A stretch of 64,000 nt of DNA. Origin: Candidatus Kinetoplastidibacterium crithidiae (GTDB lineage: Bacteria; Pseudomonadota; Gammaproteobacteria; Burkholderiales; Burkholderiaceae_B). Below are positions 1 to 64,000 of this stretch, one piece after another (position 1 is the stretch's first letter; every line of letters starts with the position of its first letter). The position numbers were made by a program, and so were the translations under genes. The notes below the pieces were generated by a model. The model searched no databases, had not been told where the DNA came from, and saw only the letters and a list, made by a program, of their open reading frames with translations. The stretch lies in contig JADMLC010000009.1 in the NCBI GenBank assembly GCA_019278155.1, forward strand, positions 62,001 through 126,000, given 5' to 3'.

Positions 1-1
1 T

Positions 2-88
2 ATAGTGACTTGTTTTGATTCAGTGCTAATGTTTTTAGTCTTTGGGACAAGCATTGAGCACATGAGGCTGTTGTACAGCTTTTTATAA
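2..88 (+). CDS. Possible C-terminal end of a CDS that begins upstream of the window (hydrophobic, ...DSVLMFLVFGTSIEHMRLLYSFL*)
   Basis: Frame 2 is open from the window edge to TAA at 86-88; 28 hydrophobic residues; family not identifiable. Confidence 0.25.
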   Translation: MVTCFDSVLMFLVFGTSIEHMRLLYSFL

Positions 89-465
89 CCATAGAAATTT
101 TTATTTCTTATCCTATTATCATTTCTTTTGTTGTATTTTGTTTTAAAATTACGTATTAAAAAAATAACTTATAATGTATAACAAAACTTAACATTTTAAT
201 ATGCAGGAATCATATTTTATTGCTTTATAATTCTTGCCAAATTAGAAATAAGCATTAAGTTGTATAAATTAATTAATTTACTTATAAAACAAATTTTTTA
301 TTAAGTTATTTTATTTAAGTCGTAACATAATAGCAAACATGTATAACAAATTCACTATATTTAGACTTATGTTTTCCAAGTTATAGTATTTATTTAATAA
401 ATATTGTTTGCTAAATTAACATATTTGAAATTTAGCATACTATGCTTAGAATTACATAAAAAGTT

Positions 466-1272
466 TTAGTGCAAATTTTTTATCAAAAAATTGCAAACAT
501 TACTATTAAATACTTTCGGATTTCCAATATTCATACCATGTGAAGAGCCAATAATATTTATTCTTGTATTATTGGGTATAATTTGTTGTAATTTATCCAG
601 TATTTCTGGATAAGGACTTGGACTTATCGATCCTCCGATTAGCAAAGTCGGTATTGAAATCTTAGAAAGGTCTTCTATCTTTAGAATTAAAGGTGGTTCT
701 TTAGACTGTGCAATGAGAGTTTTTGCATTATCATTTACCATTTGTTTAAACCAACTTACCATTCTTGCCCAGGTATTTTGTCCGCTTACTGTATCAATAA
801 ATAGTTGTAAACCTTCTTCTTGTTTATTATCAATAATTAATTTGCTTGATTTAATTCGAAAATCATCATTGTCATCAAATATTTTGTCTACTCCTTCTAT
901 TTTAAATCCTCCAGGATCTGCTAATATAAGTTTGTCTACTATATCTGGTTCTTCAATAGCTGTCTTTATTGATATAGCTCCACCTCTTGAATGTCCCAAC
1001 AAATAAACAGGACGATCAATAATTTTTTTTATGAATGTTATTAAGTCACTAGAATGTTGCTTTATGGAGAACTTTTCATGGTCATCGTTACAATTATTTG
1101 GCCAGTAATGCCTTAAATTGATTAAATATACTTCAAAGAAGCTACTAAAAGCATCTATCTGTTTTTTCCAGTATCTGCTATCACATAATGAACCATGTAC
1201 CATAACAATGGGCTTACCTTTGCCAATTTTGTTATAATATAATGTGTAATTGTTAATTTCTGTTGCGATCAT
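466..1272 (-). CDS. Alpha/beta hydrolase
   Basis: GHSRGG nucleophile elbow, VMVHGSLCDSRYW oxyanion region, C-terminal SSHGMN histidine. Confidence 0.85.
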   Translation of the reverse strand: MIATEINNYTLYYNKIGKGKPIVMVHGSLCDSRYWKKQIDAFSSFFEVYLINLRHYWPNNCNDDHEKFSIKQHSSDLITFIKKIIDRPVYLLGHSRGGAISIKTAIEEPDIVDKLILADPGGFKIEGVDKIFDDNDDFRIKSSKLIIDNKQEEGLQLFIDTVSGQNTWARMVSWFKQMVNDNAKTLIAQSKEPPLILKIEDLSKISIPTLLIGGSISPSPYPEILDKLQQIIPNNTRINIIGSSHGMNIGNPKVFNSNVCNFLIKNLH

Positions 1273-1310
1273 AGTAGCATTAATTTTGTAATGAATATTT
1301 GTTGGTAATG

Positions 1311-1976
1311 TTAATTTATCATTTTTAGTTTCTTTTCAGCTTTTAAAGAAACCTCTGAGTTTTTATATTGTTTTATTACTGTTTTTAAAATTTCTGTAGC
1401 ACCTGAGATATCGTTCAGAGCTATTTTACTGTCTGCAATTGTGATTAGAGCTTCTGGAACTCTATTTGTTGAGTTGTTTTTAATATATCCTTGTAGTTGT
1501 GTTATTGATTCTTTAAATTTGCCAAGTTTATATTTGCAAACTCCCGAGTAAAACTTGATTTCGTTTATTAGTTTAATGTCATAATTCATTTCTAGAATTT
1601 TATTGAATCTCTCCTCAGCCTCTGAGTATTTTTCATTTTTTAATAACTCTAGAGCGATTTTGAATTCTTGTTCCAACATATCTTCTGATTTTTTTTCTGG
1701 AATAATAACTTTAGAATTTTTAGTGCTATTATTTTCAACATTATTATTCTTAATAATTTCAACTTGATTTAGAATGCTTGCTAGTTCATGTTCTAGCATA
1801 TTAAGACGATTCAGCAATCCTAGATTAGATTTTTTTATGTTATCTATCTGTAATTGCATATCACTAGTTTTTGATGCAGCGTAAAAAGGTAACAGTAGTG
1901 TTATGAAAATTATTATGAATGATAGTATTTTTTTCATATGTAATGTATATATAAACTTATTATTTCTAGTAAACAT
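1311..1976 (-). CDS. ybgF: Tol-Pal system protein YbgF/CpoB, TPR-containing
   Basis: Signal peptide, coiled-coil N-terminus, TPR-like C-terminus; directly downstream of pal. Confidence 0.85.
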   Translation of the reverse strand: MFTRNNKFIYTLHMKKILSFIIIFITLLLPFYAASKTSDMQLQIDNIKKSNLGLLNRLNMLEHELASILNQVEIIKNNNVENNSTKNSKVIIPEKKSEDMLEQEFKIALELLKNEKYSEAEERFNKILEMNYDIKLINEIKFYSGVCKYKLGKFKESITQLQGYIKNNSTNRVPEALITIADSKIALNDISGATEILKTVIKQYKNSEVSLKAEKKLKMIN

Positions 1977-2474
1977 TTATTTATAACATATAATGTCAAC
2001 TCGTCGATTTTTTGCCAAATTTTCTTCGCAATTTTCTTCGCCATAGTTAGAATGATCTAATATAGAATTTGTTTTACCGAGACTTATAACCTCAATTTGA
2101 TTGTCACTAATACCTAAAACCTTAATTATTTTATATACGGCATAAGCTCTGCGTTGTCCTAGCGCGAGATTATATTCGAATCCTCCATTCTGATCTGTGT
2201 TTCCAATAATTTTTATTTTTAAAGAATGATTATCTAATATCGGAAATACAAAATCTTCTATTTCTGTTATATGCTCATCAGAAATAATATAGCTATTTTT
2301 ATCAAAAAAAACATGAGTTTTTTTCATGGTTTTATTTATTCTGTTTATTTGATTGCCCGGATATAATTCATATAACGAACAAGATGCTAGTGTAATATTT
2401 AATAAAAGTAATATAAGAATAGCAATGCTTTTTTTTATATAGGAATTGATTATATTAGTCGATCTGTTTTTCAT
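1977..2474 (-). CDS. pal: Peptidoglycan-associated lipoprotein Pal (OmpA-like)
   Basis: Lipobox LASC, FDKNSYII, GNTDQNGGFEYNLALGQRRA, NRRVDI motifs. Confidence 0.93.
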   Translation of the reverse strand: MKNRSTNIINSYIKKSIAILILLLLNITLASCSLYELYPGNQINRINKTMKKTHVFFDKNSYIISDEHITEIEDFVFPILDNHSLKIKIIGNTDQNGGFEYNLALGQRRAYAVYKIIKVLGISDNQIEVISLGKTNSILDHSNYGEENCEENLAKNRRVDIICYK

Positions 2475-3751
2475 TTAATTATAGGTCCCCACGAAGGATC
2501 AAATACTTCATAATTTGATTTTTCTTGAATTTTTTTTATTTGTGAGTTAAATAGTGATATTTGTGCTATAGAATTCATACCTTTTTCATTGATGTAAGAG
2601 TAGATTAAATATTCTCCATTTGGTGATATAGATGGAGATTGATCATGCTTTCCTGACGTAATCAATTCTTCTTTTTTTGATGACAAATCGAGAGAATATA
2701 TATTAAAATCATTATCAACTTTTTTTACATAAATTATCATGTTTTTATTAGGAAGTGCTACAGGTGAGCCATTGTAATCGCCATCAAAAGTAAGCCTTGT
2801 GATATTCTGACCATACAAATCAGTTGAATATATCTGATAACTACCGCTTCTATCACTTGCAAATAAGATATTTTTCCCATCAGAAGAAAAGCAAGCTTCA
2901 GTATCGCATGCTGATGATTTAATTAATCTTCTAAAAGAATTTGTTGCGACATCTAATATATAGATTTGAGACAATCCAGTTTCCGTCATAGTTAGAACTA
3001 TTTTTTCTCCATCTGGGGACCAAGATGGAGCACTATTGCTTCCTTTTTGATTAGCTATAATAACTCTATTAGATGTAAATAGATCATGCATATATGTTAT
3101 TGCTCTACCAGTTTCAAAACTTACATAAAGAATTTTGCTTCCATCTGGAGACCATTTTATTGATGTTATCGGCTTTGATGACCTAAGGGCTATTTGCTGG
3201 TTTTTGCCATCATGATCGGTGATTTGCAATTCGAAAATATTATTCTTTTTAACTATATAAGCTAATCGTGAAGTAAATATGCCTTTATTTCCTGTACTGG
3301 TTTCATATATTCTGTCGGAGATTATATGAGATATTCTTGTAATATCTTTTATTGATCCAGAGAATGATACTTTATCCAAGAAATTCTCTAAGTTTTCAAG
3401 AGTGAAATTTATTTCGTAAAGGTCATCTTGTAGATGGTTTACTTGTATAGAAACCATATAGTCGAAGTTATTTTTTCTAAGGAATCTGTTATAAATATTT
3501 TTTCTTTTATCTTTGTCTGAAACTTTTATTATCTTAAATTTGTTTGTACTCAATAAATTATTTCGTATTGTTTCTATAATTTTCTGCCCTTCATATGTAT
3601 TGTTATCATATTCATGTATTTTAATATTAAATTCTTTTGCTATTGATTGATTCTTATCTATGACTGGCTGTGCAGTTACCTGAGTAAAGTATGAAAAGAT
3701 AGCTAGAAAAAATAAAATTGCTGATACCAATTTTTCTTTACGAATATTCAT
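2471..3751 (-). CDS. tolB: Tol-Pal system beta-propeller protein TolB
   Basis: Repeated WSPDG/PSWSPDG propeller motifs; adjacent to pal. Confidence 0.95.
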   Translation of the reverse strand: MNIRKEKLVSAILFFLAIFSYFTQVTAQPVIDKNQSIAKEFNIKIHEYDNNTYEGQKIIETIRNNLLSTNKFKIIKVSDKDKRKNIYNRFLRKNNFDYMVSIQVNHLQDDLYEINFTLENLENFLDKVSFSGSIKDITRISHIISDRIYETSTGNKGIFTSRLAYIVKKNNIFELQITDHDGKNQQIALRSSKPITSIKWSPDGSKILYVSFETGRAITYMHDLFTSNRVIIANQKGSNSAPSWSPDGEKIVLTMTETGLSQIYILDVATNSFRRLIKSSACDTEACFSSDGKNILFASDRSGSYQIYSTDLYGQNITRLTFDGDYNGSPVALPNKNMIIYVKKVDNDFNIYSLDLSSKKEELITSGKHDQSPSISPNGEYLIYSYINEKGMNSIAQISLFNSQIKKIQEKSNYEVFDPSWGPIIK

Positions 3752-3758
3752 TTTTTTC

Positions 3759-4235
3759 CTATTCTTCGCGTGTTTTATAGATTATATGTAGTTGATAGTC
3801 TTCATTAGAAACTTGTTTTGTTATGAGTTCGTCACATCTTAATATGCCTATTTCAACAGCTTTATCTAAGGTGATATTTTTAGATGATTTTATCAAATTT
3901 AATTTATTTGGCTCAGTTTTTTTATTTATTTTAAATAGAAATTCTACTGCTTGATTATTCTCTAATTGTTGATACGAAAATCTAGGGTAGATTATTCCTG
4001 AGAGAATACATGTTTTTATGTCTTTTTTAGTTTGTTCATTTAAAACAGTTTTTTTTGGTGAATATAAAGCTATATTATTTTGATTTTTATCTTTTATTTC
4101 TTCATTATATTTATTGGAAGCAAATGTATTAAGTTGTATATAGATCAAGAATAAATACAATAAAATTATGAAGCTGAGTGTTTTTTTATGTTTAATAATT
4201 TTCATCTTTTGGGGTGATAAGAAGTACTTAGTCAT
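3759..4235 (-). CDS. tolA: Shortened TolA-like protein (TM anchor plus C-terminal domain III)
   Basis: C-terminus IKTCILSGIIYPRF...KLNLIKSSKNITLDKAVEIGILRCDELI matches the TolA C-terminal pattern; position between tolB and tolQ. Confidence 0.7.
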   Translation of the reverse strand: MTKYFLSPQKMKIIKHKKTLSFIILLYLFLIYIQLNTFASNKYNEEIKDKNQNNIALYSPKKTVLNEQTKKDIKTCILSGIIYPRFSYQQLENNQAVEFLFKINKKTEPNKLNLIKSSKNITLDKAVEIGILRCDELITKQVSNEDYQLHIIYKTREE

Positions 4236-4355
4236 ATATGAATATGAATTCCCAGAATACTCATATTTAATGAATGTAAATTCTAAATATTTAAAATACC
4301 AACAACATAAAAAAATGTCTTATTTTGTTAATTCTATCTGTATATGATTTATCGT

Positions 4356-5000
4356 TTATTTTTTTATGTTTTGTCTTTGTATTATAGTTAAAAGATCTTT
4401 TATAAAAATTCTGGATTCCATAGAATATTTTTTTGTCTTTTTTGTTATATAGAGATAAATTGTTTCTGACAATGATGACACTAATATAGTTATTATGACT
4501 AATAATATTGACTCCATTGCTCGAGGCATCAATAAAGTAGAATCAAGATTTTGTTGTTTGAAAAAATAGTTAATTATTTCAACATTATGTATTATGAAGC
4601 CTAATATTCCGATATAGAAAATACTGTTAGTTAGAATATATATCCCATCAATTTTATTTTGTATATTTAGTATTTCTTTTATTAAAATTACTTCCATAGC
4701 ATTTTTAGCAGAATTATTTCTTTCTAAAAATTGAGACCTAGAGAATTCAGTCATCCCCAAATCAAAGATTTTAGCTATAGGTGCTTTATTTTTTATATTA
4801 TGATTTTTCTTTTGTAAATCTATTAAATTTACTCCCGACCAGAATTCTTTTGTGAATTTTTTATTATTCTTTGAATGAGCATTTAGCATCGTTATAGTTT
4901 TTGTTGCGGTTTTAAGGAATAAAAACATAATGATAGATTGATAGATTATTATTATTTTTGTTATTAAGCTTAGATTGCAATAGATTGAAATTAAAGACAT
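4356..5000 (-). CDS. tolQ: Divergent TolQ (MotA/TolQ/ExbB family)
   Basis: FWSGVNL, three TM helices and LLTIIQRQ match TolQ layout; conserved channel motifs strongly altered. Confidence 0.65.
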   Translation of the reverse strand: MSLISIYCNLSLITKIIIIYQSIIMFLFLKTATKTITMLNAHSKNNKKFTKEFWSGVNLIDLQKKNHNIKNKAPIAKIFDLGMTEFSRSQFLERNNSAKNAMEVILIKEILNIQNKIDGIYILTNSIFYIGILGFIIHNVEIINYFFKQQNLDSTLLMPRAMESILLVIITILVSSLSETIYLYITKKTKKYSMESRIFIKDLLTIIQRQNIKK

Positions 5001-5061
5001 GCTTAGACCTTGTTTTTCATATTGTTTATTATTCTGAAAATTTTCTTAAAGTATTCATTTT

Positions 5062-6789
5062 TTATAAAGCATCCAAAATTTTTGTGAGCTCTTGTAATGT
5101 TTCGTCTATAGGAATTTTTATTGATTCATTTGGTGATTTTCTAACTTTAATTTCAATTAAATTGTGTTCCAAATCTTTAGGTCCTATATTAATTCTACAT
5201 GGTATTCCTATCAAATCCCATTCTGCAAACATTATCCCTGGTCTGGTGTCTCTGTCATCGAGAATTACATCAATATTGTGTGCTTTAAGCAAATTGTAGA
5301 TTTTTATAGACATCTTTTTTATATGGTCATGTTTCCACCCTATTGGGCAGATAACTACTTCAAATGGTGCTATAGATTTTGGCCAAATCATGCCTAGAGA
5401 ATCATTATTCTGTTCGATAGCTGCCGCCATTACTCTAGTTATTCCTATGCCATAGCACCCCATTTGTAAAAATTCTTTTTCACCAGATTTATTTAAAAAA
5501 GATGCTCTTAAATCTTGGGAGTATTTCGTCCCCAGGAAAAATATATGACCAACTTCTATGCCTTTTTGTAGAGAAAAAGAGCCATTGCCATCAGGCAAGG
5601 GATCCCCTTCAACAACATTTCTTATGTCTGCAATCATATCTGGTTCTTTAAGGTTTATTGACCAATTGGCACCAGTATAGTGCGCATTTTTTTTGTTGGC
5701 TCCACAAGCAAAATCACTCATGTTTGCAACTGTAGTGTCTGCTACAATACAAACTGGTTTTGCTATATTGATCGGTCCAATATATCCTGGAGGACAATTG
5801 AAATATTCTTCTATTTCATTTGATGTTGCAAAACGATAATTATCTATTCCTAATATTTTTTTTGCCTTCACCTCATTTAGTGAGTGGTCTCCTCTGATTA
5901 ATAGTAAGAATATATGTGTAATATTATCGTCTTCACTTGCTAAAACAATAGATTTGATTGTTTTAGTAATTGGTATCTGCAAGAATTCTGATAGCTTTTC
6001 ACAGGTTGTTATTTCTGGAGTTGGGACAAGTATCATTGTTTCTTCGGCCTCTTGTCTTTTATTTAATAGGCAAGGCGCTACTGCTAATTCTAAATTGGCT
6101 GCATAATTTGATTTTTTATCATAGGCTATTGTATCTTCTCCTGTTTCAGCCAATACATGGAATTCATGGCTGTATGTTCCTCCTATAGATCCGGTATCGG
6201 CAGAAACAGCGCAGAAATTGAGCGAGATTCTTCTAAAAATTTCTGAATAGGTCTCGAACATAACATGATAGCTTTTTAAAGCGTCCTCTTCACTAACATC
6301 AAAAGAATAAGCGTCTTTCATTATAAATTCTCTACTTCGCAACATGCCAAATCTTGGTCTTACTTCATCACGAAATTTAGTTTGAATATGATAAAAAGTT
6401 AATGGTAATTGTTTATAACTATATATTTCATTTCTAGCTATATCTGATATAACTTCCTCTGATGTTGGTTGCAATACGAAATTGCGATTGTGTCTATCTT
6501 TAAATCTCAGTAATTCAGGGCCATATTCCTCTATTCTTCGAGATTCTTGCCATAGCTCAGCAGGTTGTACGATGGGCATAAGTATCTCTATGGCACCAGA
6601 TTTCGCCATCTCCTCTCTGACAATATTTTCTATTTTTCTTAGAACTCTTATGCCTATTGGCATTATGTTATAAATTCCTCCTGCTAATTTTCGTATCATC
6701 CCAGATTTAATCATTAGTTGATGGCTGATAATTTCTGCTTCAGAAGGTGTTTCTTTTGCTGTGTGTATGTGATATTTAGTGGCGTACAT
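5062..6789 (-). CDS. proS: Prolyl-tRNA synthetase
   Basis: Full length, class II aaRS motifs (LQPTSEEVI, FRDEVRPRFGMLRSREFIMKDAYSF, GIGITRVMAA). Confidence 0.97.
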   Translation of the reverse strand: MYATKYHIHTAKETPSEAEIISHQLMIKSGMIRKLAGGIYNIMPIGIRVLRKIENIVREEMAKSGAIEILMPIVQPAELWQESRRIEEYGPELLRFKDRHNRNFVLQPTSEEVISDIARNEIYSYKQLPLTFYHIQTKFRDEVRPRFGMLRSREFIMKDAYSFDVSEEDALKSYHVMFETYSEIFRRISLNFCAVSADTGSIGGTYSHEFHVLAETGEDTIAYDKKSNYAANLELAVAPCLLNKRQEAEETMILVPTPEITTCEKLSEFLQIPITKTIKSIVLASEDDNITHIFLLLIRGDHSLNEVKAKKILGIDNYRFATSNEIEEYFNCPPGYIGPINIAKPVCIVADTTVANMSDFACGANKKNAHYTGANWSINLKEPDMIADIRNVVEGDPLPDGNGSFSLQKGIEVGHIFFLGTKYSQDLRASFLNKSGEKEFLQMGCYGIGITRVMAAAIEQNNDSLGMIWPKSIAPFEVVICPIGWKHDHIKKMSIKIYNLLKAHNIDVILDDRDTRPGIMFAEWDLIGIPCRINIGPKDLEHNLIEIKVRKSPNESIKIPIDETLQELTKILDAL

Positions 6790-6878
6790 GTTTTCTGTCG
6801 TTATTTAAATGTTTATAATAATATTTATATTGTCCATTGTACTAAATTGTACTGAATTTGATTAGGTAGACTATCATC

Positions 6879-7361
6879 ATGTTAGATAGCGAGGGATATC
6901 GTTCTAATGTTGGAATCATTATTGTAAATTGTAAAAATGAAATTTTTTGGGGGAAAAGGATAAAAGAAAATTCGTGGCAGTTACCGCAAGGGGGTGTGAA
7001 ACAAGGAGAATCTCTGGAAGAGGCTATGTATAGAGAGCTTCATGAAGAAGTGGGGTTAAGACCAGAACATGTGAGGATAATAGGGAGAACTAAAGAGTGG
7101 TTACATTACAACGTTCCTATAAATTTTATTCGCAAAGAATGTAGAGGCTTTTATAAGGGGCAAAAACAAATATGGTTTCTCTTGAGGCTAATCGGGCAAG
7201 ATAGTGATGTTTGCTTATGCTCTACAAGACATCCAGAGTTTGACGAATGGAAGTGGCGAGATTATTGGACTACATTGGATGTAGCCATAGACTTTAAGAG
7301 AAAAGTTTATAGTCAAGCCTTAAAGGAGTTATCTGTGATATTATTTCCAAGTGGGACGTAA
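6879..7361 (+). CDS. rppH: RNA pyrophosphohydrolase RppH (Nudix)
   Basis: Nudix box [36 protein letters not shown] start. Confidence 0.95.
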
Positions 7362-7429
7362 TTACTTATTTGTTTTATAAAAAGTTTTACATTTTTTATT
7401 AATTTTCAAGATAAATATATCAACTAAAC

Positions 7430-7918
7430 ATGTTAGAAAATATAGAAAAACTTTCTTTGTTAGTAGATAAATTAACAGATTATTCTATTAAGTTATCTTC
7501 TGAAAACCTTGCGTTGCAATCAAACAATAAATATGCAGAGGATGAGATAGCTTATCTTAAAAAGAATTTTGTTGATCAAGAATCAGAACTTGCGTCTTTA
7601 AGGGCTAAATCTAAAAAACTAGAAGATCTTGTTTTTGTCCTTCAAATAGACATAAAAAAAGTAGAGGAAGATTTACGTGCTCAATTGACGCAGAAAGAAA
7701 TTGTCTTGAATGAAAAAGAAGTTGCCTGGAGTGAAAAAGAAAAATCTCATCTATCTTGTATAGCTAAATTAGAAGAGGAAATTTTGTCTTTAGAACATAA
7801 AAATGCCCATCTTAGAGAAAGTATTTTAAGTGGCGTAGATAGGTTAAAAAGATTTAAAGATATTTTGCCTGTATTTGACGTTGACGTAAAGAATGGAGAT
7901 ATAAATGGAGCAGCTTGA
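7430..7918 (+). CDS. Coiled-coil protein encoded upstream of zapA
   Basis: Heptad-rich Leu/Glu/Lys sequence; overlaps zapA start; similar genes precede zapA in betaproteobacteria. Confidence 0.6.
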   Translation: MLENIEKLSLLVDKLTDYSIKLSSENLALQSNNKYAEDEIAYLKKNFVDQESELASLRAKSKKLEDLVFVLQIDIKKVEEDLRAQLTQKEIVLNEKEVAWSEKEKSHLSCIAKLEEEILSLEHKNAHLRESILSGVDRLKRFKDILPVFDVDVKNGDINGAA

Positions 7919-8216
7919 TACAGTTGTATTAGGTAGAGAATACTCTTTTAGGTGCTCAAAGGATGAAAAAGATAATCTGATTGAAGCAGTAAATTATTTT
8001 AACAGATTAACATCTCAAATTCAGGATTCTGCCAAAAATTTCACTAATGAAAGGGTGGCAGTGATGGCTGCTTTACAAATTGCTAGTGAGTTAATGAGCA
8101 CGAAAGTTTTAGAATCGGGAAATTCTTTTGAGTCAGGAGTTTCAATGGGGGAGATAAGTAAGAAAATAGATTCCATTATTTTTAAAATAGAATCTATTTT
8201 AAAAAAAACAAAATGA
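7905..8216 (+). CDS. zapA: Cell division protein ZapA
   Basis: MEQLDTVVLGREYSFRCSKDEKDNLIEAVNYFN, typical ZapA N-terminus and length. Confidence 0.85.
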   Translation: MEQLDTVVLGREYSFRCSKDEKDNLIEAVNYFNRLTSQIQDSAKNFTNERVAVMAALQIASELMSTKVLESGNSFESGVSMGEISKKIDSIIFKIESILKKTK

Positions 8217-8218
8217 TT

Positions 8219-9010
8219 CTATTTTTTTTTACTTAGCGCATAATAAAGCATAAACCCGCTGATTATCATCAATATCGAGAGTATTTGCCCCATACTATAA
8301 TTGCTATTATAAATATATATAATATAGTCGGGCTCTCTCCAAATTTCTCCTATGCATCTTAGTATTCCATAGAATATTAAGAATATTGCACTAGTTTGTC
8401 CCGATAGTCTTGTTTTTTTATATAAAAATATTTGTATTATTATGAATAATACAGGGCCTTCTAATATACACTCGTATAGTTGAGAAGGATGGCGATATAT
8501 ATTATCATTTGTGGTTAGGAAAATAACCCCCCATGGAAGGTTGGTTGGGGTTCCACAAAGTTCGCCATTTATAAAATTTCCTATTCTTCCTAATGCTAGG
8601 GCTATAGGAACAGCCTGAGCGATTAGGTCAGATACTGCCCAGAATGATATTTTTTTATTCTTAGTATAGCAATACATAGATATTATTACCCCTATTATGC
8701 CTCCATGGAAAGACATGCCTCCATTTCTTATGTAAAATACCTCTACTAAATGATTGTAGAAGTAATTTGCTTTATAGAATATTACATAACCTAGCCGTCC
8801 TCCTATTATTGCTGATATCATTCCCCAATATAGAATATCTTCTAAATTCTTCTTTGTTATTTTGGTGTATTTTGGTCTAGAAATATTTCTTAAACTTATT
8901 ATGTATATAAGTATTAATCCAATTAAGTACATAATGCCATACCAATATACATGGAAATTTCCTATTGATATTGCTATTGGGTTGATGTATATGGGTTGTT
9001 CTATTATCAT
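8219..9010 (-). CDS. lgt: Prolipoprotein diacylglyceryl transferase
   Basis: [34 protein letters not shown](C)G, RHPSQLYE motifs. Confidence 0.96.
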
Positions 9011-9060
9011 ATTGTCGAAGGTATTTTTTGCCTTCGTTTCTTCGTTCTTTAGGAATCTTC

Positions 9061-9372
9061 ATGAAAAACCAAAAGATTCGCATTCGTTTGAAAGCTTTTG
9101 ATTATAAGTTAATAGATCAATCTGCTGCAGAAATAGTTGATACAGCAAAGAGAACTGGGGCTGTTGTTAGAGGTCCAGTCCCATTACCTAGCCGTATTCG
9201 GCGTTATGATTTATTGCGTTCCCCACATGTTAATAAAACATCACGAGATCAGTTTGAAATTCGTACTCATCAAAGATTGATGGATATAGTTGATCCTACT
9301 GATAAAACTGTTGATGCTTTAATGAGACTTGATTTGCCAGCAGGTGTTGATGTAGAAATTGCTTTGCAGTAA
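9061..9372 (+). CDS. rpsJ: 30S ribosomal protein S10
   Basis: [37 protein letters not shown] track extends to 9028, true start likely 9061. Confidence 0.97.
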
Positions 9373-9485
9373 TGTGTTTTTATAGTAATATCTCTTGTTA
9401 TTTATAATAGGTGTATTATTATAAAATGAATTTTGTTAGTTTTTGTATATTTTATTAGAAAAACAATCGACCAATCGTAGTCGAA

Positions 9486-10190
9486 ATGGAGAAAATAATG
9501 TCAGAATCGACAGCTAATTCTGCGGCGTATAGGCTAGGAATGGTAGGTCGCAAAATTGGCATGACTCGTATATTTACAGAGGATGGAGAATCCATTCCTG
9601 TAACTGTAGTTGATGTGTCAAATAATCGCATAACCCAAATCAAGTCACAGGAAATTGATGGCTATGATGCTGTGCAAGTTTCTTATGGTTCTCGTAAAAC
9701 TTCACGTTTATCTAAATCTCAGATCGGACACTATTCCAAAGCTGCTGTAGAGGCTGGTAGTGTTCTTAAAGAATTTAGGTTGAGCCATGAACAATTAAAG
9801 AATCTTTCTATAGGTTCTTTAATTAATGTGGATAGTGTTTTCCATAATGGTGAGTATGTAGATGTCACAGGAACAAGTATAGGAAAGGGTTTTGCTGGGA
9901 CTATCAAACGCCATAACTTTGGTTCCCAGAGAAATTCTCATGGTAACTCTCGTTCTCACAGAGTGCCTGGTTCTATTGGTCAAGCACAAGATCCAGGTAG
10001 AGTTTTTCCTGGAAAAAAAATGTCTGGTCACATGGGTTCAGTAAAACGGACAATACAAAATCTTGAGATTATAAAAGTAGATACTGAAAGAAATTTGCTT
10101 TTATTAAAAGGTGCTGTTCCTGGTTATTCGGATGCTGATTTGATAGTGAGGCCAGCTATTAAGAAAATTTTTAAAAATAGGGGGCTATAG
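9486..10190 (+). CDS. rplC: 50S ribosomal protein L3 (alternative start 9498)
   Basis: [49 protein letters not shown]. Confidence 0.97.
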
Positions 10191-10192
10191 TA

Positions 10193-10810
10193 ATGGATTT
10201 AAAGCTCCTTAATGAGCAGGGCTCTAATGATATTGTTTGTGGTCCTGATAATATATTTGCTTGTGAGTTTAATAACTCATTGGTTCATCAAATTGTTGTT
10301 GCCTTTCAAGCAAACGCTCGCTCTGGAAATCGTGCTCAGAAAGATAGATCTGAGGTTAGGCACAGTACGAAGAAACCATGGCGTCAAAAAGGGACGGGTC
10401 GTGCTAGAGCTGGTATGACATCATCTCCTTTATGGCGTGGGGGCGGACGTATATTTCCTAATTCTCCAGAAGAAAATTTTTCTCAAAAAATAAATAAGAA
10501 AATGTATCGTTCTGGTATGAGATCTATATTGTCGCAATTGGTTCGTGAAGACCGTTTAGCTGTTATAGAATCTTTTGAATTAAATTCTCCTAAGACTAAA
10601 TTAGCTGCAAACAAGATTAAATCATTTGGTTTAACATCAGCACTAATTGTTTTGGAGGAAATAGATGAAAATATTTATTTAGCTACTCGTAATTTGCCTC
10701 ATATAGCTATTACAGAAACTCGTTATATAGACCCACTATCATTGGTTCATTATAAGAAAATTCTTTTTACTAGAGGTGCTATTAAGCAACTTGAGGAGAT
10801 GTTAGGATGA
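10193..10810 (+). CDS. rplD: 50S ribosomal protein L4
   Basis: [38 protein letters not shown]. Confidence 0.97.
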
Positions 10811-11103
10811 ATGCAGAACGTTTGATGCAAATAATTTTATCTCCTGTAGTTACCGAAAAAGCTACTTTTATTGCTGATAAACATCGTCAGGTTATTTTTC
10901 GTGTGTTGCCAGATGCAACTAAATTAGAAGTTAAGGCTGCGGTTGAATTGTTATTCAAGGTGCAAGTTGATTCTGTTGCCATGCTTAACCGCAAGGGTAA
11001 AGTTAAGAAATTTGGTCGTTTTATGGGCCGTAGACGTCATGAGAAAAAAGCATATATTTCTCTTCGTGATGGTTATGAAATTAACTTTGCAGAGGTGGCA
11101 TAA
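10807..11103 (+). CDS. rplW: 50S ribosomal protein L23
   Basis: [15 protein letters not shown]; operon position. Confidence 0.96.
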
Positions 11104-11930
11104 TGGCTATTTTAAAAGTAAAACCAACCTCTCCTGGAAGGAGGGGTTTAGTTAAGATAACGGGTCAATCTTTGCATAAAGGAGAGCCATTTTTTCCTCT
11201 TTTAGAAAAACAGAAAAGAGGATCTGGTCGCAATAATAATGGGCATATCACAATCAGACATAAAGGTGGTGGTCATAAACAATTCTATAGAATAGTGGAT
11301 TTTCGTCGTGATAAAGATGGAATTCCTGCTAAAGTAGAGCGCATTGAATATGATCCTAATCGTAGTGCTAATATTGCATTATTGTGTTATGCAGATGGAG
11401 AGAGGCGTTATATTATAGCCCCTAGAAATTTAGAAATAGGTGTGACGCTTATTTCTGGAGCTGATGCGCCTATCAGGGCAGGTAATACATTGCCTATTAG
11501 AAATATACCTGTTGGTTCTACTATACATTGTATAGAGATGCGTCCTGGTAAGGGGGCTCAATTATCTAGGTCAGCTGGTGCTTCAGCCGTATTACTTGCT
11601 AGAGAAGGTGTTTATGCTCAGATTCGTTTGAGATCTGGAGAAGTTCGCAATATTCATGTTGATTGTCGCGCAACTCTTGGGGAAGTCGGTAATACAGAGC
11701 ACAGTCTTAAGCAGATAGGTAAGGCAGGAGCTATGCGTTGGCGAGGGGTTCGTCCTACTGTTAGAGGTGTGGCTATGAATCCAGTTGATCACCCACATGG
11801 TGGTGGAGAAGGGCGAACGGGAGAAGCTCGTGAGCCAGTTAGTCCATGGGGAACTCCTGCTAAAGGATATAAAACTCGTCGTAATAAAAGGACTAGCAAT
11901 ATGATTGTCCAGCGACGTAAAAACAAATAA
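11103..11930 (+). CDS. rplB: 50S ribosomal protein L2
   Basis: [42 protein letters not shown]. Confidence 0.98.
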
Positions 11931-11941
11931 AGGCTAACAAT

Positions 11942-12217
11942 ATGTCACGTTCGATCAAAAAAGGTCCTTTTGTAGATCTTCATCTTATGAAAAAAATAGA
12001 TGCAGCTGTTGCTGGTAGAGACAAAAAGCCAATTAAAACTTGGTCTAGGCGTTCTACTGTTTTACCTGAGTTTATTGGGTTAACAATTGCTGTGCATAAT
12101 GGACGTCAGCAAGTTCCTGTTTATATTAATGAAAATATGGTTGGTCATAAGCTTGGAGAGTTTGCTTTGACCAGAACCTTTAAAGGACATGCTGCAGATA
12201 AAAAGGCGAAAAGGTAA
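11942..12217 (+). CDS. rpsS: 30S ribosomal protein S19
   Basis: [36 protein letters not shown]. Confidence 0.97.
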
Positions 12218-12220
12218 AAT

Positions 12221-12550
12221 ATGGAAACTACTGCTGTTATTCGTGGAGTTCACATATCTTCTCAGAAAACACGTTTGGTTGCTGATTTAATTAGAGGCAA
12301 AACCGTTGCACAGGCTCTTAATATACTTAAGTTTTCTTCTAAGAAAGCTGCTGGTATTTTAAAGAAGGCAGTTGATTCTGCTATAGCTAATGCAGAACAT
12401 AATAATGGTGCTGATATAGATGAGTTGCGAGTGAATGCAATTTTTGTTGATAAAGGTCAATCGATGAAGCGATTTTCTGCAAGAGCTAAAGGTCGTGGTA
12501 ATCGTATTGAGAAGCAAACATGTCATATTACAATTAAAGTCGGATCCTAG
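12221..12550 (+). CDS. rplV: 50S ribosomal protein L22
   Basis: [40 protein letters not shown]. Confidence 0.97.
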
Positions 12551-12558
12551 GAGCAGAT

Positions 12559-13350
12559 ATGGGACAAAAGATTTATCCTACAGGGTTTCGTCTGTCAGTT
12601 TCTAGAGACTGGTCTTCTAAGTGGTATTCTGAAGATCGAGATTTTAGTGCTATTTTGGCAGGTGATATTAGGATTCGGGAGTATTTGAAGAAAAAACTAA
12701 AAAATGCTTCTGTTAGTCGTGTGTTGATTGAAAGACCAGCCAAAAACGCTCGCGTTACTATTTATTCAGCCCGTCCAGGTGTTGTAATAGGTAAGAAGGG
12801 CGAAGATATAGAAATTCTTAAATCAGATTTGCAGAAATTAGCAGGTGTTCCTGTTCATGTAAATATAGAAGAGGTAAGGAAACCTGAGATTGATGCTCAG
12901 TTGATAGCTGATTCTATAGCGCAGCAATTAGAAAAAAGAATAATGTTTCGCAGGGCTATGAAAAGGGCAATGCAAAATGCTATGCGTTTAGGTGCTCAGG
13001 GTATTAAGATTATGAGTTCAGGTAGACTTAATGGCATAGAGATAGCTAGAACTGAATGGTATAGAGAAGGGCGAGTTCCTTTGCATACTTTGAGAGCAGG
13101 AATTGATTATGGTACATCTGAAGCTCGTACTACCTATGGTATTATAGGTATCAAGGTATGGGTGTATAAAGGAGATATGTCTTTAAGTAGTGAGTCTTTA
13201 GTTGATACTACTGTGAGAGATGATGAGCCAAGAAAACCTCGTAAATCTTCTCGTGGAGAAAAGACAGATAATAAAACAACACGCCAACGTCATCGTAGTC
13301 GCTCAACTGTTAAAGTTGCAGCAACTTCTTCATCTAGTGAAGGGGATTAA
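12559..13350 (+). CDS. rpsC: 30S ribosomal protein S3
   Basis: [51 protein letters not shown]. Confidence 0.97.
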
Positions 13351-13353
13351 AAT

Positions 13354-13773
13354 ATGTTACAGCCGGCTCGTAGAAAATATAGAAAAGAACAGAAGGGTCG
13401 TAATACAGGTCTTGCAAGTAGTGGGGCTAATGTTTCATTCGGAGAATTTGGTTTAAAAGCTACAGGTAGAGGAAGGCTAACAGCACGACAAATAGAGTCT
13501 GCTAGGCGTGCCATCAATAGACACATAAAACGTGGTGGCCGTGTCTGGATTCGAATTTTTCCTGATAAACCAATATCTCAAAAACCTGCAGAGGTTAGAA
13601 TGGGTAATGGAAAAGGTAATCCTGAGTATTGGGTATCTGAAATTCAACCAGGAAAAGTTTTATATGAAATGGAAGGTGTTAGTGAAGAGCTTGCTCGTGA
13701 AGCTTTTCGCTTAGCTGCTGCCAAGTTGCCTATTTCGACAATATTTGTATCTCGTCGCATAGGCGGTTCTTAA
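13354..13773 (+). CDS. rplP: 50S ribosomal protein L16
   Basis: [36 protein letters not shown]. Confidence 0.97.
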
Positions 13774-13786
13774 GAGGAATATTTTA

Positions 13787-13987
13787 ATGAAGGCTAATGA
13801 ACTTCGTTTAAAGGAAATGTCTGAGCTTCATGTTGAGTTAGAAAGCTTGTTAAAGACACAGTTTAAATTGCGTATGCAGATAGCTACCAAACAACTTGTT
13901 AATACATCTCAAATAAGTAAGGTTCGTAAGAGCATTGCTAGAATACGTACTATTATTACGGAGAAAACAAGGAAAGAAATCAAATGA
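13787..13987 (+). CDS. rpmC: 50S ribosomal protein L29
   Basis: [31 protein letters not shown]. Confidence 0.95.
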
Positions 13988-14262
13988 ATACAAGAGTAGA
14001 AGAAGTTTCTAAACGTCAACGTGTTTTGATAGGTAAAGTTATTAGCAGCAAGATGAATAAGTCTGTTGTTGTTCAAGTAGAAAGAAGAGTAAAGCATCAA
14101 GTTTTAGGTAAAGTAGTTACTCGTTCTGTAAACTATAAAGCACATGATGAAGAAAATAAGTACAAAGATGGGGATATTGTTGAAATTAAAGAGTGCAGGC
14201 CAATTTCTCGTGATAAGTCATGGATGGTTATGTCTTTAGTTACAGCTGCAACCTTAATCTAG
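13984..14262 (+). CDS. rpsQ: 30S ribosomal protein S17
   Basis: [37 protein letters not shown]. Confidence 0.96.
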
Positions 14263-14334
14263 TTTTCTAAACGGTGGTTTAAAACTGCCGTTGTCTCTTG
14301 TGTTTTCTTATGATGCATGAGACAATTAATGGGG

Positions 14335-14366
14335 AGCTTTCTAAAAAATTTAGAAAGCTTGTTTTT
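14335..14366 (+). terminator. Rho-independent terminator/attenuator hairpin between rpsQ and rplN
   Basis: AGCTTTCTAAA-AAA-TTTAGAAAGCT (11-bp perfect stem) followed by TGTTTTT. Confidence 0.75.
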
Positions 14367-14477
14367 AGCAAAATTCAACCCAAATTTGTTATTTATAACA
14401 ATATACGGGGCCAAAACTGGCAAAAGATTTAGACTAATTAGTTTATGTTTTTGGCTAAGTTGGAACAGGAAAAGATC

Positions 14478-14846
14478 ATGATCCAAATGCAGACCACGCT
14501 TGATGTGGCCGATAATACTGGTGCACGTCATGTGATGTGTATTAAGGTTCTCGGTGGTTCCAAGCGACGTTATGCCGGAATCGGCGATGTTATTAAAGTA
14601 AGTGTTAAAGATGCTGCTCCACGTGGTAGAGTAAAAAAGGGAGAAGTTTATAATGCAGTAATAGTTAGGGCTACTAAAGGAATCCGTAGAAAAGACGGTT
14701 CTCTAATTCGTTTTGGTAGTAATGCGGCTGTTTTATTAAATTCTAAATTAGAACCCATAGGGACTCGTATTTTTGGTCCTGTTACTCGTGAATTACGTGG
14801 TGAGAGATTTATGAAGATTGTATCTTTAGCTCCAGAGGTTTTGTAA
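14478..14846 (+). CDS. rplN: 50S ribosomal protein L14 (ORF track start 14445; likely start 14478)
   Basis: [33 protein letters not shown]. Confidence 0.97.
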
Positions 14847-14855
14847 AGGGCTGAT

Positions 14856-15179
14856 ATGAATAAAATTCGTAAAGGAGATGAGGTAATTGTTCTTTCTGGT
14901 CGTGATAGGAAAAAACGAGGAATTGTTTTGTCCGTTATAGATAAAGAACATTTATTGGTAGAAGGTATTAATGTTGTAAAAAAACATCTTAAACCGAATC
15001 CTATGACTAATAATCCTGGAGGTATTGTAGATAAAACAATGCCTATACATATTTCAAATGTTGCTCTTTTTAATTCTGAAACAGGCAAAGGAGAGCGAGT
15101 TGGAATTCAGAAAAAAGATGTTGAGGGTAAAGTTAGAATCTTTCGTTCCAATGGTAGTGTTGTTGGTACTAAATCATAG
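14856..15179 (+). CDS. rplX: 50S ribosomal protein L24
   Basis: [35 protein letters not shown]. Confidence 0.96.
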
Positions 15180-15193
15180 GGAGCGAAATTTAT

Positions 15194-15733
15194 ATGTCTA
15201 GATTACAAGATTTATATAAGAACGAGATTGTAGATTCTTTACTTTCGAAGTTTGGGTATAAAAGTATAATGGAAGCACCTCGTGTTTCTAAAATCACTTT
15301 GAATATGGGTGTTTCAGAGGCGGTTGCCGATAAAAAAGTTATTGATAATGCTGTGTCTGATTTAAGTAGAATAGCTGGTCAGAAAGCTGTTATCACTAAG
15401 ACTCGTAAAGCTATAGCTGGTTTTAAGATTCGAGAGAATTATCCAATAGGTTGCATGGTTACGCTTCGTGGCGAACGCATGTATGAATTTCTGGATCGCT
15501 TAGTATCTATTGCATTACCTAGAGTGCGTGATTTTAGAGGGGTTTCTGCTCGTGCATTTGATGGTCGTGGCAATTATAATGTTGGTGTTAAAGAACAAAT
15601 TATTTTTCCTGAAATCGAGTATGATAAAGTGGATGTAATAAGAGGTTTAAATATTAGCATAAATACTACAGCGAAGACTGATGAGGAAGCAAAGGCTTTA
15701 TTAGTAGCTTTTGGTTTTCCTTTTCGTAATTAA
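15194..15733 (+). CDS. rplE: 50S ribosomal protein L5
   Basis: [46 protein letters not shown]. Confidence 0.97.
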
Positions 15734-15749
15734 TGGGGGATTATAATAT

Positions 15750-16055
15750 ATGGCTAAACTATCCCTTATAAATCGTGATATTAAGCGCATAAGATTGGCT
15801 GCTAAGTTTGCGGTAAAACGTGCTGAGTTGAAAAGTTTAATTCAAGATAACTCTAAGAGTGAAGAAGAGCGTTATCAGGCTAGACTTAAACTTCAGCAAT
15901 TACCACGAAATGCCAATCCAACTAGACAACGTAATCGTTGTCTTATTACAGGGCGCCCTAGAGGTGTTTTTCGTCAGTTTGGTTTGGCACGCCATAAGTT
16001 ACGCGAAATGGCAATGCGAGGAGAAATTCCTGGCATGACCAAAGCTAGCTGGTAG
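15750..16055 (+). CDS. rpsN: 30S ribosomal protein S14
   Basis: [39 protein letters not shown]. Confidence 0.97.
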
Positions 16056-16065
16056 GAGGAATGAG

Positions 16066-16461
16066 ATGAGCATGAGCGATCCGATTGCTGATATGTTGAC
16101 TCGTATTCGCAACGCACAGCAAGCTGATAAATTAACAGTTAGTATGCCTTCTTCAAATATTAAAATGGCTATAGCTGCTGTTTTAAAGGAAGAGGGTTAT
16201 GTCGATAATTTTCAAATTAAAGGAGTTGTTTCTAAGCCTGAATTAGAAATTACCCTTAAATATTATGCAGGTCGTCCGGTTATAGAAAAAATTGACCGTG
16301 TTTCACGTCCTGGTTTGCGTGTATATAAAAAAAGTGTAGGTATTCCACAAGTGATGAATGGTTTGGGAATAGCAATTGTTTCAACTTCGCGAGGTGTTAT
16401 GACAGATCGTAAAGCTCGAGCTAATGGAGTTGGTGGTGAAATTTTATGTTACGTGGCTTAA
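16066..16461 (+). CDS. rpsH: 30S ribosomal protein S8
   Basis: [38 protein letters not shown]. Confidence 0.97.
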
Positions 16462-16473
16462 GGAGATGTTCTA

Positions 16474-17007
16474 ATGTCACGAATCGCTAAATATCCTATT
16501 GAAATTCCTGCCGGAGTTCAGGCAAAAATCGAGAATGAACATATTGTTGTTAGTGGAAAATTAGGTACACTCACACAATTTCTAAATAAAGATGTTAAGG
16601 TAGAGTTGCTTGATAACAAGATTAGTTTTTCTTTAGTTCGGGTTACAGAGCAATCAAAAGCAATGATAGGGACTTTACGAGCACTTATATCAAATATGGT
16701 TATAGGAGTTAGTAAAGGCTTTGAACGAAGGCTACTTTTAGTTGGTGTTGGTTATAGAGCATCAGTGCAAAACAATATTGTTAAATTGCAGCTTGGATTT
16801 TCACATGACGTTTTATATTCATTGCCAAATGGTATTTCTGCAGAGATAGCCTCTCCAACAGAAATATTGATCAAGGGTATAGATAAACAAGTAGTTGGTC
16901 AAGTAGCAGCTAAAATTAGGTCTTATCGTTCTCCTGAGCCTTATAAGGGTAAGGGTATTAGGTATGCTGATGAGAAAGTTGTTCTTAAAGAAGCCAAGAA
17001 GAAATAA
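16474..17007 (+). CDS. rplF: 50S ribosomal protein L6
   Basis: MSRIAKYPIEIPAGV; RSPEPYKGKGIRYADEKV. Confidence 0.97.
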   Translation: MSRIAKYPIEIPAGVQAKIENEHIVVSGKLGTLTQFLNKDVKVELLDNKISFSLVRVTEQSKAMIGTLRALISNMVIGVSKGFERRLLLVGVGYRASVQNNIVKLQLGFSHDVLYSLPNGISAEIASPTEILIKGIDKQVVGQVAAKIRSYRSPEPYKGKGIRYADEKVVLKEAKKK

Positions 17008-17031
17008 TAGATACGTAGATAAGGAATAGTT

Positions 17032-17397
17032 ATGAACAAAAAAAATTCCAGGTTACGTCGAGCAGTTCCAACTAGACGTAGAATTAGGGAATTACAGGTT
17101 AATCGTCTTTCTGTCTTTCGTTCTAATTTGCATATATATGCAAATATTATTTCGCCTGATGGAGATAGAGTTTTAGTTAGTGCTTCTACTATAGAATCGG
17201 ATGTGCGTTCTTTGGTCTCTGCTCAAACTACACATGGTGGTAATAAAATAGCTGCTGCTATAGTTGGTGCTCGTATTGCAGAAAAAGCTAAAGCTGCTGG
17301 GATTGATCAAGTTGCTTTTGATCGCTCAGGATTTCGTTATCATGGTAGAGTGAAAGAACTTGCTGATGCAGCACGTAATGCTGGCTTAAAGTTTTAA
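17032..17397 (+). CDS. rplR: 50S ribosomal protein L18
   Basis: [42 protein letters not shown]. Confidence 0.97.
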
Positions 17398-17410
17398 CGA
17401 GGGTTTAAAA

Positions 17411-17932
17411 ATGGCCAAAGTACAAGGCAAAAGTAATACAGATAAAGAAAATAATGATGGGTTGCGTGAAAAAATGATAGCAGTAAACCGCGTCAGTAAA
17501 GTAGTGAAGGGAGGTAGAACTATGAGTTTTGCCGCTCTTACTGTTGTTGGTGATGGGGATGGACGTATAGGTATGGGCAAAGGAAAGGCTCGTGAAGTTC
17601 CTATGTCTGTGCAAAAAGCTATGGAGCAAGCTCGTCGTAATATGTTTAAAGTTTCTTTGAAAAATGGTACTTTACAACATGTTGTGATTGGTAAACACGG
17701 GGCTTCCAAGGTCATTATTTCTCCAGCATCTGAAGGTTCTGGTGTTATAGCTGGTGGTCCAATGCGTGCTATTTTTGACGTGATGGGAGTACGAAATGTT
17801 GTTGCGAAAAGTTTAGGGTCTAGTAACCCATATAACTTAGTTCGTGCTACTTTCAATGGCTTGCGTTCTTCTTTAACTCCATCAGAGGTGGCAGCTAAGA
17901 GAGGTAAGAGTGTTGAGGAAATATTGGGGTAA
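17411..17932 (+). CDS. rpsE: 30S ribosomal protein S5
   Basis: [40 protein letters not shown]. Confidence 0.97.
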
Positions 17933-17937
17933 TTTTT

Positions 17938-18123
17938 ATGACTAATAAGCAGATAAAAATTCAGCTTTTACGTTCTACGATAGGGACTAGAAAAGATCAT
18001 CGTGATACTATCAGAGGTCTTGGTTTACGTAAAGTAAATAGTACTAGTATTTTAAACGATACCCCTGAAGTGAGAGGAATGGTTCGTAAAGTGAAGTATC
18101 TTATTGATGTTTCAGATATCTAG
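17938..18123 (+). CDS. rpmD: 50S ribosomal protein L30
   Basis: [30 protein letters not shown]. Confidence 0.96.
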
Positions 18124-18133
18124 GGGTATTAGG

Positions 18134-18574
18134 ATGTTAGAAATTAGATTGAATTCTCTTAGTCCTGCTGAAGGCAGTAAGTTTTCTAGGCGTAGAGTTG
18201 GTCGTGGTATAGGGTCTGGGTTTGGCAAAACAGCAGGTCGTGGTCATAAAGGACAAAAGTCTCGTTCTGGTGGATTTCATAAAGTTGGTTTCGAGGGTGG
18301 ACAAATGCCTTTGCAAAGGCGTCTTCCTAAGAGAGGATTTCGACAATTAGATGAGCATCTTTATGCTCAAATTAGTTTGTCTGATTTGCAGAAACTGCAG
18401 ACAGAAGAAGTTGATTTACAAATTTTAAAAGCTGCAGGCTTAATAAAAAATGGAGTTAAATTTGTTAAGCTTATAAAATCTGGCTCTGTATCTCGTAAGT
18501 TTGTGTTAAAAGGAATTTCTGTTTCTGCTGGTGCGCGTTCTGCAATAGAAGAGATTGGTGGATCAATACTGTAA
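18134..18574 (+). CDS. rplO: 50S ribosomal protein L15
   Basis: [46 protein letters not shown]; start refined from 18104 to 18134. Confidence 0.97.
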
Positions 18575-18586
18575 GAGGATTTTAAA

Positions 18587-19894
18587 GTGGCTAAAGGAAT
18601 TTCATCTTTGGGCAATAATTTGGGTTATTCTGATTTAAAAAGGAGAGCGTTGTTTCTTATTTTAGCTCTTTTAGTTTATCGTGTTGGTACTCATGTTCCT
18701 GTTCCAGGTGTTGATCCCTACGCTTTAGAAGAACTTTTTAATAGGAATCAAGGTGGTATTATAAGTCTATTTAATATGTTTTCTGGTGGAGCTTTATCTA
18801 GATTTTCAGTGTTTGCTTTAGGTATTATGCCGTATATATCTGCTTCTATTTTCGTGCAGTTATTAAGCGCCATTGTTCCTTCGTTGTCTACATTGAGAAA
18901 GGAAGGTGAGGCAGGAAGAAGGAAAATATCTAGATATACAAGATATATTACAGTTTTGATTGCTTTAGTGCAGGCTATTGGTGTGACATTAGTTCTAGAT
19001 TCACAGCAAGGTTTGATCTTAGATAGTAGTTTTTTTTCTCAGTTTACAAGAGTTTTGACGTTAGTTGCTGGAACCATGTTTGTTATGTGGCTTGGAGAGC
19101 AAATTACAGAAAGAGGTTTGGGTAATGGAATTTCCATGATAATATTTGCTGGAATAGTATCAGAACTTCCTAGTGCTATTTTTGCTCTTTTAGAAATGGT
19201 TCGTGTTTATTCAATAACATTATTCGCTGCTTTTTTTATAATTGCTGTTGTTGTTGTTGTAACTTTTTTAGTAGTTTTTGTTGAAATGGGTCAGCGTAAA
19301 ATTGTTGTTAATTATGCTCAACGTCAAGTTGGAAATAAGATTTATAGAGGACAGAATTCTCATTTGCCATTAAAATTAAATATGTCTGGAGTTATACCTC
19401 CTATATTTGCTTCTGCCCTTATGTTGCTTCCTGCGACTGTTGCAAGTTGGTTTTCTGAAGTAGAAGCCATGGGTTGGTTGAGTAAATTAGCTGAATATTT
19501 GTCTCCTAGACAACCTGTTTATTTAGTTTTATATTCTGTTCTTATAGTGTTTTTTTGTTTTTTTTATACGGCTTTAGTATTTAATAGCAGAGAAACAGCT
19601 GATAATCTCAAAAAAAGTGGAGCTTTGATACCTGGTATTAGACCAGGAGAGCAAACTTCACGTTATATTGATAAAATATTAACTAGGTTAACTTTGGTTG
19701 GTGCTTTATATATTTTAATTATATGCCTTGTACCAGAGTTCTTGGTTTCTAAGTGGAGTGTGCCTTTTAGTTTTGGAGGTACTTCTCTCTTAATAATTGT
19801 GGTTGTAACGATGGACTTTATGACACAGGTTCAAACTTGTCTTATGTCTTATCAGTACGATTCTTTGCTTAAGAAAGCTAATTTCAAGAGTTAG
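18587..19894 (+). CDS. secY: Preprotein translocase subunit SecY (GTG start)
   Basis: Multi-[24 protein letters not shown]-like [27 protein letters not shown]. Confidence 0.97.
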
Positions 19895-19935
19895 AATGAT
19901 GAAAAATATTTGTTTTATTTTAAGTAAAAAAGATA

Positions 19936-20154
19936 ATGTCTAAGGACGATGTCATACAAATGCAGGGAGAGGTTTTGGAGAATCTTCCAAATGCGAATTT
20001 TCGCGTTAAGCTCGAAAATGGTCATGTGGTTTTGGGTCATATATCTGGTAAGATGCGTATGCATTACATCAGAATACTGCCTGGAGACAAGGTGACAGTA
20101 GAGCTAACACCTTATGATCTTACTAGGGCTCGAATTATTTTCCGTGCCAAGTAA
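19936..20154 (+). CDS. infA: Translation initiation factor IF-1
   Basis: [41 protein letters not shown]. Confidence 0.97.
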
Positions 20155-20191
20155 GCCAAGAAATGTTACGGGAAGTTATTAGGAGTTAACC

Positions 20192-20305
20192 ATGAAAGTA
20201 ATGGCATCGGTTAAGCGGGTTTGCCGCAATTGTAAGGTTATTAAACGTCATGGAGTAGTGCGAATTATTTGCACTGATCCACGTCATAAACAGCGTCAAG
20301 GTTAG
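20192..20305 (+). CDS. rpmJ: 50S ribosomal protein L36 (missing from ORF track because of length)
   Basis: Manual translation: [37 protein letters not shown]. Confidence 0.96.
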
Positions 20306-20361
20306 TATGTTATTTTATTATATTAATATTGATGAACAAATGATTTATTCAAGGAACAGTC

Positions 20362-20727
20362 ATGGCCCGTATTGCTGGCATTAATATTCCGCCACAACAG
20401 CATGCTGAGATTGGTCTTACCGCAATTTTTGGTATTGGACGTTCTAGTGCTCGCAAAATTTGTGAAGCTTCTGGAGTTTCTGTTAGCAAAAAAATAAAGG
20501 ATATGACCGATGCGGAATTGGAGCGGATTCGTGAACAAGTTAATTTGTTCACTGTAGAAGGTGATCTTCGTCGAGAGATTCAATTTTCAATCAAAAGGTT
20601 AATTGATCTTGGTACATATCGTGGTATGCGTCATAAAAGGGGTCTTCCCGTTCGAGGTCAGAGGACTCGCACTAATGCTCGCACTCGAAAGGGTCCACGT
20701 CGTGCTGCTGCCTCTCTGAAAAAATAA
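20362..20727 (+). CDS. rpsM: 30S ribosomal protein S13
   Basis: [34 protein letters not shown]. Confidence 0.97.
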
Positions 20728-20743
20728 TTGAGGAATTTAGATT

Positions 20744-21145
20744 ATGGCGAAAAACTCTGTAAGCGGCTCTTCACGTATCCGCAAAAAAATAAAAAAAAAT
20801 GTTTCTGATGGTATAGCACATATACATGCTTCTTTCAATAATACTATCGTAACTATAACAGATAGACAAGGTAACGCTTTGTCTTGGGCGACTTCAGGTT
20901 CTTCTGGTTTCAAGGGATCAAGAAAGTCAACTCCATTTGCTGCACAGGTAGCTGCTGAAACTGCTGGACGTGCTGCATTGGATTTTGGAATAAAAACTCT
21001 CGAGGTACGTATTAAAGGACCTGGACCTGGACGTGAATCTTCTGTTAGAGCCTTGAATGCTCTTGGTATTAAAATTTCAAGTATAGCAGATATCACTCCT
21101 GTTCCTCACAATGGATGTCGTCCTCCAAAGCGTCGTCGTATATAA
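20744..21145 (+). CDS. rpsK: 30S ribosomal protein S11
   Basis: [50 protein letters not shown]. Confidence 0.97.
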
Positions 21146-21159
21146 AGGTAATATTTATC

Positions 21160-21783
21160 ATGGCACGTTATATTGGACCAAAATGTAAGCTCTCTCGTCG
21201 TGAGGGAACTGATCTTTTTTTGAAAAGCGCACGTAGATCTTTTGATTCAAAATGTAAGTCTGAATCAAAGCCTGGACAACATGGGCGTATTTCTGGAGCA
21301 CGGACATCTGATTATGGATCTCAGATGCGTGAGAAACAGAAATTAAAAAGAATGTATGGTGTTTTAGAAAAACAGTTTCGTAAATACTTTAAGGAATCAG
21401 AACGTCTTAGGGGAAATACTGGAGAAACTTTAATTAAATTGTTGGAATCTAGACTTGATAATGTTGTGTATAGAATGGGATTCGGATCTACACGTGCAGA
21501 GTCTAGGCAATTAGTTAATCACAGAGCTATTGAAGTAAACGGTAAGGTTGTTGATATAGCATCATTATCTGTTAAAGCAGGCGATACAATTTCTGTTAGA
21601 GAAAGATCTAAAAATCAAAATAGAATTAAAGAGTCTATTAAGTTAGCAGAAAATATTGGTATTCCTCAATGGGTGGATGTGGATATTGAAAAACTAATTG
21701 GTGTTTTTAAATCTGCTCCTGATCGTTCAGATGTTGCTAGAGATATAAATGAGTCAATGATAGTGGAACTTTATTCTCGATAA
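21160..21783 (+). CDS. rpsD: 30S ribosomal protein S4
   Basis: [23 protein letters not shown]; start refined from 21115. Confidence 0.97.
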
Positions 21784-21867
21784 TCTGTATTTTTAAATTA
21801 TTATTTAGTTTTTATTATCAGCCTTATCAGTGTAACGAGCTGAGGGTGTTGAAAAAGGGTTGAGAGT

Positions 21868-22851
21868 ATGCCTATTAGGGATTTTTTAAAACCTCGAACT
21901 ATAGAGGTAGAACCTATAAGTTCAAATAGGGCTAGAGTTTCAATGGAACCTTTCGAGCGTGGTTATGGACATACACTTGGAAATGCTTTAAGACGTATTC
22001 TGTTATCTTCTATGGAAGGATATGCCCCTACTGAAGTTACAATATCTGGAGTAGTTCACGAATATTCTACTATCCCTGGGGTACGTGAGGATGTTGTGGA
22101 TATATTGATGAATTTAAAAGGTGTTGTGTTTAAACTTCATGGACGGAGTGATGTTAATTTAACTCTAGTTAAAGAAGGGGTATCAGAAGTTTTAGCAAAA
22201 GATATTACTTTGCCTCATGATGTTGAAATAATTAATCCGGAACATTTGATTTGTAATTTGACTGGTAATGGCAAATTAGAAATACATCTCAAAGTTGAGA
22301 AAGGTCGTGGTTATGTTCCAGGTAATGTAAGAGCATTGATGGAAGATAAAAGCAATTCAATAGGTCGTATTGTATTGGATGCTTCTTATAGTCCTGTGAG
22401 GAAAGTAAGTTATTTTGTTGAAAGTGCTCGTGTTGAACAGCGTACTGATTTAGATAAATTGGTTTTAGATATAGAAACAAATGGCGTGGTGACTCCAGAG
22501 GAATCTATTAGAAAAGCTGCTGCTATACTGATGGATCAGCTGTCTATATTTGCCTCTTTGCAAGGATCTCAGGATCCTCAAGAATTACCATCTAGAAATG
22601 CACCACGTATAGATCCAATTTTATTAAAACCAGTTGATGAATTAGAGTTGACTGTTCGTTCTGCTAATTGTTTAAAAGCTGAAAATGTTTATTATATTGG
22701 CGATTTAATTCAAAAAACAGAAAATGAGTTATTAAAAACTCCCAATTTAGGCCGTAAATCTTTAAATGAAATAAAAGATGTATTGGCTTCAAGAGGATTG
22801 ACACTTGGCATGAAACTAGATAATTGGCCTCCTGTAGATATAGAGCATTAA
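21868..22851 (+). CDS. rpoA: DNA-directed RNA polymerase subunit alpha
   Basis: [30 protein letters not shown]-terminal alpha[28 protein letters not shown]. Confidence 0.98.
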
Positions 22852-22914
22852 TGTTTATTCAGATAGCTCTTAAAATGGTAAAAAAATTATTTTTAAATTT
22901 GAAGGAAATTTATT

Positions 22915-23298
22915 ATGCGCCATGCTAATGGGTTGCGTAAGCTGAATCGCACTAGTAGTCATCGTCTTGCTATGTTTCGCAATATGGCAGTTTCTTTAAT
23001 TAATTGTGAAGCAATTAAGACTACTTTACCAAAGGCTAAAGAATTACGTCATGTGATAGAGCCTTTGATTACATTGGGTAAAAGTCCAACTTTAGCAAAT
23101 AAACGTAGAGCTTTTGCTCGTTTGAGAGATCGTGACGCTGTTGTTAAGTTGTTTGCTGATATTGGTCCTCGTTATCTTAATAGGCCAGGAGGATACACTA
23201 GAATTCTTAAAATGGGATTTCGTCAAGGTGATAATGCGCCAATGGCTTTTATGGAAATGGTTGATAGAACAGACAATTCTACCATAACTAATAAATAG
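22915..23298 (+). CDS. rplQ: 50S ribosomal protein L17
   Basis: [24 protein letters not shown]. Confidence 0.97.
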
Positions 23299-23315
23299 TA
23301 TCTTTATGAAAGTTT

Positions 23316-23351
23316 AAATTAAAAGGTTGTTTTGTTACAACCTTTTAATTT
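23316..23351. terminator. Bidirectional intrinsic terminator between convergent rplQ and hemB
   Basis: AAATTAAAAGGTTGT-TTTGTT-ACAACCTTTTAATTT, 15-bp perfect stem, T-rich downstream. Confidence 0.85.
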
Positions 23352-23370
23352 ATTTGTTTTTCGGTAGTGT

Positions 23371-24396
23371 TTAAATCAAATTATCTTGTTTGATCAATTT
23401 TGCTATTTCTAGAGCAAAATATGTAATAACTCCATCTGCACCAGCCCTTTTAAATCCTATCATTGTTTCTATTATAGTTTTATTATTATCCAGCCAACCA
23501 TTATTTATGGCTGACTTTAACATAGCATATTCCCCACTAACTTGATAAATAAAAGTTGGCATTTCGAATTTTTCTTTTACTCTATACAATATATCAAGAT
23601 ATGGCATACCTGGTTTTACCATTACCATATCAGCTCCTTCTTTAATATCTAGGTATACCTCTCTTATTGCTTCATTTGAGTTGCTAGGATGCATTTGATA
23701 ATTTAATTTTGTAGAATTTTTTAGATTGTTTGCTGATCCTATAGCATCTCTAAAAGGACCATAAAAAGCACTGGCATATTTTGCAGAGTAAGCCATAATA
23801 AGGGTATTGACATGATTATTTAACTCAAGATTATGTCTTATAGTGCCAATTCTACCATCCATCATATCACTTGGGGCAATTATATCTGATCCAGCATTGG
23901 CTTGAATTAGTGCTTGTTTTACTAAGATTTCAACAGTAGTATCATTTATAACATATCCATTATCATCTATTATTCCATCTTGTCCATGAGAAGTATAAGG
24001 ATCTAGTGCAACATCGGTCATAATACCTAATTCTGGAAAGCGTTTCTTTATTTCCTTTATGCATTTTGGAATAATGCCATTTGGATTAATTGATTCTATA
24101 CCGTTACTTGTTTTTAAATTAGGCTCAATAACAGGAAATAATGTAATTGCAGGAATTCCTAAGTTTATACATTCTTCAGCAATATATAATGCTTGATCAA
24201 TTGAATATCTATAAATTCCAGGCATAGAAGGTATAGCTTGCTTTATGTTTTTGCCATCTATTATAAACATTGGAAACATTAGATCATTTGTTGAAATACT
24301 TGTTTCTGAAATTAGTCTTCGTGAAAAAGTTTTATTTCTTAATCTTCTTAGTCTTGTATTAGGAAAATGGGCTGAAGCAATTTGTTTGGATGTCAT
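23371..24396 (-). CDS. hemB: Delta-aminolevulinic acid dehydratase (porphobilinogen synthase)
   Basis: Full length, DVALDPYTSHGQDGI, DIIAPSDMMDGRIG, MVKPGMPYLDI. Confidence 0.96.
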   Translation of the reverse strand: MTSKQIASAHFPNTRLRRLRNKTFSRRLISETSISTNDLMFPMFIIDGKNIKQAIPSMPGIYRYSIDQALYIAEECINLGIPAITLFPVIEPNLKTSNGIESINPNGIIPKCIKEIKKRFPELGIMTDVALDPYTSHGQDGIIDDNGYVINDTTVEILVKQALIQANAGSDIIAPSDMMDGRIGTIRHNLELNNHVNTLIMAYSAKYASAFYGPFRDAIGSANNLKNSTKLNYQMHPSNSNEAIREVYLDIKEGADMVMVKPGMPYLDILYRVKEKFEMPTFIYQVSGEYAMLKSAINNGWLDNNKTIIETMIGFKRAGADGVITYFALEIAKLIKQDNLI

Positions 24397-25022
24397 AATA
24401 TTAGTTCTTTATTATTCAGTATTAATTTTTCAATGGAAGTAGTTGTTTCTATTATGCCTATTTTTTTAGTGGAAGAGAAGCTAATTACTTCAAAAGGTTT
24501 TTTTATAAAACTTAGATTTTGTTCTATATCTTTTTTTGTTTTAATAAATTTCTCACGATTTAATTTATCTACTTTAGTAAGTAATATTATTAAATTTTTA
24601 TTTAATGGGTTTATTAAGTCTATTAGATACCTATCTAGGTTAGTAATACCGCGTCTTATATCTAGTAATAGAATAAAACCTCTTATGGATTTTCTATTTT
24701 GTATGTAGTCAATTATAGTGACTTCTAAATTTTTTTGTTCTGAATTTGGTAAATTTGAATATCCATAACCAGGTAGATCTACAAGGTATCCACATATATT
24801 AGAATTAATGGTTTGCTTTAATGCAAACATATTTATTAATCTAGTTCTTCCGGGTGTTTTGCTAGAGAAGGCAAGTCTTTTTTTATTGGTTATTAAATTT
24901 ATAGCAGATGACTTGCCTGAATTAGATCTACCAAGAAAACATATTTCTGGAATACCTTCTATTGGTAATTGATTTATTTTGTAGGCAGAACTGTAAAAGA
25001 AAGCTGTATGTAGTAATGACAC
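24393..25022 (-). CDS. engB: Ribosome biogenesis GTP-binding protein YsxC/EngB
   Basis: GRSNSGKSSAIN (G1), DLPGYGYS (G3), TKVDK (G4). Confidence 0.94.
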   Translation of the reverse strand: MSLLHTAFFYSSAYKINQLPIEGIPEICFLGRSNSGKSSAINLITNKKRLAFSSKTPGRTRLINMFALKQTINSNICGYLVDLPGYGYSNLPNSEQKNLEVTIIDYIQNRKSIRGFILLLDIRRGITNLDRYLIDLINPLNKNLIILLTKVDKLNREKFIKTKKDIEQNLSFIKKPFEVISFSSTKKIGIIETTTSIEKLILNNKELIL

Positions 25023-25045
25023 TGATTTTTATTCTTTATTAATAA

Positions 25046-25070
25046 ACAAGACTTTGCGCAAAAGTCTTGT
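25046..25070 (-). terminator. Intrinsic terminator downstream of lysA
   Basis: ACAAGACTTT-GCGCA-AAAGTCTTGT 10-bp stem; T-rich on the minus strand downstream. Confidence 0.75.
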
Positions 25071-25079
25071 TGTTATTGA

Positions 25080-26348
25080 TTAAATAGTTGTTTCAAACTT
25101 TAGTATATCTGATAATTTTTCTCTGTTTTTGATAATGTAGTATTTTGAAGCATCTACCATTACTTCTGCGGGCTTAACTCTAGAGTTATAATTGCTAGCC
25201 ATAGTAGTACAATAAGCCCCAGCTGATTCGATAACTAGAAGATCATCTTCCTTGACGGTAAGCAATCTATTTTTTGCAAGCCAGTCAGCACTTTCACATA
25301 CAGGACCAACTATATCATATTCTCTAGCCTGACCATTTTTTGCTTGGACTTGCTGAACTTCATGATATGATTGATACAATGCGGGTCTTATTAAATCATT
25401 CATCGCAGCATCCACTATAATAAAGTTTTTATCATCAGAATGTTTTAAATATAGAACTTTTGTTAAAAGTATTCCTGAGTTGCCAATTAAAGAACGTCCT
25501 GGTTCCAATATCAATTCTAGATGATTTAAATTTGCTTCTTTTAATTTAGAACGGGCAGCATCTACAATATCCTTAGGGTCTGGTACAATCTCATCTTTAT
25601 ATGTAATGCCTAGACCGCCACCAATATCTATATGTTTAATATGAATATTGTTTTCAATTAAACTTTGTATAAGTGGAATTATTTTTTCTAAAGCGGCTGA
25701 GAAAGGAGAAATTTCTGTTAGTTGAGAACCTATATGACAATCTATGCCTATTATTTTGAGAAAAGGTAATGATGATGCAATTTTATAGCAATCAAAAGCA
25801 TTTTTAAAAGCAATGCCAAATTTATTTTCTTTTAGTCCTGTTGATATGTATGGGTGTGTTTTTGCATCAACATCAGGATTAACTCTAAGTGAGATTGGTG
25901 CTGTTATCTTTAATGTATTAGCTATTTGTGATATCTTGTAAAGCTCTGCTTCTGATTCGACATTAAAACATTTTATGCCTGATTCAAGGGCCTTTTTTAT
26001 TTCCCATTCTTGTTTACCTACTCCTGAAAAAACTATTTTTGCAGGATCGCCTCCAACAGATAATACTCTTTCAAGTTCCCCGCCAGATACTATGTCAAAT
26101 CCAGAGCCTAGGTTAGCAAATTCTTTCAAAATAGCTAGGTTGGAATTAGCTTTCATGCCATAACAGACCATGGCATTATTATTTTTGATGGCATTATAGT
26201 ATTTGTTCCAGGAGTCTTTGATATTTGCTCTTGAGTAAACGTATAAAGGAGTTCCAATTTTTTGAGATAAAAATTCCAGGCTAACATCCTCTAAGTGTAG
26301 GATATTATTTTTTATTTTTAAATAAGGGGTTTTAATTTTATTAGTCAT
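25080..26348 (-). CDS. lysA: Diaminopimelate decarboxylase
   Basis: YGMKANSN PLP lysine, HIGSQLTE, GGGLG, EPGRSL, CESAD motifs. Confidence 0.96.
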   Translation of the reverse strand: MTNKIKTPYLKIKNNILHLEDVSLEFLSQKIGTPLYVYSRANIKDSWNKYYNAIKNNNAMVCYGMKANSNLAILKEFANLGSGFDIVSGGELERVLSVGGDPAKIVFSGVGKQEWEIKKALESGIKCFNVESEAELYKISQIANTLKITAPISLRVNPDVDAKTHPYISTGLKENKFGIAFKNAFDCYKIASSLPFLKIIGIDCHIGSQLTEISPFSAALEKIIPLIQSLIENNIHIKHIDIGGGLGITYKDEIVPDPKDIVDAARSKLKEANLNHLELILEPGRSLIGNSGILLTKVLYLKHSDDKNFIIVDAAMNDLIRPALYQSYHEVQQVQAKNGQAREYDIVGPVCESADWLAKNRLLTVKEDDLLVIESAGAYCTTMASNYNSRVKPAEVMVDASKYYIIKNREKLSDILKFETTI

Positions 26349-26372
26349 AATTCAATTCAGAGAAACTATTTA

Positions 26373-26531
26373 TTAATAATGAAGTGTTTCGTTTATATTA
26401 TGTAGATTTTCTTGTGAAGAATTTTTTAATTTAACATTATCATAAAGGTTTCCTTTATATCCACAAGAACTTATAAGGAAACAAATTAAAAGTATGGTTA
26501 CTAGCTTACTAAATCTATTTTTAGAGATCAT
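26373..26531 (-). CDS. lptM: Small LptM/YifL-type lipoprotein (missing from ORF track)
   Basis: Manual translation: MISKNRFSKLVTILLICFLISSCGYKGNLYDNVKLKNSSQENLHNINETLHY*; lipobox ISSC followed by GYKGNLY; upstream of lysA as in related proteobacteria. Confidence 0.8.
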   Translation of the reverse strand: MISKNRFSKLVTILLICFLISSCGYKGNLYDNVKLKNSSQENLHNINETLHY

Positions 26532-26643
26532 AATGGGTTACTATACTTTTTTGGAAGAGCAATTATATTATATACTTGTATTGTATCTAGTAATATTATT
26601 TTCATGTGATTTTATATATATTAACTTTGAGCGTAAAGATAGC

Positions 26644-26973
26644 ATGACAGATTTTGAATTTATAGACTTATTTGGAAAAACTTTAAATGCTGTTAATGAC
26701 CAAGTCAATGACCTGGTCAATTATGATGTAGATGTGGATACAGACTTAAATGGATTAATATTGAATATAAAATTTGATAATTTTGATTCTTTAGTAATAA
26801 CAGGGCAGGTTTATCTACAGGAACTTTGGTTTGCAACAATTAAGAATGGAGGTTTCCATTATTATTATAATGATTCTAAATGGAAAGATAAAAGAGGGGA
26901 TCAGGATTTTGATATAAAACTATCTGAAATTTGTTCAAACATTATTGGCAGGAATTTTGTATTGAAATTGTAG
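26644..26973 (+). CDS. cyaY: Frataxin-like iron-sulfur assembly protein CyaY
   Basis: MTDFEFIDLFGKTLNAVNDQVND...LWFATIKNGGFHYYYNDSKWKDKR; ORF track start 26494 overlaps lptM, so start 26644 preferred. Confidence 0.85.
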   Translation: MTDFEFIDLFGKTLNAVNDQVNDLVNYDVDVDTDLNGLILNIKFDNFDSLVITGQVYLQELWFATIKNGGFHYYYNDSKWKDKRGDQDFDIKLSEICSNIIGRNFVLKL

Positions 26974-26984
26974 ATGTTAAAAAG

Positions 26985-29321
26985 TTAATTATCAATTTTT
27001 TTTAATGACATTGGATTTTTAGACAAGATTTCAGAAATTGCTTTGCCTGGAGGAAATTCTTTAAAATAGAAATTATTTTTATCTATCAAAATTCCTTCTG
27101 GCGTAATGGGATTTTTATCTTCTGACATATTTTTCAATATTTTGCTCATGTAATCTATCCACATTGGCATAGCTAATCTCCCCCCTGTTTCATTTAACCC
27201 CAATGATTTAGGCCGATCAAATCCCATCCAGGCTGTTGCTACTACTTGTTGGTTATATCCAGAAAACCATGCATCTATTGCATCATTAGTAGTTCCTGTT
27301 TTTCCAGCAATATCATTGCGTTTCAGCAATTTATTCGCTTTAGAAGCAGTGCCATAGGTAGCTACTCCTTTTAGCATATCATGCATAATATAAGCAGTTC
27401 TAGGGTCAATACTTTGATTGCTTTTATCTGGCTCTATCGGTAAATGTTGCATAATAATTTGTCCAGAGTTATCTGTAACCTTTTCTATTAAATATGGTGG
27501 TATTAAATGTCCACCATTGGCAAATGTGCCAAAAGCAGTAGTTAATTGTAATGGGGTTACCAGTCCTGTGCCTAAAGCTAGTGATAAGACCGCTGGATGA
27601 CGATTTTTATCAAATCCAAATTTTGTTAGGTATTCTTGAGCATAATTCGGACCTATATAATCTAATATTCTTATTGAGACCATGTTTTTAGACTTATAAA
27701 GGCCTTGACGCATTGTTAGAACTTCTTCATAGCGATGTCCATAATTTTTTGGATTCCATGCTCTTGAACCAGTTTGCTCAGCTGTTAACTCAAAAGGCAT
27801 ATCAGAAATTCTAGTGTTGGGAGTCAATCCTTTTTCCAGACTAGCAGCATATATAAAAGGTTTTATGCTAGATCCAGGTTGTCTCCAAGCCTGTATAGCT
27901 CTATTAAAATTATCTTTATAAAAATCTGAGCCACCTACAAGAGAAATAATCGCTCCATTCTTAGGATCTATTGAAATAAAAGCTGCTTGTACTGATGGTA
28001 AGTTAATAATTTTTTTTATGTTGTTTTCTTGATGTAGTACATATATCAACGAACCGACCTTTATCCTTTTATTATGATCTAGCGTTTTGGTCAAATTAAT
28101 GGCTTTTTTATCATTTATCTTGGTTATTTCATGATTTCTATTTATTAATGTAATTTCTTCATCATTTATACCTATAACTAGGTATGCTACTAATTCTTTA
28201 TGGTCTTGATGCAAGTCAAAAATTCCATATAGTCTTTCTTTAAAAGATTTTTGTTTAATTTCTATATCATTTTCATCTGGTGGTTTGATGGTGAATTGTG
28301 CTTCAGGACCATTATATCTTGATTGTAGAGTATATTTTATAACTGCAGTTCTTACTGCATTATATGCTGTTATTTGATCAAATGATCTTATAGTTGTATA
28401 AACATTGAGTCCTTTTGAGTACAATTGTTCTTTATATACTTTGAATAGTAGTTGTCTTACGGTTTCTGCTATATGATCACTATAATTTTTATAGTTTGTT
28501 AGATTATTGCCTGTATGTTTTATGTGTATGTTTTGAATAATTGCCTGTTGATATTCTGATTCAGAAATGTAACCAAGTGATAACATTCTATCAAGAATAT
28601 ATTTTTTTCTTATTTGTGCTCGTGTTATGTTTGATATGGGGTTATATATTGAAGGTGCTTTTGGTATGCCTGCCAATAAAGCAGCTTCGGCTATAGTTAT
28701 CTCGGATAATGGTTTTTCTAGATATGTTAATGAAGCTGTTTCAAAACCATAGGCATGATGTCCTAGGTATATTTGGTTCATATATAGTTCTAGAATTTGA
28801 TTTTTTGTTAATTCTTTCTCTATTTTTAGGGTTAATAATAGCTCATATAGTTTGCGAGAATATGTCTTTTCTGAAGAAAGATAAAAATTTCTAGCTACTT
28901 GCATTGTTATAGTGCTAGCTCCTTGAGTTTTCGACATGTTACGTAAATTAATAATGCTAGCTCTTATTATTCCTTGCCAATTTATTCCATTGTGTTGGTA
29001 GAAATGGTTGTCTTCAGCTGCTAATATTGCTAGCTTCATTTGATCAGGTATTTCATCAAAACGTAATAATTTTCTTCGTTCTTCTCCAAACTCTCCAATT
29101 AAGACATTATCTGCACTATATATTCTTAATGGGATAGGTGGTTTATAATCTATCATGACATTTAGATTTGGTAATTTAGGCCATGCGAAAATTGATATAA
29201 TACAAAGAAGTATTATTAAACATAGTAAGACATAGGCTGTTATAATCAAAGATTTTGATAATAATCTTGATAATAATTTTTTATTGTTCATTATATTTAA
29301 TTGGTATACTGATTGTTGCAA
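26985..29321 (-). CDS. mrcA: Penicillin-binding protein 1A (bifunctional transglycosylase/transpeptidase)
   Basis: EDNHFYQHNGINWQGIIRA, QPGSSIKPFIYA, AGKTGTTND. Confidence 0.95.
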   Translation of the reverse strand: MQQSVYQLNIMNNKKLLSRLLSKSLIITAYVLLCLIILLCIISIFAWPKLPNLNVMIDYKPPIPLRIYSADNVLIGEFGEERRKLLRFDEIPDQMKLAILAAEDNHFYQHNGINWQGIIRASIINLRNMSKTQGASTITMQVARNFYLSSEKTYSRKLYELLLTLKIEKELTKNQILELYMNQIYLGHHAYGFETASLTYLEKPLSEITIAEAALLAGIPKAPSIYNPISNITRAQIRKKYILDRMLSLGYISESEYQQAIIQNIHIKHTGNNLTNYKNYSDHIAETVRQLLFKVYKEQLYSKGLNVYTTIRSFDQITAYNAVRTAVIKYTLQSRYNGPEAQFTIKPPDENDIEIKQKSFKERLYGIFDLHQDHKELVAYLVIGINDEEITLINRNHEITKINDKKAINLTKTLDHNKRIKVGSLIYVLHQENNIKKIINLPSVQAAFISIDPKNGAIISLVGGSDFYKDNFNRAIQAWRQPGSSIKPFIYAASLEKGLTPNTRISDMPFELTAEQTGSRAWNPKNYGHRYEEVLTMRQGLYKSKNMVSIRILDYIGPNYAQEYLTKFGFDKNRHPAVLSLALGTGLVTPLQLTTAFGTFANGGHLIPPYLIEKVTDNSGQIIMQHLPIEPDKSNQSIDPRTAYIMHDMLKGVATYGTASKANKLLKRNDIAGKTGTTNDAIDAWFSGYNQQVVATAWMGFDRPKSLGLNETGGRLAMPMWIDYMSKILKNMSEDKNPITPEGILIDKNNFYFKEFPPGKAISEILSKNPMSLKKIDN

Positions 29322-29368
29322 AGTTAATTTTTAAAATTCTAAAATCTAAATAGAGTATTTACTTAAAC

Positions 29369-29998
29369 ATGGATATTTCTAAAATGTCTCAAGCTAATGA
29401 CATAAAGAGTACATCAATTGATGACTCTCATCAAAATATAGATAAGGACTATGTTACATCAAAACAGTTGCGTGATAAAACGCCTATTTTTTTAGTTGGA
29501 ATGATGGGGGCTGGAAAAAGTACGATTGGCAGGAGTTTAGCCCAGTATATGGATAGAAAATTTGTAGATTTGGATTGTGAAATAGAGGCAGCTTGTGGGG
29601 TTAAGATACCACTTATTTTTGAAATAGAAGGAGAATCTGGATTCAGAAAAAGAGAGTCTGATTTTTTGCAGAAATATTCATTAGATGAGAGGATAGTATT
29701 AGCTACCGGTGGAGGAGCCATATTATCGCCATATAATAGACAAATTTTGAAATCCAGAGGGATTGTCGTATATTTAAAAGCAGAATTAGATGTTCTATTT
29801 AAGAGAACAAATTCTGATCATAATCGTCCATTACTTGATACTAAAGATCCTTATTCAAAATTACAAAGTTTGCTTACATTACGAGATCCTATGTATCATG
29901 AGGTTGCAGATATAATTATAGATACTAGTTTTTATAACGTTAATGATATAGCCAAGGAATTAGTGTTTATCTTAAAGAAAAATGAGAAATTTATATGA
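29369..29998 (+). CDS. aroK: Shikimate kinase
   Basis: FLVGMMGAGKSTIGRSLAQYM; GESGFRKRES; LATGGGA. Confidence 0.95.
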   Translation: MDISKMSQANDIKSTSIDDSHQNIDKDYVTSKQLRDKTPIFLVGMMGAGKSTIGRSLAQYMDRKFVDLDCEIEAACGVKIPLIFEIEGESGFRKRESDFLQKYSLDERIVLATGGGAILSPYNRQILKSRGIVVYLKAELDVLFKRTNSDHNRPLLDTKDPYSKLQSLLTLRDPMYHEVADIIIDTSFYNVNDIAKELVFILKKNEKFI

Positions 29999-31071
29999 AA
30001 GTTGTTAATGTTGATGTGCCTAGTGCTTCTTATTCTATTAATATTGAACAAGGTCGTTTAGATTACTTAGATAAGTCTATTCCATCAGATGCTACTTCTG
30101 TGGTTATAGTAACCAATCCAAAGGTAGCAGGTTTTTATTTATCTAGAGTAAAAGTTTCTTTGCAAAAAACAGGTTTACCAGTTTTTGTAATTGAGTTGCC
30201 AGATGGTGAGATTTATAAAAATTGGGAGAGTTTGAACAAAATTTTTGATATCCTACTATCTAATAAAATAGATCGTCGGTCTGTTTTGCTTGCATTAGGA
30301 GGTGGAGTTATTGGAGATATAACTGGCTTTGCTGCATCTGTCTATATGAGAGGCATTAGGTTTATTCAGGTTCCGACAACTCTTCTGGCACAGGTAGATT
30401 CCTCCGTTGGAGGAAAAACAGCTATAAATCACCCCTTGGGCAAGAATATGATAGGATCATTCTATCAGCCTATTTCTGTAGAAATTGACGTAGATGTGCT
30501 TAATACCTTGGATCTTAGGGAGGTTTCAGCAGGATTATCAGAGGTTATTAAGTATGGATTGATATTAGATTTAAATTTTTGGGAATGGTGTGAAGATAAT
30601 ATTCAAGATTTATTATCTTTGAAAAAGGGTGCTATAGAATATGCTATAAAACGTTCTTGTGAGTTAAAAGCATATGTTGTTGGTAAGGATGAAAAAGAAT
30701 CAGATTTGCGTGCGATACTTAATTTAGGACATACTTTTGGTCATGCTATAGAATCTGGTTTAGGTTATGGTAAATGGCTTCATGGTGAAGCTGTAGGGTG
30801 TGGTTTGATTCAATCAATAGTGTTGTCTTCTTTGGTATTTGATTTAGATAAAACTGTGCTTAATCGTGTTAAGTCATTAGTATCTAAAATAGGGTGTCCA
30901 GTTATTGCACCTGATTTTGGTTTTGATAAATGGATAGATCTCATGTTGGTTGATAAAAAAAATACACAGGGAAATATTAGATTTGTTTTGATAGATAGAA
31001 TAGGACATGCACTGATTAAACAAGTTTCTGAGAACGAAATAAGAGCAACTCTAGAAAAAACAATAAAATAA
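29995..31071 (+). CDS. aroB: 3-dehydroquinate synthase
   Basis: LALGGGVIGDITGFAASVYMRGIRFIQVPTTLLAQVDSSVGGKTAINHPLGKN. Confidence 0.97.
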   Translation: MKVVNVDVPSASYSINIEQGRLDYLDKSIPSDATSVVIVTNPKVAGFYLSRVKVSLQKTGLPVFVIELPDGEIYKNWESLNKIFDILLSNKIDRRSVLLALGGGVIGDITGFAASVYMRGIRFIQVPTTLLAQVDSSVGGKTAINHPLGKNMIGSFYQPISVEIDVDVLNTLDLREVSAGLSEVIKYGLILDLNFWEWCEDNIQDLLSLKKGAIEYAIKRSCELKAYVVGKDEKESDLRAILNLGHTFGHAIESGLGYGKWLHGEAVGCGLIQSIVLSSLVFDLDKTVLNRVKSLVSKIGCPVIAPDFGFDKWIDLMLVDKKNTQGNIRFVLIDRIGHALIKQVSENEIRATLEKTIK

Positions 31072-32205
31072 ATGACAAGTATTTTAATGCCGTATGCATG
31101 TAAACCAGAAGAAACAAAAGGTCGTTTATATTCTGAAAATAATGAAAGATCTTTGCATAGAAACAATTTTCAGAGGGATAGAGATCGAATTATACATTCT
31201 ACAGCTTTTAGGAAATTAGATTCTAAAACTCAGGTTTTTGTTAATATTGATTCTAGCAGTTGTTTTCGTACACGTTTAACACATAGCCTGGAAGTTTCCC
31301 AAATTGCAAGAACTATTGCTAGGAGTATGTCTCTTTCGGAAGATTTAGCAGAAGCTATTGCTTTAGCTCATGATTTAGGACATGCCCCTTTTGGGCATGC
31401 TGGACAAGAGGAAATAAATTTAGCTATTAAAAACTTGGGTATGAATATAGATTGTTTCGAACATAATTTACAAGGTCTAAGAATAGTTGACTTTTTGGAA
31501 AAGAGATATATTAATTTTAATGGTTTAAATCTATGTTTTGAAACTCGTGAAGGAATATTGAAACATTGTAGTAAAGAAAATGCTCAAAAATTGGGAGATA
31601 TTGGAGCTAGATTTATTAATGGAACTAATCCATCTTTAGAAGCCCAATTAGTAGACTATGCTGATGAGATAGCTTATAACACACATGATATAGATGATGG
31701 CTTGAATTATGGTCTAATAGAGTTAAAAGATTTGCAAGAGCTATATATTTTTGGTAAATGTTTTCATGATGTTAAGCATTTATATAGTGATACTGATGAA
31801 AAATTTTTAATTTTGGAAACTATTAGAAGTTTAATTAATATTTTGGTGACGGATATTATTAATAATTCAACTAACATTATTCAGCAAATCAATCCAAAAA
31901 ATGTTTATGATGTAAGAGACAAATGCAATATGATAAGGTTTTCTGAACCAATAGAAAACTATTTGAATGAAATAAAGAGGTTTTTATACTTAAACTTGTA
32001 TAGACATGATGTAGTTTTAAAGGCTGCTTCAAAAGGTAGACATATAATTAAGACGTTGTTTGAAATATATATGAATGATTATAGACTATTACCAAAAGAA
32101 ATTTTATGCTGTTATTCTGATAATATAAATCAACAGATTATTGATTATATATCTAGCATGACAGATCGTGATGCTATAGCTTGTTTTAAATCTTTTAACA
32201 GATGA
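31072..32205 (+). CDS. dgt: Deoxyguanosinetriphosphate triphosphohydrolase-like protein
   Basis: FRTRLTHSLEVSQIARTIAR, ALAHDLGHAPFGHAGQ, VDYADEIAYNTHDIDDG (HD domain). Confidence 0.92.
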   Translation: MTSILMPYACKPEETKGRLYSENNERSLHRNNFQRDRDRIIHSTAFRKLDSKTQVFVNIDSSSCFRTRLTHSLEVSQIARTIARSMSLSEDLAEAIALAHDLGHAPFGHAGQEEINLAIKNLGMNIDCFEHNLQGLRIVDFLEKRYINFNGLNLCFETREGILKHCSKENAQKLGDIGARFINGTNPSLEAQLVDYADEIAYNTHDIDDGLNYGLIELKDLQELYIFGKCFHDVKHLYSDTDEKFLILETIRSLINILVTDIINNSTNIIQQINPKNVYDVRDKCNMIRFSEPIENYLNEIKRFLYLNLYRHDVVLKAASKGRHIIKTLFEIYMNDYRLLPKEILCCYSDNINQQIIDYISSMTDRDAIACFKSFNR

Positions 32206-32225
32206 TGTTTCTTGAAAATTAAGCT

Positions 32226-35018
32226 TTAATTAATGCATTCTAACAGGTATTTGGCAGTATATCCTTTTTTTGATAGAGCTACTTTTTTTGGTGGTCCTTG
32301 ATTAATTACCTTAATTTTGCTATTACTATTATGATCAGCCTCTAAGTCTATTATCCAGTCGGAATTTTTAATAACATCTAAATTATGTTCAACTATAAGA
32401 ATAGTATTTCCTTTGTCAAGCAACTTATATAATATGTCCAGTAACATATCAACATCTTTGAAATGTAAACCTAGTGTAGGTTCATCTAAAACATATAAAG
32501 TATGGTCATTACTTTTTTTGGCTAATTCTGTAGCTATCTTGAGTCTTTGTAATTCTCCTCCAGATAATGTAGCAAGACTTTGTCCAATGCATAGGTATGA
32601 TAATCCAACTTCTACTACAGACTGTAATTTTTTGGATATATTTGGCAAAGCCTTAAAAATATCAATGGCTTTTTCTACTGTAAGATCTAGAACTTCAGCA
32701 ATGTTTAAATTTCTATAGTTTATATCTAGTGTTTCATGATTATAGCGTTTTCCATTACAAACATTGCATGTTAATTGCATATTAGGTAGGAAGTACATAT
32801 CTATTTTTTTTGTTCCATTGCCATTACATTCTTCACATCTACCACCTTTAATATTAAAACTAAATCTACTAGGTTTATATCCCCTCACCCTGGCTTCAGT
32901 TGTTTGTGAAAATAATTCCCTAATGTCTGTTAGAAAATCACAATAAGTAGCTATATTACTGTTAGATATAGTTCCAATATTATTTTGATCTATATATATT
33001 ATGCTATTAAAATTATTTATGCCGCTGAATTTGAAATTTCTATAATATATATCATTTTTATTGTTTTTATTTTTTATAAAAGCTGGAATTAGTATGTTAT
33101 TTACTAGGTTTGATTTTCCTGACCCAGAAATTCCTGTTATACAAGTCATAAAACCATTAGGGATCTTTATTTTTATCGCTTTATTGAAATTATTTATAGT
33201 TTCTATTTGAAGCCAAGATGTGAATTTATTGATACTATTGTTTGTTTTATGTTTGGCTATTCTGTTTTCCTTTAAAAAATAACCAGTAATTGATTTTTGG
33301 TTATTTATGATATGCTCTAATGTTCCTTCTGCTATAACATTACCACCATTAATACCAGCTCCTGGCCCTATTTCTATTATCCAATCAGATTTTCTAATGA
33401 TAGTCTCATCATGTTCTACTACTATTATGCTATTACCTATTTCTCGTAGTTTTTCTAGAATTTTTATGATATATGTCATATCATTTTTATGTAAACCAGC
33501 AGATGGTTCATCTAATACATATGTAATACCAGTAAGATTAGAGCAAATTAGACCTGATAATATTATACGTTGAGCTTCTCCTCTAGAGGTTTTATTTATG
33601 CTCCTGTTCAGAGATAGGTATCCTAGTCCAGATTCTTCCAAAAATGATAGTTTATTTATTATTGCTGGTATAATTTGTTTGACTATTTCTTTATCTGAGT
33701 TATCGTATTGTATTGTTTTTACCCATTTGACGCATTCTGATATTTTTAATGATTCGACTTCATCTATTGATAAAATAATATCTGATTTCTTGGTGACAGA
33801 TGATTTTAATTTGATATTTCGTGCTTCGATGCAAATTTTTGATCCTTTGCATTCAGGGCATTCTTTTATGTTGTAATAGTCTTTTATTTTTGTTGAGTAT
33901 ATTTTATGATTATTTTTTTCTATGTGGTTTTCTAGATAATTGATAATTCCTGGAAATATGTTTTCTTCGTAACTCTTATTATTAATATCTTCTCCCCATA
34001 TAATCATAGATTGTATTTTCTTGGGTAATTCTTTGAAAATGGATTTTAAATCAAAATTATATTTATGTGCTAAATTCTCCAGTTCTTTTAGTATATTTCT
34101 ATCACAAATATTAATTGCTCCATTTATGAGGCTTAATTCTGGATTAATCAATAAGTCATGATCTATATATGGAATATTGCCAATTCCTTTACAAGTTTTG
34201 CATGCTCCAATATTACTATTAGGACTAAATAAGCTAGGTTCTATTGTTTTTACTTGGTATTTGCATACTTGACATTCTATGATATTCGAAAAAAAGAACT
34301 CTTTATTATCATGAATTGTTTCTATAATGATATGACCATTTCCTATTTTTAAAGCTGTTTCAATGCTTGAAATTAAACGATTTTTATTTTCATCTTTAAT
34401 TGTTAACCGGTCTACAACTAATTCTATTGTGTTAGAGAGAAGTTCTTTTTCTGGATTTTGAATTTTCTCTATTTCGGTGATTTGTTTGTTAATTCTTAGG
34501 CGTAAATAACCTTGTTTTTGTAACGTTGTAATTACTGATTCTGCATTATTAATATTTAGTGGAGCTAGAATGATAATTTTAGTTTCTGAATTTAAAGAAA
34601 ATGCCCATTTTGTAATCTCTTTGGCATTATATGACCTTAAAACCGTCTTGTGTTTAGGGCATATTGCAAATCCAATTTTTGCGAATAATAATCTTAAATG
34701 GTTACTTATTTCTGATATGGTTCCTATAGTGGATCTGGAGTTTTGTAAAGATAGCTTTTGTTTTAATGATATAGAAGGAGATAGGCCTTCTATATCATCT
34801 ATATCAGGATTTGGTAGTGAGTTATTTATTTGTCGTGTATATGATGAAAGACACTCCAAATATTTTTTCTGGCTTTCTGCATATATAGTATCGAATACTA
34901 AAGAAGATTTACCTGATCCTGATACACCTGTAATAACTACAATTTTATTACGTGGTATATCCAAAGATATATTTTTTAAATTATGAGCTCTAGCTCCCTT
35001 TATTATGATGTTATTCAT
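32226..35018 (-). CDS. uvrA: Excinuclease ABC subunit A, with divergent ATPase motifs
   Basis: Two ABC modules, two zinc fingers (CQVC..CKTC; CEEC..CNVC), VVITGVSGSGKSSLVFDTIYAE. Confidence 0.93.
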   Translation of the reverse strand: MNNIIIKGARAHNLKNISLDIPRNKIVVITGVSGSGKSSLVFDTIYAESQKKYLECLSSYTRQINNSLPNPDIDDIEGLSPSISLKQKLSLQNSRSTIGTISEISNHLRLLFAKIGFAICPKHKTVLRSYNAKEITKWAFSLNSETKIIILAPLNINNAESVITTLQKQGYLRLRINKQITEIEKIQNPEKELLSNTIELVVDRLTIKDENKNRLISSIETALKIGNGHIIIETIHDNKEFFFSNIIECQVCKYQVKTIEPSLFSPNSNIGACKTCKGIGNIPYIDHDLLINPELSLINGAINICDRNILKELENLAHKYNFDLKSIFKELPKKIQSMIIWGEDINNKSYEENIFPGIINYLENHIEKNNHKIYSTKIKDYYNIKECPECKGSKICIEARNIKLKSSVTKKSDIILSIDEVESLKISECVKWVKTIQYDNSDKEIVKQIIPAIINKLSFLEESGLGYLSLNRSINKTSRGEAQRIILSGLICSNLTGITYVLDEPSAGLHKNDMTYIIKILEKLREIGNSIIVVEHDETIIRKSDWIIEIGPGAGINGGNVIAEGTLEHIINNQKSITGYFLKENRIAKHKTNNSINKFTSWLQIETINNFNKAIKIKIPNGFMTCITGISGSGKSNLVNNILIPAFIKNKNNKNDIYYRNFKFSGINNFNSIIYIDQNNIGTISNSNIATYCDFLTDIRELFSQTTEARVRGYKPSRFSFNIKGGRCEECNGNGTKKIDMYFLPNMQLTCNVCNGKRYNHETLDINYRNLNIAEVLDLTVEKAIDIFKALPNISKKLQSVVEVGLSYLCIGQSLATLSGGELQRLKIATELAKKSNDHTLYVLDEPTLGLHFKDVDMLLDILYKLLDKGNTILIVEHNLDVIKNSDWIIDLEADHNSNSKIKVINQGPPKKVALSKKGYTAKYLLECIN

Positions 35019-35178
35019 TTAATAAAAATTTTTATAATGTAGTTATTAATATTTTATATTAGAGGTGCTTTATTTAATTATTTTTTAATTTAATTCTTGG
35101 TGAATAATGAGTTTAAAGTATTTGTTTACTGATATACAATCTATTTTTATGATTAATAATATTTGATGGATATATTGT

Positions 35179-35646
35179 ATGGCTTCAGTTAATAAAGTGA
35201 TAATAGTTGGTAATTTAGGAAGAGATCCAGAAGTTCGTTATACGCCAGAGGGATCTGCGATTTGTAATATGTCTGTTGCAACTACTTCACAATGGAAAGA
35301 TAGGAATAGTGGAGAACGGCGTGAAGAAACAGAATGGCATCGTGTAGTTTTATATAATCGTTTAGCAGAAATTGCTGGTGAGTTTTTAAAAAAAGGGAGA
35401 CCTGTTTATCTAGAGGGAAGATTAAAGACAAGGAAATGGCAAGATAAGGACACAGGCTCTGATAGATATAGCACTGAGATTATTGTTGATCAAATGCAGA
35501 TGTTGGGTTCCAAAGACTCTGTCAATGAGTCTCATGGATCTATAGAAACAAATAATTTGAATAAAGGAAGAGCACAGCAAAGTGCTTCAATTGCCAGCAA
35601 GTCATTTAATGACTTATCAGATATGGATGATGATATCCCATTCTAA
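35179..35646 (+). CDS. ssb: Single-stranded DNA-binding protein
   Basis: [26 protein letters not shown]-terminal MDDDIPF. Confidence 0.97.
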
Positions 35647-35690
35647 ATTTTTGGAAGCTTTTATATTTATTTTTCGGAGTTGTTATAAAA

Positions 35691-36497
35691 ATGTCTACAC
35701 CAATTTTAAGAAAAAATATTATTTTTATCAAAAATTGTAAAAGAAAGCAAAAAATTGTGGCGTTGTCTGCTTATACTTCATCAATAGCTAGCATTATTGA
35801 TAAACATGTTGATTTAATATTAGTTGGAGATTCCTTGGGTATGGTTGTATATGGATTTGCTAATACCTTATCTGTTACATTGGATATGATGATAGCTCAT
35901 GGTTCAGCTGTAGTAAGATCTACCAAGTTTGCTTGTACAGTAGTAGATATGCCATTTGGTAGTTATCAAGCATCTAAATCTCAAGCATTCAAAAATGCAT
36001 CTAGAATTTTGTCAGAAACAGGTGCTCAAGCAGTAAAAATAGAAGGTGGTTCTGAAATGGCTGAAACAGTTAGTTTTTTAACTAATAGAGGTATTCCTGT
36101 TATGGGGCATATTGGCTTAATGCCTCAGCAATTCAATATTTCGGGTGGTTTTAAAGCATTAAAATCAGAAGACCATATATTTAAAAAAGTGCTTGAAGAT
36201 GCCACTTTATTGGAGTCAGCTGGGGCATTTGCTATAGTTTTGGAATGTGTATCAGAAGTAATCGGGGAAAGCATATCAAATAAATTAAATATACCTATAA
36301 TAGGAATAGGTGCCTCACCTTCTTGTGATGGGCAAATACTAGTAGTAGATGATATCCTTGGAATGCAGAAAAATTTCTCTCCAAAATTTGTTAAAAAATA
36401 CGCTAATATGGAGGAGCAAATTTCACAAGCAGTTGAAAAGTATTCATTAGAAGTTAGGGAGAGTATATTTCCTGCAAAAGAACATTGTTTTTCTTAG
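35691..36497 (+). CDS. panB: 3-methyl-2-oxobutanoate hydroxymethyltransferase
   Basis: LSAYTSSIASIID, VGDSLGMVVYG, VKIEGG, GHIGLMPQ. Confidence 0.94.
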   Translation: MSTPILRKNIIFIKNCKRKQKIVALSAYTSSIASIIDKHVDLILVGDSLGMVVYGFANTLSVTLDMMIAHGSAVVRSTKFACTVVDMPFGSYQASKSQAFKNASRILSETGAQAVKIEGGSEMAETVSFLTNRGIPVMGHIGLMPQQFNISGGFKALKSEDHIFKKVLEDATLLESAGAFAIVLECVSEVIGESISNKLNIPIIGIGASPSCDGQILVVDDILGMQKNFSPKFVKKYANMEEQISQAVEKYSLEVRESIFPAKEHCFS

Positions 36498-36665
36498 ATT
36501 AAGTAATTTTATTTATTTCAAATTATATGAATAAATTTGTGAGTTCATTATATTTTTATTGGAAGACAGTTTGATTTTATAAAATATATAATCATAGATT
36601 TGTTGCATATAATTATAAAAACTATCTAATTTTTTATAATTAATGGTGATTTATTAGGTGCAGAG

Positions 36666-36725
36666 AATGATGCCAATCATTTAAGGTATGGCTTATGCTA
36701 AATAATTATTGTGATTGGCATCATT
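36666..36725. repeat. 14-bp perfect inverted repeat between convergent genes
   Basis: AATGATGCCAATCA (36666-36679) and TGATTGGCATCATT (36712-36725), 32-nt loop. Confidence 0.85.
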
Positions 36726-36734
36726 TTAATAAAG

Positions 36735-37940
36735 TTATAAATTTTCTTTGATCAATTGTCCTAGCAATGATATTCCTTCCACTATTTTTTCTTCTGGAAC
36801 TGTTGCGAAACTTAATCTCATGGTGCAATTTTCTTCTGAGGAAGGGGCAATGAAGAATGGTTTTCCTGTAACGAAAGCTATGTTTCTAACAATTGCTTTT
36901 TCTAGTAATTTAGTGCTATCTATGTGTTTTGGTAAAGTGATCCACAGGAACATACCCCCTTCTGGTTTAGTCCATTGCACTCCTTTTGGGAATTCTTCTT
37001 CTAATGCTTTTAGCATGCATTGTCCTTGAGTTCGATATATATTCCTTACATTAGGCAGATGTGTTTGTAAAAATCCATCTTTAATTACTTCGTAAACTGC
37101 CATTTGTGTTAGTGTTGGAGTGTGTAAGTCTGAAGCCTGCTTCGCTTGGACAAGTTTTTTAATTATTGGCACAGGGGCTATTACATAGCCTAATCTTAGC
37201 CCTGGTGCTAAAACTTTAGAAAATGTTCCAAGTCTGATTACTGTTCCTCCCACTTCCTTTGACAAAGACAACAGGCTGGGTTGTGGTGTACCTTTATATC
37301 TCAATTCACCGTAAGGATCATCTTCAATTATTGGAATATTTAAATTAGCCATTATTTTAACTAATTCTTTTCTCCTTTCTATACTTAATGTACGTCCTGT
37401 TGGGTTTTGAAAATTTGGTAGTGCATATAAAAAACGTGAATTTGAAGCTGTTTCTTTATCTATATGTTCTGGTATTAATCCACCATTATCTGTTGGAACA
37501 GGTATGTATTTAGGTTGGTATAGTCCAAAAGACTGTAGAGCTCCTAAATAGCTTGGATTTTCAACTAATATTTTATCGCCTTCGTTTATAAGGATTTTTC
37601 CTAACAGATCAAGAGCTTGTTGAGATCCGGATACTATAAGTATTTGGTCAATATTAATTTCAGCTCCAGATGCATTCATTTCATCTGCTATCCATTGTCT
37701 TAGAGGGGTATATCCTTCAGTAGTACCATATTGTAAAGCAGTCTTACCATTTTCTGTTAAAACTTTGTTAAACGCATCCTTAACTATTTTTATTGGAAAT
37801 CCTTCAGGAGAAGGTAATCCTCCAGCAAAAGATATTATTTCTTTTTTTTCTGTTACTTTCAAAATTTCTCTTATCGCAGAGCTAGTTAATTTAATAGCTC
37901 TGTCAGCAAAGTGAAATTCAGGTTTCATTGTATTTGCCAC
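36735..37940 (-). CDS. PLP-dependent class I/II aminotransferase (MocR/LysN/AAT-like)
   Basis: ISFAGGLPSPEGFP, YGTTEGYTPLR, NFQNPTGRTLS, EDDPYGELRY, RLGTFSKVLAPGLRLGY. Confidence 0.9.
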   Translation of the reverse strand: MANTMKPEFHFADRAIKLTSSAIREILKVTEKKEIISFAGGLPSPEGFPIKIVKDAFNKVLTENGKTALQYGTTEGYTPLRQWIADEMNASGAEINIDQILIVSGSQQALDLLGKILINEGDKILVENPSYLGALQSFGLYQPKYIPVPTDNGGLIPEHIDKETASNSRFLYALPNFQNPTGRTLSIERRKELVKIMANLNIPIIEDDPYGELRYKGTPQPSLLSLSKEVGGTVIRLGTFSKVLAPGLRLGYVIAPVPIIKKLVQAKQASDLHTPTLTQMAVYEVIKDGFLQTHLPNVRNIYRTQGQCMLKALEEEFPKGVQWTKPEGGMFLWITLPKHIDSTKLLEKAIVRNIAFVTGKPFFIAPSSEENCTMRLSFATVPEEKIVEGISLLGQLIKENL

Positions 37941-38021
37941 AAAAATCCTCCTGTTTATTTATAAAATTTTTATTATCAACAAATTATATTTTGGAAGTGA
38001 TATTTAAAAGTTATTGTCTTT

Positions 38022-38088
38022 AATAAAGATAATATCATTAATATAAGATATCTTTATTATTGTTTTTTTGTAAAAATAAAACAATAAT
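38022..38088. repeat. Two overlapping inverted repeats
   Basis: AATAAAGATA/TATCTTTATT (38022-38031/38049-38058) and ATTATTGTTTT/AAAACAATAAT (38056-38066/38078-38088). Confidence 0.7.
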
Positions 38089-38177
38089 TTTTGGGTAAGT
38101 GGATGCTGTTTTATATAAATTACAAAATTTTTATTTACTAAATTATATTTAAGGCAATAGTAAATAACTTTTTTAAA

Positions 38178-38217
38178 GCAATCTATTATTTTTGGCTATA
38201 AAAAACAATAGATTTGC
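38178..38217. repeat. Imperfect long hairpin
   Basis: GCAATCTATTATTTTTGGCTATAAAAAACAATAGATTTGC. Confidence 0.65.
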
Positions 38218-38476
38218 AAAAGTCAATTTGATATTAATTTTGTTATGATTTGAGATATTAGTAATCTCAAAATGATATATTAATATGAAATTATTTTGTA
38301 ACTATAATTAATTTTTTAACATTCCTTCTCATATGTCAATCTTCATAAGATATAAATTATAAATATTGACAATATTTAAATGTTGTTTTGGTTTTTTTAC
38401 TGTAATTTTATATAGACCATATTTTTGTATCAAATTCTGTTTTGTAAATTATTTTTTATTTATCTATGAGGTTGTT

Positions 38477-38746
38477 ATGCCTATTTACACCTATAAATGT
38501 ATGACATGTGGTTATGTCAATGATGTTTTACAAAAAGTGCATGAAGATCCTATTAAAATGTGCCCAGATTGTGGTAGTAGTTCATATGCTAAGCAGGTTA
38601 CAGCTCCTAGTTTTCAGTTAAAAGGAAATGGTTGGTATGTTACTGATTTTAGAGATAGCAAAAACAACAAGTCTGAAAAAGAGAAAGTAAAAAAGTCTGA
38701 AAAAGCAAATGATACTAGTAGTACTTCAGGTCCATCTAATAGTTAA
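38477..38746 (+). CDS. FmdB-family zinc ribbon protein
   Basis: MPIYTYKCMTCGYVNDVLQKVHEDPIKMCPDCGSSSYAKQVTAPSFQLKGNGWYVTDF; start refined from 38366. Confidence 0.92.
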   Translation: MPIYTYKCMTCGYVNDVLQKVHEDPIKMCPDCGSSSYAKQVTAPSFQLKGNGWYVTDFRDSKNNKSEKEKVKKSEKANDTSSTSGPSNS

Positions 38747-38773
38747 GTGGTTATTTACAAATGGATACTTTTC

Positions 38774-39358
38774 ATGTTAAAAAAATATTTTATTACTGGT
38801 TTATTAATTTGGGTACCTCTGGTTATTACTTTATGGGTGCTAAATTTATTGGTTAGTATTCTTGATGCATTTGTACCTAAATTTTTATCGTCACAGTCAT
38901 TATTTGGATTTAATATACCCGGATTTCAATTGATATTAGTATTTCTAGTGATTTGGATTACTGGTTTATTGGCGGCTAATTTGATTGGGCGTACTATATT
39001 GAAGTATTGGGAGTTGATATTAGGACGTATTCCGTTGGTACGTTCTATATATAATTCTGTTAAACAAGTTAGTGATACAATTTTGTCTTCTGAAAGTCAG
39101 TCATTTAGGAAGGCTGTTTTAATCCAATATCCTAGAGAGTCTTGTTGGACAATAGCTTTTCTGACTGGTATTCCTAAGGATTCGTTGATATCTGGTTTGT
39201 CTGGTAAATATGTAAGTGTTTACGTGCCGACAACACCGAATCCTACATCTGGTTATTTCCTAATTATTAATGAAAAGGAAGTAATACCTTTGAATATAAC
39301 TGTTGATAATGCTTTGAAATATATTGTATCTATGGGAGTAGTTAGTCCCAAAAATTAA
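38774..39358 (+). CDS. DUF502 family membrane protein
   Basis: KYFITGLLIWVPLVITLWVL, IPLVRSIYNSVKQVSDTI; likely start 38774 within ORF 38747. Confidence 0.88.
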   Translation: MLKKYFITGLLIWVPLVITLWVLNLLVSILDAFVPKFLSSQSLFGFNIPGFQLILVFLVIWITGLLAANLIGRTILKYWELILGRIPLVRSIYNSVKQVSDTILSSESQSFRKAVLIQYPRESCWTIAFLTGIPKDSLISGLSGKYVSVYVPTTPNPTSGYFLIINEKEVIPLNITVDNALKYIVSMGVVSPKN

Positions 39359-39398
39359 TTATTTGTAAGTAATGTAAATATAAAATGGAGTTTTTGTA

Positions 39399-41183
39399 AT
39401 GCGTAACTGCTATGTTGGTCAGGTTTCCAATAAGTTTCTTGGTCAGAGTATTGTGTTATATGGTTGGGTTCATCGTCGTCGTGATCATGGAGGGGTAATT
39501 TTTATAGATTTGCGAGATCATACAGGGTTAATACAAATAGTTTTTGATCCCAAGAACGCTTGTTTTTCTTTAGCAGAAACACTACGTAATGAGTATTGTA
39601 TTAGTATAGAGGGTGTTGTTCGATTTCGACCTGATGGAACAAAAAACACAGATTTATTATCAGGTGATATAGAAATTGTTTGTGGTAAATTAGAAATTTT
39701 TAACCCAGCAAAATCATTACCTTTTAATTTAGATGATACTAATTTATCAGAAACCACAAGACTTTCTAACAGAGTTTTAGATTTACGAAGACCGGTGATG
39801 CAAACTAATCTAAGGACTAGATATAATGTGTCTAAGTTGGTCAGAAAATTTTTGGATGACTCTGGATTTATAGAGATTGAAACTCCTATTTTGACAAAGA
39901 GTACTCCAGAAGGAGCGCGTGATTATTTAGTTCCTTCACGTGTTCATGATGGTCATTTTTTTGCATTACCTCAATCTCCACAACTATTTAAACAAATGTT
40001 AATGGTTTCTGGATTTGATAGATATTATCAAATTACTAGGTGTTTTCGTGATGAGGACCTACGTTCTGATCGACAGCCTGAGTTTACCCAAATTGATTGT
40101 GAATTATCATTTACAAATGAGCAAGAAATACGTTCTATTTTTGAAAAAATGATCAGAAATATTTTTAAAACATTAAAAAATATTGACTTACCTGATCCAT
40201 TCCCTGTGCTTTCATGGGAAGAGGCTTTGAGTTCTTATGGTTCAGATAAACCTGATCTTCGTATTAATTTGAAGTTGTCAAATATTACAGATATTGTTAA
40301 AAATGTTGATTTTAAAATATTCTCTTCTGTTGCTTCAGATCCTAATGGTAGAGTTGTTGCTTTAAGAGTCCCTGGTGGTGCCTCCATTTCTAGGAGTGAT
40401 ATTGATAATTATACTAAGTTTGTTGGTATATATGGAGCACGTGGGTTGGCTTATATCAAAATTATCAATCTTGATAATGGACGTGATGGTATGCAATCGC
40501 CTATTATAAAAAATATTTCTGATAGTGTTCTCTCTCTATTAATAGAAAGGGTTGGGGCTCAAGATGGTGATATTATTTTCTTTGGTGCTGATAAAAGCAA
40601 GATTGTATATGATGCACTTGGAGCTTTAAGATTAAAAATAGGAAATAGCGAATTCGGTAAGAATAATGGGTTGTTTGTTAATGATTGGAAACCACTTTGG
40701 GTTGTAGACTTTCCTATGTTTGAATATGATGAGAATGATAAACGTTATGTTGCTATACATCATCCTTTTACAAGTCCTAAAGATGGCCATGATATTTTTC
40801 TAGAAGAAGGATCCTATAGTAAAGTAGTTTCCAAAGCTTATGATATGGTTTTAAATGGATGGGAGATAGGAGGAGGATCTATTCGTATTCATAAAGAAGA
40901 GATACAAAAGAAAGTATTTAAAGCGCTAAATCTTACAGAAGAAACAGCCAAAGATAGGTTTGGATTTTTATTAGATTCTTTGCAATATGGAGCTCCACCT
41001 CATGGAGGTATTGCCTTTGGTTTGGATCGATTGGTTGCTATATTGACTTCTTCTGAGTCTATTAGAGATGTGATTGCTTTTCCAAAGACACAAAGAGCTC
41101 AATGTTTGCTAACACATGCTCCTTCATTAATAGAAAATAATCAGTTAGAAGAATTGCATATATACATTAATTACAATAATTAA
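39399..41183 (+). CDS. aspS: Aspartyl-tRNA synthetase
   Basis: [47 protein letters not shown]. Confidence 0.98.
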
Positions 41184-41213
41184 TGTATATATTTTATATA
41201 AATTTTTTATGAA

Positions 41214-41279
41214 ATCATCTTGGTTGTTAAGGATACTGTGTGTTATAACTGATACTAGTATGAAATCCAACCAGATGAT
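41214..41279. repeat. 12-bp inverted repeat with one bulge between convergent genes
   Basis: ATCATCT(T)GGTTG ... CAACCAGATGAT. Confidence 0.7.
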
Positions 41280-41383
41280 AGATATTATGTAGAGATTATA
41301 GTTCTATATGATTTATTAATAATAAATCAGTTAGCTGCTTTTCATTATCTATTTAACTTGCTTGATGGTTTTTCTTGTAATAA

Positions 41384-42187
41384 TCAATTTTTTTTTAAAT
41401 CTAGTTTAGCAATGCATGCTAAGCCATCTAAAACAGGTCTATCCAAATAATTAATTTTTGTTGCTTGTTGATTAGGTAATCTATTTTCTTCTATTAATGT
41501 ACGAATTTCAGTTTCTAATTCTGGCCATACTCCTCCAGTAACATAAATTTTTGGCGCTTGTTTATAATGATGGAATGCTGCATTGTATTGATGTAATAAG
41601 GCTCCTGTTTGTGCTGCTACGATACCAGAATTTATTGCTTTTACAGTATCTGTAGGAAAATTTGTTGTGTTAGCATGAGTCATGGGCAGGTTAGCTGTGC
41701 CATTAGTTAATGCTTGTCTCATCATAAAAGTTCCTGGTAGGATAATGCCCTCTATAAATATATTGTCAGGACTTATAATATCTATAGTAGTTGCAGTACC
41801 AAAACTAGCAACAATAATAGGAGGGTGTTCTTTTGTTTGTCTAGATAGGACTCCTATCATAGAAGCCCATCTATCAGACCCTAATAATAATGGTTGTTCG
41901 TAATTATTAGTTAATCCTAATAATTTTTTTTCAGCAGAAATCCATCTTATTTTACAACCGATAGAATTTAATTCATGAGTAATTATGGATTCTCTTTGTT
42001 TGCCTGCTACATTAGATCCAATTGCATATACAGGAGTTTTTGGTAATGTAATAATCCATTGGCCAAGAGATTTTATATTTAAATTATCAAATATAGCAGC
42101 ATGAGGCTCACGATGAGCAACACTCATTCTATAATCCAACCAGCCGATTTTTATTCTACTATTACCAGAGTCAATCAGAATAATCAT
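41384..42187 (-). CDS. coaX: Type III pantothenate kinase
   Basis: MIILIDSGNSRIKIGW, LGSDRWASMIG, SFGTATTID, VTGG. Confidence 0.94.
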   Translation of the reverse strand: MIILIDSGNSRIKIGWLDYRMSVAHREPHAAIFDNLNIKSLGQWIITLPKTPVYAIGSNVAGKQRESIITHELNSIGCKIRWISAEKKLLGLTNNYEQPLLLGSDRWASMIGVLSRQTKEHPPIIVASFGTATTIDIISPDNIFIEGIILPGTFMMRQALTNGTANLPMTHANTTNFPTDTVKAINSGIVAAQTGALLHQYNAAFHHYKQAPKIYVTGGVWPELETEIRTLIEENRLPNQQATKINYLDRPVLDGLACIAKLDLKKN

Positions 42188-42983
42188 TTTTATAGTGGAT
42201 AGATATATTATCAGAATATATTGATTTTACACCAGATATTGTGTTCAAGGTTAAGTGTCCAAATTGATCTATACCATTTGCTATTCCATCTTGGATAGTT
42301 TTACTTTCTTTTTCAATTTTGATCCTTTTCCCAAATAAATAATCAATTTTCTTGAATCGTTCATAGAAATATTGTAAACCGTTCTTTTCCAAAGCAGCTA
42401 TGTCTTTGTGCCATGACTTTGATATTCTAGTTATTATTTGTATAATTTTCTCACAGTTAATAATAGGTTGATTAGTTATTTCAGATAAATCAGTGATTGG
42501 CCTATTAAGATCAGTTGACTTATCAATAGCTTTATTTAAATTAATACCTATACCTATGATTGCAAAGTAACAATTATCTTTTTTATGATCTTTAATTGTT
42601 TCTACTAGTATTCCAGAGACTTTTTTGTCATTCCATTGGATATCATTTGGCCATTTTAGTGTTAGTTGTGAATTATTATGAGATACTAATTCTTTTAATG
42701 ATTCACAAGCACTTATCCCTGCTACAATAGCAATTGATGGTAAATTAATAGGATGTATATTAATATTAAAAGCACAAGAAAATGTTAGATCATTATTGTT
42801 GCTAATCCATTTTTTTCCTTGTCTTCCTCTGCCAGCAATTTGGTTATTAGTTCCTTCCAAATATGGTGTTTTGATATCATTAGCTTTTATTTTTTTTATC
42901 AAGCTTGTGTTAGTAGAATCTGTTGATTCAGTCCATTCAATGTCATGAAACATTGGTAAGTTTTTTTTTAAAATTTGTAACAT
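42171..42983 (-). CDS. birA: Biotin-[acetyl-CoA-carboxylase] ligase (no HTH domain)
   Basis: DSTNTSLIKK, GRGRQGKKWIS, KWPNDIQWNDKKVSGILVE, GIGINLN. Confidence 0.93.
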   Translation of the reverse strand: MLQILKKNLPMFHDIEWTESTDSTNTSLIKKIKANDIKTPYLEGTNNQIAGRGRQGKKWISNNNDLTFSCAFNINIHPINLPSIAIVAGISACESLKELVSHNNSQLTLKWPNDIQWNDKKVSGILVETIKDHKKDNCYFAIIGIGINLNKAIDKSTDLNRPITDLSEITNQPIINCEKIIQIITRISKSWHKDIAALEKNGLQYFYERFKKIDYLFGKRIKIEKESKTIQDGIANGIDQFGHLTLNTISGVKSIYSDNISIHYKNDYSD

Positions 42984-43240
42984 ATTTTTGTAATTTTAAA
43001 TGTCTACATAAACCATCTTGATAAAAATTCTGATAATTCTAGAGAATTATATGATATTAAAGATATTATTTATTCAGGATAGAGTTTCTAGTTGGAAAGA
43101 AATATCATATTAATTTATTTGCTTCTTAGAAAGATGATGAAAAAAATACATTCTCTCATATGAAGTTGAGATAAACTTATCAAATATTAAATTTATATTT
43201 ATTTTAATGCAAATTACAACGTTTTTGGATTTTTATATTT

Positions 43241-43897
43241 ATGCTAATTAATACAACAAAGAAATTAATTGGTTCTGCTGGATTAATTGATTGTGCAGTT
43301 GAATGGCCTGAACATAAAATTCTTGGTTGGGCCTTGATATTACATCCTCATCCATTACATGGTGGTAGTCGTAATAATAAAGTGATAACCACGATTTCTA
43401 GAGAGTGCTTAAGACAAGGGATCGTAGCAATCAGGCCTAATTTTAGAGGAGTTGGTGATTCAGGTGGTTTTTTTGATAATGGCGTAGGTGAGACTAATGA
43501 TATGAGTATTCTTATGCAGCAAATTATTGATATTTACCCAGAGCTTTATGAATTACCTTGTTTTCTTGCAGGGTTTTCATTTGGATCTGCTGTTGCTGCG
43601 CAATTATATTCAAGGTTGTATGATGAGGAAAGGTCTTGTAACATAAAATGTTTAATGCTTATTGGTTCTGCTGTACAACGTTTTCAATTTAGTGAGATTC
43701 ATCTTCCAGAAAAGACTATAATTATCCATGGAGAAACAGATGAAGTTGTTCCTTTTAATGAAATGTTGGATTGGGCTAGGCCAAAATCCATACCAATTAT
43801 TATGATTCCGTCGTGTTCTCATTTTTTTCATGGGAAATTGCTATTATTGCGTGAAATGGTATCTATTTATCTGAAGTCTAGTATTATTTCATATTAA
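43241..43897 (+). CDS. Alpha/beta hydrolase (COG2945-like)
   Basis: LHPHPLHGGSRNNKV, RPNFRGVGDSGG, AGFSFGSAVA. Confidence 0.85.
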   Translation: MLINTTKKLIGSAGLIDCAVEWPEHKILGWALILHPHPLHGGSRNNKVITTISRECLRQGIVAIRPNFRGVGDSGGFFDNGVGETNDMSILMQQIIDIYPELYELPCFLAGFSFGSAVAAQLYSRLYDEERSCNIKCLMLIGSAVQRFQFSEIHLPEKTIIIHGETDEVVPFNEMLDWARPKSIPIIMIPSCSHFFHGKLLLLREMVSIYLKSSIISY

Positions 43898-44009
43898 AAT
43901 GTAATAAAATTAACTTTTAATAGTAGTGATTATGAATATACGAAAACATTCTTGAGTTATGTTTTAGTTTTTTGAAAAATTAGGTTGTATTTTTAAAGTT
44001 AATTATCTG

Positions 44010-45248
44010 ATGAATTTATTATTGAGATTAGCATTTTTTATTATTTCGTTTTTTGTCTATAGTACATCTTTTTCCTCTGAAGTAGAGTTGGATGGTCATA
44101 CATCTGTTATATCTATTTCTGGAGATGCTAATAAATTGGCTATACCGGTGGTTCAGGTTTCTAGGTTACCAGTTCCTAAGATAGCTGCTAAGTCATGGAT
44201 TGTAGTTGATGTGAATAGTGAGCAAGTTTTATCATCATACAATCCTGATCTGAGATTAGAGCCAGCTTCCCTTACAAAAATTATGACGTCATATTTAGCA
44301 TTTAATGCGTTGCATGATAAACGTTTAGATTTAGATCAAAGTATAGTCCCATCAGATAAGGCATGGAAAACAGGTGGTTCAAGAATGTTTATAGAGCCTA
44401 AAATTAGGGTGTCCATTCATGAATTATTGCAGGGAGTAATAGTTCAGTCAGGCAATGATGCCTCTATCGCTTTAGCAGAGGCTATTAGTGGTGATGAAGA
44501 TTCTTTTGTGGCTCTCATGAATCAGGAAGCTAAATATCTTGGTATGAATAATAGTAATTTTATGAATTCTACAGGTTTGCCTGAAACGGATCATATAACA
44601 ACAGCAAGAGATCTATCTTTACTAGCTATTAGAATGATTAAAGATCATTCTAATTTTCTACATTATTATAAACAGAAAGAATTTAAATATAACAATATTT
44701 TGCAAACTAATCGCAATAGATTATTGTGGTCTGATAGTTCTGTTGATGGTTTAAAAACAGGATATACAGATTCTGCTGGATATTGTCTTGTTGCAACAGC
44801 CGTTCGTGGTGATAGACGTATGTTGGTTGTTTTATTGGGAGCAAATAGTGAATCTATCAGAACAGAAGAAAGTTTAAAGTTATTGAATTGGGGTTTTCAA
44901 AATTTTGATACGGTTTCTGTAAATGAGCAAACTAATGAAAGCCAAATTAAAGCAAGGGTTTGGGGTGGTACTGTAGATAAAGTTAATCTAGGTCCTATTG
45001 ATAAAGTTTGGTTGACAGTTCCAAGAAGTCGTTTGTCAGATATAAAATTTATTGTTGAACGCATAGATCCTCTTATTGCTCCTTTGCAAAAAGGTCAATT
45101 GGTTGGTAATTTGCAGTTTATTATTGATGATAGTATTTTAAAAGTTGTTCCCATAGTTTCATTGCAAAACGTAAATAAAGCTGGTTTGCTAGGAATATCT
45201 ATAGATTATATGAAAAGATGGATAGCTTCTAAATCATTCTTTAGATAA
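44010..45248 (+). CDS. dacC: D-alanyl-D-alanine carboxypeptidase (PBP5/6 type)
   Basis: PASLTKIMTSYLAF (SxxK), SGNDAS (SxN), DGLKTGYTDSAGYC (KTG). Confidence 0.93.
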   Translation: MNLLLRLAFFIISFFVYSTSFSSEVELDGHTSVISISGDANKLAIPVVQVSRLPVPKIAAKSWIVVDVNSEQVLSSYNPDLRLEPASLTKIMTSYLAFNALHDKRLDLDQSIVPSDKAWKTGGSRMFIEPKIRVSIHELLQGVIVQSGNDASIALAEAISGDEDSFVALMNQEAKYLGMNNSNFMNSTGLPETDHITTARDLSLLAIRMIKDHSNFLHYYKQKEFKYNNILQTNRNRLLWSDSSVDGLKTGYTDSAGYCLVATAVRGDRRMLVVLLGANSESIRTEESLKLLNWGFQNFDTVSVNEQTNESQIKARVWGGTVDKVNLGPIDKVWLTVPRSRLSDIKFIVERIDPLIAPLQKGQLVGNLQFIIDDSILKVVPIVSLQNVNKAGLLGISIDYMKRWIASKSFFR

Positions 45249-45258
45249 AGAAATAACT

Positions 45259-45513
45259 ATGATCGATAGTATGCATTATCCAAACTATTTTCCTATAAAG
45301 ATAATAGGAATCAATCATGATGATTTTATTCAACAAATTATGGAGTCATTGAATAATTCGAAAGTTGTCTTTGATGATAAAATTGATACTAATTTTAGTA
45401 AGTCCAAAAAATATATTAGCGTTACAGTAAATGTTTATATAAATTCAAGAGAGCATTTTATTGAAATCTATAATGAATTGAATAATATTTCACTGACCAG
45501 ATTTATTATTTGA
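45259..45513 (+). CDS. ybeD: DUF493/YbeD family protein
   Basis: YPNYFPIKIIGINHDDFIQQI...YISVTVNVYINSREHFIEIYNEL; downstream of dac gene. Confidence 0.85.
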   Translation: MIDSMHYPNYFPIKIIGINHDDFIQQIMESLNNSKVVFDDKIDTNFSKSKKYISVTVNVYINSREHFIEIYNELNNISLTRFII

Positions 45514-45518
45514 TAAGT

Positions 45519-45567
45519 TTTTTTAATTGCTAGCGGGGTATATTGCAACGCTAGCTTGATTAAAAAA
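45519..45567. terminator. Bidirectional terminator between convergent ybeD-like gene and hslU
   Basis: TTTTTTAAT-t-GCTAGCG-loop-CGCTAGC-ttg-ATTAAAAAA. Confidence 0.8.
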
Positions 45568-45579
45568 GTTAAGTTTATA

Positions 45580-46977
45580 TTATAAAATAAAAGACGCTAG
45601 ATCTTCTTTTGATAATATATCTCCTAATTGTTTTTCAACAAAAGTAGCATCTATTGTTAGATCTTTGTCTTTTAAAGAAGGCGCTTCAAAAGAAATATTT
45701 TCAAGAAGTTTTTCCATTACAGTATATAGTCTTCTTGCTCCTATATTCTCATTTTTTTCATTTACATAAAAGGCTATCTCTGCAATTTTATTTATTCCTT
45801 CTTCTGTAAAGATGATGTCTATACCTTCTGTTTTCATTAGGGCGATATATTGTTTAGTTAGTGATGCATCAGTATCTCTTAGTATATGTACAAAATCTTC
45901 TATTGATAATGAGTCTAATTCTACTCTAATAGGGAATCTTCCTTGTAATTCAGGAATTAGATCTGAAGGTTTTGATAAATGAAAAGCTCCTGATGCAATA
46001 AATAATATATGATCTGTTTTTATTGACCCATAACGTGTGTTAACTGTAGTTCCCTCTACTAATGGGAGAAGATCCCGTTGTACTCCATGACGAGATACCT
46101 CAATATTATCAGAACCATGTTTGCTTGCTATTTTATCTATTTCATCTAGAAATACTATGCCATTTTGTTCTACATTAGTGATTGCTTTAGATTTTATTTC
46201 ATCATCATTGATTCTTTTATTAGCTTCTTCTTCTATCATGATTTTCATTGCATTCATGATTTTCATTTTTTTATTTTTTTTCTTATCTTGGCTAATGCCA
46301 GCAAATATGCTTTTTAGCTGATCAGCCATTTCTTCCATACCTGGAGGAGTCATTATATCAAAATGTGAGACAGAGATAGGAACTGATATTTCAATTTCGA
46401 GTTCGTTAAGTTTTCCTTCTCTTAATCTTTTTCTGAATGTTTGGCGAGTATTGTTATCGACTACTGTTTTTTCTTCCTCATCTTTCCTATTTGGTGGTGG
46501 TACTAATATATCCAATATTCTCTCTTCAGCAGCTTCTTCTGCTATTGTTTTTACAGAATCTATTTCATTTTCTTTTGATTGTTTGATAGCGTTTTCTACC
46601 AAATCTCTGATTATAGTATCGACATCTCTACCAACATAACCAACTTCAGTAAACTTTGTCGCTTCTATTTTTATGAATGGAGCATTAGATAGTTTAGACA
46701 GTCTTCTAGCTATTTCTGTTTTTCCAACTCCAGTTGGTCCAATCATCAGAATATTTTTTGGATGTATTTCTTGACGTAATTCCTTGGCGACCTGTTGACG
46801 ACGCCAGCGATTTCTTAGAGCTATAGCAACAGCTCGTTTCGCACGGTTTTGCCCAATGATATGTTTGTCTAAATGGTTAACAATTTCTTCAGGGGTCATG
46901 CTTTTATGATCTGATGTTATTAGCATAATGCGTGGTTTCCTTTTTGTGCAAATTATATTTGTTCTATAAAGTTTCAA
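45580..46977 (-). CDS. hslU: ATP-dependent protease ATPase subunit HslU (likely start 46926)
   Basis: [49 protein letters not shown]. Confidence 0.96.
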
Positions 46978-47497
46978 TAATATGATTATTATTCGTATAA
47001 ATACAAAGATCGCTTGCTATTTCTAATGATTTTTTGACTATTTCTTTGGTAGATAAATCAGTATTTCGTAGTAATGCTAAAGCAGAAGCATGTGCATAAG
47101 GCCCTCCTGAACCTACTGTAGCTAGACCATATTCTGGCTCGAGAACATCTCCATTACCTGTAAGAATAAAAGTTTTTGTATCATCAGCAACTATTAACAT
47201 AGCTTCTAATTTCCTAAGAAATTTATCAGTACGCCATTCCTTAGTCATTTCTACTGCGGCACGAGTTAGATTTCCTGAATATTTTTCTAGTTTTGTTTCA
47301 AATAATTCTTGTAAAGTAAAAGCATCAGAAGTTGCTCCGGCAAAGCCTGTTAATATTTTATCTTTGTACAATCGGCGTATCTTTTTTGCTGTGCTCTTGA
47401 TAACAATATTACCCATAGTAACTTGTCCATCACCTCCTATGGACACTTGATTTTTTCTTCTAACACATACTATGGTAGTGGCATGAAAATTTTCCAT
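46964..47497 (-). CDS. hslV: ATP-dependent protease subunit HslV
   Basis: [38 protein letters not shown]. Confidence 0.96.
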
Positions 47498-47540
47498 TAG
47501 AATATCCTTATTACATTTTAGCTATATTAATAAATATTTT

Positions 47541-48005
47541 TTATTGTTCCCCATATAGTTTCTGACGCATTTCTCTTCGTTCTTGTGCTTCTATAGATAA
47601 TGTTGCTGTAGGTCTTGCTAGTAGTCTAGGTATTCCTATTGGCTCTCCAGTTTCTTCGCACCAGCCATACTCCCCATTGTTAATCAACTCTATGGCTTTT
47701 TGTATTTTTTTTAATAGTTTTCTTTCTCTATCTCTGCTTTTTAATTCTAATGCATGCTCTTCTTCTATAGTTGCTCGATCTGCAGGATCAGGTACAAATT
47801 GTGTTTCTCTAAGATATTCTGTAGTTGCTTCTGCTTTTAATAAAATTTCTTGTTCCAAAGATTGCAGTTTTTGTTTAAAGAAAGCAAGTTGTATTTCATT
47901 CATATATGCTTCTTCAGGCATATTTAATATATCTTGTTCGCTAAAATTATTTATATTACTTGTAAAAGCATTAGATTTCATATTGACTATTTTGTTTTTT
48001 GTCAT
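47541..48005 (-). CDS. dksA: RNA polymerase-binding transcription factor DksA
   Basis: DPADRATIEEEHALELKSRDRERKLLKKIQKAI, YGWCEETGEPIGIPRLLARPTATLS. Confidence 0.94.
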   Translation of the reverse strand: MTKNKIVNMKSNAFTSNINNFSEQDILNMPEEAYMNEIQLAFFKQKLQSLEQEILLKAEATTEYLRETQFVPDPADRATIEEEHALELKSRDRERKLLKKIQKAIELINNGEYGWCEETGEPIGIPRLLARPTATLSIEAQERREMRQKLYGEQ

Positions 48006-48072
48006 ACAAATACTCCACCATAGATTACCATTATCACCCTATAGATTGAGAAATTTAAAGCTGTTATATTAT

Positions 48073-49119
48073 TTACTTTACGGTGCATAATTCTAACCCA
48101 TGTATAAATAATTCTCTAGGTAGTTTTCTCCCTATAAATACCATTTTAGTGTTTGGTTTTTCTGATTTCTTCCATGGTTTGCCAGGTTCTGCACCCATGA
48201 GCATGTGTACTCCTTGAAAAAGAATTCGTTTATCTAATCCATGCATATATAAAATACCTTTGTATCGCAACATATCAGGACCGAATTCTTGTGATATTTG
48301 TGATAAGAATTTTTCTAATTTTTCTGAATCAAATGCTTTCTCACTATAAAAAGTGAAAGAAACTATATCGTCGTGATGATGATGATTGCATTTTTCGGTA
48401 CATTCATGATTTTCATTATTTAAAAACTGGGGGTCTATATCTAAAATATCATCTAAGTTAAAACCGCTTATATTAAGAAGTGATGGTATATCGATAGAGT
48501 CTAGTAATAATTTTTTGATAGTGGCTCTTGGGTTTATATGAATTAAACGACTTTGTAATTTAAGTAATTCTTCTTCAGATACTAGATCACATTTAGAAAT
48601 TAATATAACATCAGCAAAGCCTATTTGTTTTTGAGCTTCTATTTGTTCATCAAGAGTTTTTGGGGCATGTTTAGCATCTACTAATGTGATTATTGCATCT
48701 AACATGTAATTTTTTGCAATATAATCATCTATGAAAAAAGTCTGACATAATGGTCCTGGATCTGCTAATCCAGTTGTTTCAATTATTACACGATCAAAAT
48801 TTATTTGTTTTATTTGTAGTTTTTTATGAAGATTTGATAATGTGTCAACCATATCTCCTCGTATTGTGCAGCAAACGCAACCATTAGATAATTCTATGAT
48901 TTCTTCATTATTATTTTGAACAAGAATTTCATTATCTATGTTTTCTGATCCAAACTCATTTTCTATTACTGCTAATTTTAGCCCATGTTGTGTTGATAAA
49001 ATTTTATTTAATAGGGTTGTTTTACCAGCGCCTAGAAATCCTGTAATAATTGTTACAGGTATAATATTTTGTAAAGTTTTTGCTGGAGTCATAAACATGT
49101 TCCTAATTGGCATAAACAT
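48073..49119 (-). CDS. COG0523/CobW family GTPase (putative metallochaperone)
   Basis: PVTIITGFLGAGKTTLLN, LSNGCVCCTIRGDM, ETTGLADP, SKCD, His-rich NHHHHDD segment. Confidence 0.92.
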   Translation of the reverse strand: MFMPIRNMFMTPAKTLQNIIPVTIITGFLGAGKTTLLNKILSTQHGLKLAVIENEFGSENIDNEILVQNNNEEIIELSNGCVCCTIRGDMVDTLSNLHKKLQIKQINFDRVIIETTGLADPGPLCQTFFIDDYIAKNYMLDAIITLVDAKHAPKTLDEQIEAQKQIGFADVILISKCDLVSEEELLKLQSRLIHINPRATIKKLLLDSIDIPSLLNISGFNLDDILDIDPQFLNNENHECTEKCNHHHHDDIVSFTFYSEKAFDSEKLEKFLSQISQEFGPDMLRYKGILYMHGLDKRILFQGVHMLMGAEPGKPWKKSEKPNTKMVFIGRKLPRELFIHGLELCTVK

Positions 49120-49269
49120 AATTACATAAAGTAATATGTTTTGTTTGAAATTAATTACATTATTATTGCTTTATATAACTAATAACTTTTAGTTTTTAAT
49201 AGCAATTATTTAATTTGTTAAAGAAGTGTAAGCATATTTTATAGATAATTTTGCGTCAATATTGGTACC

Positions 49270-50244
49270 TTATGATTTTTTTGCCCTTGGATGTGTTTTG
49301 TCATATATGGATGATAAGTGTTGAAAGTCTAGTTTGGTATATATTTGAGTAGTAGTAATGCTTTTATGTCCAAGAAGTTCTTGTACAGCTCTTAAATCTT
49401 GAGATGATTGTAGTAAATGACTAGCAAAACTATGTCTTATGGCATGAGGCGACATATTTCCAGGAATATTCATATTTAATGATATTTTTTTTAGTTGAAT
49501 TTGTATTACCCTAGGTGAAATTCTTTGGCCTTTTATACCTAAAAATAAGGCAGGAATATCTTCCTCTCTAGTTTTGTTAGATATAAATTTATCTCGTACA
49601 TTTATCCATGCTTTTAAACTAAATAAAGCAGTTTTACCTATTGGAAGTATACGTTGTTTATTGCCTTTTCCTAACACTATAATTTCTGCGCGATCCATAT
49701 AAAGCCAGCTTTTGGATGTATAATTTTTATTTTTTGTATATTTTAAGTCTGTGGATATTAATTCTGATAAGCGTAATCCACTTGAATAAAATAATTCAAG
49801 TATGGCTTGATCTCTAATGGTTACTGGGTCTGCATCTTTTGTTTTTATCTTATCTAAATTGCCATCTAATAAAGATTTCATTTGATCTACAGAAATAGAT
49901 TTCGGTAGTTCTTTTGTTGGTTTAGGAGTTTTTATATCATTAAGTGGAGTTAGATTCATGTTTATTCGCAAAGAATACCATTTATAAAAATTTTTCCATG
50001 ATGATATCATCCTACCTAGTCCTCTTGCGCCTAGTCCCAAAGAATATTTTTGTGATATAAATTTTCTAGCTAATTCTGAATTCAGATCTTTTATATCTAA
50101 ATCTTCTAATTCTAGCATTTTACATAATTGTGTAATATCCCTTTTATAATTCTCAATAGTATTCTTTGAATACCTCAAATTTGCACTTAAATATAGTAAC
50201 CACTGTTCTATAATTTGTGTTATTTCACTATTTTTGTAAGCCAT
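49270..50244 (-). CDS. xerC: Tyrosine recombinase XerC
   Basis: YSSGLRLSELIS, GKGNKQRILPIG, HAIRHSFASHLLQSSQDLRAVQELLGHKSITTTQIYTKLD. Confidence 0.94.
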   Translation of the reverse strand: MAYKNSEITQIIEQWLLYLSANLRYSKNTIENYKRDITQLCKMLELEDLDIKDLNSELARKFISQKYSLGLGARGLGRMISSWKNFYKWYSLRINMNLTPLNDIKTPKPTKELPKSISVDQMKSLLDGNLDKIKTKDADPVTIRDQAILELFYSSGLRLSELISTDLKYTKNKNYTSKSWLYMDRAEIIVLGKGNKQRILPIGKTALFSLKAWINVRDKFISNKTREEDIPALFLGIKGQRISPRVIQIQLKKISLNMNIPGNMSPHAIRHSFASHLLQSSQDLRAVQELLGHKSITTTQIYTKLDFQHLSSIYDKTHPRAKKS

Positions 50245-50270
50245 ATAATTAGAGGAGGATATTTTGATGT

Positions 50271-51161
50271 TTATAGTAGCTTTGTATCAATAGATTCTTT
50301 TAATATCTCATCTAATTTTATTTTTCCATCGAATACAAAACTTGCAGGTCCTGTCATTTTAATGTCACTACCATTCCAATCTATTGATATTGTTCCTCCT
50401 TTAGTTTGTACATGAACAGGTGATTGAAGCAGGCCTCTTCTTATACCAGATACAACTGCCGCACATGCTCCAGTTCCACAAGCTAAAGTTTCTCCGGCTC
50501 CACGTTCGTAAACACGTAAAAGAATATGGTGAGAATCTTTTATTTGCATAAAACCAACATTTACTTTATTAGGAAATCTATTGTGTGATTCTATGATTGG
50601 TCCAATTATAGATACTAGATCTGTATTGATGTTATCTATTTCTATCACGGCATGTGGATTTGATATAGATAATACAGATAAGAGGACTATCCCATTATTT
50701 TCAGTTTTTATTTCCCATATTTTTTCTAATGACTTAGTATTATAAGTTAAGTTATCCGTGTTAAATGGTAGGCTTTGATGGTCAAAAGAAGGTTTTCCCA
50801 TATTGACAGTTACAGAACCATCAGAGTTTTCATTAAGACTAATTAATCCGTTTTTTATTTCTGCTATTATAGGATTTTCATTGCTCAGTTTTTTTTGATG
50901 TACGAATTTAACAAAGCAACGGGCCCCATTACCACAATTTTCGACTTCATTACCATCAGAATTAAATATTCTGTATTTAAAATTGGCATTGGGTAGGGAA
51001 GTTTTTTCTATTAGTAGGATTTGGTCTGCACCAATACCAAAATGTCGGTCAGCTATAGATTTTGCTATTTTTGTTGTCATCTTGAAATTTTGATTTATGC
51101 AGTCTATCACTATAAAATCATTACCGATGCCATGCATTTTGGTAAAATGTAGATATGTCAT
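50271..51161 (-). CDS. dapF: Diaminopimelate epimerase
   Basis: KMHGIGNDFIVID, NSDGNEVENCGNGARCFVKF, ERGAGETLACGTGACAA. Confidence 0.97.
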   Translation of the reverse strand: MTYLHFTKMHGIGNDFIVIDCINQNFKMTTKIAKSIADRHFGIGADQILLIEKTSLPNANFKYRIFNSDGNEVENCGNGARCFVKFVHQKKLSNENPIIAEIKNGLISLNENSDGSVTVNMGKPSFDHQSLPFNTDNLTYNTKSLEKIWEIKTENNGIVLLSVLSISNPHAVIEIDNINTDLVSIIGPIIESHNRFPNKVNVGFMQIKDSHHILLRVYERGAGETLACGTGACAAVVSGIRRGLLQSPVHVQTKGGTISIDWNGSDIKMTGPASFVFDGKIKLDEILKESIDTKLL

Positions 51162-51524
51162 ATTAAACCTTATTTAATATTTTAAATTGTTAGTATCTAT
51201 TTAATGCCACTTATATAATACATGTTATGCAAATTTCAAGTGTATTTTTTAGATTTCGTATTCCAGGGCATCATATAAACTATAGTAATATTTTTGTGTC
51301 GATTCTTATTTAAATAATTTTATTTGTAAATTTATGATTTTTATCAGAATTAGTCTATATGATGTACTCTTTTTATCATAGTAATTAATTTTTATTTGAA
51401 ACTTTTTTTAGATATATGATACATCTTTAGGTTAATCTCATTCTATAAATTGGTTTTTTAAAACAAATATTTTAGTAAATAATTAGTCAAAATTAAATAA
51501 AATAGAAATTTAGAAGGATTTTTT

Positions 51525-52682
51525 GTGATTAGTGAAGAATTTTTGTTTACCTCAGAATCTGTTTCTGAAGGACATCCTGATAAGGTTGCTGATCAGATTT
51601 CAGATGCAATATTGGATGAGGTTTTAGCTCAGGATTCTGATGCTCGTGTAGCTGCAGAAACTTTATGTGGGAATAATATAGTTATTTTGACTGGCGAGAT
51701 TTCTGCTGATGTAAGTGTTGATTATGTTAGTGTAGCACGTAATTGTCTTAAGAGAATCGGTTATAAAGATATTGATTATGGCATGGATTATAGAAATTGC
51801 CATGTTCTTTTGTCTTATAACCAGCAGTCTCCTGATATTGCTGTTGGATTAATTGCAGAGGAAGAGTTGAATCAAGGAGCTGGAGATCAGGGCATTATGT
51901 TTGGCTATGCTTGTGACGACACTCCAGATTTTATGCCTGCTCCAATATGGTATTCTCATAGGTTAGTACAACGACAAAGCGAGTTGAGAAGAGATGGGCG
52001 ATTACCTTGGTTAAGACCAGATGCAAAATCACAGGTAACTTTTCGTTATATAGATGGCAAGGCAGTTGAAGTTGATACTATTGTTTTTTCCACGCAGCAT
52101 TCTACAGATATAGAGATAAATAATTTGAGAGAAGCTGTGATAGAAGAAATTATTAAGCCATCTTTCCCAGTTAAATTTATTAATAATAGAACAAAATTCT
52201 TAATAAATCCTACTGGTCGTTTTGTTATAGGTGGACCCAAAGGAGATTGTGGAATAACAGGTCGTAAGATTATCGTTGATACTTATGGCGGAGCATGTCC
52301 TCATGGAGGAGGGGCCTTTTCAGGAAAGGATCCATCTAAGGTAGATCGGTCTGCTTCATATATGGCGAGATATATTGCAAAAAATATAGTTGCATCAGGG
52401 ATAACAAGAAAATGCCAAGTCCAAATCAGTTATGCTATAGGTATAGCGGAACCAATAAATGTTAGTGTTTATACAGGTGATACTTATATTGTACCTAATC
52501 AAAAATTGTCTAAAATAGTTCGTGATAACTTTGATTTGCGCCCCAAGAGTATTATTAATTTATTAAAATTGCAAAGGCCTATATATTTTAAAACAGCTAC
52601 TTATGGTCATTTTGGTCGCTCAGAACCAGAGTTTACGTGGGAACATATTGACCAAACTGCTATTTTTAGAGATAGTTTATAG
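51525..52682 (+). CDS. metK: S-adenosylmethionine synthetase
   Basis: [53 protein letters not shown]. Confidence 0.98.
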
Positions 52683-52701
52683 TTGACATATCATACAAGC
52701 C

Positions 52702-52902
52702 ATGTCTTATAAAAAAAACCAGTTTAGTGTATCTTTGATTTCAGATTCTCCTTGTATAGCAGTTTGTTCTACCTTGTTTGATGATATTTGTAAAGGTTGT
52801 GGCAGAACTGCTTATGAGGTTGCTCATTGGGTATCACTCACCGAAAAACAAAAGATAGAAATATGGAATAGAATTAGAAAAGAAGGTTATCCAAAACGAT
52901 GA
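52702..52902 (+). CDS. DUF1289 family protein
   Basis: SPCIAVCSTLFDDICKGCGRTAYEVAHWVSLTEKQK (Cys-rich CxxxC...CxGCxR). Confidence 0.85.
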   Translation: MSYKKNQFSVSLISDSPCIAVCSTLFDDICKGCGRTAYEVAHWVSLTEKQKIEIWNRIRKEGYPKR

Positions 52903-52986
52903 AAGTTCTATTTTATTAATAATTATTGTTATATTTATAATATGTAGACTTTATACTGAAATAATTTATAATGCGGTTTTCTTGAG

Positions 52987-53619
52987 CTATGATGGTTTTT
53001 TTTCCCATCCTTTTGTTGTTAGAATGGCATCTAATGTCATATCATGGGAAGCTGCCTTATAAGATATATCTGTGATTAAACCACATTCCCAAGATATTCC
53101 GATAGAAATAAATTTGTGTCCATTTTTCATTAAGCTTGATAATGTTCTGTCATAATAACCTTTTCCATATCCTATCCTATCTCCATTTTTGGTGAAACCC
53201 AATGTTGGTATCAGTATTATATTTGGTACTAAGTATTGGTTTGATATTGGTTCTAGAATATTAAATTTTCCTGTTTTCATAACTGTTTCAGTTGTCCATA
53301 GTTTAAATGAAAGAGGATGATTTATTTTTTCTATTGTAGGTAAACAAATATTTAATTTTTGATTTGAGGAACATATATATAAAAAATCTATAAGGCGAGG
53401 TTCGTATTTTAATGGCCAGAATCCGGCAAGATTTATTTTATCAGCAGGTTTTTTTAAGTTTGTATTATTAGTTATTGATAATACCCATTTCAATAGTGAT
53501 GATTCTATTTTTTTGCTTCCGATATGCATTTCATCTTTTGATAACTTAGATCTTTTTTGTTTCAAATCAGATCTTATTGTTTCAGAAATATTACTATGTT
53601 TATTTTCTAATGTTATCAT
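52987..53619 (-). CDS. ygfA: 5-formyltetrahydrofolate cyclo-ligase
   Basis: FWPLKYEP, PTLGFTKNGDRIGYGKGYYDRTL. Confidence 0.9.
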   Translation of the reverse strand: MITLENKHSNISETIRSDLKQKRSKLSKDEMHIGSKKIESSLLKWVLSITNNTNLKKPADKINLAGFWPLKYEPRLIDFLYICSSNQKLNICLPTIEKINHPLSFKLWTTETVMKTGKFNILEPISNQYLVPNIILIPTLGFTKNGDRIGYGKGYYDRTLSSLMKNGHKFISIGISWECGLITDISYKAASHDMTLDAILTTKGWEKKPS

Positions 53620-53702
53620 TCTAAATTCCTAATGTTATTTTTAGTTTATAAGTTTTTGTCTACATAAATTTAAATGATACAAGATATTAAATTTTAAAAG
53701 AA

Positions 53703-54800
53703 ATGTTTGATATAAGAGAAGATATATTTACAAAAGGTTTGAGATTTTATATTGTTGGTGGTGCTGTGAGAGATAAGATATTGGGTTTGCATCAACAAGG
53801 AGATAAAGATTGGGTAGTAGTTGGGTCTAGTCCAGAAGAAATGGAGAATAGGGGTTTTAAGAAAGTTGGCAAAAATTTTCCTGTTTTTTTGCATCCAATA
53901 ACTAAGGAAGAATATGCTTTGGCTAGAACAGAGCATAAGGTTGCCATTGGACATAAAGGTTTTGAATTTAACGTTGATTCTTACATTACTCTTGAGGATG
54001 ATTTATTTAGAAGGGATCTTACTATAAATGCTATAGCCTATGACTGTATAAATAGGGAAATTATTGATCCTTTTAACGGTCTTAGAGACATTAGATTTGG
54101 TATTTTGCGTCATGTAAGCTCATCTTTTAGAGAAGATCCGCTTAGACTCATTAGATTGGCTCGTTTTAGTGCAAAATTTAATAAATTTAGTATTTATAAA
54201 GATACAATAGATTTTTGTAAAATAATGACAAAAAATGGAGAGTTAGCTTCTTTGAGTAAAGAACGAGTTTGGAAAGAAGTCTCGAAAGGACTTATGATGA
54301 AAAATCCTATAAATATGTTTAATTTTTTAAAGAAAGTAGAAGCATTAGATATAGTTATGCCTGAACTAGTTTTGTCTAATCGTGTAAATAATTTTTTAAA
54401 AAGTATTTCTGATGAAATAAATTTATATACAAGATATGCTTTTTTATGCATAGATACAGTAGATAGATCTTTATTAAGTAAACGTTTAGGTGTTCAATCT
54501 ATGTGTAGAAATTATGCAGAATTATTGCCGTTTATTTTAGAAATATTAGATTGCAATAAGTCTTTAGGTGAGAAATTCTTAATTTTAGAAAAATGTGATG
54601 CATTTAGAAGATATGGTCGTTTTATAGAGCTATTAAAATCTTGTGAATGTATATTAAAGATTAATGTGCAGGATATTTTGTTCAGATTAGAGAATGTCTT
54701 AAATATTAATTTAGGAAATTATTTGATTGAAACAGATCCAAGAAAACGAAAAGAATTAGTTAGGCAAGCGAGATTATTAGCTTTTCAGAGTGAAGATTAA
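53703..54800 (+). CDS. cca: CCA-adding tRNA nucleotidyltransferase
   Basis: FYIVGGAVRDKILGL, DKDWVVVGSSPEEM, RRDLTINAIAYD, RFSAKF. Confidence 0.92.
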   Translation: MFDIREDIFTKGLRFYIVGGAVRDKILGLHQQGDKDWVVVGSSPEEMENRGFKKVGKNFPVFLHPITKEEYALARTEHKVAIGHKGFEFNVDSYITLEDDLFRRDLTINAIAYDCINREIIDPFNGLRDIRFGILRHVSSSFREDPLRLIRLARFSAKFNKFSIYKDTIDFCKIMTKNGELASLSKERVWKEVSKGLMMKNPINMFNFLKKVEALDIVMPELVLSNRVNNFLKSISDEINLYTRYAFLCIDTVDRSLLSKRLGVQSMCRNYAELLPFILEILDCNKSLGEKFLILEKCDAFRRYGRFIELLKSCECILKINVQDILFRLENVLNINLGNYLIETDPRKRKELVRQARLLAFQSED

Positions 54801-55988
54801 TTTTTCTGATCGATCCTTGTTTACAAATCCAATTAATTTTTCATCTTCTTTCCAGTTTATCCCTATAGCTAACACTTTGAATAATTCCCCCATTTCATTT
54901 TCTGATAATAATTTTTGAGCTGGACCTAGTATTTCAATTTGTTTTCTGGTAGAAGAGATATCCATTTGTTCTATTATTTTTAGTATGTTGCAGTTTAGTA
55001 GAAATCTGGCTAAAGAAGTATATCCTAGAATTTGAGACTTTTCTTTTAAAGCTATTGCTGCTAATGCTGTAAAGTTAACATGGGTTGTTATATCTTGTAT
55101 ACCTGGAGCAACAAATGGGTCCGAGTAAGCCATATGATGCAAATGGCACATCAAGGTTCCTGTATATCTTTGTGGGTGATATAATTCTTCTTGTGGGAAA
55201 CCATAATCTATTATAAATAATACGCCATTCGTAATATTTTTTATAATGTTACTGAGCCAGTTTTCTCCCATTAGGTTTATTTCTGATGCATATCCTGGTA
55301 ACGGTTCCATTCTTCTAGATACAATACTTGCCAGCTGATCATTAGCAGGTTTACTAATCCAAATAAACTCTTCTTTGTTGTTTATTCCAATATATTTTTC
55401 TAATAGACAACAATGATCATTCCATTGAAACAGTTTTACTGGCATGGCGTCTATAAGCTCATTTGCTATTACACAGCCATTGAAGTCATATGGCATGGTT
55501 TTAAGCCATTTCACACGTTTTATAAAGGGTTCTAGAGTTCTTTTTTGTAACAATGTAAGATTATTAGATATTTCTATAATCTCATATTCTACTTCTATTC
55601 CCATATTATCTAATTCTGTTATTAGATCAAAAGATAATTTACCTGTGCCAGCTCCAAATTCAAGAATTTTATTTGTATTGGCTTTTTTTAGAACTTCAGC
55701 TATTTGTATGGATAACGTTTTTGCGAATATGGATGTTAATTCAGGTGCTGTGATGAAATCTCCTGGTGGGTATTTCATTGGTACTTGATTAGAACTAAAA
55801 ATTTTATTTTTGGATGAATAGTAACCTAGATTAGGTGCATACAATGCTTTATCCATCCATGATTCAAAAGATATCATACAATCTTTGGATTGTTTTATTT
55901 GTTCAACTAAATATGACTTCATTAGATGAAGGTGATGTTTTGAGTATTCATCTAATGAGTCTAACAAAGCAGAAATTGTATTTTGCAT
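54777..55988 (-). CDS. SAM-dependent methyltransferase, DUF185/MidA (NDUFAF7-like) family
   Basis: GDFITAPELTSIFAKTLS, LEFGAGTGKLSFD, IANELIDAMPVKLFQW, IDYGFPQEELYHPQRYTGTLMCHLHH. Confidence 0.9.
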   Translation of the reverse strand: MQNTISALLDSLDEYSKHHLHLMKSYLVEQIKQSKDCMISFESWMDKALYAPNLGYYSSKNKIFSSNQVPMKYPPGDFITAPELTSIFAKTLSIQIAEVLKKANTNKILEFGAGTGKLSFDLITELDNMGIEVEYEIIEISNNLTLLQKRTLEPFIKRVKWLKTMPYDFNGCVIANELIDAMPVKLFQWNDHCCLLEKYIGINNKEEFIWISKPANDQLASIVSRRMEPLPGYASEINLMGENWLSNIIKNITNGVLFIIDYGFPQEELYHPQRYTGTLMCHLHHMAYSDPFVAPGIQDITTHVNFTALAAIALKEKSQILGYTSLARFLLNCNILKIIEQMDISSTRKQIEILGPAQKLLSENEMGELFKVLAIGINWKEDEKLIGFVNKDRSEKLIFTLKS

Positions 55989-56013
55989 TAATAAGAGTCT
56001 ATTTTATAGAAGA

Positions 56014-57414
56014 TTATATATTATTTGAATGCTCTCTATATGGTGCAAATCCTTTGTTTCGTATAACTTTAGAGGAGGTAGATGTTTTTTTTATAAAGTT
56101 TATGCTGCTTCTCTTTTTATTATCATTATTCTTAGAATAAGATGGTCTTTCTTCTCTAGATTTGTCATTAAATAATGGTTTAGCGATTTTATTATTATAT
56201 GTTCTAGTTTTTTTATTGCTATCAAATTTATAACCATAATTCCTAGGTTTATTTTCCTTGGTATTTTTCTTAAAGGTATTTACAGGTTCTAAGCCAACTA
56301 TTACTTCTATATTAATATTTTTGCCAATATAGTTTTCTATTTTGCGAATTTTATGTTTTTCTGCATGAGTGGCAAGAGTTAGAGCTTCCCCGTTGCGGCC
56401 AGCTCTACCTGTTCTGCCTATGCGATGAACATAATCTTCTGCTTGCATTGGCAAGTCAAAATTAATAGCATGGCTAATGCCTTGGATATCTATTCCTCTG
56501 GCAGCTACATCAGTAGCTATTAATATTTGTAATTGTTTTTTTTGTAACTGTGATAGAGTTTTTGTTCTTTGTCTTTGATTCATATCACCATGAAGTGCAG
56601 CAACAGCAAATCCATTATCAGACAAATGATTAGATAAATCGTCAGCTCCTCTCTTTGTTGAGGTGAAAACTATTGCTTGGTCAAGATTTTCCTTGCTTAG
56701 TAAATGCTGGAGAATTTTTATTTTATGCTTATAATCATCTACATAAATTAATTTTTGTTCAATATTATTATGACTTTGTTTATTGTTATTTAGGCTAATT
56801 CTCTCTGGATTATTCATCATTTGTTTAGCCAGATTCATAATACTATTATCTATTGTTGCAGAGAATAGCATTGTTTGTTTTTCTTGAGGTAATTCAGCAA
56901 CTATCGTCTGTATATCATCTATAAATCCCATATCCAACATTCTATCAGCTTCATCTAAAACTAAAGTATGAACATTTTTCAAATTTACTCTTCCAGATTG
57001 CATTTGATCAATCAATCTACCAGGAGTAGCTACTAGAATATCAATTCTTTTGGATAGAGCTTTGATTTGTGCTTTATATGGCATGCCACCAACTATTGTA
57101 GCAACTCGCAACCAAGGAAGATTACTTCCATAAACAGAGGCTGCCTTAGTAATTTGCATAGCCAATTCTCTTGTTGGAGTTAATACTAGTACTTGTATTG
57201 ATGTGTTCTGAGCTTTTTTTTCTGATAGGTGTTGTAAGATTGGCAACATAAAAGCAGCAGTTTTGCCACTGCCAGTCTGAGCTGAAACAACCAGATCTTG
57301 TTTCAGTATGGCTTTAGGAATAGTTGCTTGTTGTACTGGTGTAGGTGATTCAAATCCTGTGGCTTTGATTGCATTTAATATATTTGCGTTTATACCAAGA
57401 TTTTCAAAAGACAT
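56014..57414 (-). CDS. rhlE: DEAD-box ATP-dependent RNA helicase
   Basis: AQTGSGKTAAFMLPIL, PTRELA, LDEADRMLDMGF, FSATI, HRIGRTGRAG. Confidence 0.93.
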   Translation of the reverse strand: MSFENLGINANILNAIKATGFESPTPVQQATIPKAILKQDLVVSAQTGSGKTAAFMLPILQHLSEKKAQNTSIQVLVLTPTRELAMQITKAASVYGSNLPWLRVATIVGGMPYKAQIKALSKRIDILVATPGRLIDQMQSGRVNLKNVHTLVLDEADRMLDMGFIDDIQTIVAELPQEKQTMLFSATIDNSIMNLAKQMMNNPERISLNNNKQSHNNIEQKLIYVDDYKHKIKILQHLLSKENLDQAIVFTSTKRGADDLSNHLSDNGFAVAALHGDMNQRQRTKTLSQLQKKQLQILIATDVAARGIDIQGISHAINFDLPMQAEDYVHRIGRTGRAGRNGEALTLATHAEKHKIRKIENYIGKNINIEVIVGLEPVNTFKKNTKENKPRNYGYKFDSNKKTRTYNNKIAKPLFNDKSREERPSYSKNNDNKKRSSINFIKKTSTSSKVIRNKGFAPYREHSNNI

Positions 57415-57443
57415 TTATTTTCCTTGCTAATACATAGTTACAT

Positions 57444-57476
57444 CAATAAATAGTTTTGTTTAAAAACTATTTATTG
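57444..57476. promoter_or_regulatory. 14-bp perfect hairpin in the predicted rhlE 5' leader
   Basis: CAATAAATAGTTTT-GTTTA-AAAACTATTTATTG; ends 29 nt upstream of rhlE ATG; no adjacent T-run on either strand. Confidence 0.6.
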
Positions 57477-57501
57477 ACAGTTGAAAGGGTAACAATATCG
57501 T

Positions 57502-57645
57502 GTGCCGACCCATCAACCGTTCGTTACGGTGTATTTTATAACTTACAAGGCTAAAGGAGGTCAGATAATCGATGATAATATTCAAGCAAATAGCTTAGAT
57601 ATTATATTATTTCAGAGCTACCGAATGATGATTTCCAAAAAATAA
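57502..57645 (+). pseudogene. Possible relic ORF (PTHQPFVTVYFITYKAKGGQIIDDNIQANSLDIILFQSYRMMISKK*), weakly FKBP N-terminus-like
   Basis: GTG-initiated 47-codon ORF in an otherwise gene-free spacer; resemblance is visual only. Confidence 0.2.
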
Positions 57646-57710
57646 TTGGATGCCATCTTTAATTCAAGTTAGTCTATCATGAGAATTCTGTAAAAGCAAA
57701 CAGTAATATT

Positions 57711-58436
57711 TCATTTTTTAGGTATTAACCACTTGATTGGTTTTTTTTTCTGTGAAATTAACCATTCATTTGTTTTTATGAAATGATTACAGCCTATAAA
57801 AGGCAATGGTTTTCTATAAGCGGATAATGGAGATGGGTGATTAGATTTTAATATTAGATGTATTTTATTTGTAATGAGTTTTGTTTTTTTTTGTGCAGCT
57901 AAGCCCCATAATAAAAATGCTTTTGGTGAGTTATTGTTTGAGACAAATTTTATTATTGCATCTGTTATTAATTCCCATCCTTGATTAGCATGAGACATTG
58001 GTTTGCCATGTTCCACTGTTAAAATAGTATTTAATAAGAAAACTCCTTGCGTTGCCCAGAAGGATAGGTCTTTTGCTGTTTCTAAATTAATATTATTATA
58101 TTCTTGTTTTAGTTCTTTATTTATATTCATAAGACTAGGAGGAATTTTGCAATTAGATGGAACAGAAAAAGCTAATCCATCAGCTTGTCCTTCATTATGA
58201 TAAGGATCTTGTCCTAATATAACTACCTTAATTTTTGATAAATCTTTTATATTAAATAGTGATCTAAAAGGATTTGCTGGATATATTAGAGCGCCATTGT
58301 TTATTTCAGATTCAATATAATTGAAAATTTCTTTGAGGTTTTGTTCAAGATTATTTTGTAAAAAACAATTTTTCCAGATTTTATTTAAGTTATTAAAATC
58401 TTTAAATAGTGTTTTTGTAATTAGTTTATTACTCAT
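57711..58436 (-). CDS. ung: Uracil-DNA glycosylase
   Basis: VVILGQDPYHNEGQADGLAFSVP, WATQGVFLLNTILTVEHGKPMSHAN, NHPSPLSAYR. Confidence 0.96.
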   Translation of the reverse strand: MSNKLITKTLFKDFNNLNKIWKNCFLQNNLEQNLKEIFNYIESEINNGALIYPANPFRSLFNIKDLSKIKVVILGQDPYHNEGQADGLAFSVPSNCKIPPSLMNINKELKQEYNNINLETAKDLSFWATQGVFLLNTILTVEHGKPMSHANQGWELITDAIIKFVSNNNSPKAFLLWGLAAQKKTKLITNKIHLILKSNHPSPLSAYRKPLPFIGCNHFIKTNEWLISQKKKPIKWLIPKK

Positions 58437-58483
58437 AAATTAACGATGATTAAAATATTCAAAACACTATATATAACAAATTA

Positions 58484-59119
58484 TTAACTCATATATTGTC
58501 TGAGTAAAAGAATAGCCATCGCTATCATGATAATGGCAATAGTACCATCTAATATTCTCCAAGCTTTTGGTTTAGAGAATATAGGAGCACATAATCTTGC
58601 TCCTAATCCTAAAAGATTAAGCCACAATATGCTAGCAGTTAAAGAACCAAAAGCATAGGCCATACTAGCATTTTCGTATACATTGGCCAATGATCCAATT
58701 AAGATCATATCTAGCCAAAAATGTGGATTTAACAAACTAAATCCTAAAGTTGTTAGAATTACAGATTGTTTTGAATATATTATATAATTTGTAGATTCTA
58801 TATTAGAAGAGTTTTTAAATGCTTTTTTTGCAGACTTCCATGAATAACATGATAAAAAAATTATTCCTAGTATAAGTATGAAATCTTTAAACCAAGGAGC
58901 TAGTAATATTAGTTCTTTTAATCCTATTACACTAGCAAAAATGAAAATAGCATCTGTTAGACAACAAACTATTATAATTGTCATTATATGAGAACGCATT
59001 AATCCTTGGCGAATTATAAAAGCACTCTGAGCTCCTACTACTGCGAACAATCCTAGTCCGGTTAAAAGTCCATTAAACCAAGCTTGGAAAGTAATAGATG
59101 AGAAAAATGAAGTTAGCAT
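58484..59119 (-). CDS. argO: LysE/ArgO family amino acid exporter
   Basis: FFNGLLTGLGLF-like GLLTGLGLFAVVGAQSAFIIRQGL, NPHFWLDMILIGS, multi-TM. Confidence 0.88.
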   Translation of the reverse strand: MLTSFFSSITFQAWFNGLLTGLGLFAVVGAQSAFIIRQGLMRSHIMTIIIVCCLTDAIFIFASVIGLKELILLAPWFKDFILILGIIFLSCYSWKSAKKAFKNSSNIESTNYIIYSKQSVILTTLGFSLLNPHFWLDMILIGSLANVYENASMAYAFGSLTASILWLNLLGLGARLCAPIFSKPKAWRILDGTIAIIMIAMAILLLRQYMS

Positions 59120-59158
59120 TTTAAAACTTCAAAAAATATTATTAACGTATTATCAAGC

Positions 59159-59178
59159 AATAAGATCTAATAAGATCT
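59159..59178. repeat. Perfect 10-bp tandem duplication AATAAGATCT x2
   Basis: Read directly from sequence. Confidence 0.9.
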
Positions 59179-59279
59179 ATGCTACATAATAAAGGCTTGT
59201 TATTACAATAGTTTTGTAAACATTAAGTTGTACATCTTCTAGATGATGAAAATATATCATGTAATTTTTAATATAACAA

Positions 59280-60092
59280 TTAAATTTGAGTTTCGTAGTC
59301 TATTGTCAATGGTGCGTGATCACTGAACCTTGTTTCCATATAAACTTCAGATGAGATTGCAAGATTTGCTAAAGAACTGTTTGCAATTTGATAGTCTATT
59401 CTCCATCCAACATTTCTTTCCCATGATTTTGCTCTGTTGCTCCACCAAGTATATTGTTCTTGATGTGGATGTAGTTTTCTAAAAACGTCTACTAAATTGT
59501 AAGTCTTCAAAATTTTTGAGAACCAATTTCTTTCTTCAGGAAGAAACCCAGGTTTATTTGTGTTATTTTTCCAGTTTTTTATATCTATTTGTGTATGTGC
59601 TATATTCCAATCGCCACATATAACAAAATTGCGTTTAGATAGCATAGCTTCATAGTAAATTTTCGATAAATATAATTCAAACTTTTGTAAAAAGATTAAT
59701 TTTGCTGTTTGTCTGTCATTATTTGAACCAGATGGGAAATACACATTTATGATTGAAATTGTTTTCCAGTCCATTCTTATGATTCTGCCTTCTGAATCAA
59801 TATCGTCATCTCCTAATCCTTTAGTTATTTTAATGGGTGGTTCTTTTGTATATATGCCTACGCCACTATAACCGTTTTTTTGTGCTGGATAAAAAAAACC
59901 TTTGAATCCTAATGGGTTCAGAAATTCATCCTTGATGTTATGATTAGCAATCCTAATTTCCTGCAAACAAACGATATCAGGTTTTTTATTATATAGCCAA
60001 TCTAGGAAATTTTTTTTGATTGCAGATCTTATTCCATTGACATTTATAGAAGTTATTCTTAACACAATTTGGTTTCCAGTTAGAATTAACAT
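59280..60092 (-). CDS. xthA: Exodeoxyribonuclease III (likely GTG start at 60065)
   Basis: ITSINVNGIRSA, DIVCLQEIRI, GDWNIAH, WRIDYQIAN, SDHAPL. Confidence 0.94.
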   Translation of the reverse strand: MLILTGNQIVLRITSINVNGIRSAIKKNFLDWLYNKKPDIVCLQEIRIANHNIKDEFLNPLGFKGFFYPAQKNGYSGVGIYTKEPPIKITKGLGDDDIDSEGRIIRMDWKTISIINVYFPSGSNNDRQTAKLIFLQKFELYLSKIYYEAMLSKRNFVICGDWNIAHTQIDIKNWKNNTNKPGFLPEERNWFSKILKTYNLVDVFRKLHPHQEQYTWWSNRAKSWERNVGWRIDYQIANSSLANLAISSEVYMETRFSDHAPLTIDYETQI

Positions 60093-60166
60093 AATGATAA
60101 TATGTCTGTATATTATTACAATGTTGATAGTTCAGGAATTTTTTATTTAATATAAAAGAGGTTTAT

Positions 60167-60845
60167 ATGGTTATTGATGAGGATGAGGCTTTAGATTTTG
60201 TCAAATTTGCACTAGACATTGGAGCTTTAAAATTTGGAGATTTTAAGACTAAATCTGATAGAATAAGTCCTTATTTTTTTAATATAGGTTTATTTAATAA
60301 TGGAAAATCTATATCAAAATTAGCAGGGTTTTACGCGAATATTTTGAAAAAAATCAAGTATACAATTTGATATGCTATTTGGTCCTGCTTATAAGGGTAT
60401 ACCTTTGGTTATATCAACATCTATTATTTTAAGTGGTAGTTATATACGTGAAGGAGTTCCATTCGCTTTTAATCGTAAGGAGGCTAAGAATCATGGGGAA
60501 AAAGGTATCCTAATAGGAGCTCCAATTAATGGTAAAGTTGTTATTATAGATGATGTAATAACTTCCGGTATTTCTGTGAATGACTCTATAGAGATCATTC
60601 ATGATCAAGGAGCAGAGCCAGTTGCTATAGTAGTAGCTTTAGATAGAATGGAAAAACCTAATCTAATTTCTAGTATGTGTGATACAGCAAATTCTGCTTC
60701 AAATTATATCTCTAGTAAGTATGGGTTGCCAGTTATTAGCATAGCTTCTCTTGAAAATATACTAAGTTTAGTGCAAAAGAATCCAGATTTTGCAGAGTAT
60801 GCCGAAAAAGTATCTAAATATAGATCATCTTATGGCATAGGTTAA
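60167..60845 (+). pseudogene. pyrE: Orotate phosphoribosyltransferase, split by a one-nucleotide frameshift at an A7 tract (60347-60353); may be functional if slippage occurs
   Basis: Fragment 1 (60167-60370) is PyrE N-terminus; fragment 2 (60372-60845) contains MLFGPAYKGIPL, VPFAFNRKEAKNHGEKG, VVIIDDVITSGISV. Removing one A gives ...[18 protein letters not shown]. Confidence 0.92.
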
Positions 60846-60858
60846 CTTTATAACAATT

Positions 60859-62304
60859 TTAATTGATTTTGCAGAGCTGTTGTTGAAGTAGTTCACGTAT
60901 TTGTGAGGGGTTAGCTCTCCCTTTGCTTTCTTTCATAATCTTGCCTATTAGTGAGTTGAAAGCTTTTTCTTTGCCAGATTTATAATCTTCTACTATGTTC
61001 CTATTATTAGTTAAAATAGAGTTTATTATATCAATAATAACACTGTCATCATTAATTTGCTTTAGTCCATTTTTTTCTATAATTTCATCAATATTACTTT
61101 GTTCGTTATTCCATAGTATCTCAAATACGTCTTTTGCATTTTTGTTTGATAATGTACCATTTATTATTTTTTCTATCATGGCAGCTATAGTTTTTGCTTC
61201 TACTGGTATTTCTTCTATAGTTTTATTATGTTTATTCATAAAGGAATTTAGGTCGCCAATCATCCAGTTAGCTACTATTTTTTCACTGCCTTTTGGAAGT
61301 TGAGATAATATTGATTCGAAATAATTAGCTATATTTATATTGCTTGATAACTGCGACGCATCAGATTTGGATAAGTTATATTCTTTCTCAAACCTTGTTC
61401 TTTTAGTTTCAGGTAACTCTGGTAAGCTTTTTCTTGTTGCTTCTATTAATTCTGTTGTTATATATATTACAGGTAAATCAGGATCTGGCATATATCGATA
61501 ATCTATTGCATTTTCTTTATTGCGCATGCTTCTAGTTTCATTTTTATCAGAATCATATAATCTGGTTTCTTGTGTAATAAGTTTATCCTGTTCTAATAAA
61601 TTGATTTGTCTTTTGGATTCAAACAATATTGCTTTTTCTAGAAATTTAAAAGAGTTTATATTTTTTATTTCTGTTCTTGTTCCAAGTTCTTTAGAGTTTT
61701 TCAGTTTTACAGATACATTTGCATCGCAACGAAATGATCCCTCTTGCATGTTACCGTCACATATACCAAGCCATGTTACTAAATTATGCAATGTTTTTGC
61801 GTAAGCAACAGCTTCTTGTGCTGAGCAAATTTCAGGATGTGTTACTATTTCTAATAAAGGCATTCCTGCTCTATTTAAATCAATTCCAGTTGAGAATGAT
61901 TGATGTATTAATTTTCCGGCATCCTCTTCTAAATGAGCTTCTACGAGATTTATTGTTTTTTTTATATTATTTTCATAGAAACAGATTTTTCCACCTTGTA
62001 AAATTGGTTTGTGGAACTGACTTGTTTGATAACCTTTTGGTAAATCTGGATAAAAATAATGTTTTCTATCAAATCTTGAGTCACAAGATATCTTTGCATT
62101 TACTGCTAAGCCAAATTTTATGGCACACTTTATTGCCTCTATATTAGCAACAGGCAAACTACCAGGTAATGCTATATCTATCTCGTTGGTATTCTGATTT
62201 GGTTTTGCGCCAAAAGAACAATAACTACTAGAAAATATTTTTGTTTTTGTTAAGAGTTGCACATGGGTTTCAATCCCTATCGTTGTTTCCCATTTGGAGT
62301 TCAT
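60859..62304 (-). CDS. gatB: Aspartyl/glutamyl-tRNA(Asn/Gln) amidotransferase subunit B
   Basis: WETTIGIETHVQLLTKTKIFSS, DLPKGYQTSQF, RAGMPLLEIVTHPEI, YRYMPDPDLP. Confidence 0.97.
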   Translation of the reverse strand: MNSKWETTIGIETHVQLLTKTKIFSSSYCSFGAKPNQNTNEIDIALPGSLPVANIEAIKCAIKFGLAVNAKISCDSRFDRKHYFYPDLPKGYQTSQFHKPILQGGKICFYENNIKKTINLVEAHLEEDAGKLIHQSFSTGIDLNRAGMPLLEIVTHPEICSAQEAVAYAKTLHNLVTWLGICDGNMQEGSFRCDANVSVKLKNSKELGTRTEIKNINSFKFLEKAILFESKRQINLLEQDKLITQETRLYDSDKNETRSMRNKENAIDYRYMPDPDLPVIYITTELIEATRKSLPELPETKRTRFEKEYNLSKSDASQLSSNINIANYFESILSQLPKGSEKIVANWMIGDLNSFMNKHNKTIEEIPVEAKTIAAMIEKIINGTLSNKNAKDVFEILWNNEQSNIDEIIEKNGLKQINDDSVIIDIINSILTNNRNIVEDYKSGKEKAFNSLIGKIMKESKGRANPSQIRELLQQQLCKIN

Positions 62305-62313
62305 TTGTATATC

Positions 62314-63840
62314 CTATATGTTATCTGGTAATTTTTTATGCCAATTGGTGTTTTGTTGATAACAATCTGATATTGCTATCATGAGAGGTTCAGAAAAATA
62401 ATTACCAATAATTTGCAATCCGATAGGGTGTGAGTCATCACTTTTGTTAAATCCACAAGGTATTGACATTGCTGGCAACCCCGCTAAATTAGCACTTACT
62501 GTGTATATGTCATCTAGCCAGTCTGTATCATTTATATTCTTTATTCCAATTTTTTTGGTATTTTTAGCGGTTACTGGTCCGATTATAAGATCACACTGGT
62601 CATGAAATATTTTCTGAAAACTATTAAGTATAGTTCTTCTTATTTTTTGAGCTTTTAAATAAAATTGCTCATAATTATCTTTAGATAATAAATATGTTCC
62701 AAGCAATGTACGGATTTTAACCTCATTTCCAAAACCTTCTGATCTAGAGCGAGAGATCATTTCTTCTATATTTTTAAAATTTGATGTTCTATAACCATAG
62801 TGAACTCCATCGTAACGAGCTAGATTGCTAGATGCTTCGGCTGAAGCTATTACATAATAAGTTGGTATTGCAATTTCTGTATGTGGTATAGATATGTTAA
62901 TTATATCTGCGCCAAGTTTTTCGAATGTATGTATAGCCTCTTTAATTGTTTTTAATATATCTTCATTTATTGGCATGTCAAAAAATTCTTTTGGAATGCC
63001 AATCCTTATATTTTTTAATGGAGAACTAAAGTTTTTTTTGAAAGCATCTTTAGTATTATTAAAAGTTTTTTTTAGCCAACCAGTTTTTATTTCTTCTGAG
63101 CAATTTTTTTTAATACTTGTCGAATCTTTATGATCATAGTCGCTAATGGTGTTTAGTACTTCTAATAAATCTAGGCTACTGTTAGCAAAAACGCCAACCT
63201 GATCAAGACTAGAAGCAAATGCTATAACGCCATATCTTGAAACAGTTCCGTAAGTTGGTTTTATCCCACAAACTCCACAAAGTGCAGCAGGCATTCGTAT
63301 TGACCCTCCTGTGTCTGTACCTGTTGCGGCCATAACTATACGTGCGGCAACAGCTGCAGCGGAACCCCCAGAAGATCCTCCAGGTGTTATTTTAACATCC
63401 CAAGGGTTTTTTACTGGACCATAAGCTGAGTTTTCGTTGTTTGAACCCATGCCAAATTCATCACAATTCAATTTGCCTAATGAAATGCTCCCAAATTCTT
63501 TTAATTTATCAACTATAGTAGCATCGAATGGACTGATATATTTTTCTAGCATTTTACTGCCTGCAGTTGTACGCCATTGTTTTGTTGCAATATTATCCTT
63601 GTGAGCTATAGGTACTCCAATTAATATTTTTGATAAATTTGAAGAGTTTTTATCTGCTTCTTTAGCCTGTTGCAATGTTAGTTCTTCATCTAAATGCAAA
63701 AATATATTGAGATGTTCTAAGTCTTTTGCTCTTTCCAGAGCGCTTTTTGTAATTTCTAATACACTTATATCTTTTTTCAAGATTGCATTTCTTAATTCAT
63801 TTATTCCATTAAATTGTGTATGTAGTGGTTTTTTTGTCAT
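62314..63840 (-). CDS. gatA: Aspartyl/glutamyl-tRNA(Asn/Gln) amidotransferase subunit A
   Basis: Amidase signature GGSSGGSAAAVAARI, TDTGGSIRMPAALCG, PIAHKDNI. Confidence 0.97.
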   Translation of the reverse strand: MTKKPLHTQFNGINELRNAILKKDISVLEITKSALERAKDLEHLNIFLHLDEELTLQQAKEADKNSSNLSKILIGVPIAHKDNIATKQWRTTAGSKMLEKYISPFDATIVDKLKEFGSISLGKLNCDEFGMGSNNENSAYGPVKNPWDVKITPGGSSGGSAAAVAARIVMAATGTDTGGSIRMPAALCGVCGIKPTYGTVSRYGVIAFASSLDQVGVFANSSLDLLEVLNTISDYDHKDSTSIKKNCSEEIKTGWLKKTFNNTKDAFKKNFSSPLKNIRIGIPKEFFDMPINEDILKTIKEAIHTFEKLGADIINISIPHTEIAIPTYYVIASAEASSNLARYDGVHYGYRTSNFKNIEEMISRSRSEGFGNEVKIRTLLGTYLLSKDNYEQFYLKAQKIRRTILNSFQKIFHDQCDLIIGPVTAKNTKKIGIKNINDTDWLDDIYTVSANLAGLPAMSIPCGFNKSDDSHPIGLQIIGNYFSEPLMIAISDCYQQNTNWHKKLPDNI

Positions 63841-63842
63841 GA

Positions 63843-64000
63843 TTATTCAATAATTTTAGGTACTACAAATAGATTGTTTTCAAATTTTGGTGAATTGTGA
63901 ATGATTTTTTCCATAAATTCTTGAGAACATGTTTGAGGGTTTAGATCTTCACGTAAATGGTTCTTAAAAGTATCTATTATCGAAATTGGATTCACTAAAG
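63843..64000 (-). CDS. gatC: Aspartyl/glutamyl-tRNA(Asn/Gln) amidotransferase subunit C (partial, runs off window)
   Basis: Manual translation ...NPISIIDTFKNHLREDLNPQTCSQEFMEKIIHNSPKFENNLFVVPKIIE*; VPKIIE C-terminus typical of GatC. Confidence 0.85.
   Translation of the reverse strand, partial: LVNPISIIDTFKNHLREDLNPQTCSQEFMEKIIHNSPKFENNLFVVPKIIE

Follow-up and report, generated by a model that had tools for sequence, protein, structure and literature searches.

The Tol-Pal system encoded on the stretch of DNA analysed here (64,000 nucleotides, hereafter the window) has probably ceased to be driven by the proton motive force (PMF), with TolA', TolB and Pal likely forming a passive link and TolQ' likely acting as a scaffold devoid of motor function. 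Judging by sequence, the probability of this reading is placed at roughly 0.7. The source of the window was taken to be the Ca. Kinetoplastibacterium symbiont of Angomonas ambiguus TCC2435, and the assembly to which it belongs (G000) consists of 803,286 bases in 13 contigs and is 99.8% complete. The genus set used for comparison comprised eight genomes, seven of them single-contig. Four were compared as Angomonas symbionts, namely G000, G005 (presumably the A. desouzai symbiont), G006 (taken as the symbiont of strain PNG-M02) and G007 (taken as the A. deanei symbiont); G001-G003 and G004 are presumed to be symbionts of Strigomonas and Kentomonas, respectively.

On the minus strand of the window, genes were found in the order proS-tolQ'-tolA'-tolB-pal-ybgF. 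The upstream neighbour proS (5062..6789) is followed by tolQ' (4356..5000), encoding a TolQ homologue of 214 aa with three predicted TM helices, and by tolA' (3759..4205), the 148 aa product of which was identified by alignments as an N-terminal TM helix, a short linker and a domain III with both cysteines. Downstream of these lie tolB (2471..3751; TIGR02800, E 3e-97), found in 8/8 genus genomes, pal (1977..2474; TIGR02802, 7.4e-22; PF00691, 4.5e-13), encoding a lipobox and an OmpA-like peptidoglycan-binding domain, and a ybgF/cpoB-like gene (1311..1976; TIGR02795, 2.2e-16). Since free-living relatives carry both ybgC and tolR in the same gene order (proS-ybgC-tolQ-tolR-tolA-tolB-pal-ybgF, the name ybgC being our reading of a thioesterase-like ORF there), these two genes were judged to be missing from the locus, ybgC from between proS and tolQ' and tolR from the spacer at 4206..4355. 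The ORF of tolA' can open at 4235 or at an ATG at 4205. The latter start is likelier, because in the sister genome G006 an in-frame stop is situated just upstream of the same ATG (L047 3518-3547; the ten extra codons are 4206-4235 in the window), and it leaves a tolQ'-tolA' gap of 150 bp. The minus-strand order given by the sequence-only reading (tolQ-like, tolA-like, tolB, pal, ybgF) was seen again among the window ORFs, and its tolQ-tolA gap of 120 bp is exact for a tolA' opened at 4235. Elsewhere in the window (20310-20394), a match to Rfam RF00140 (alpha operon ribosome binding site) of 38.8 bits against a threshold of 38 overlaps the start of an rpsM-like gene and is possibly due to chance.

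A search with the Pfam profile for ExbD/TolR (PF02472), positive controls included, identified the family in none of the eight genus genomes and in 23/23 other genomes of the family and order. Among genomes sampled from the order it was found in 395 of 398, the three lacking it being G000, its congener G002 and G360 (87% complete). An alignment search for TolR across the genus, run without a positive control of its own, gave nothing at E<=5, and translation of the tolQ'-tolA' spacer in all frames revealed neither TolR nor a remnant of it. This bears out the earlier observation that the locus has no tolR-like ORF, and the check that it proposed, for a tolR/exbD gene elsewhere in the genome, found none either genome- or genus-wide; a TolR encoded at another position was rejected on the empty Pfam ExbD and TolR alignment searches of the genus. 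A second ExbB/MotA was likewise sought in the symbiont's own genome and not found. The dimeric, Asp-bearing axle (TolR, ExbD or MotB) of a PMF-driven 5:2 motor is thus absent from both the genome and the genus. No genome of the genus retains TolR, which is most simply explained by a single ancestral loss.

Alignment and predicted fold mark TolQ' as a genuine TolQ, with a profile match that falls far short of the curated cut-off. It matched the NCBIfam tolQ model TIGR02796 over nearly its full length (2.9e-12; 46.8 bits against a curated cut-off of 221) with no match to Pfam PF01618, it matched TolQ structures of E. coli in the PDB (3.4e-7) and aligned with TolQ from end to end, and it occupies the TolQ position between proS and tolA/tolB. 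Its AlphaFold model (pLDDT 89) has the three-TM fold, with a TM-score of 0.88 to E. coli TolQ, and its best Foldseek matches were all TolQ (TMq 0.82-0.91); as the input alignment included normal TolQ sequences and guided the model, this is no independent proof of the fold. TolQ from the four Angomonas symbionts was aligned with that of 15 relatives and of E. coli, the last being a sequence that agrees with PDB TolQ over the stretch compared.

In E. coli TolQ, T145 and T178 form a polar ring contacting D23 of TolR. The corresponding residues in the window are F135 and V168; across the four Angomonas symbionts T145 is replaced by F/F/F/V and T178 by V/L/V/I, with threonine at both positions in all 16 other sequences, so that the ring in TM2/TM3 is missing from 4/4 of these symbionts. 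Two TM threonines had been read as replaced from the window alone, which the alignment bears out, and the motifs on which that reading drew (FWSGVNL, IIQRQ, and GILGFIIHN for GLFGTVWGI) were quoted correctly. In E. coli, T145A, T178A or D23A alone gives a tol phenotype (PMC12583513). TolQ' retains 21 of the 67 columns that are invariant in the 15 relatives and E. coli; those kept by all four Angomonas symbionts are concentrated in the cytoplasmic part (12/15) as opposed to the membrane (5/46; Fisher 1.2e-6), and E173 (E. coli numbering) is among the residues retained. Three changes at positions otherwise invariant are common to the four symbionts, namely L24Q, G181T and V189E (Q21, T171 and E179 of TolQ'), the last of which introduces an acidic residue into TM3; A174S, A177L and L182I are also common to them. 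As far as these alignments show, the TolQ proton path, comprising T145, T178 and many small residues of the pore region, has decayed.

A similar state was found in TolA', where relatives' ORFs of approximately 270-470 aa compare with 148 aa. The whole of the central domain II and the essential histidine of the SHLS motif have been lost, a change which, like the loss of ybgC, had gone unremarked in the sequence-only reading. No histidine is present in the TM helix of TolA' in any of the four Angomonas genomes, and the membrane helix has no acidic residue. Domain III aligns to that of relatives, with both cysteines, and is conserved across the four symbionts. In the AlphaFold model of TolA', a linker of low confidence connects a TM helix (6-31) to a C-terminal alpha/beta domain, and fold matches of the model include TonB/TolA C-terminal domains with a probability of 0.95-0.97 and weak E-values. 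A Ser-His/Ser-Trp-Pro network has been described that links TolA His22 to TM3 of TolQ via S28, W32 and P138 (PMC12215075). These three TolQ residues are mostly gone in the Angomonas symbionts, S28 being retained in G005 only; P187, too, is kept in G005. By residue content, the TolQ-TolA coupling network (TolA H22; TolQ S28, W32, P138) has decayed. With its TolA-contact residues lost, TolQ' is disfavoured as holding TolA' in the classical manner, and the classical contact between the two may be gone.

At almost all points examined, the parts that couple the system to protons are either lacking or changed, which, judged by sequence and published mutants, makes PMF drive very unlikely. This supports the earlier suggestion that the motor may no longer be PMF-driven, tolR/exbD being absent elsewhere and the channel threonines gone. 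TolA has shrunk to a membrane anchor with domain III, and since domain III binds TolB in E. coli, TolA' could act as a passive link from the inner to the outer membrane via TolB and Pal, which would be the most economical explanation of the TolA'-TolB-Pal set. TolQ' would persist as a motorless membrane scaffold, neither pump nor channel; this is its most likely role because the TolQ fold is kept and selection acts mainly through the cytoplasmic domain. Retention of TolB, Pal and YbgF for another role is plausible, and most simply they would go on performing the passive share of their original one. Want of any proton circuit was rejected as the reason for the loss of the motor, since subunit a of an F-type ATP synthase is present in the genome.

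Pairwise codon models were applied to the three closest genomes, values against G005 being saturated and left out. For tolQ', the dN/dS analysis that the sequence-only reading had put forward indicated purifying selection, with an omega of 0.20-0.21 (LRT against omega=1 of 35-40). Corresponding values were 0.21-0.27 for tolA' (LRT 16-26), 0.11-0.17 for pal, 0.06-0.09 for tolB and 0.06-0.07 for proS, with omega=1 rejected throughout. Both tolQ' and tolA' are therefore under purifying selection, with an omega of about 0.2. Within tolQ', the cytoplasmic domain was the most tightly constrained region (pN/pS 0.19, 0.12-0.30). For TM1, the TolA-contacting helix, pN/pS could not be told apart from neutrality (0.65, 0.32-1.57), and the two regions differed with a permutation p of 0.003.

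The omega of tolQ' is 2-3 times that of tolB or proS, and the gene could therefore be in slow decay. It is conceivable, if rather unlikely, that selection on tolQ' and tolA' has been relaxed and that both genes, no longer functional, will shortly be deleted, as has already happened in the symbionts of Strigomonas and Kentomonas. Their omega above that of neighbouring genes, the near-neutral TM1, the complete loss of tolQ and tolA from sister lineages and the long-term reduction of the genome are in keeping with this. However, the open frames of both genes are intact in all four Angomonas genomes, across a split with near-saturated synonymous sites, omega=1 is rejected at the LRT values above, the cytoplasmic domain of TolQ' is strongly constrained and TolA domain III is conserved in all four.

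The sister lineages in question were covered by the comparison of sister endosymbionts that had also been proposed, which showed that TolR is absent genus-wide and that tolQ and tolA are kept only in the Angomonas symbionts. In G001-G004, an alignment search at E<=1 yielded no TolQ, tblastn within the locus yielded no tolA', and proS is followed directly by tolB; matches to TolB, Pal and YbgF lie side by side at the locus in all eight genus genomes. On a proS+tolB tree, the Kentomonas-type G004 branches outside the rest of the genus, so that one or two losses of tolQ and tolA are indicated (long-branch attraction is possible); as the lineages are few, their co-loss represents at most two events. 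The ybgF of G004 (L045 6312-6963) is split into two overlapping frames of 149 and 77 aa, which suggests either a frameshift or that the last gene of the Tol-Pal set is in the process of being lost in that lineage. The Strigomonas and Kentomonas symbionts exemplify yet another state, in which tolQ and tolA have disappeared and only TolB-Pal-YbgF is left, and the unpowered Angomonas variant is possibly a stage in the loss of the system.

It is unlikely that TolQ' has taken on a new function as a membrane scaffold independent of TolR, its conserved cytoplasmic face serving division or positioning of the symbiont. Most division genes have been lost from these symbionts, and their division depends on a dynamin-like protein of the host (PMC12505957). 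If this were true, L24Q, G181T and V189E would mark the new function. It is improbable that TolQ' is still ion-driven with a substitute for TolR, possibly an imported host-encoded protein. Such a role has been proposed for TolQ-vWA systems, in which TolQ homologues without tolR adjoin vWA proteins with an Asp-bearing transpore helix (PMC12204202), and targeting of host proteins to symbionts of this kind has been described (PMC12505957, PMC12176269). However, the threonine ring is described as conserved in those systems and both threonines are gone in TolQ', the genome holds no ExbD and no second ExbB/MotA, and the membrane helix of TolA' has no acidic residue. An assembly error or mis-annotation, with tolR in a gap or TolQ' being another protein, is barely credible: the 13-contig assembly was built from 454 and Illumina reads and frameshifted pseudogenes have been reported for it (PMC8229890), but the artefact is refuted by the same tolQ'-tolA' arrangement in three single-contig sister genomes, both genes are contiguous on one contig in the window, and TolQ identity is supported by profile, PDB match and fold.

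With the preferred reading of an unpowered Tol-Pal, the genus would offer a natural separation between the powered and the unpowered portion of the system: TolQ' and TolA' are retained without a motor in one host clade, and only TolB-Pal-YbgF in the others. This would make testable the long-standing question of what envelope role Tol-Pal has when the PMF is unused. It also suggests the sequence in which the parts of a proton-driven machine of the envelope are lost while a symbiont comes to resemble an organelle. No earlier report of a TolQ under selection that lacks both TolR and the threonine ring was found in the openly licensed literature. Compared with TolQRA-TolB-Pal of E. coli and Burkholderiales, the gene order, TolQ fold, TolA domain III, TolB, Pal and YbgF are shared, whereas TolR, YbgC, the channel threonines, the TolA histidine, the TolQ contact network and TolA domain II are lacking here. 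TolQ homologues without a tolR neighbour, having a vWA partner and an intact threonine ring, have been termed 'highly atypical' (PMC12204202). The absence of a tolR/exbD neighbour is common to those systems and to TolQ', but they keep the threonine ring and the Asp-bearing transpore helix, neither of which was found here, and TolA', TolB and Pal remain in the present system. Among other host-restricted bacteria with reduced genomes, Blochmannia retains tolQ-R-A-B-pal-ybgF (PMC4389277) and Buchnera is without a Tol-Pal locus (PMC12204202). The loss in the present symbionts is, in contrast, selective, the axle and proton path being gone and TolQ' and TolA' being kept in one host clade.
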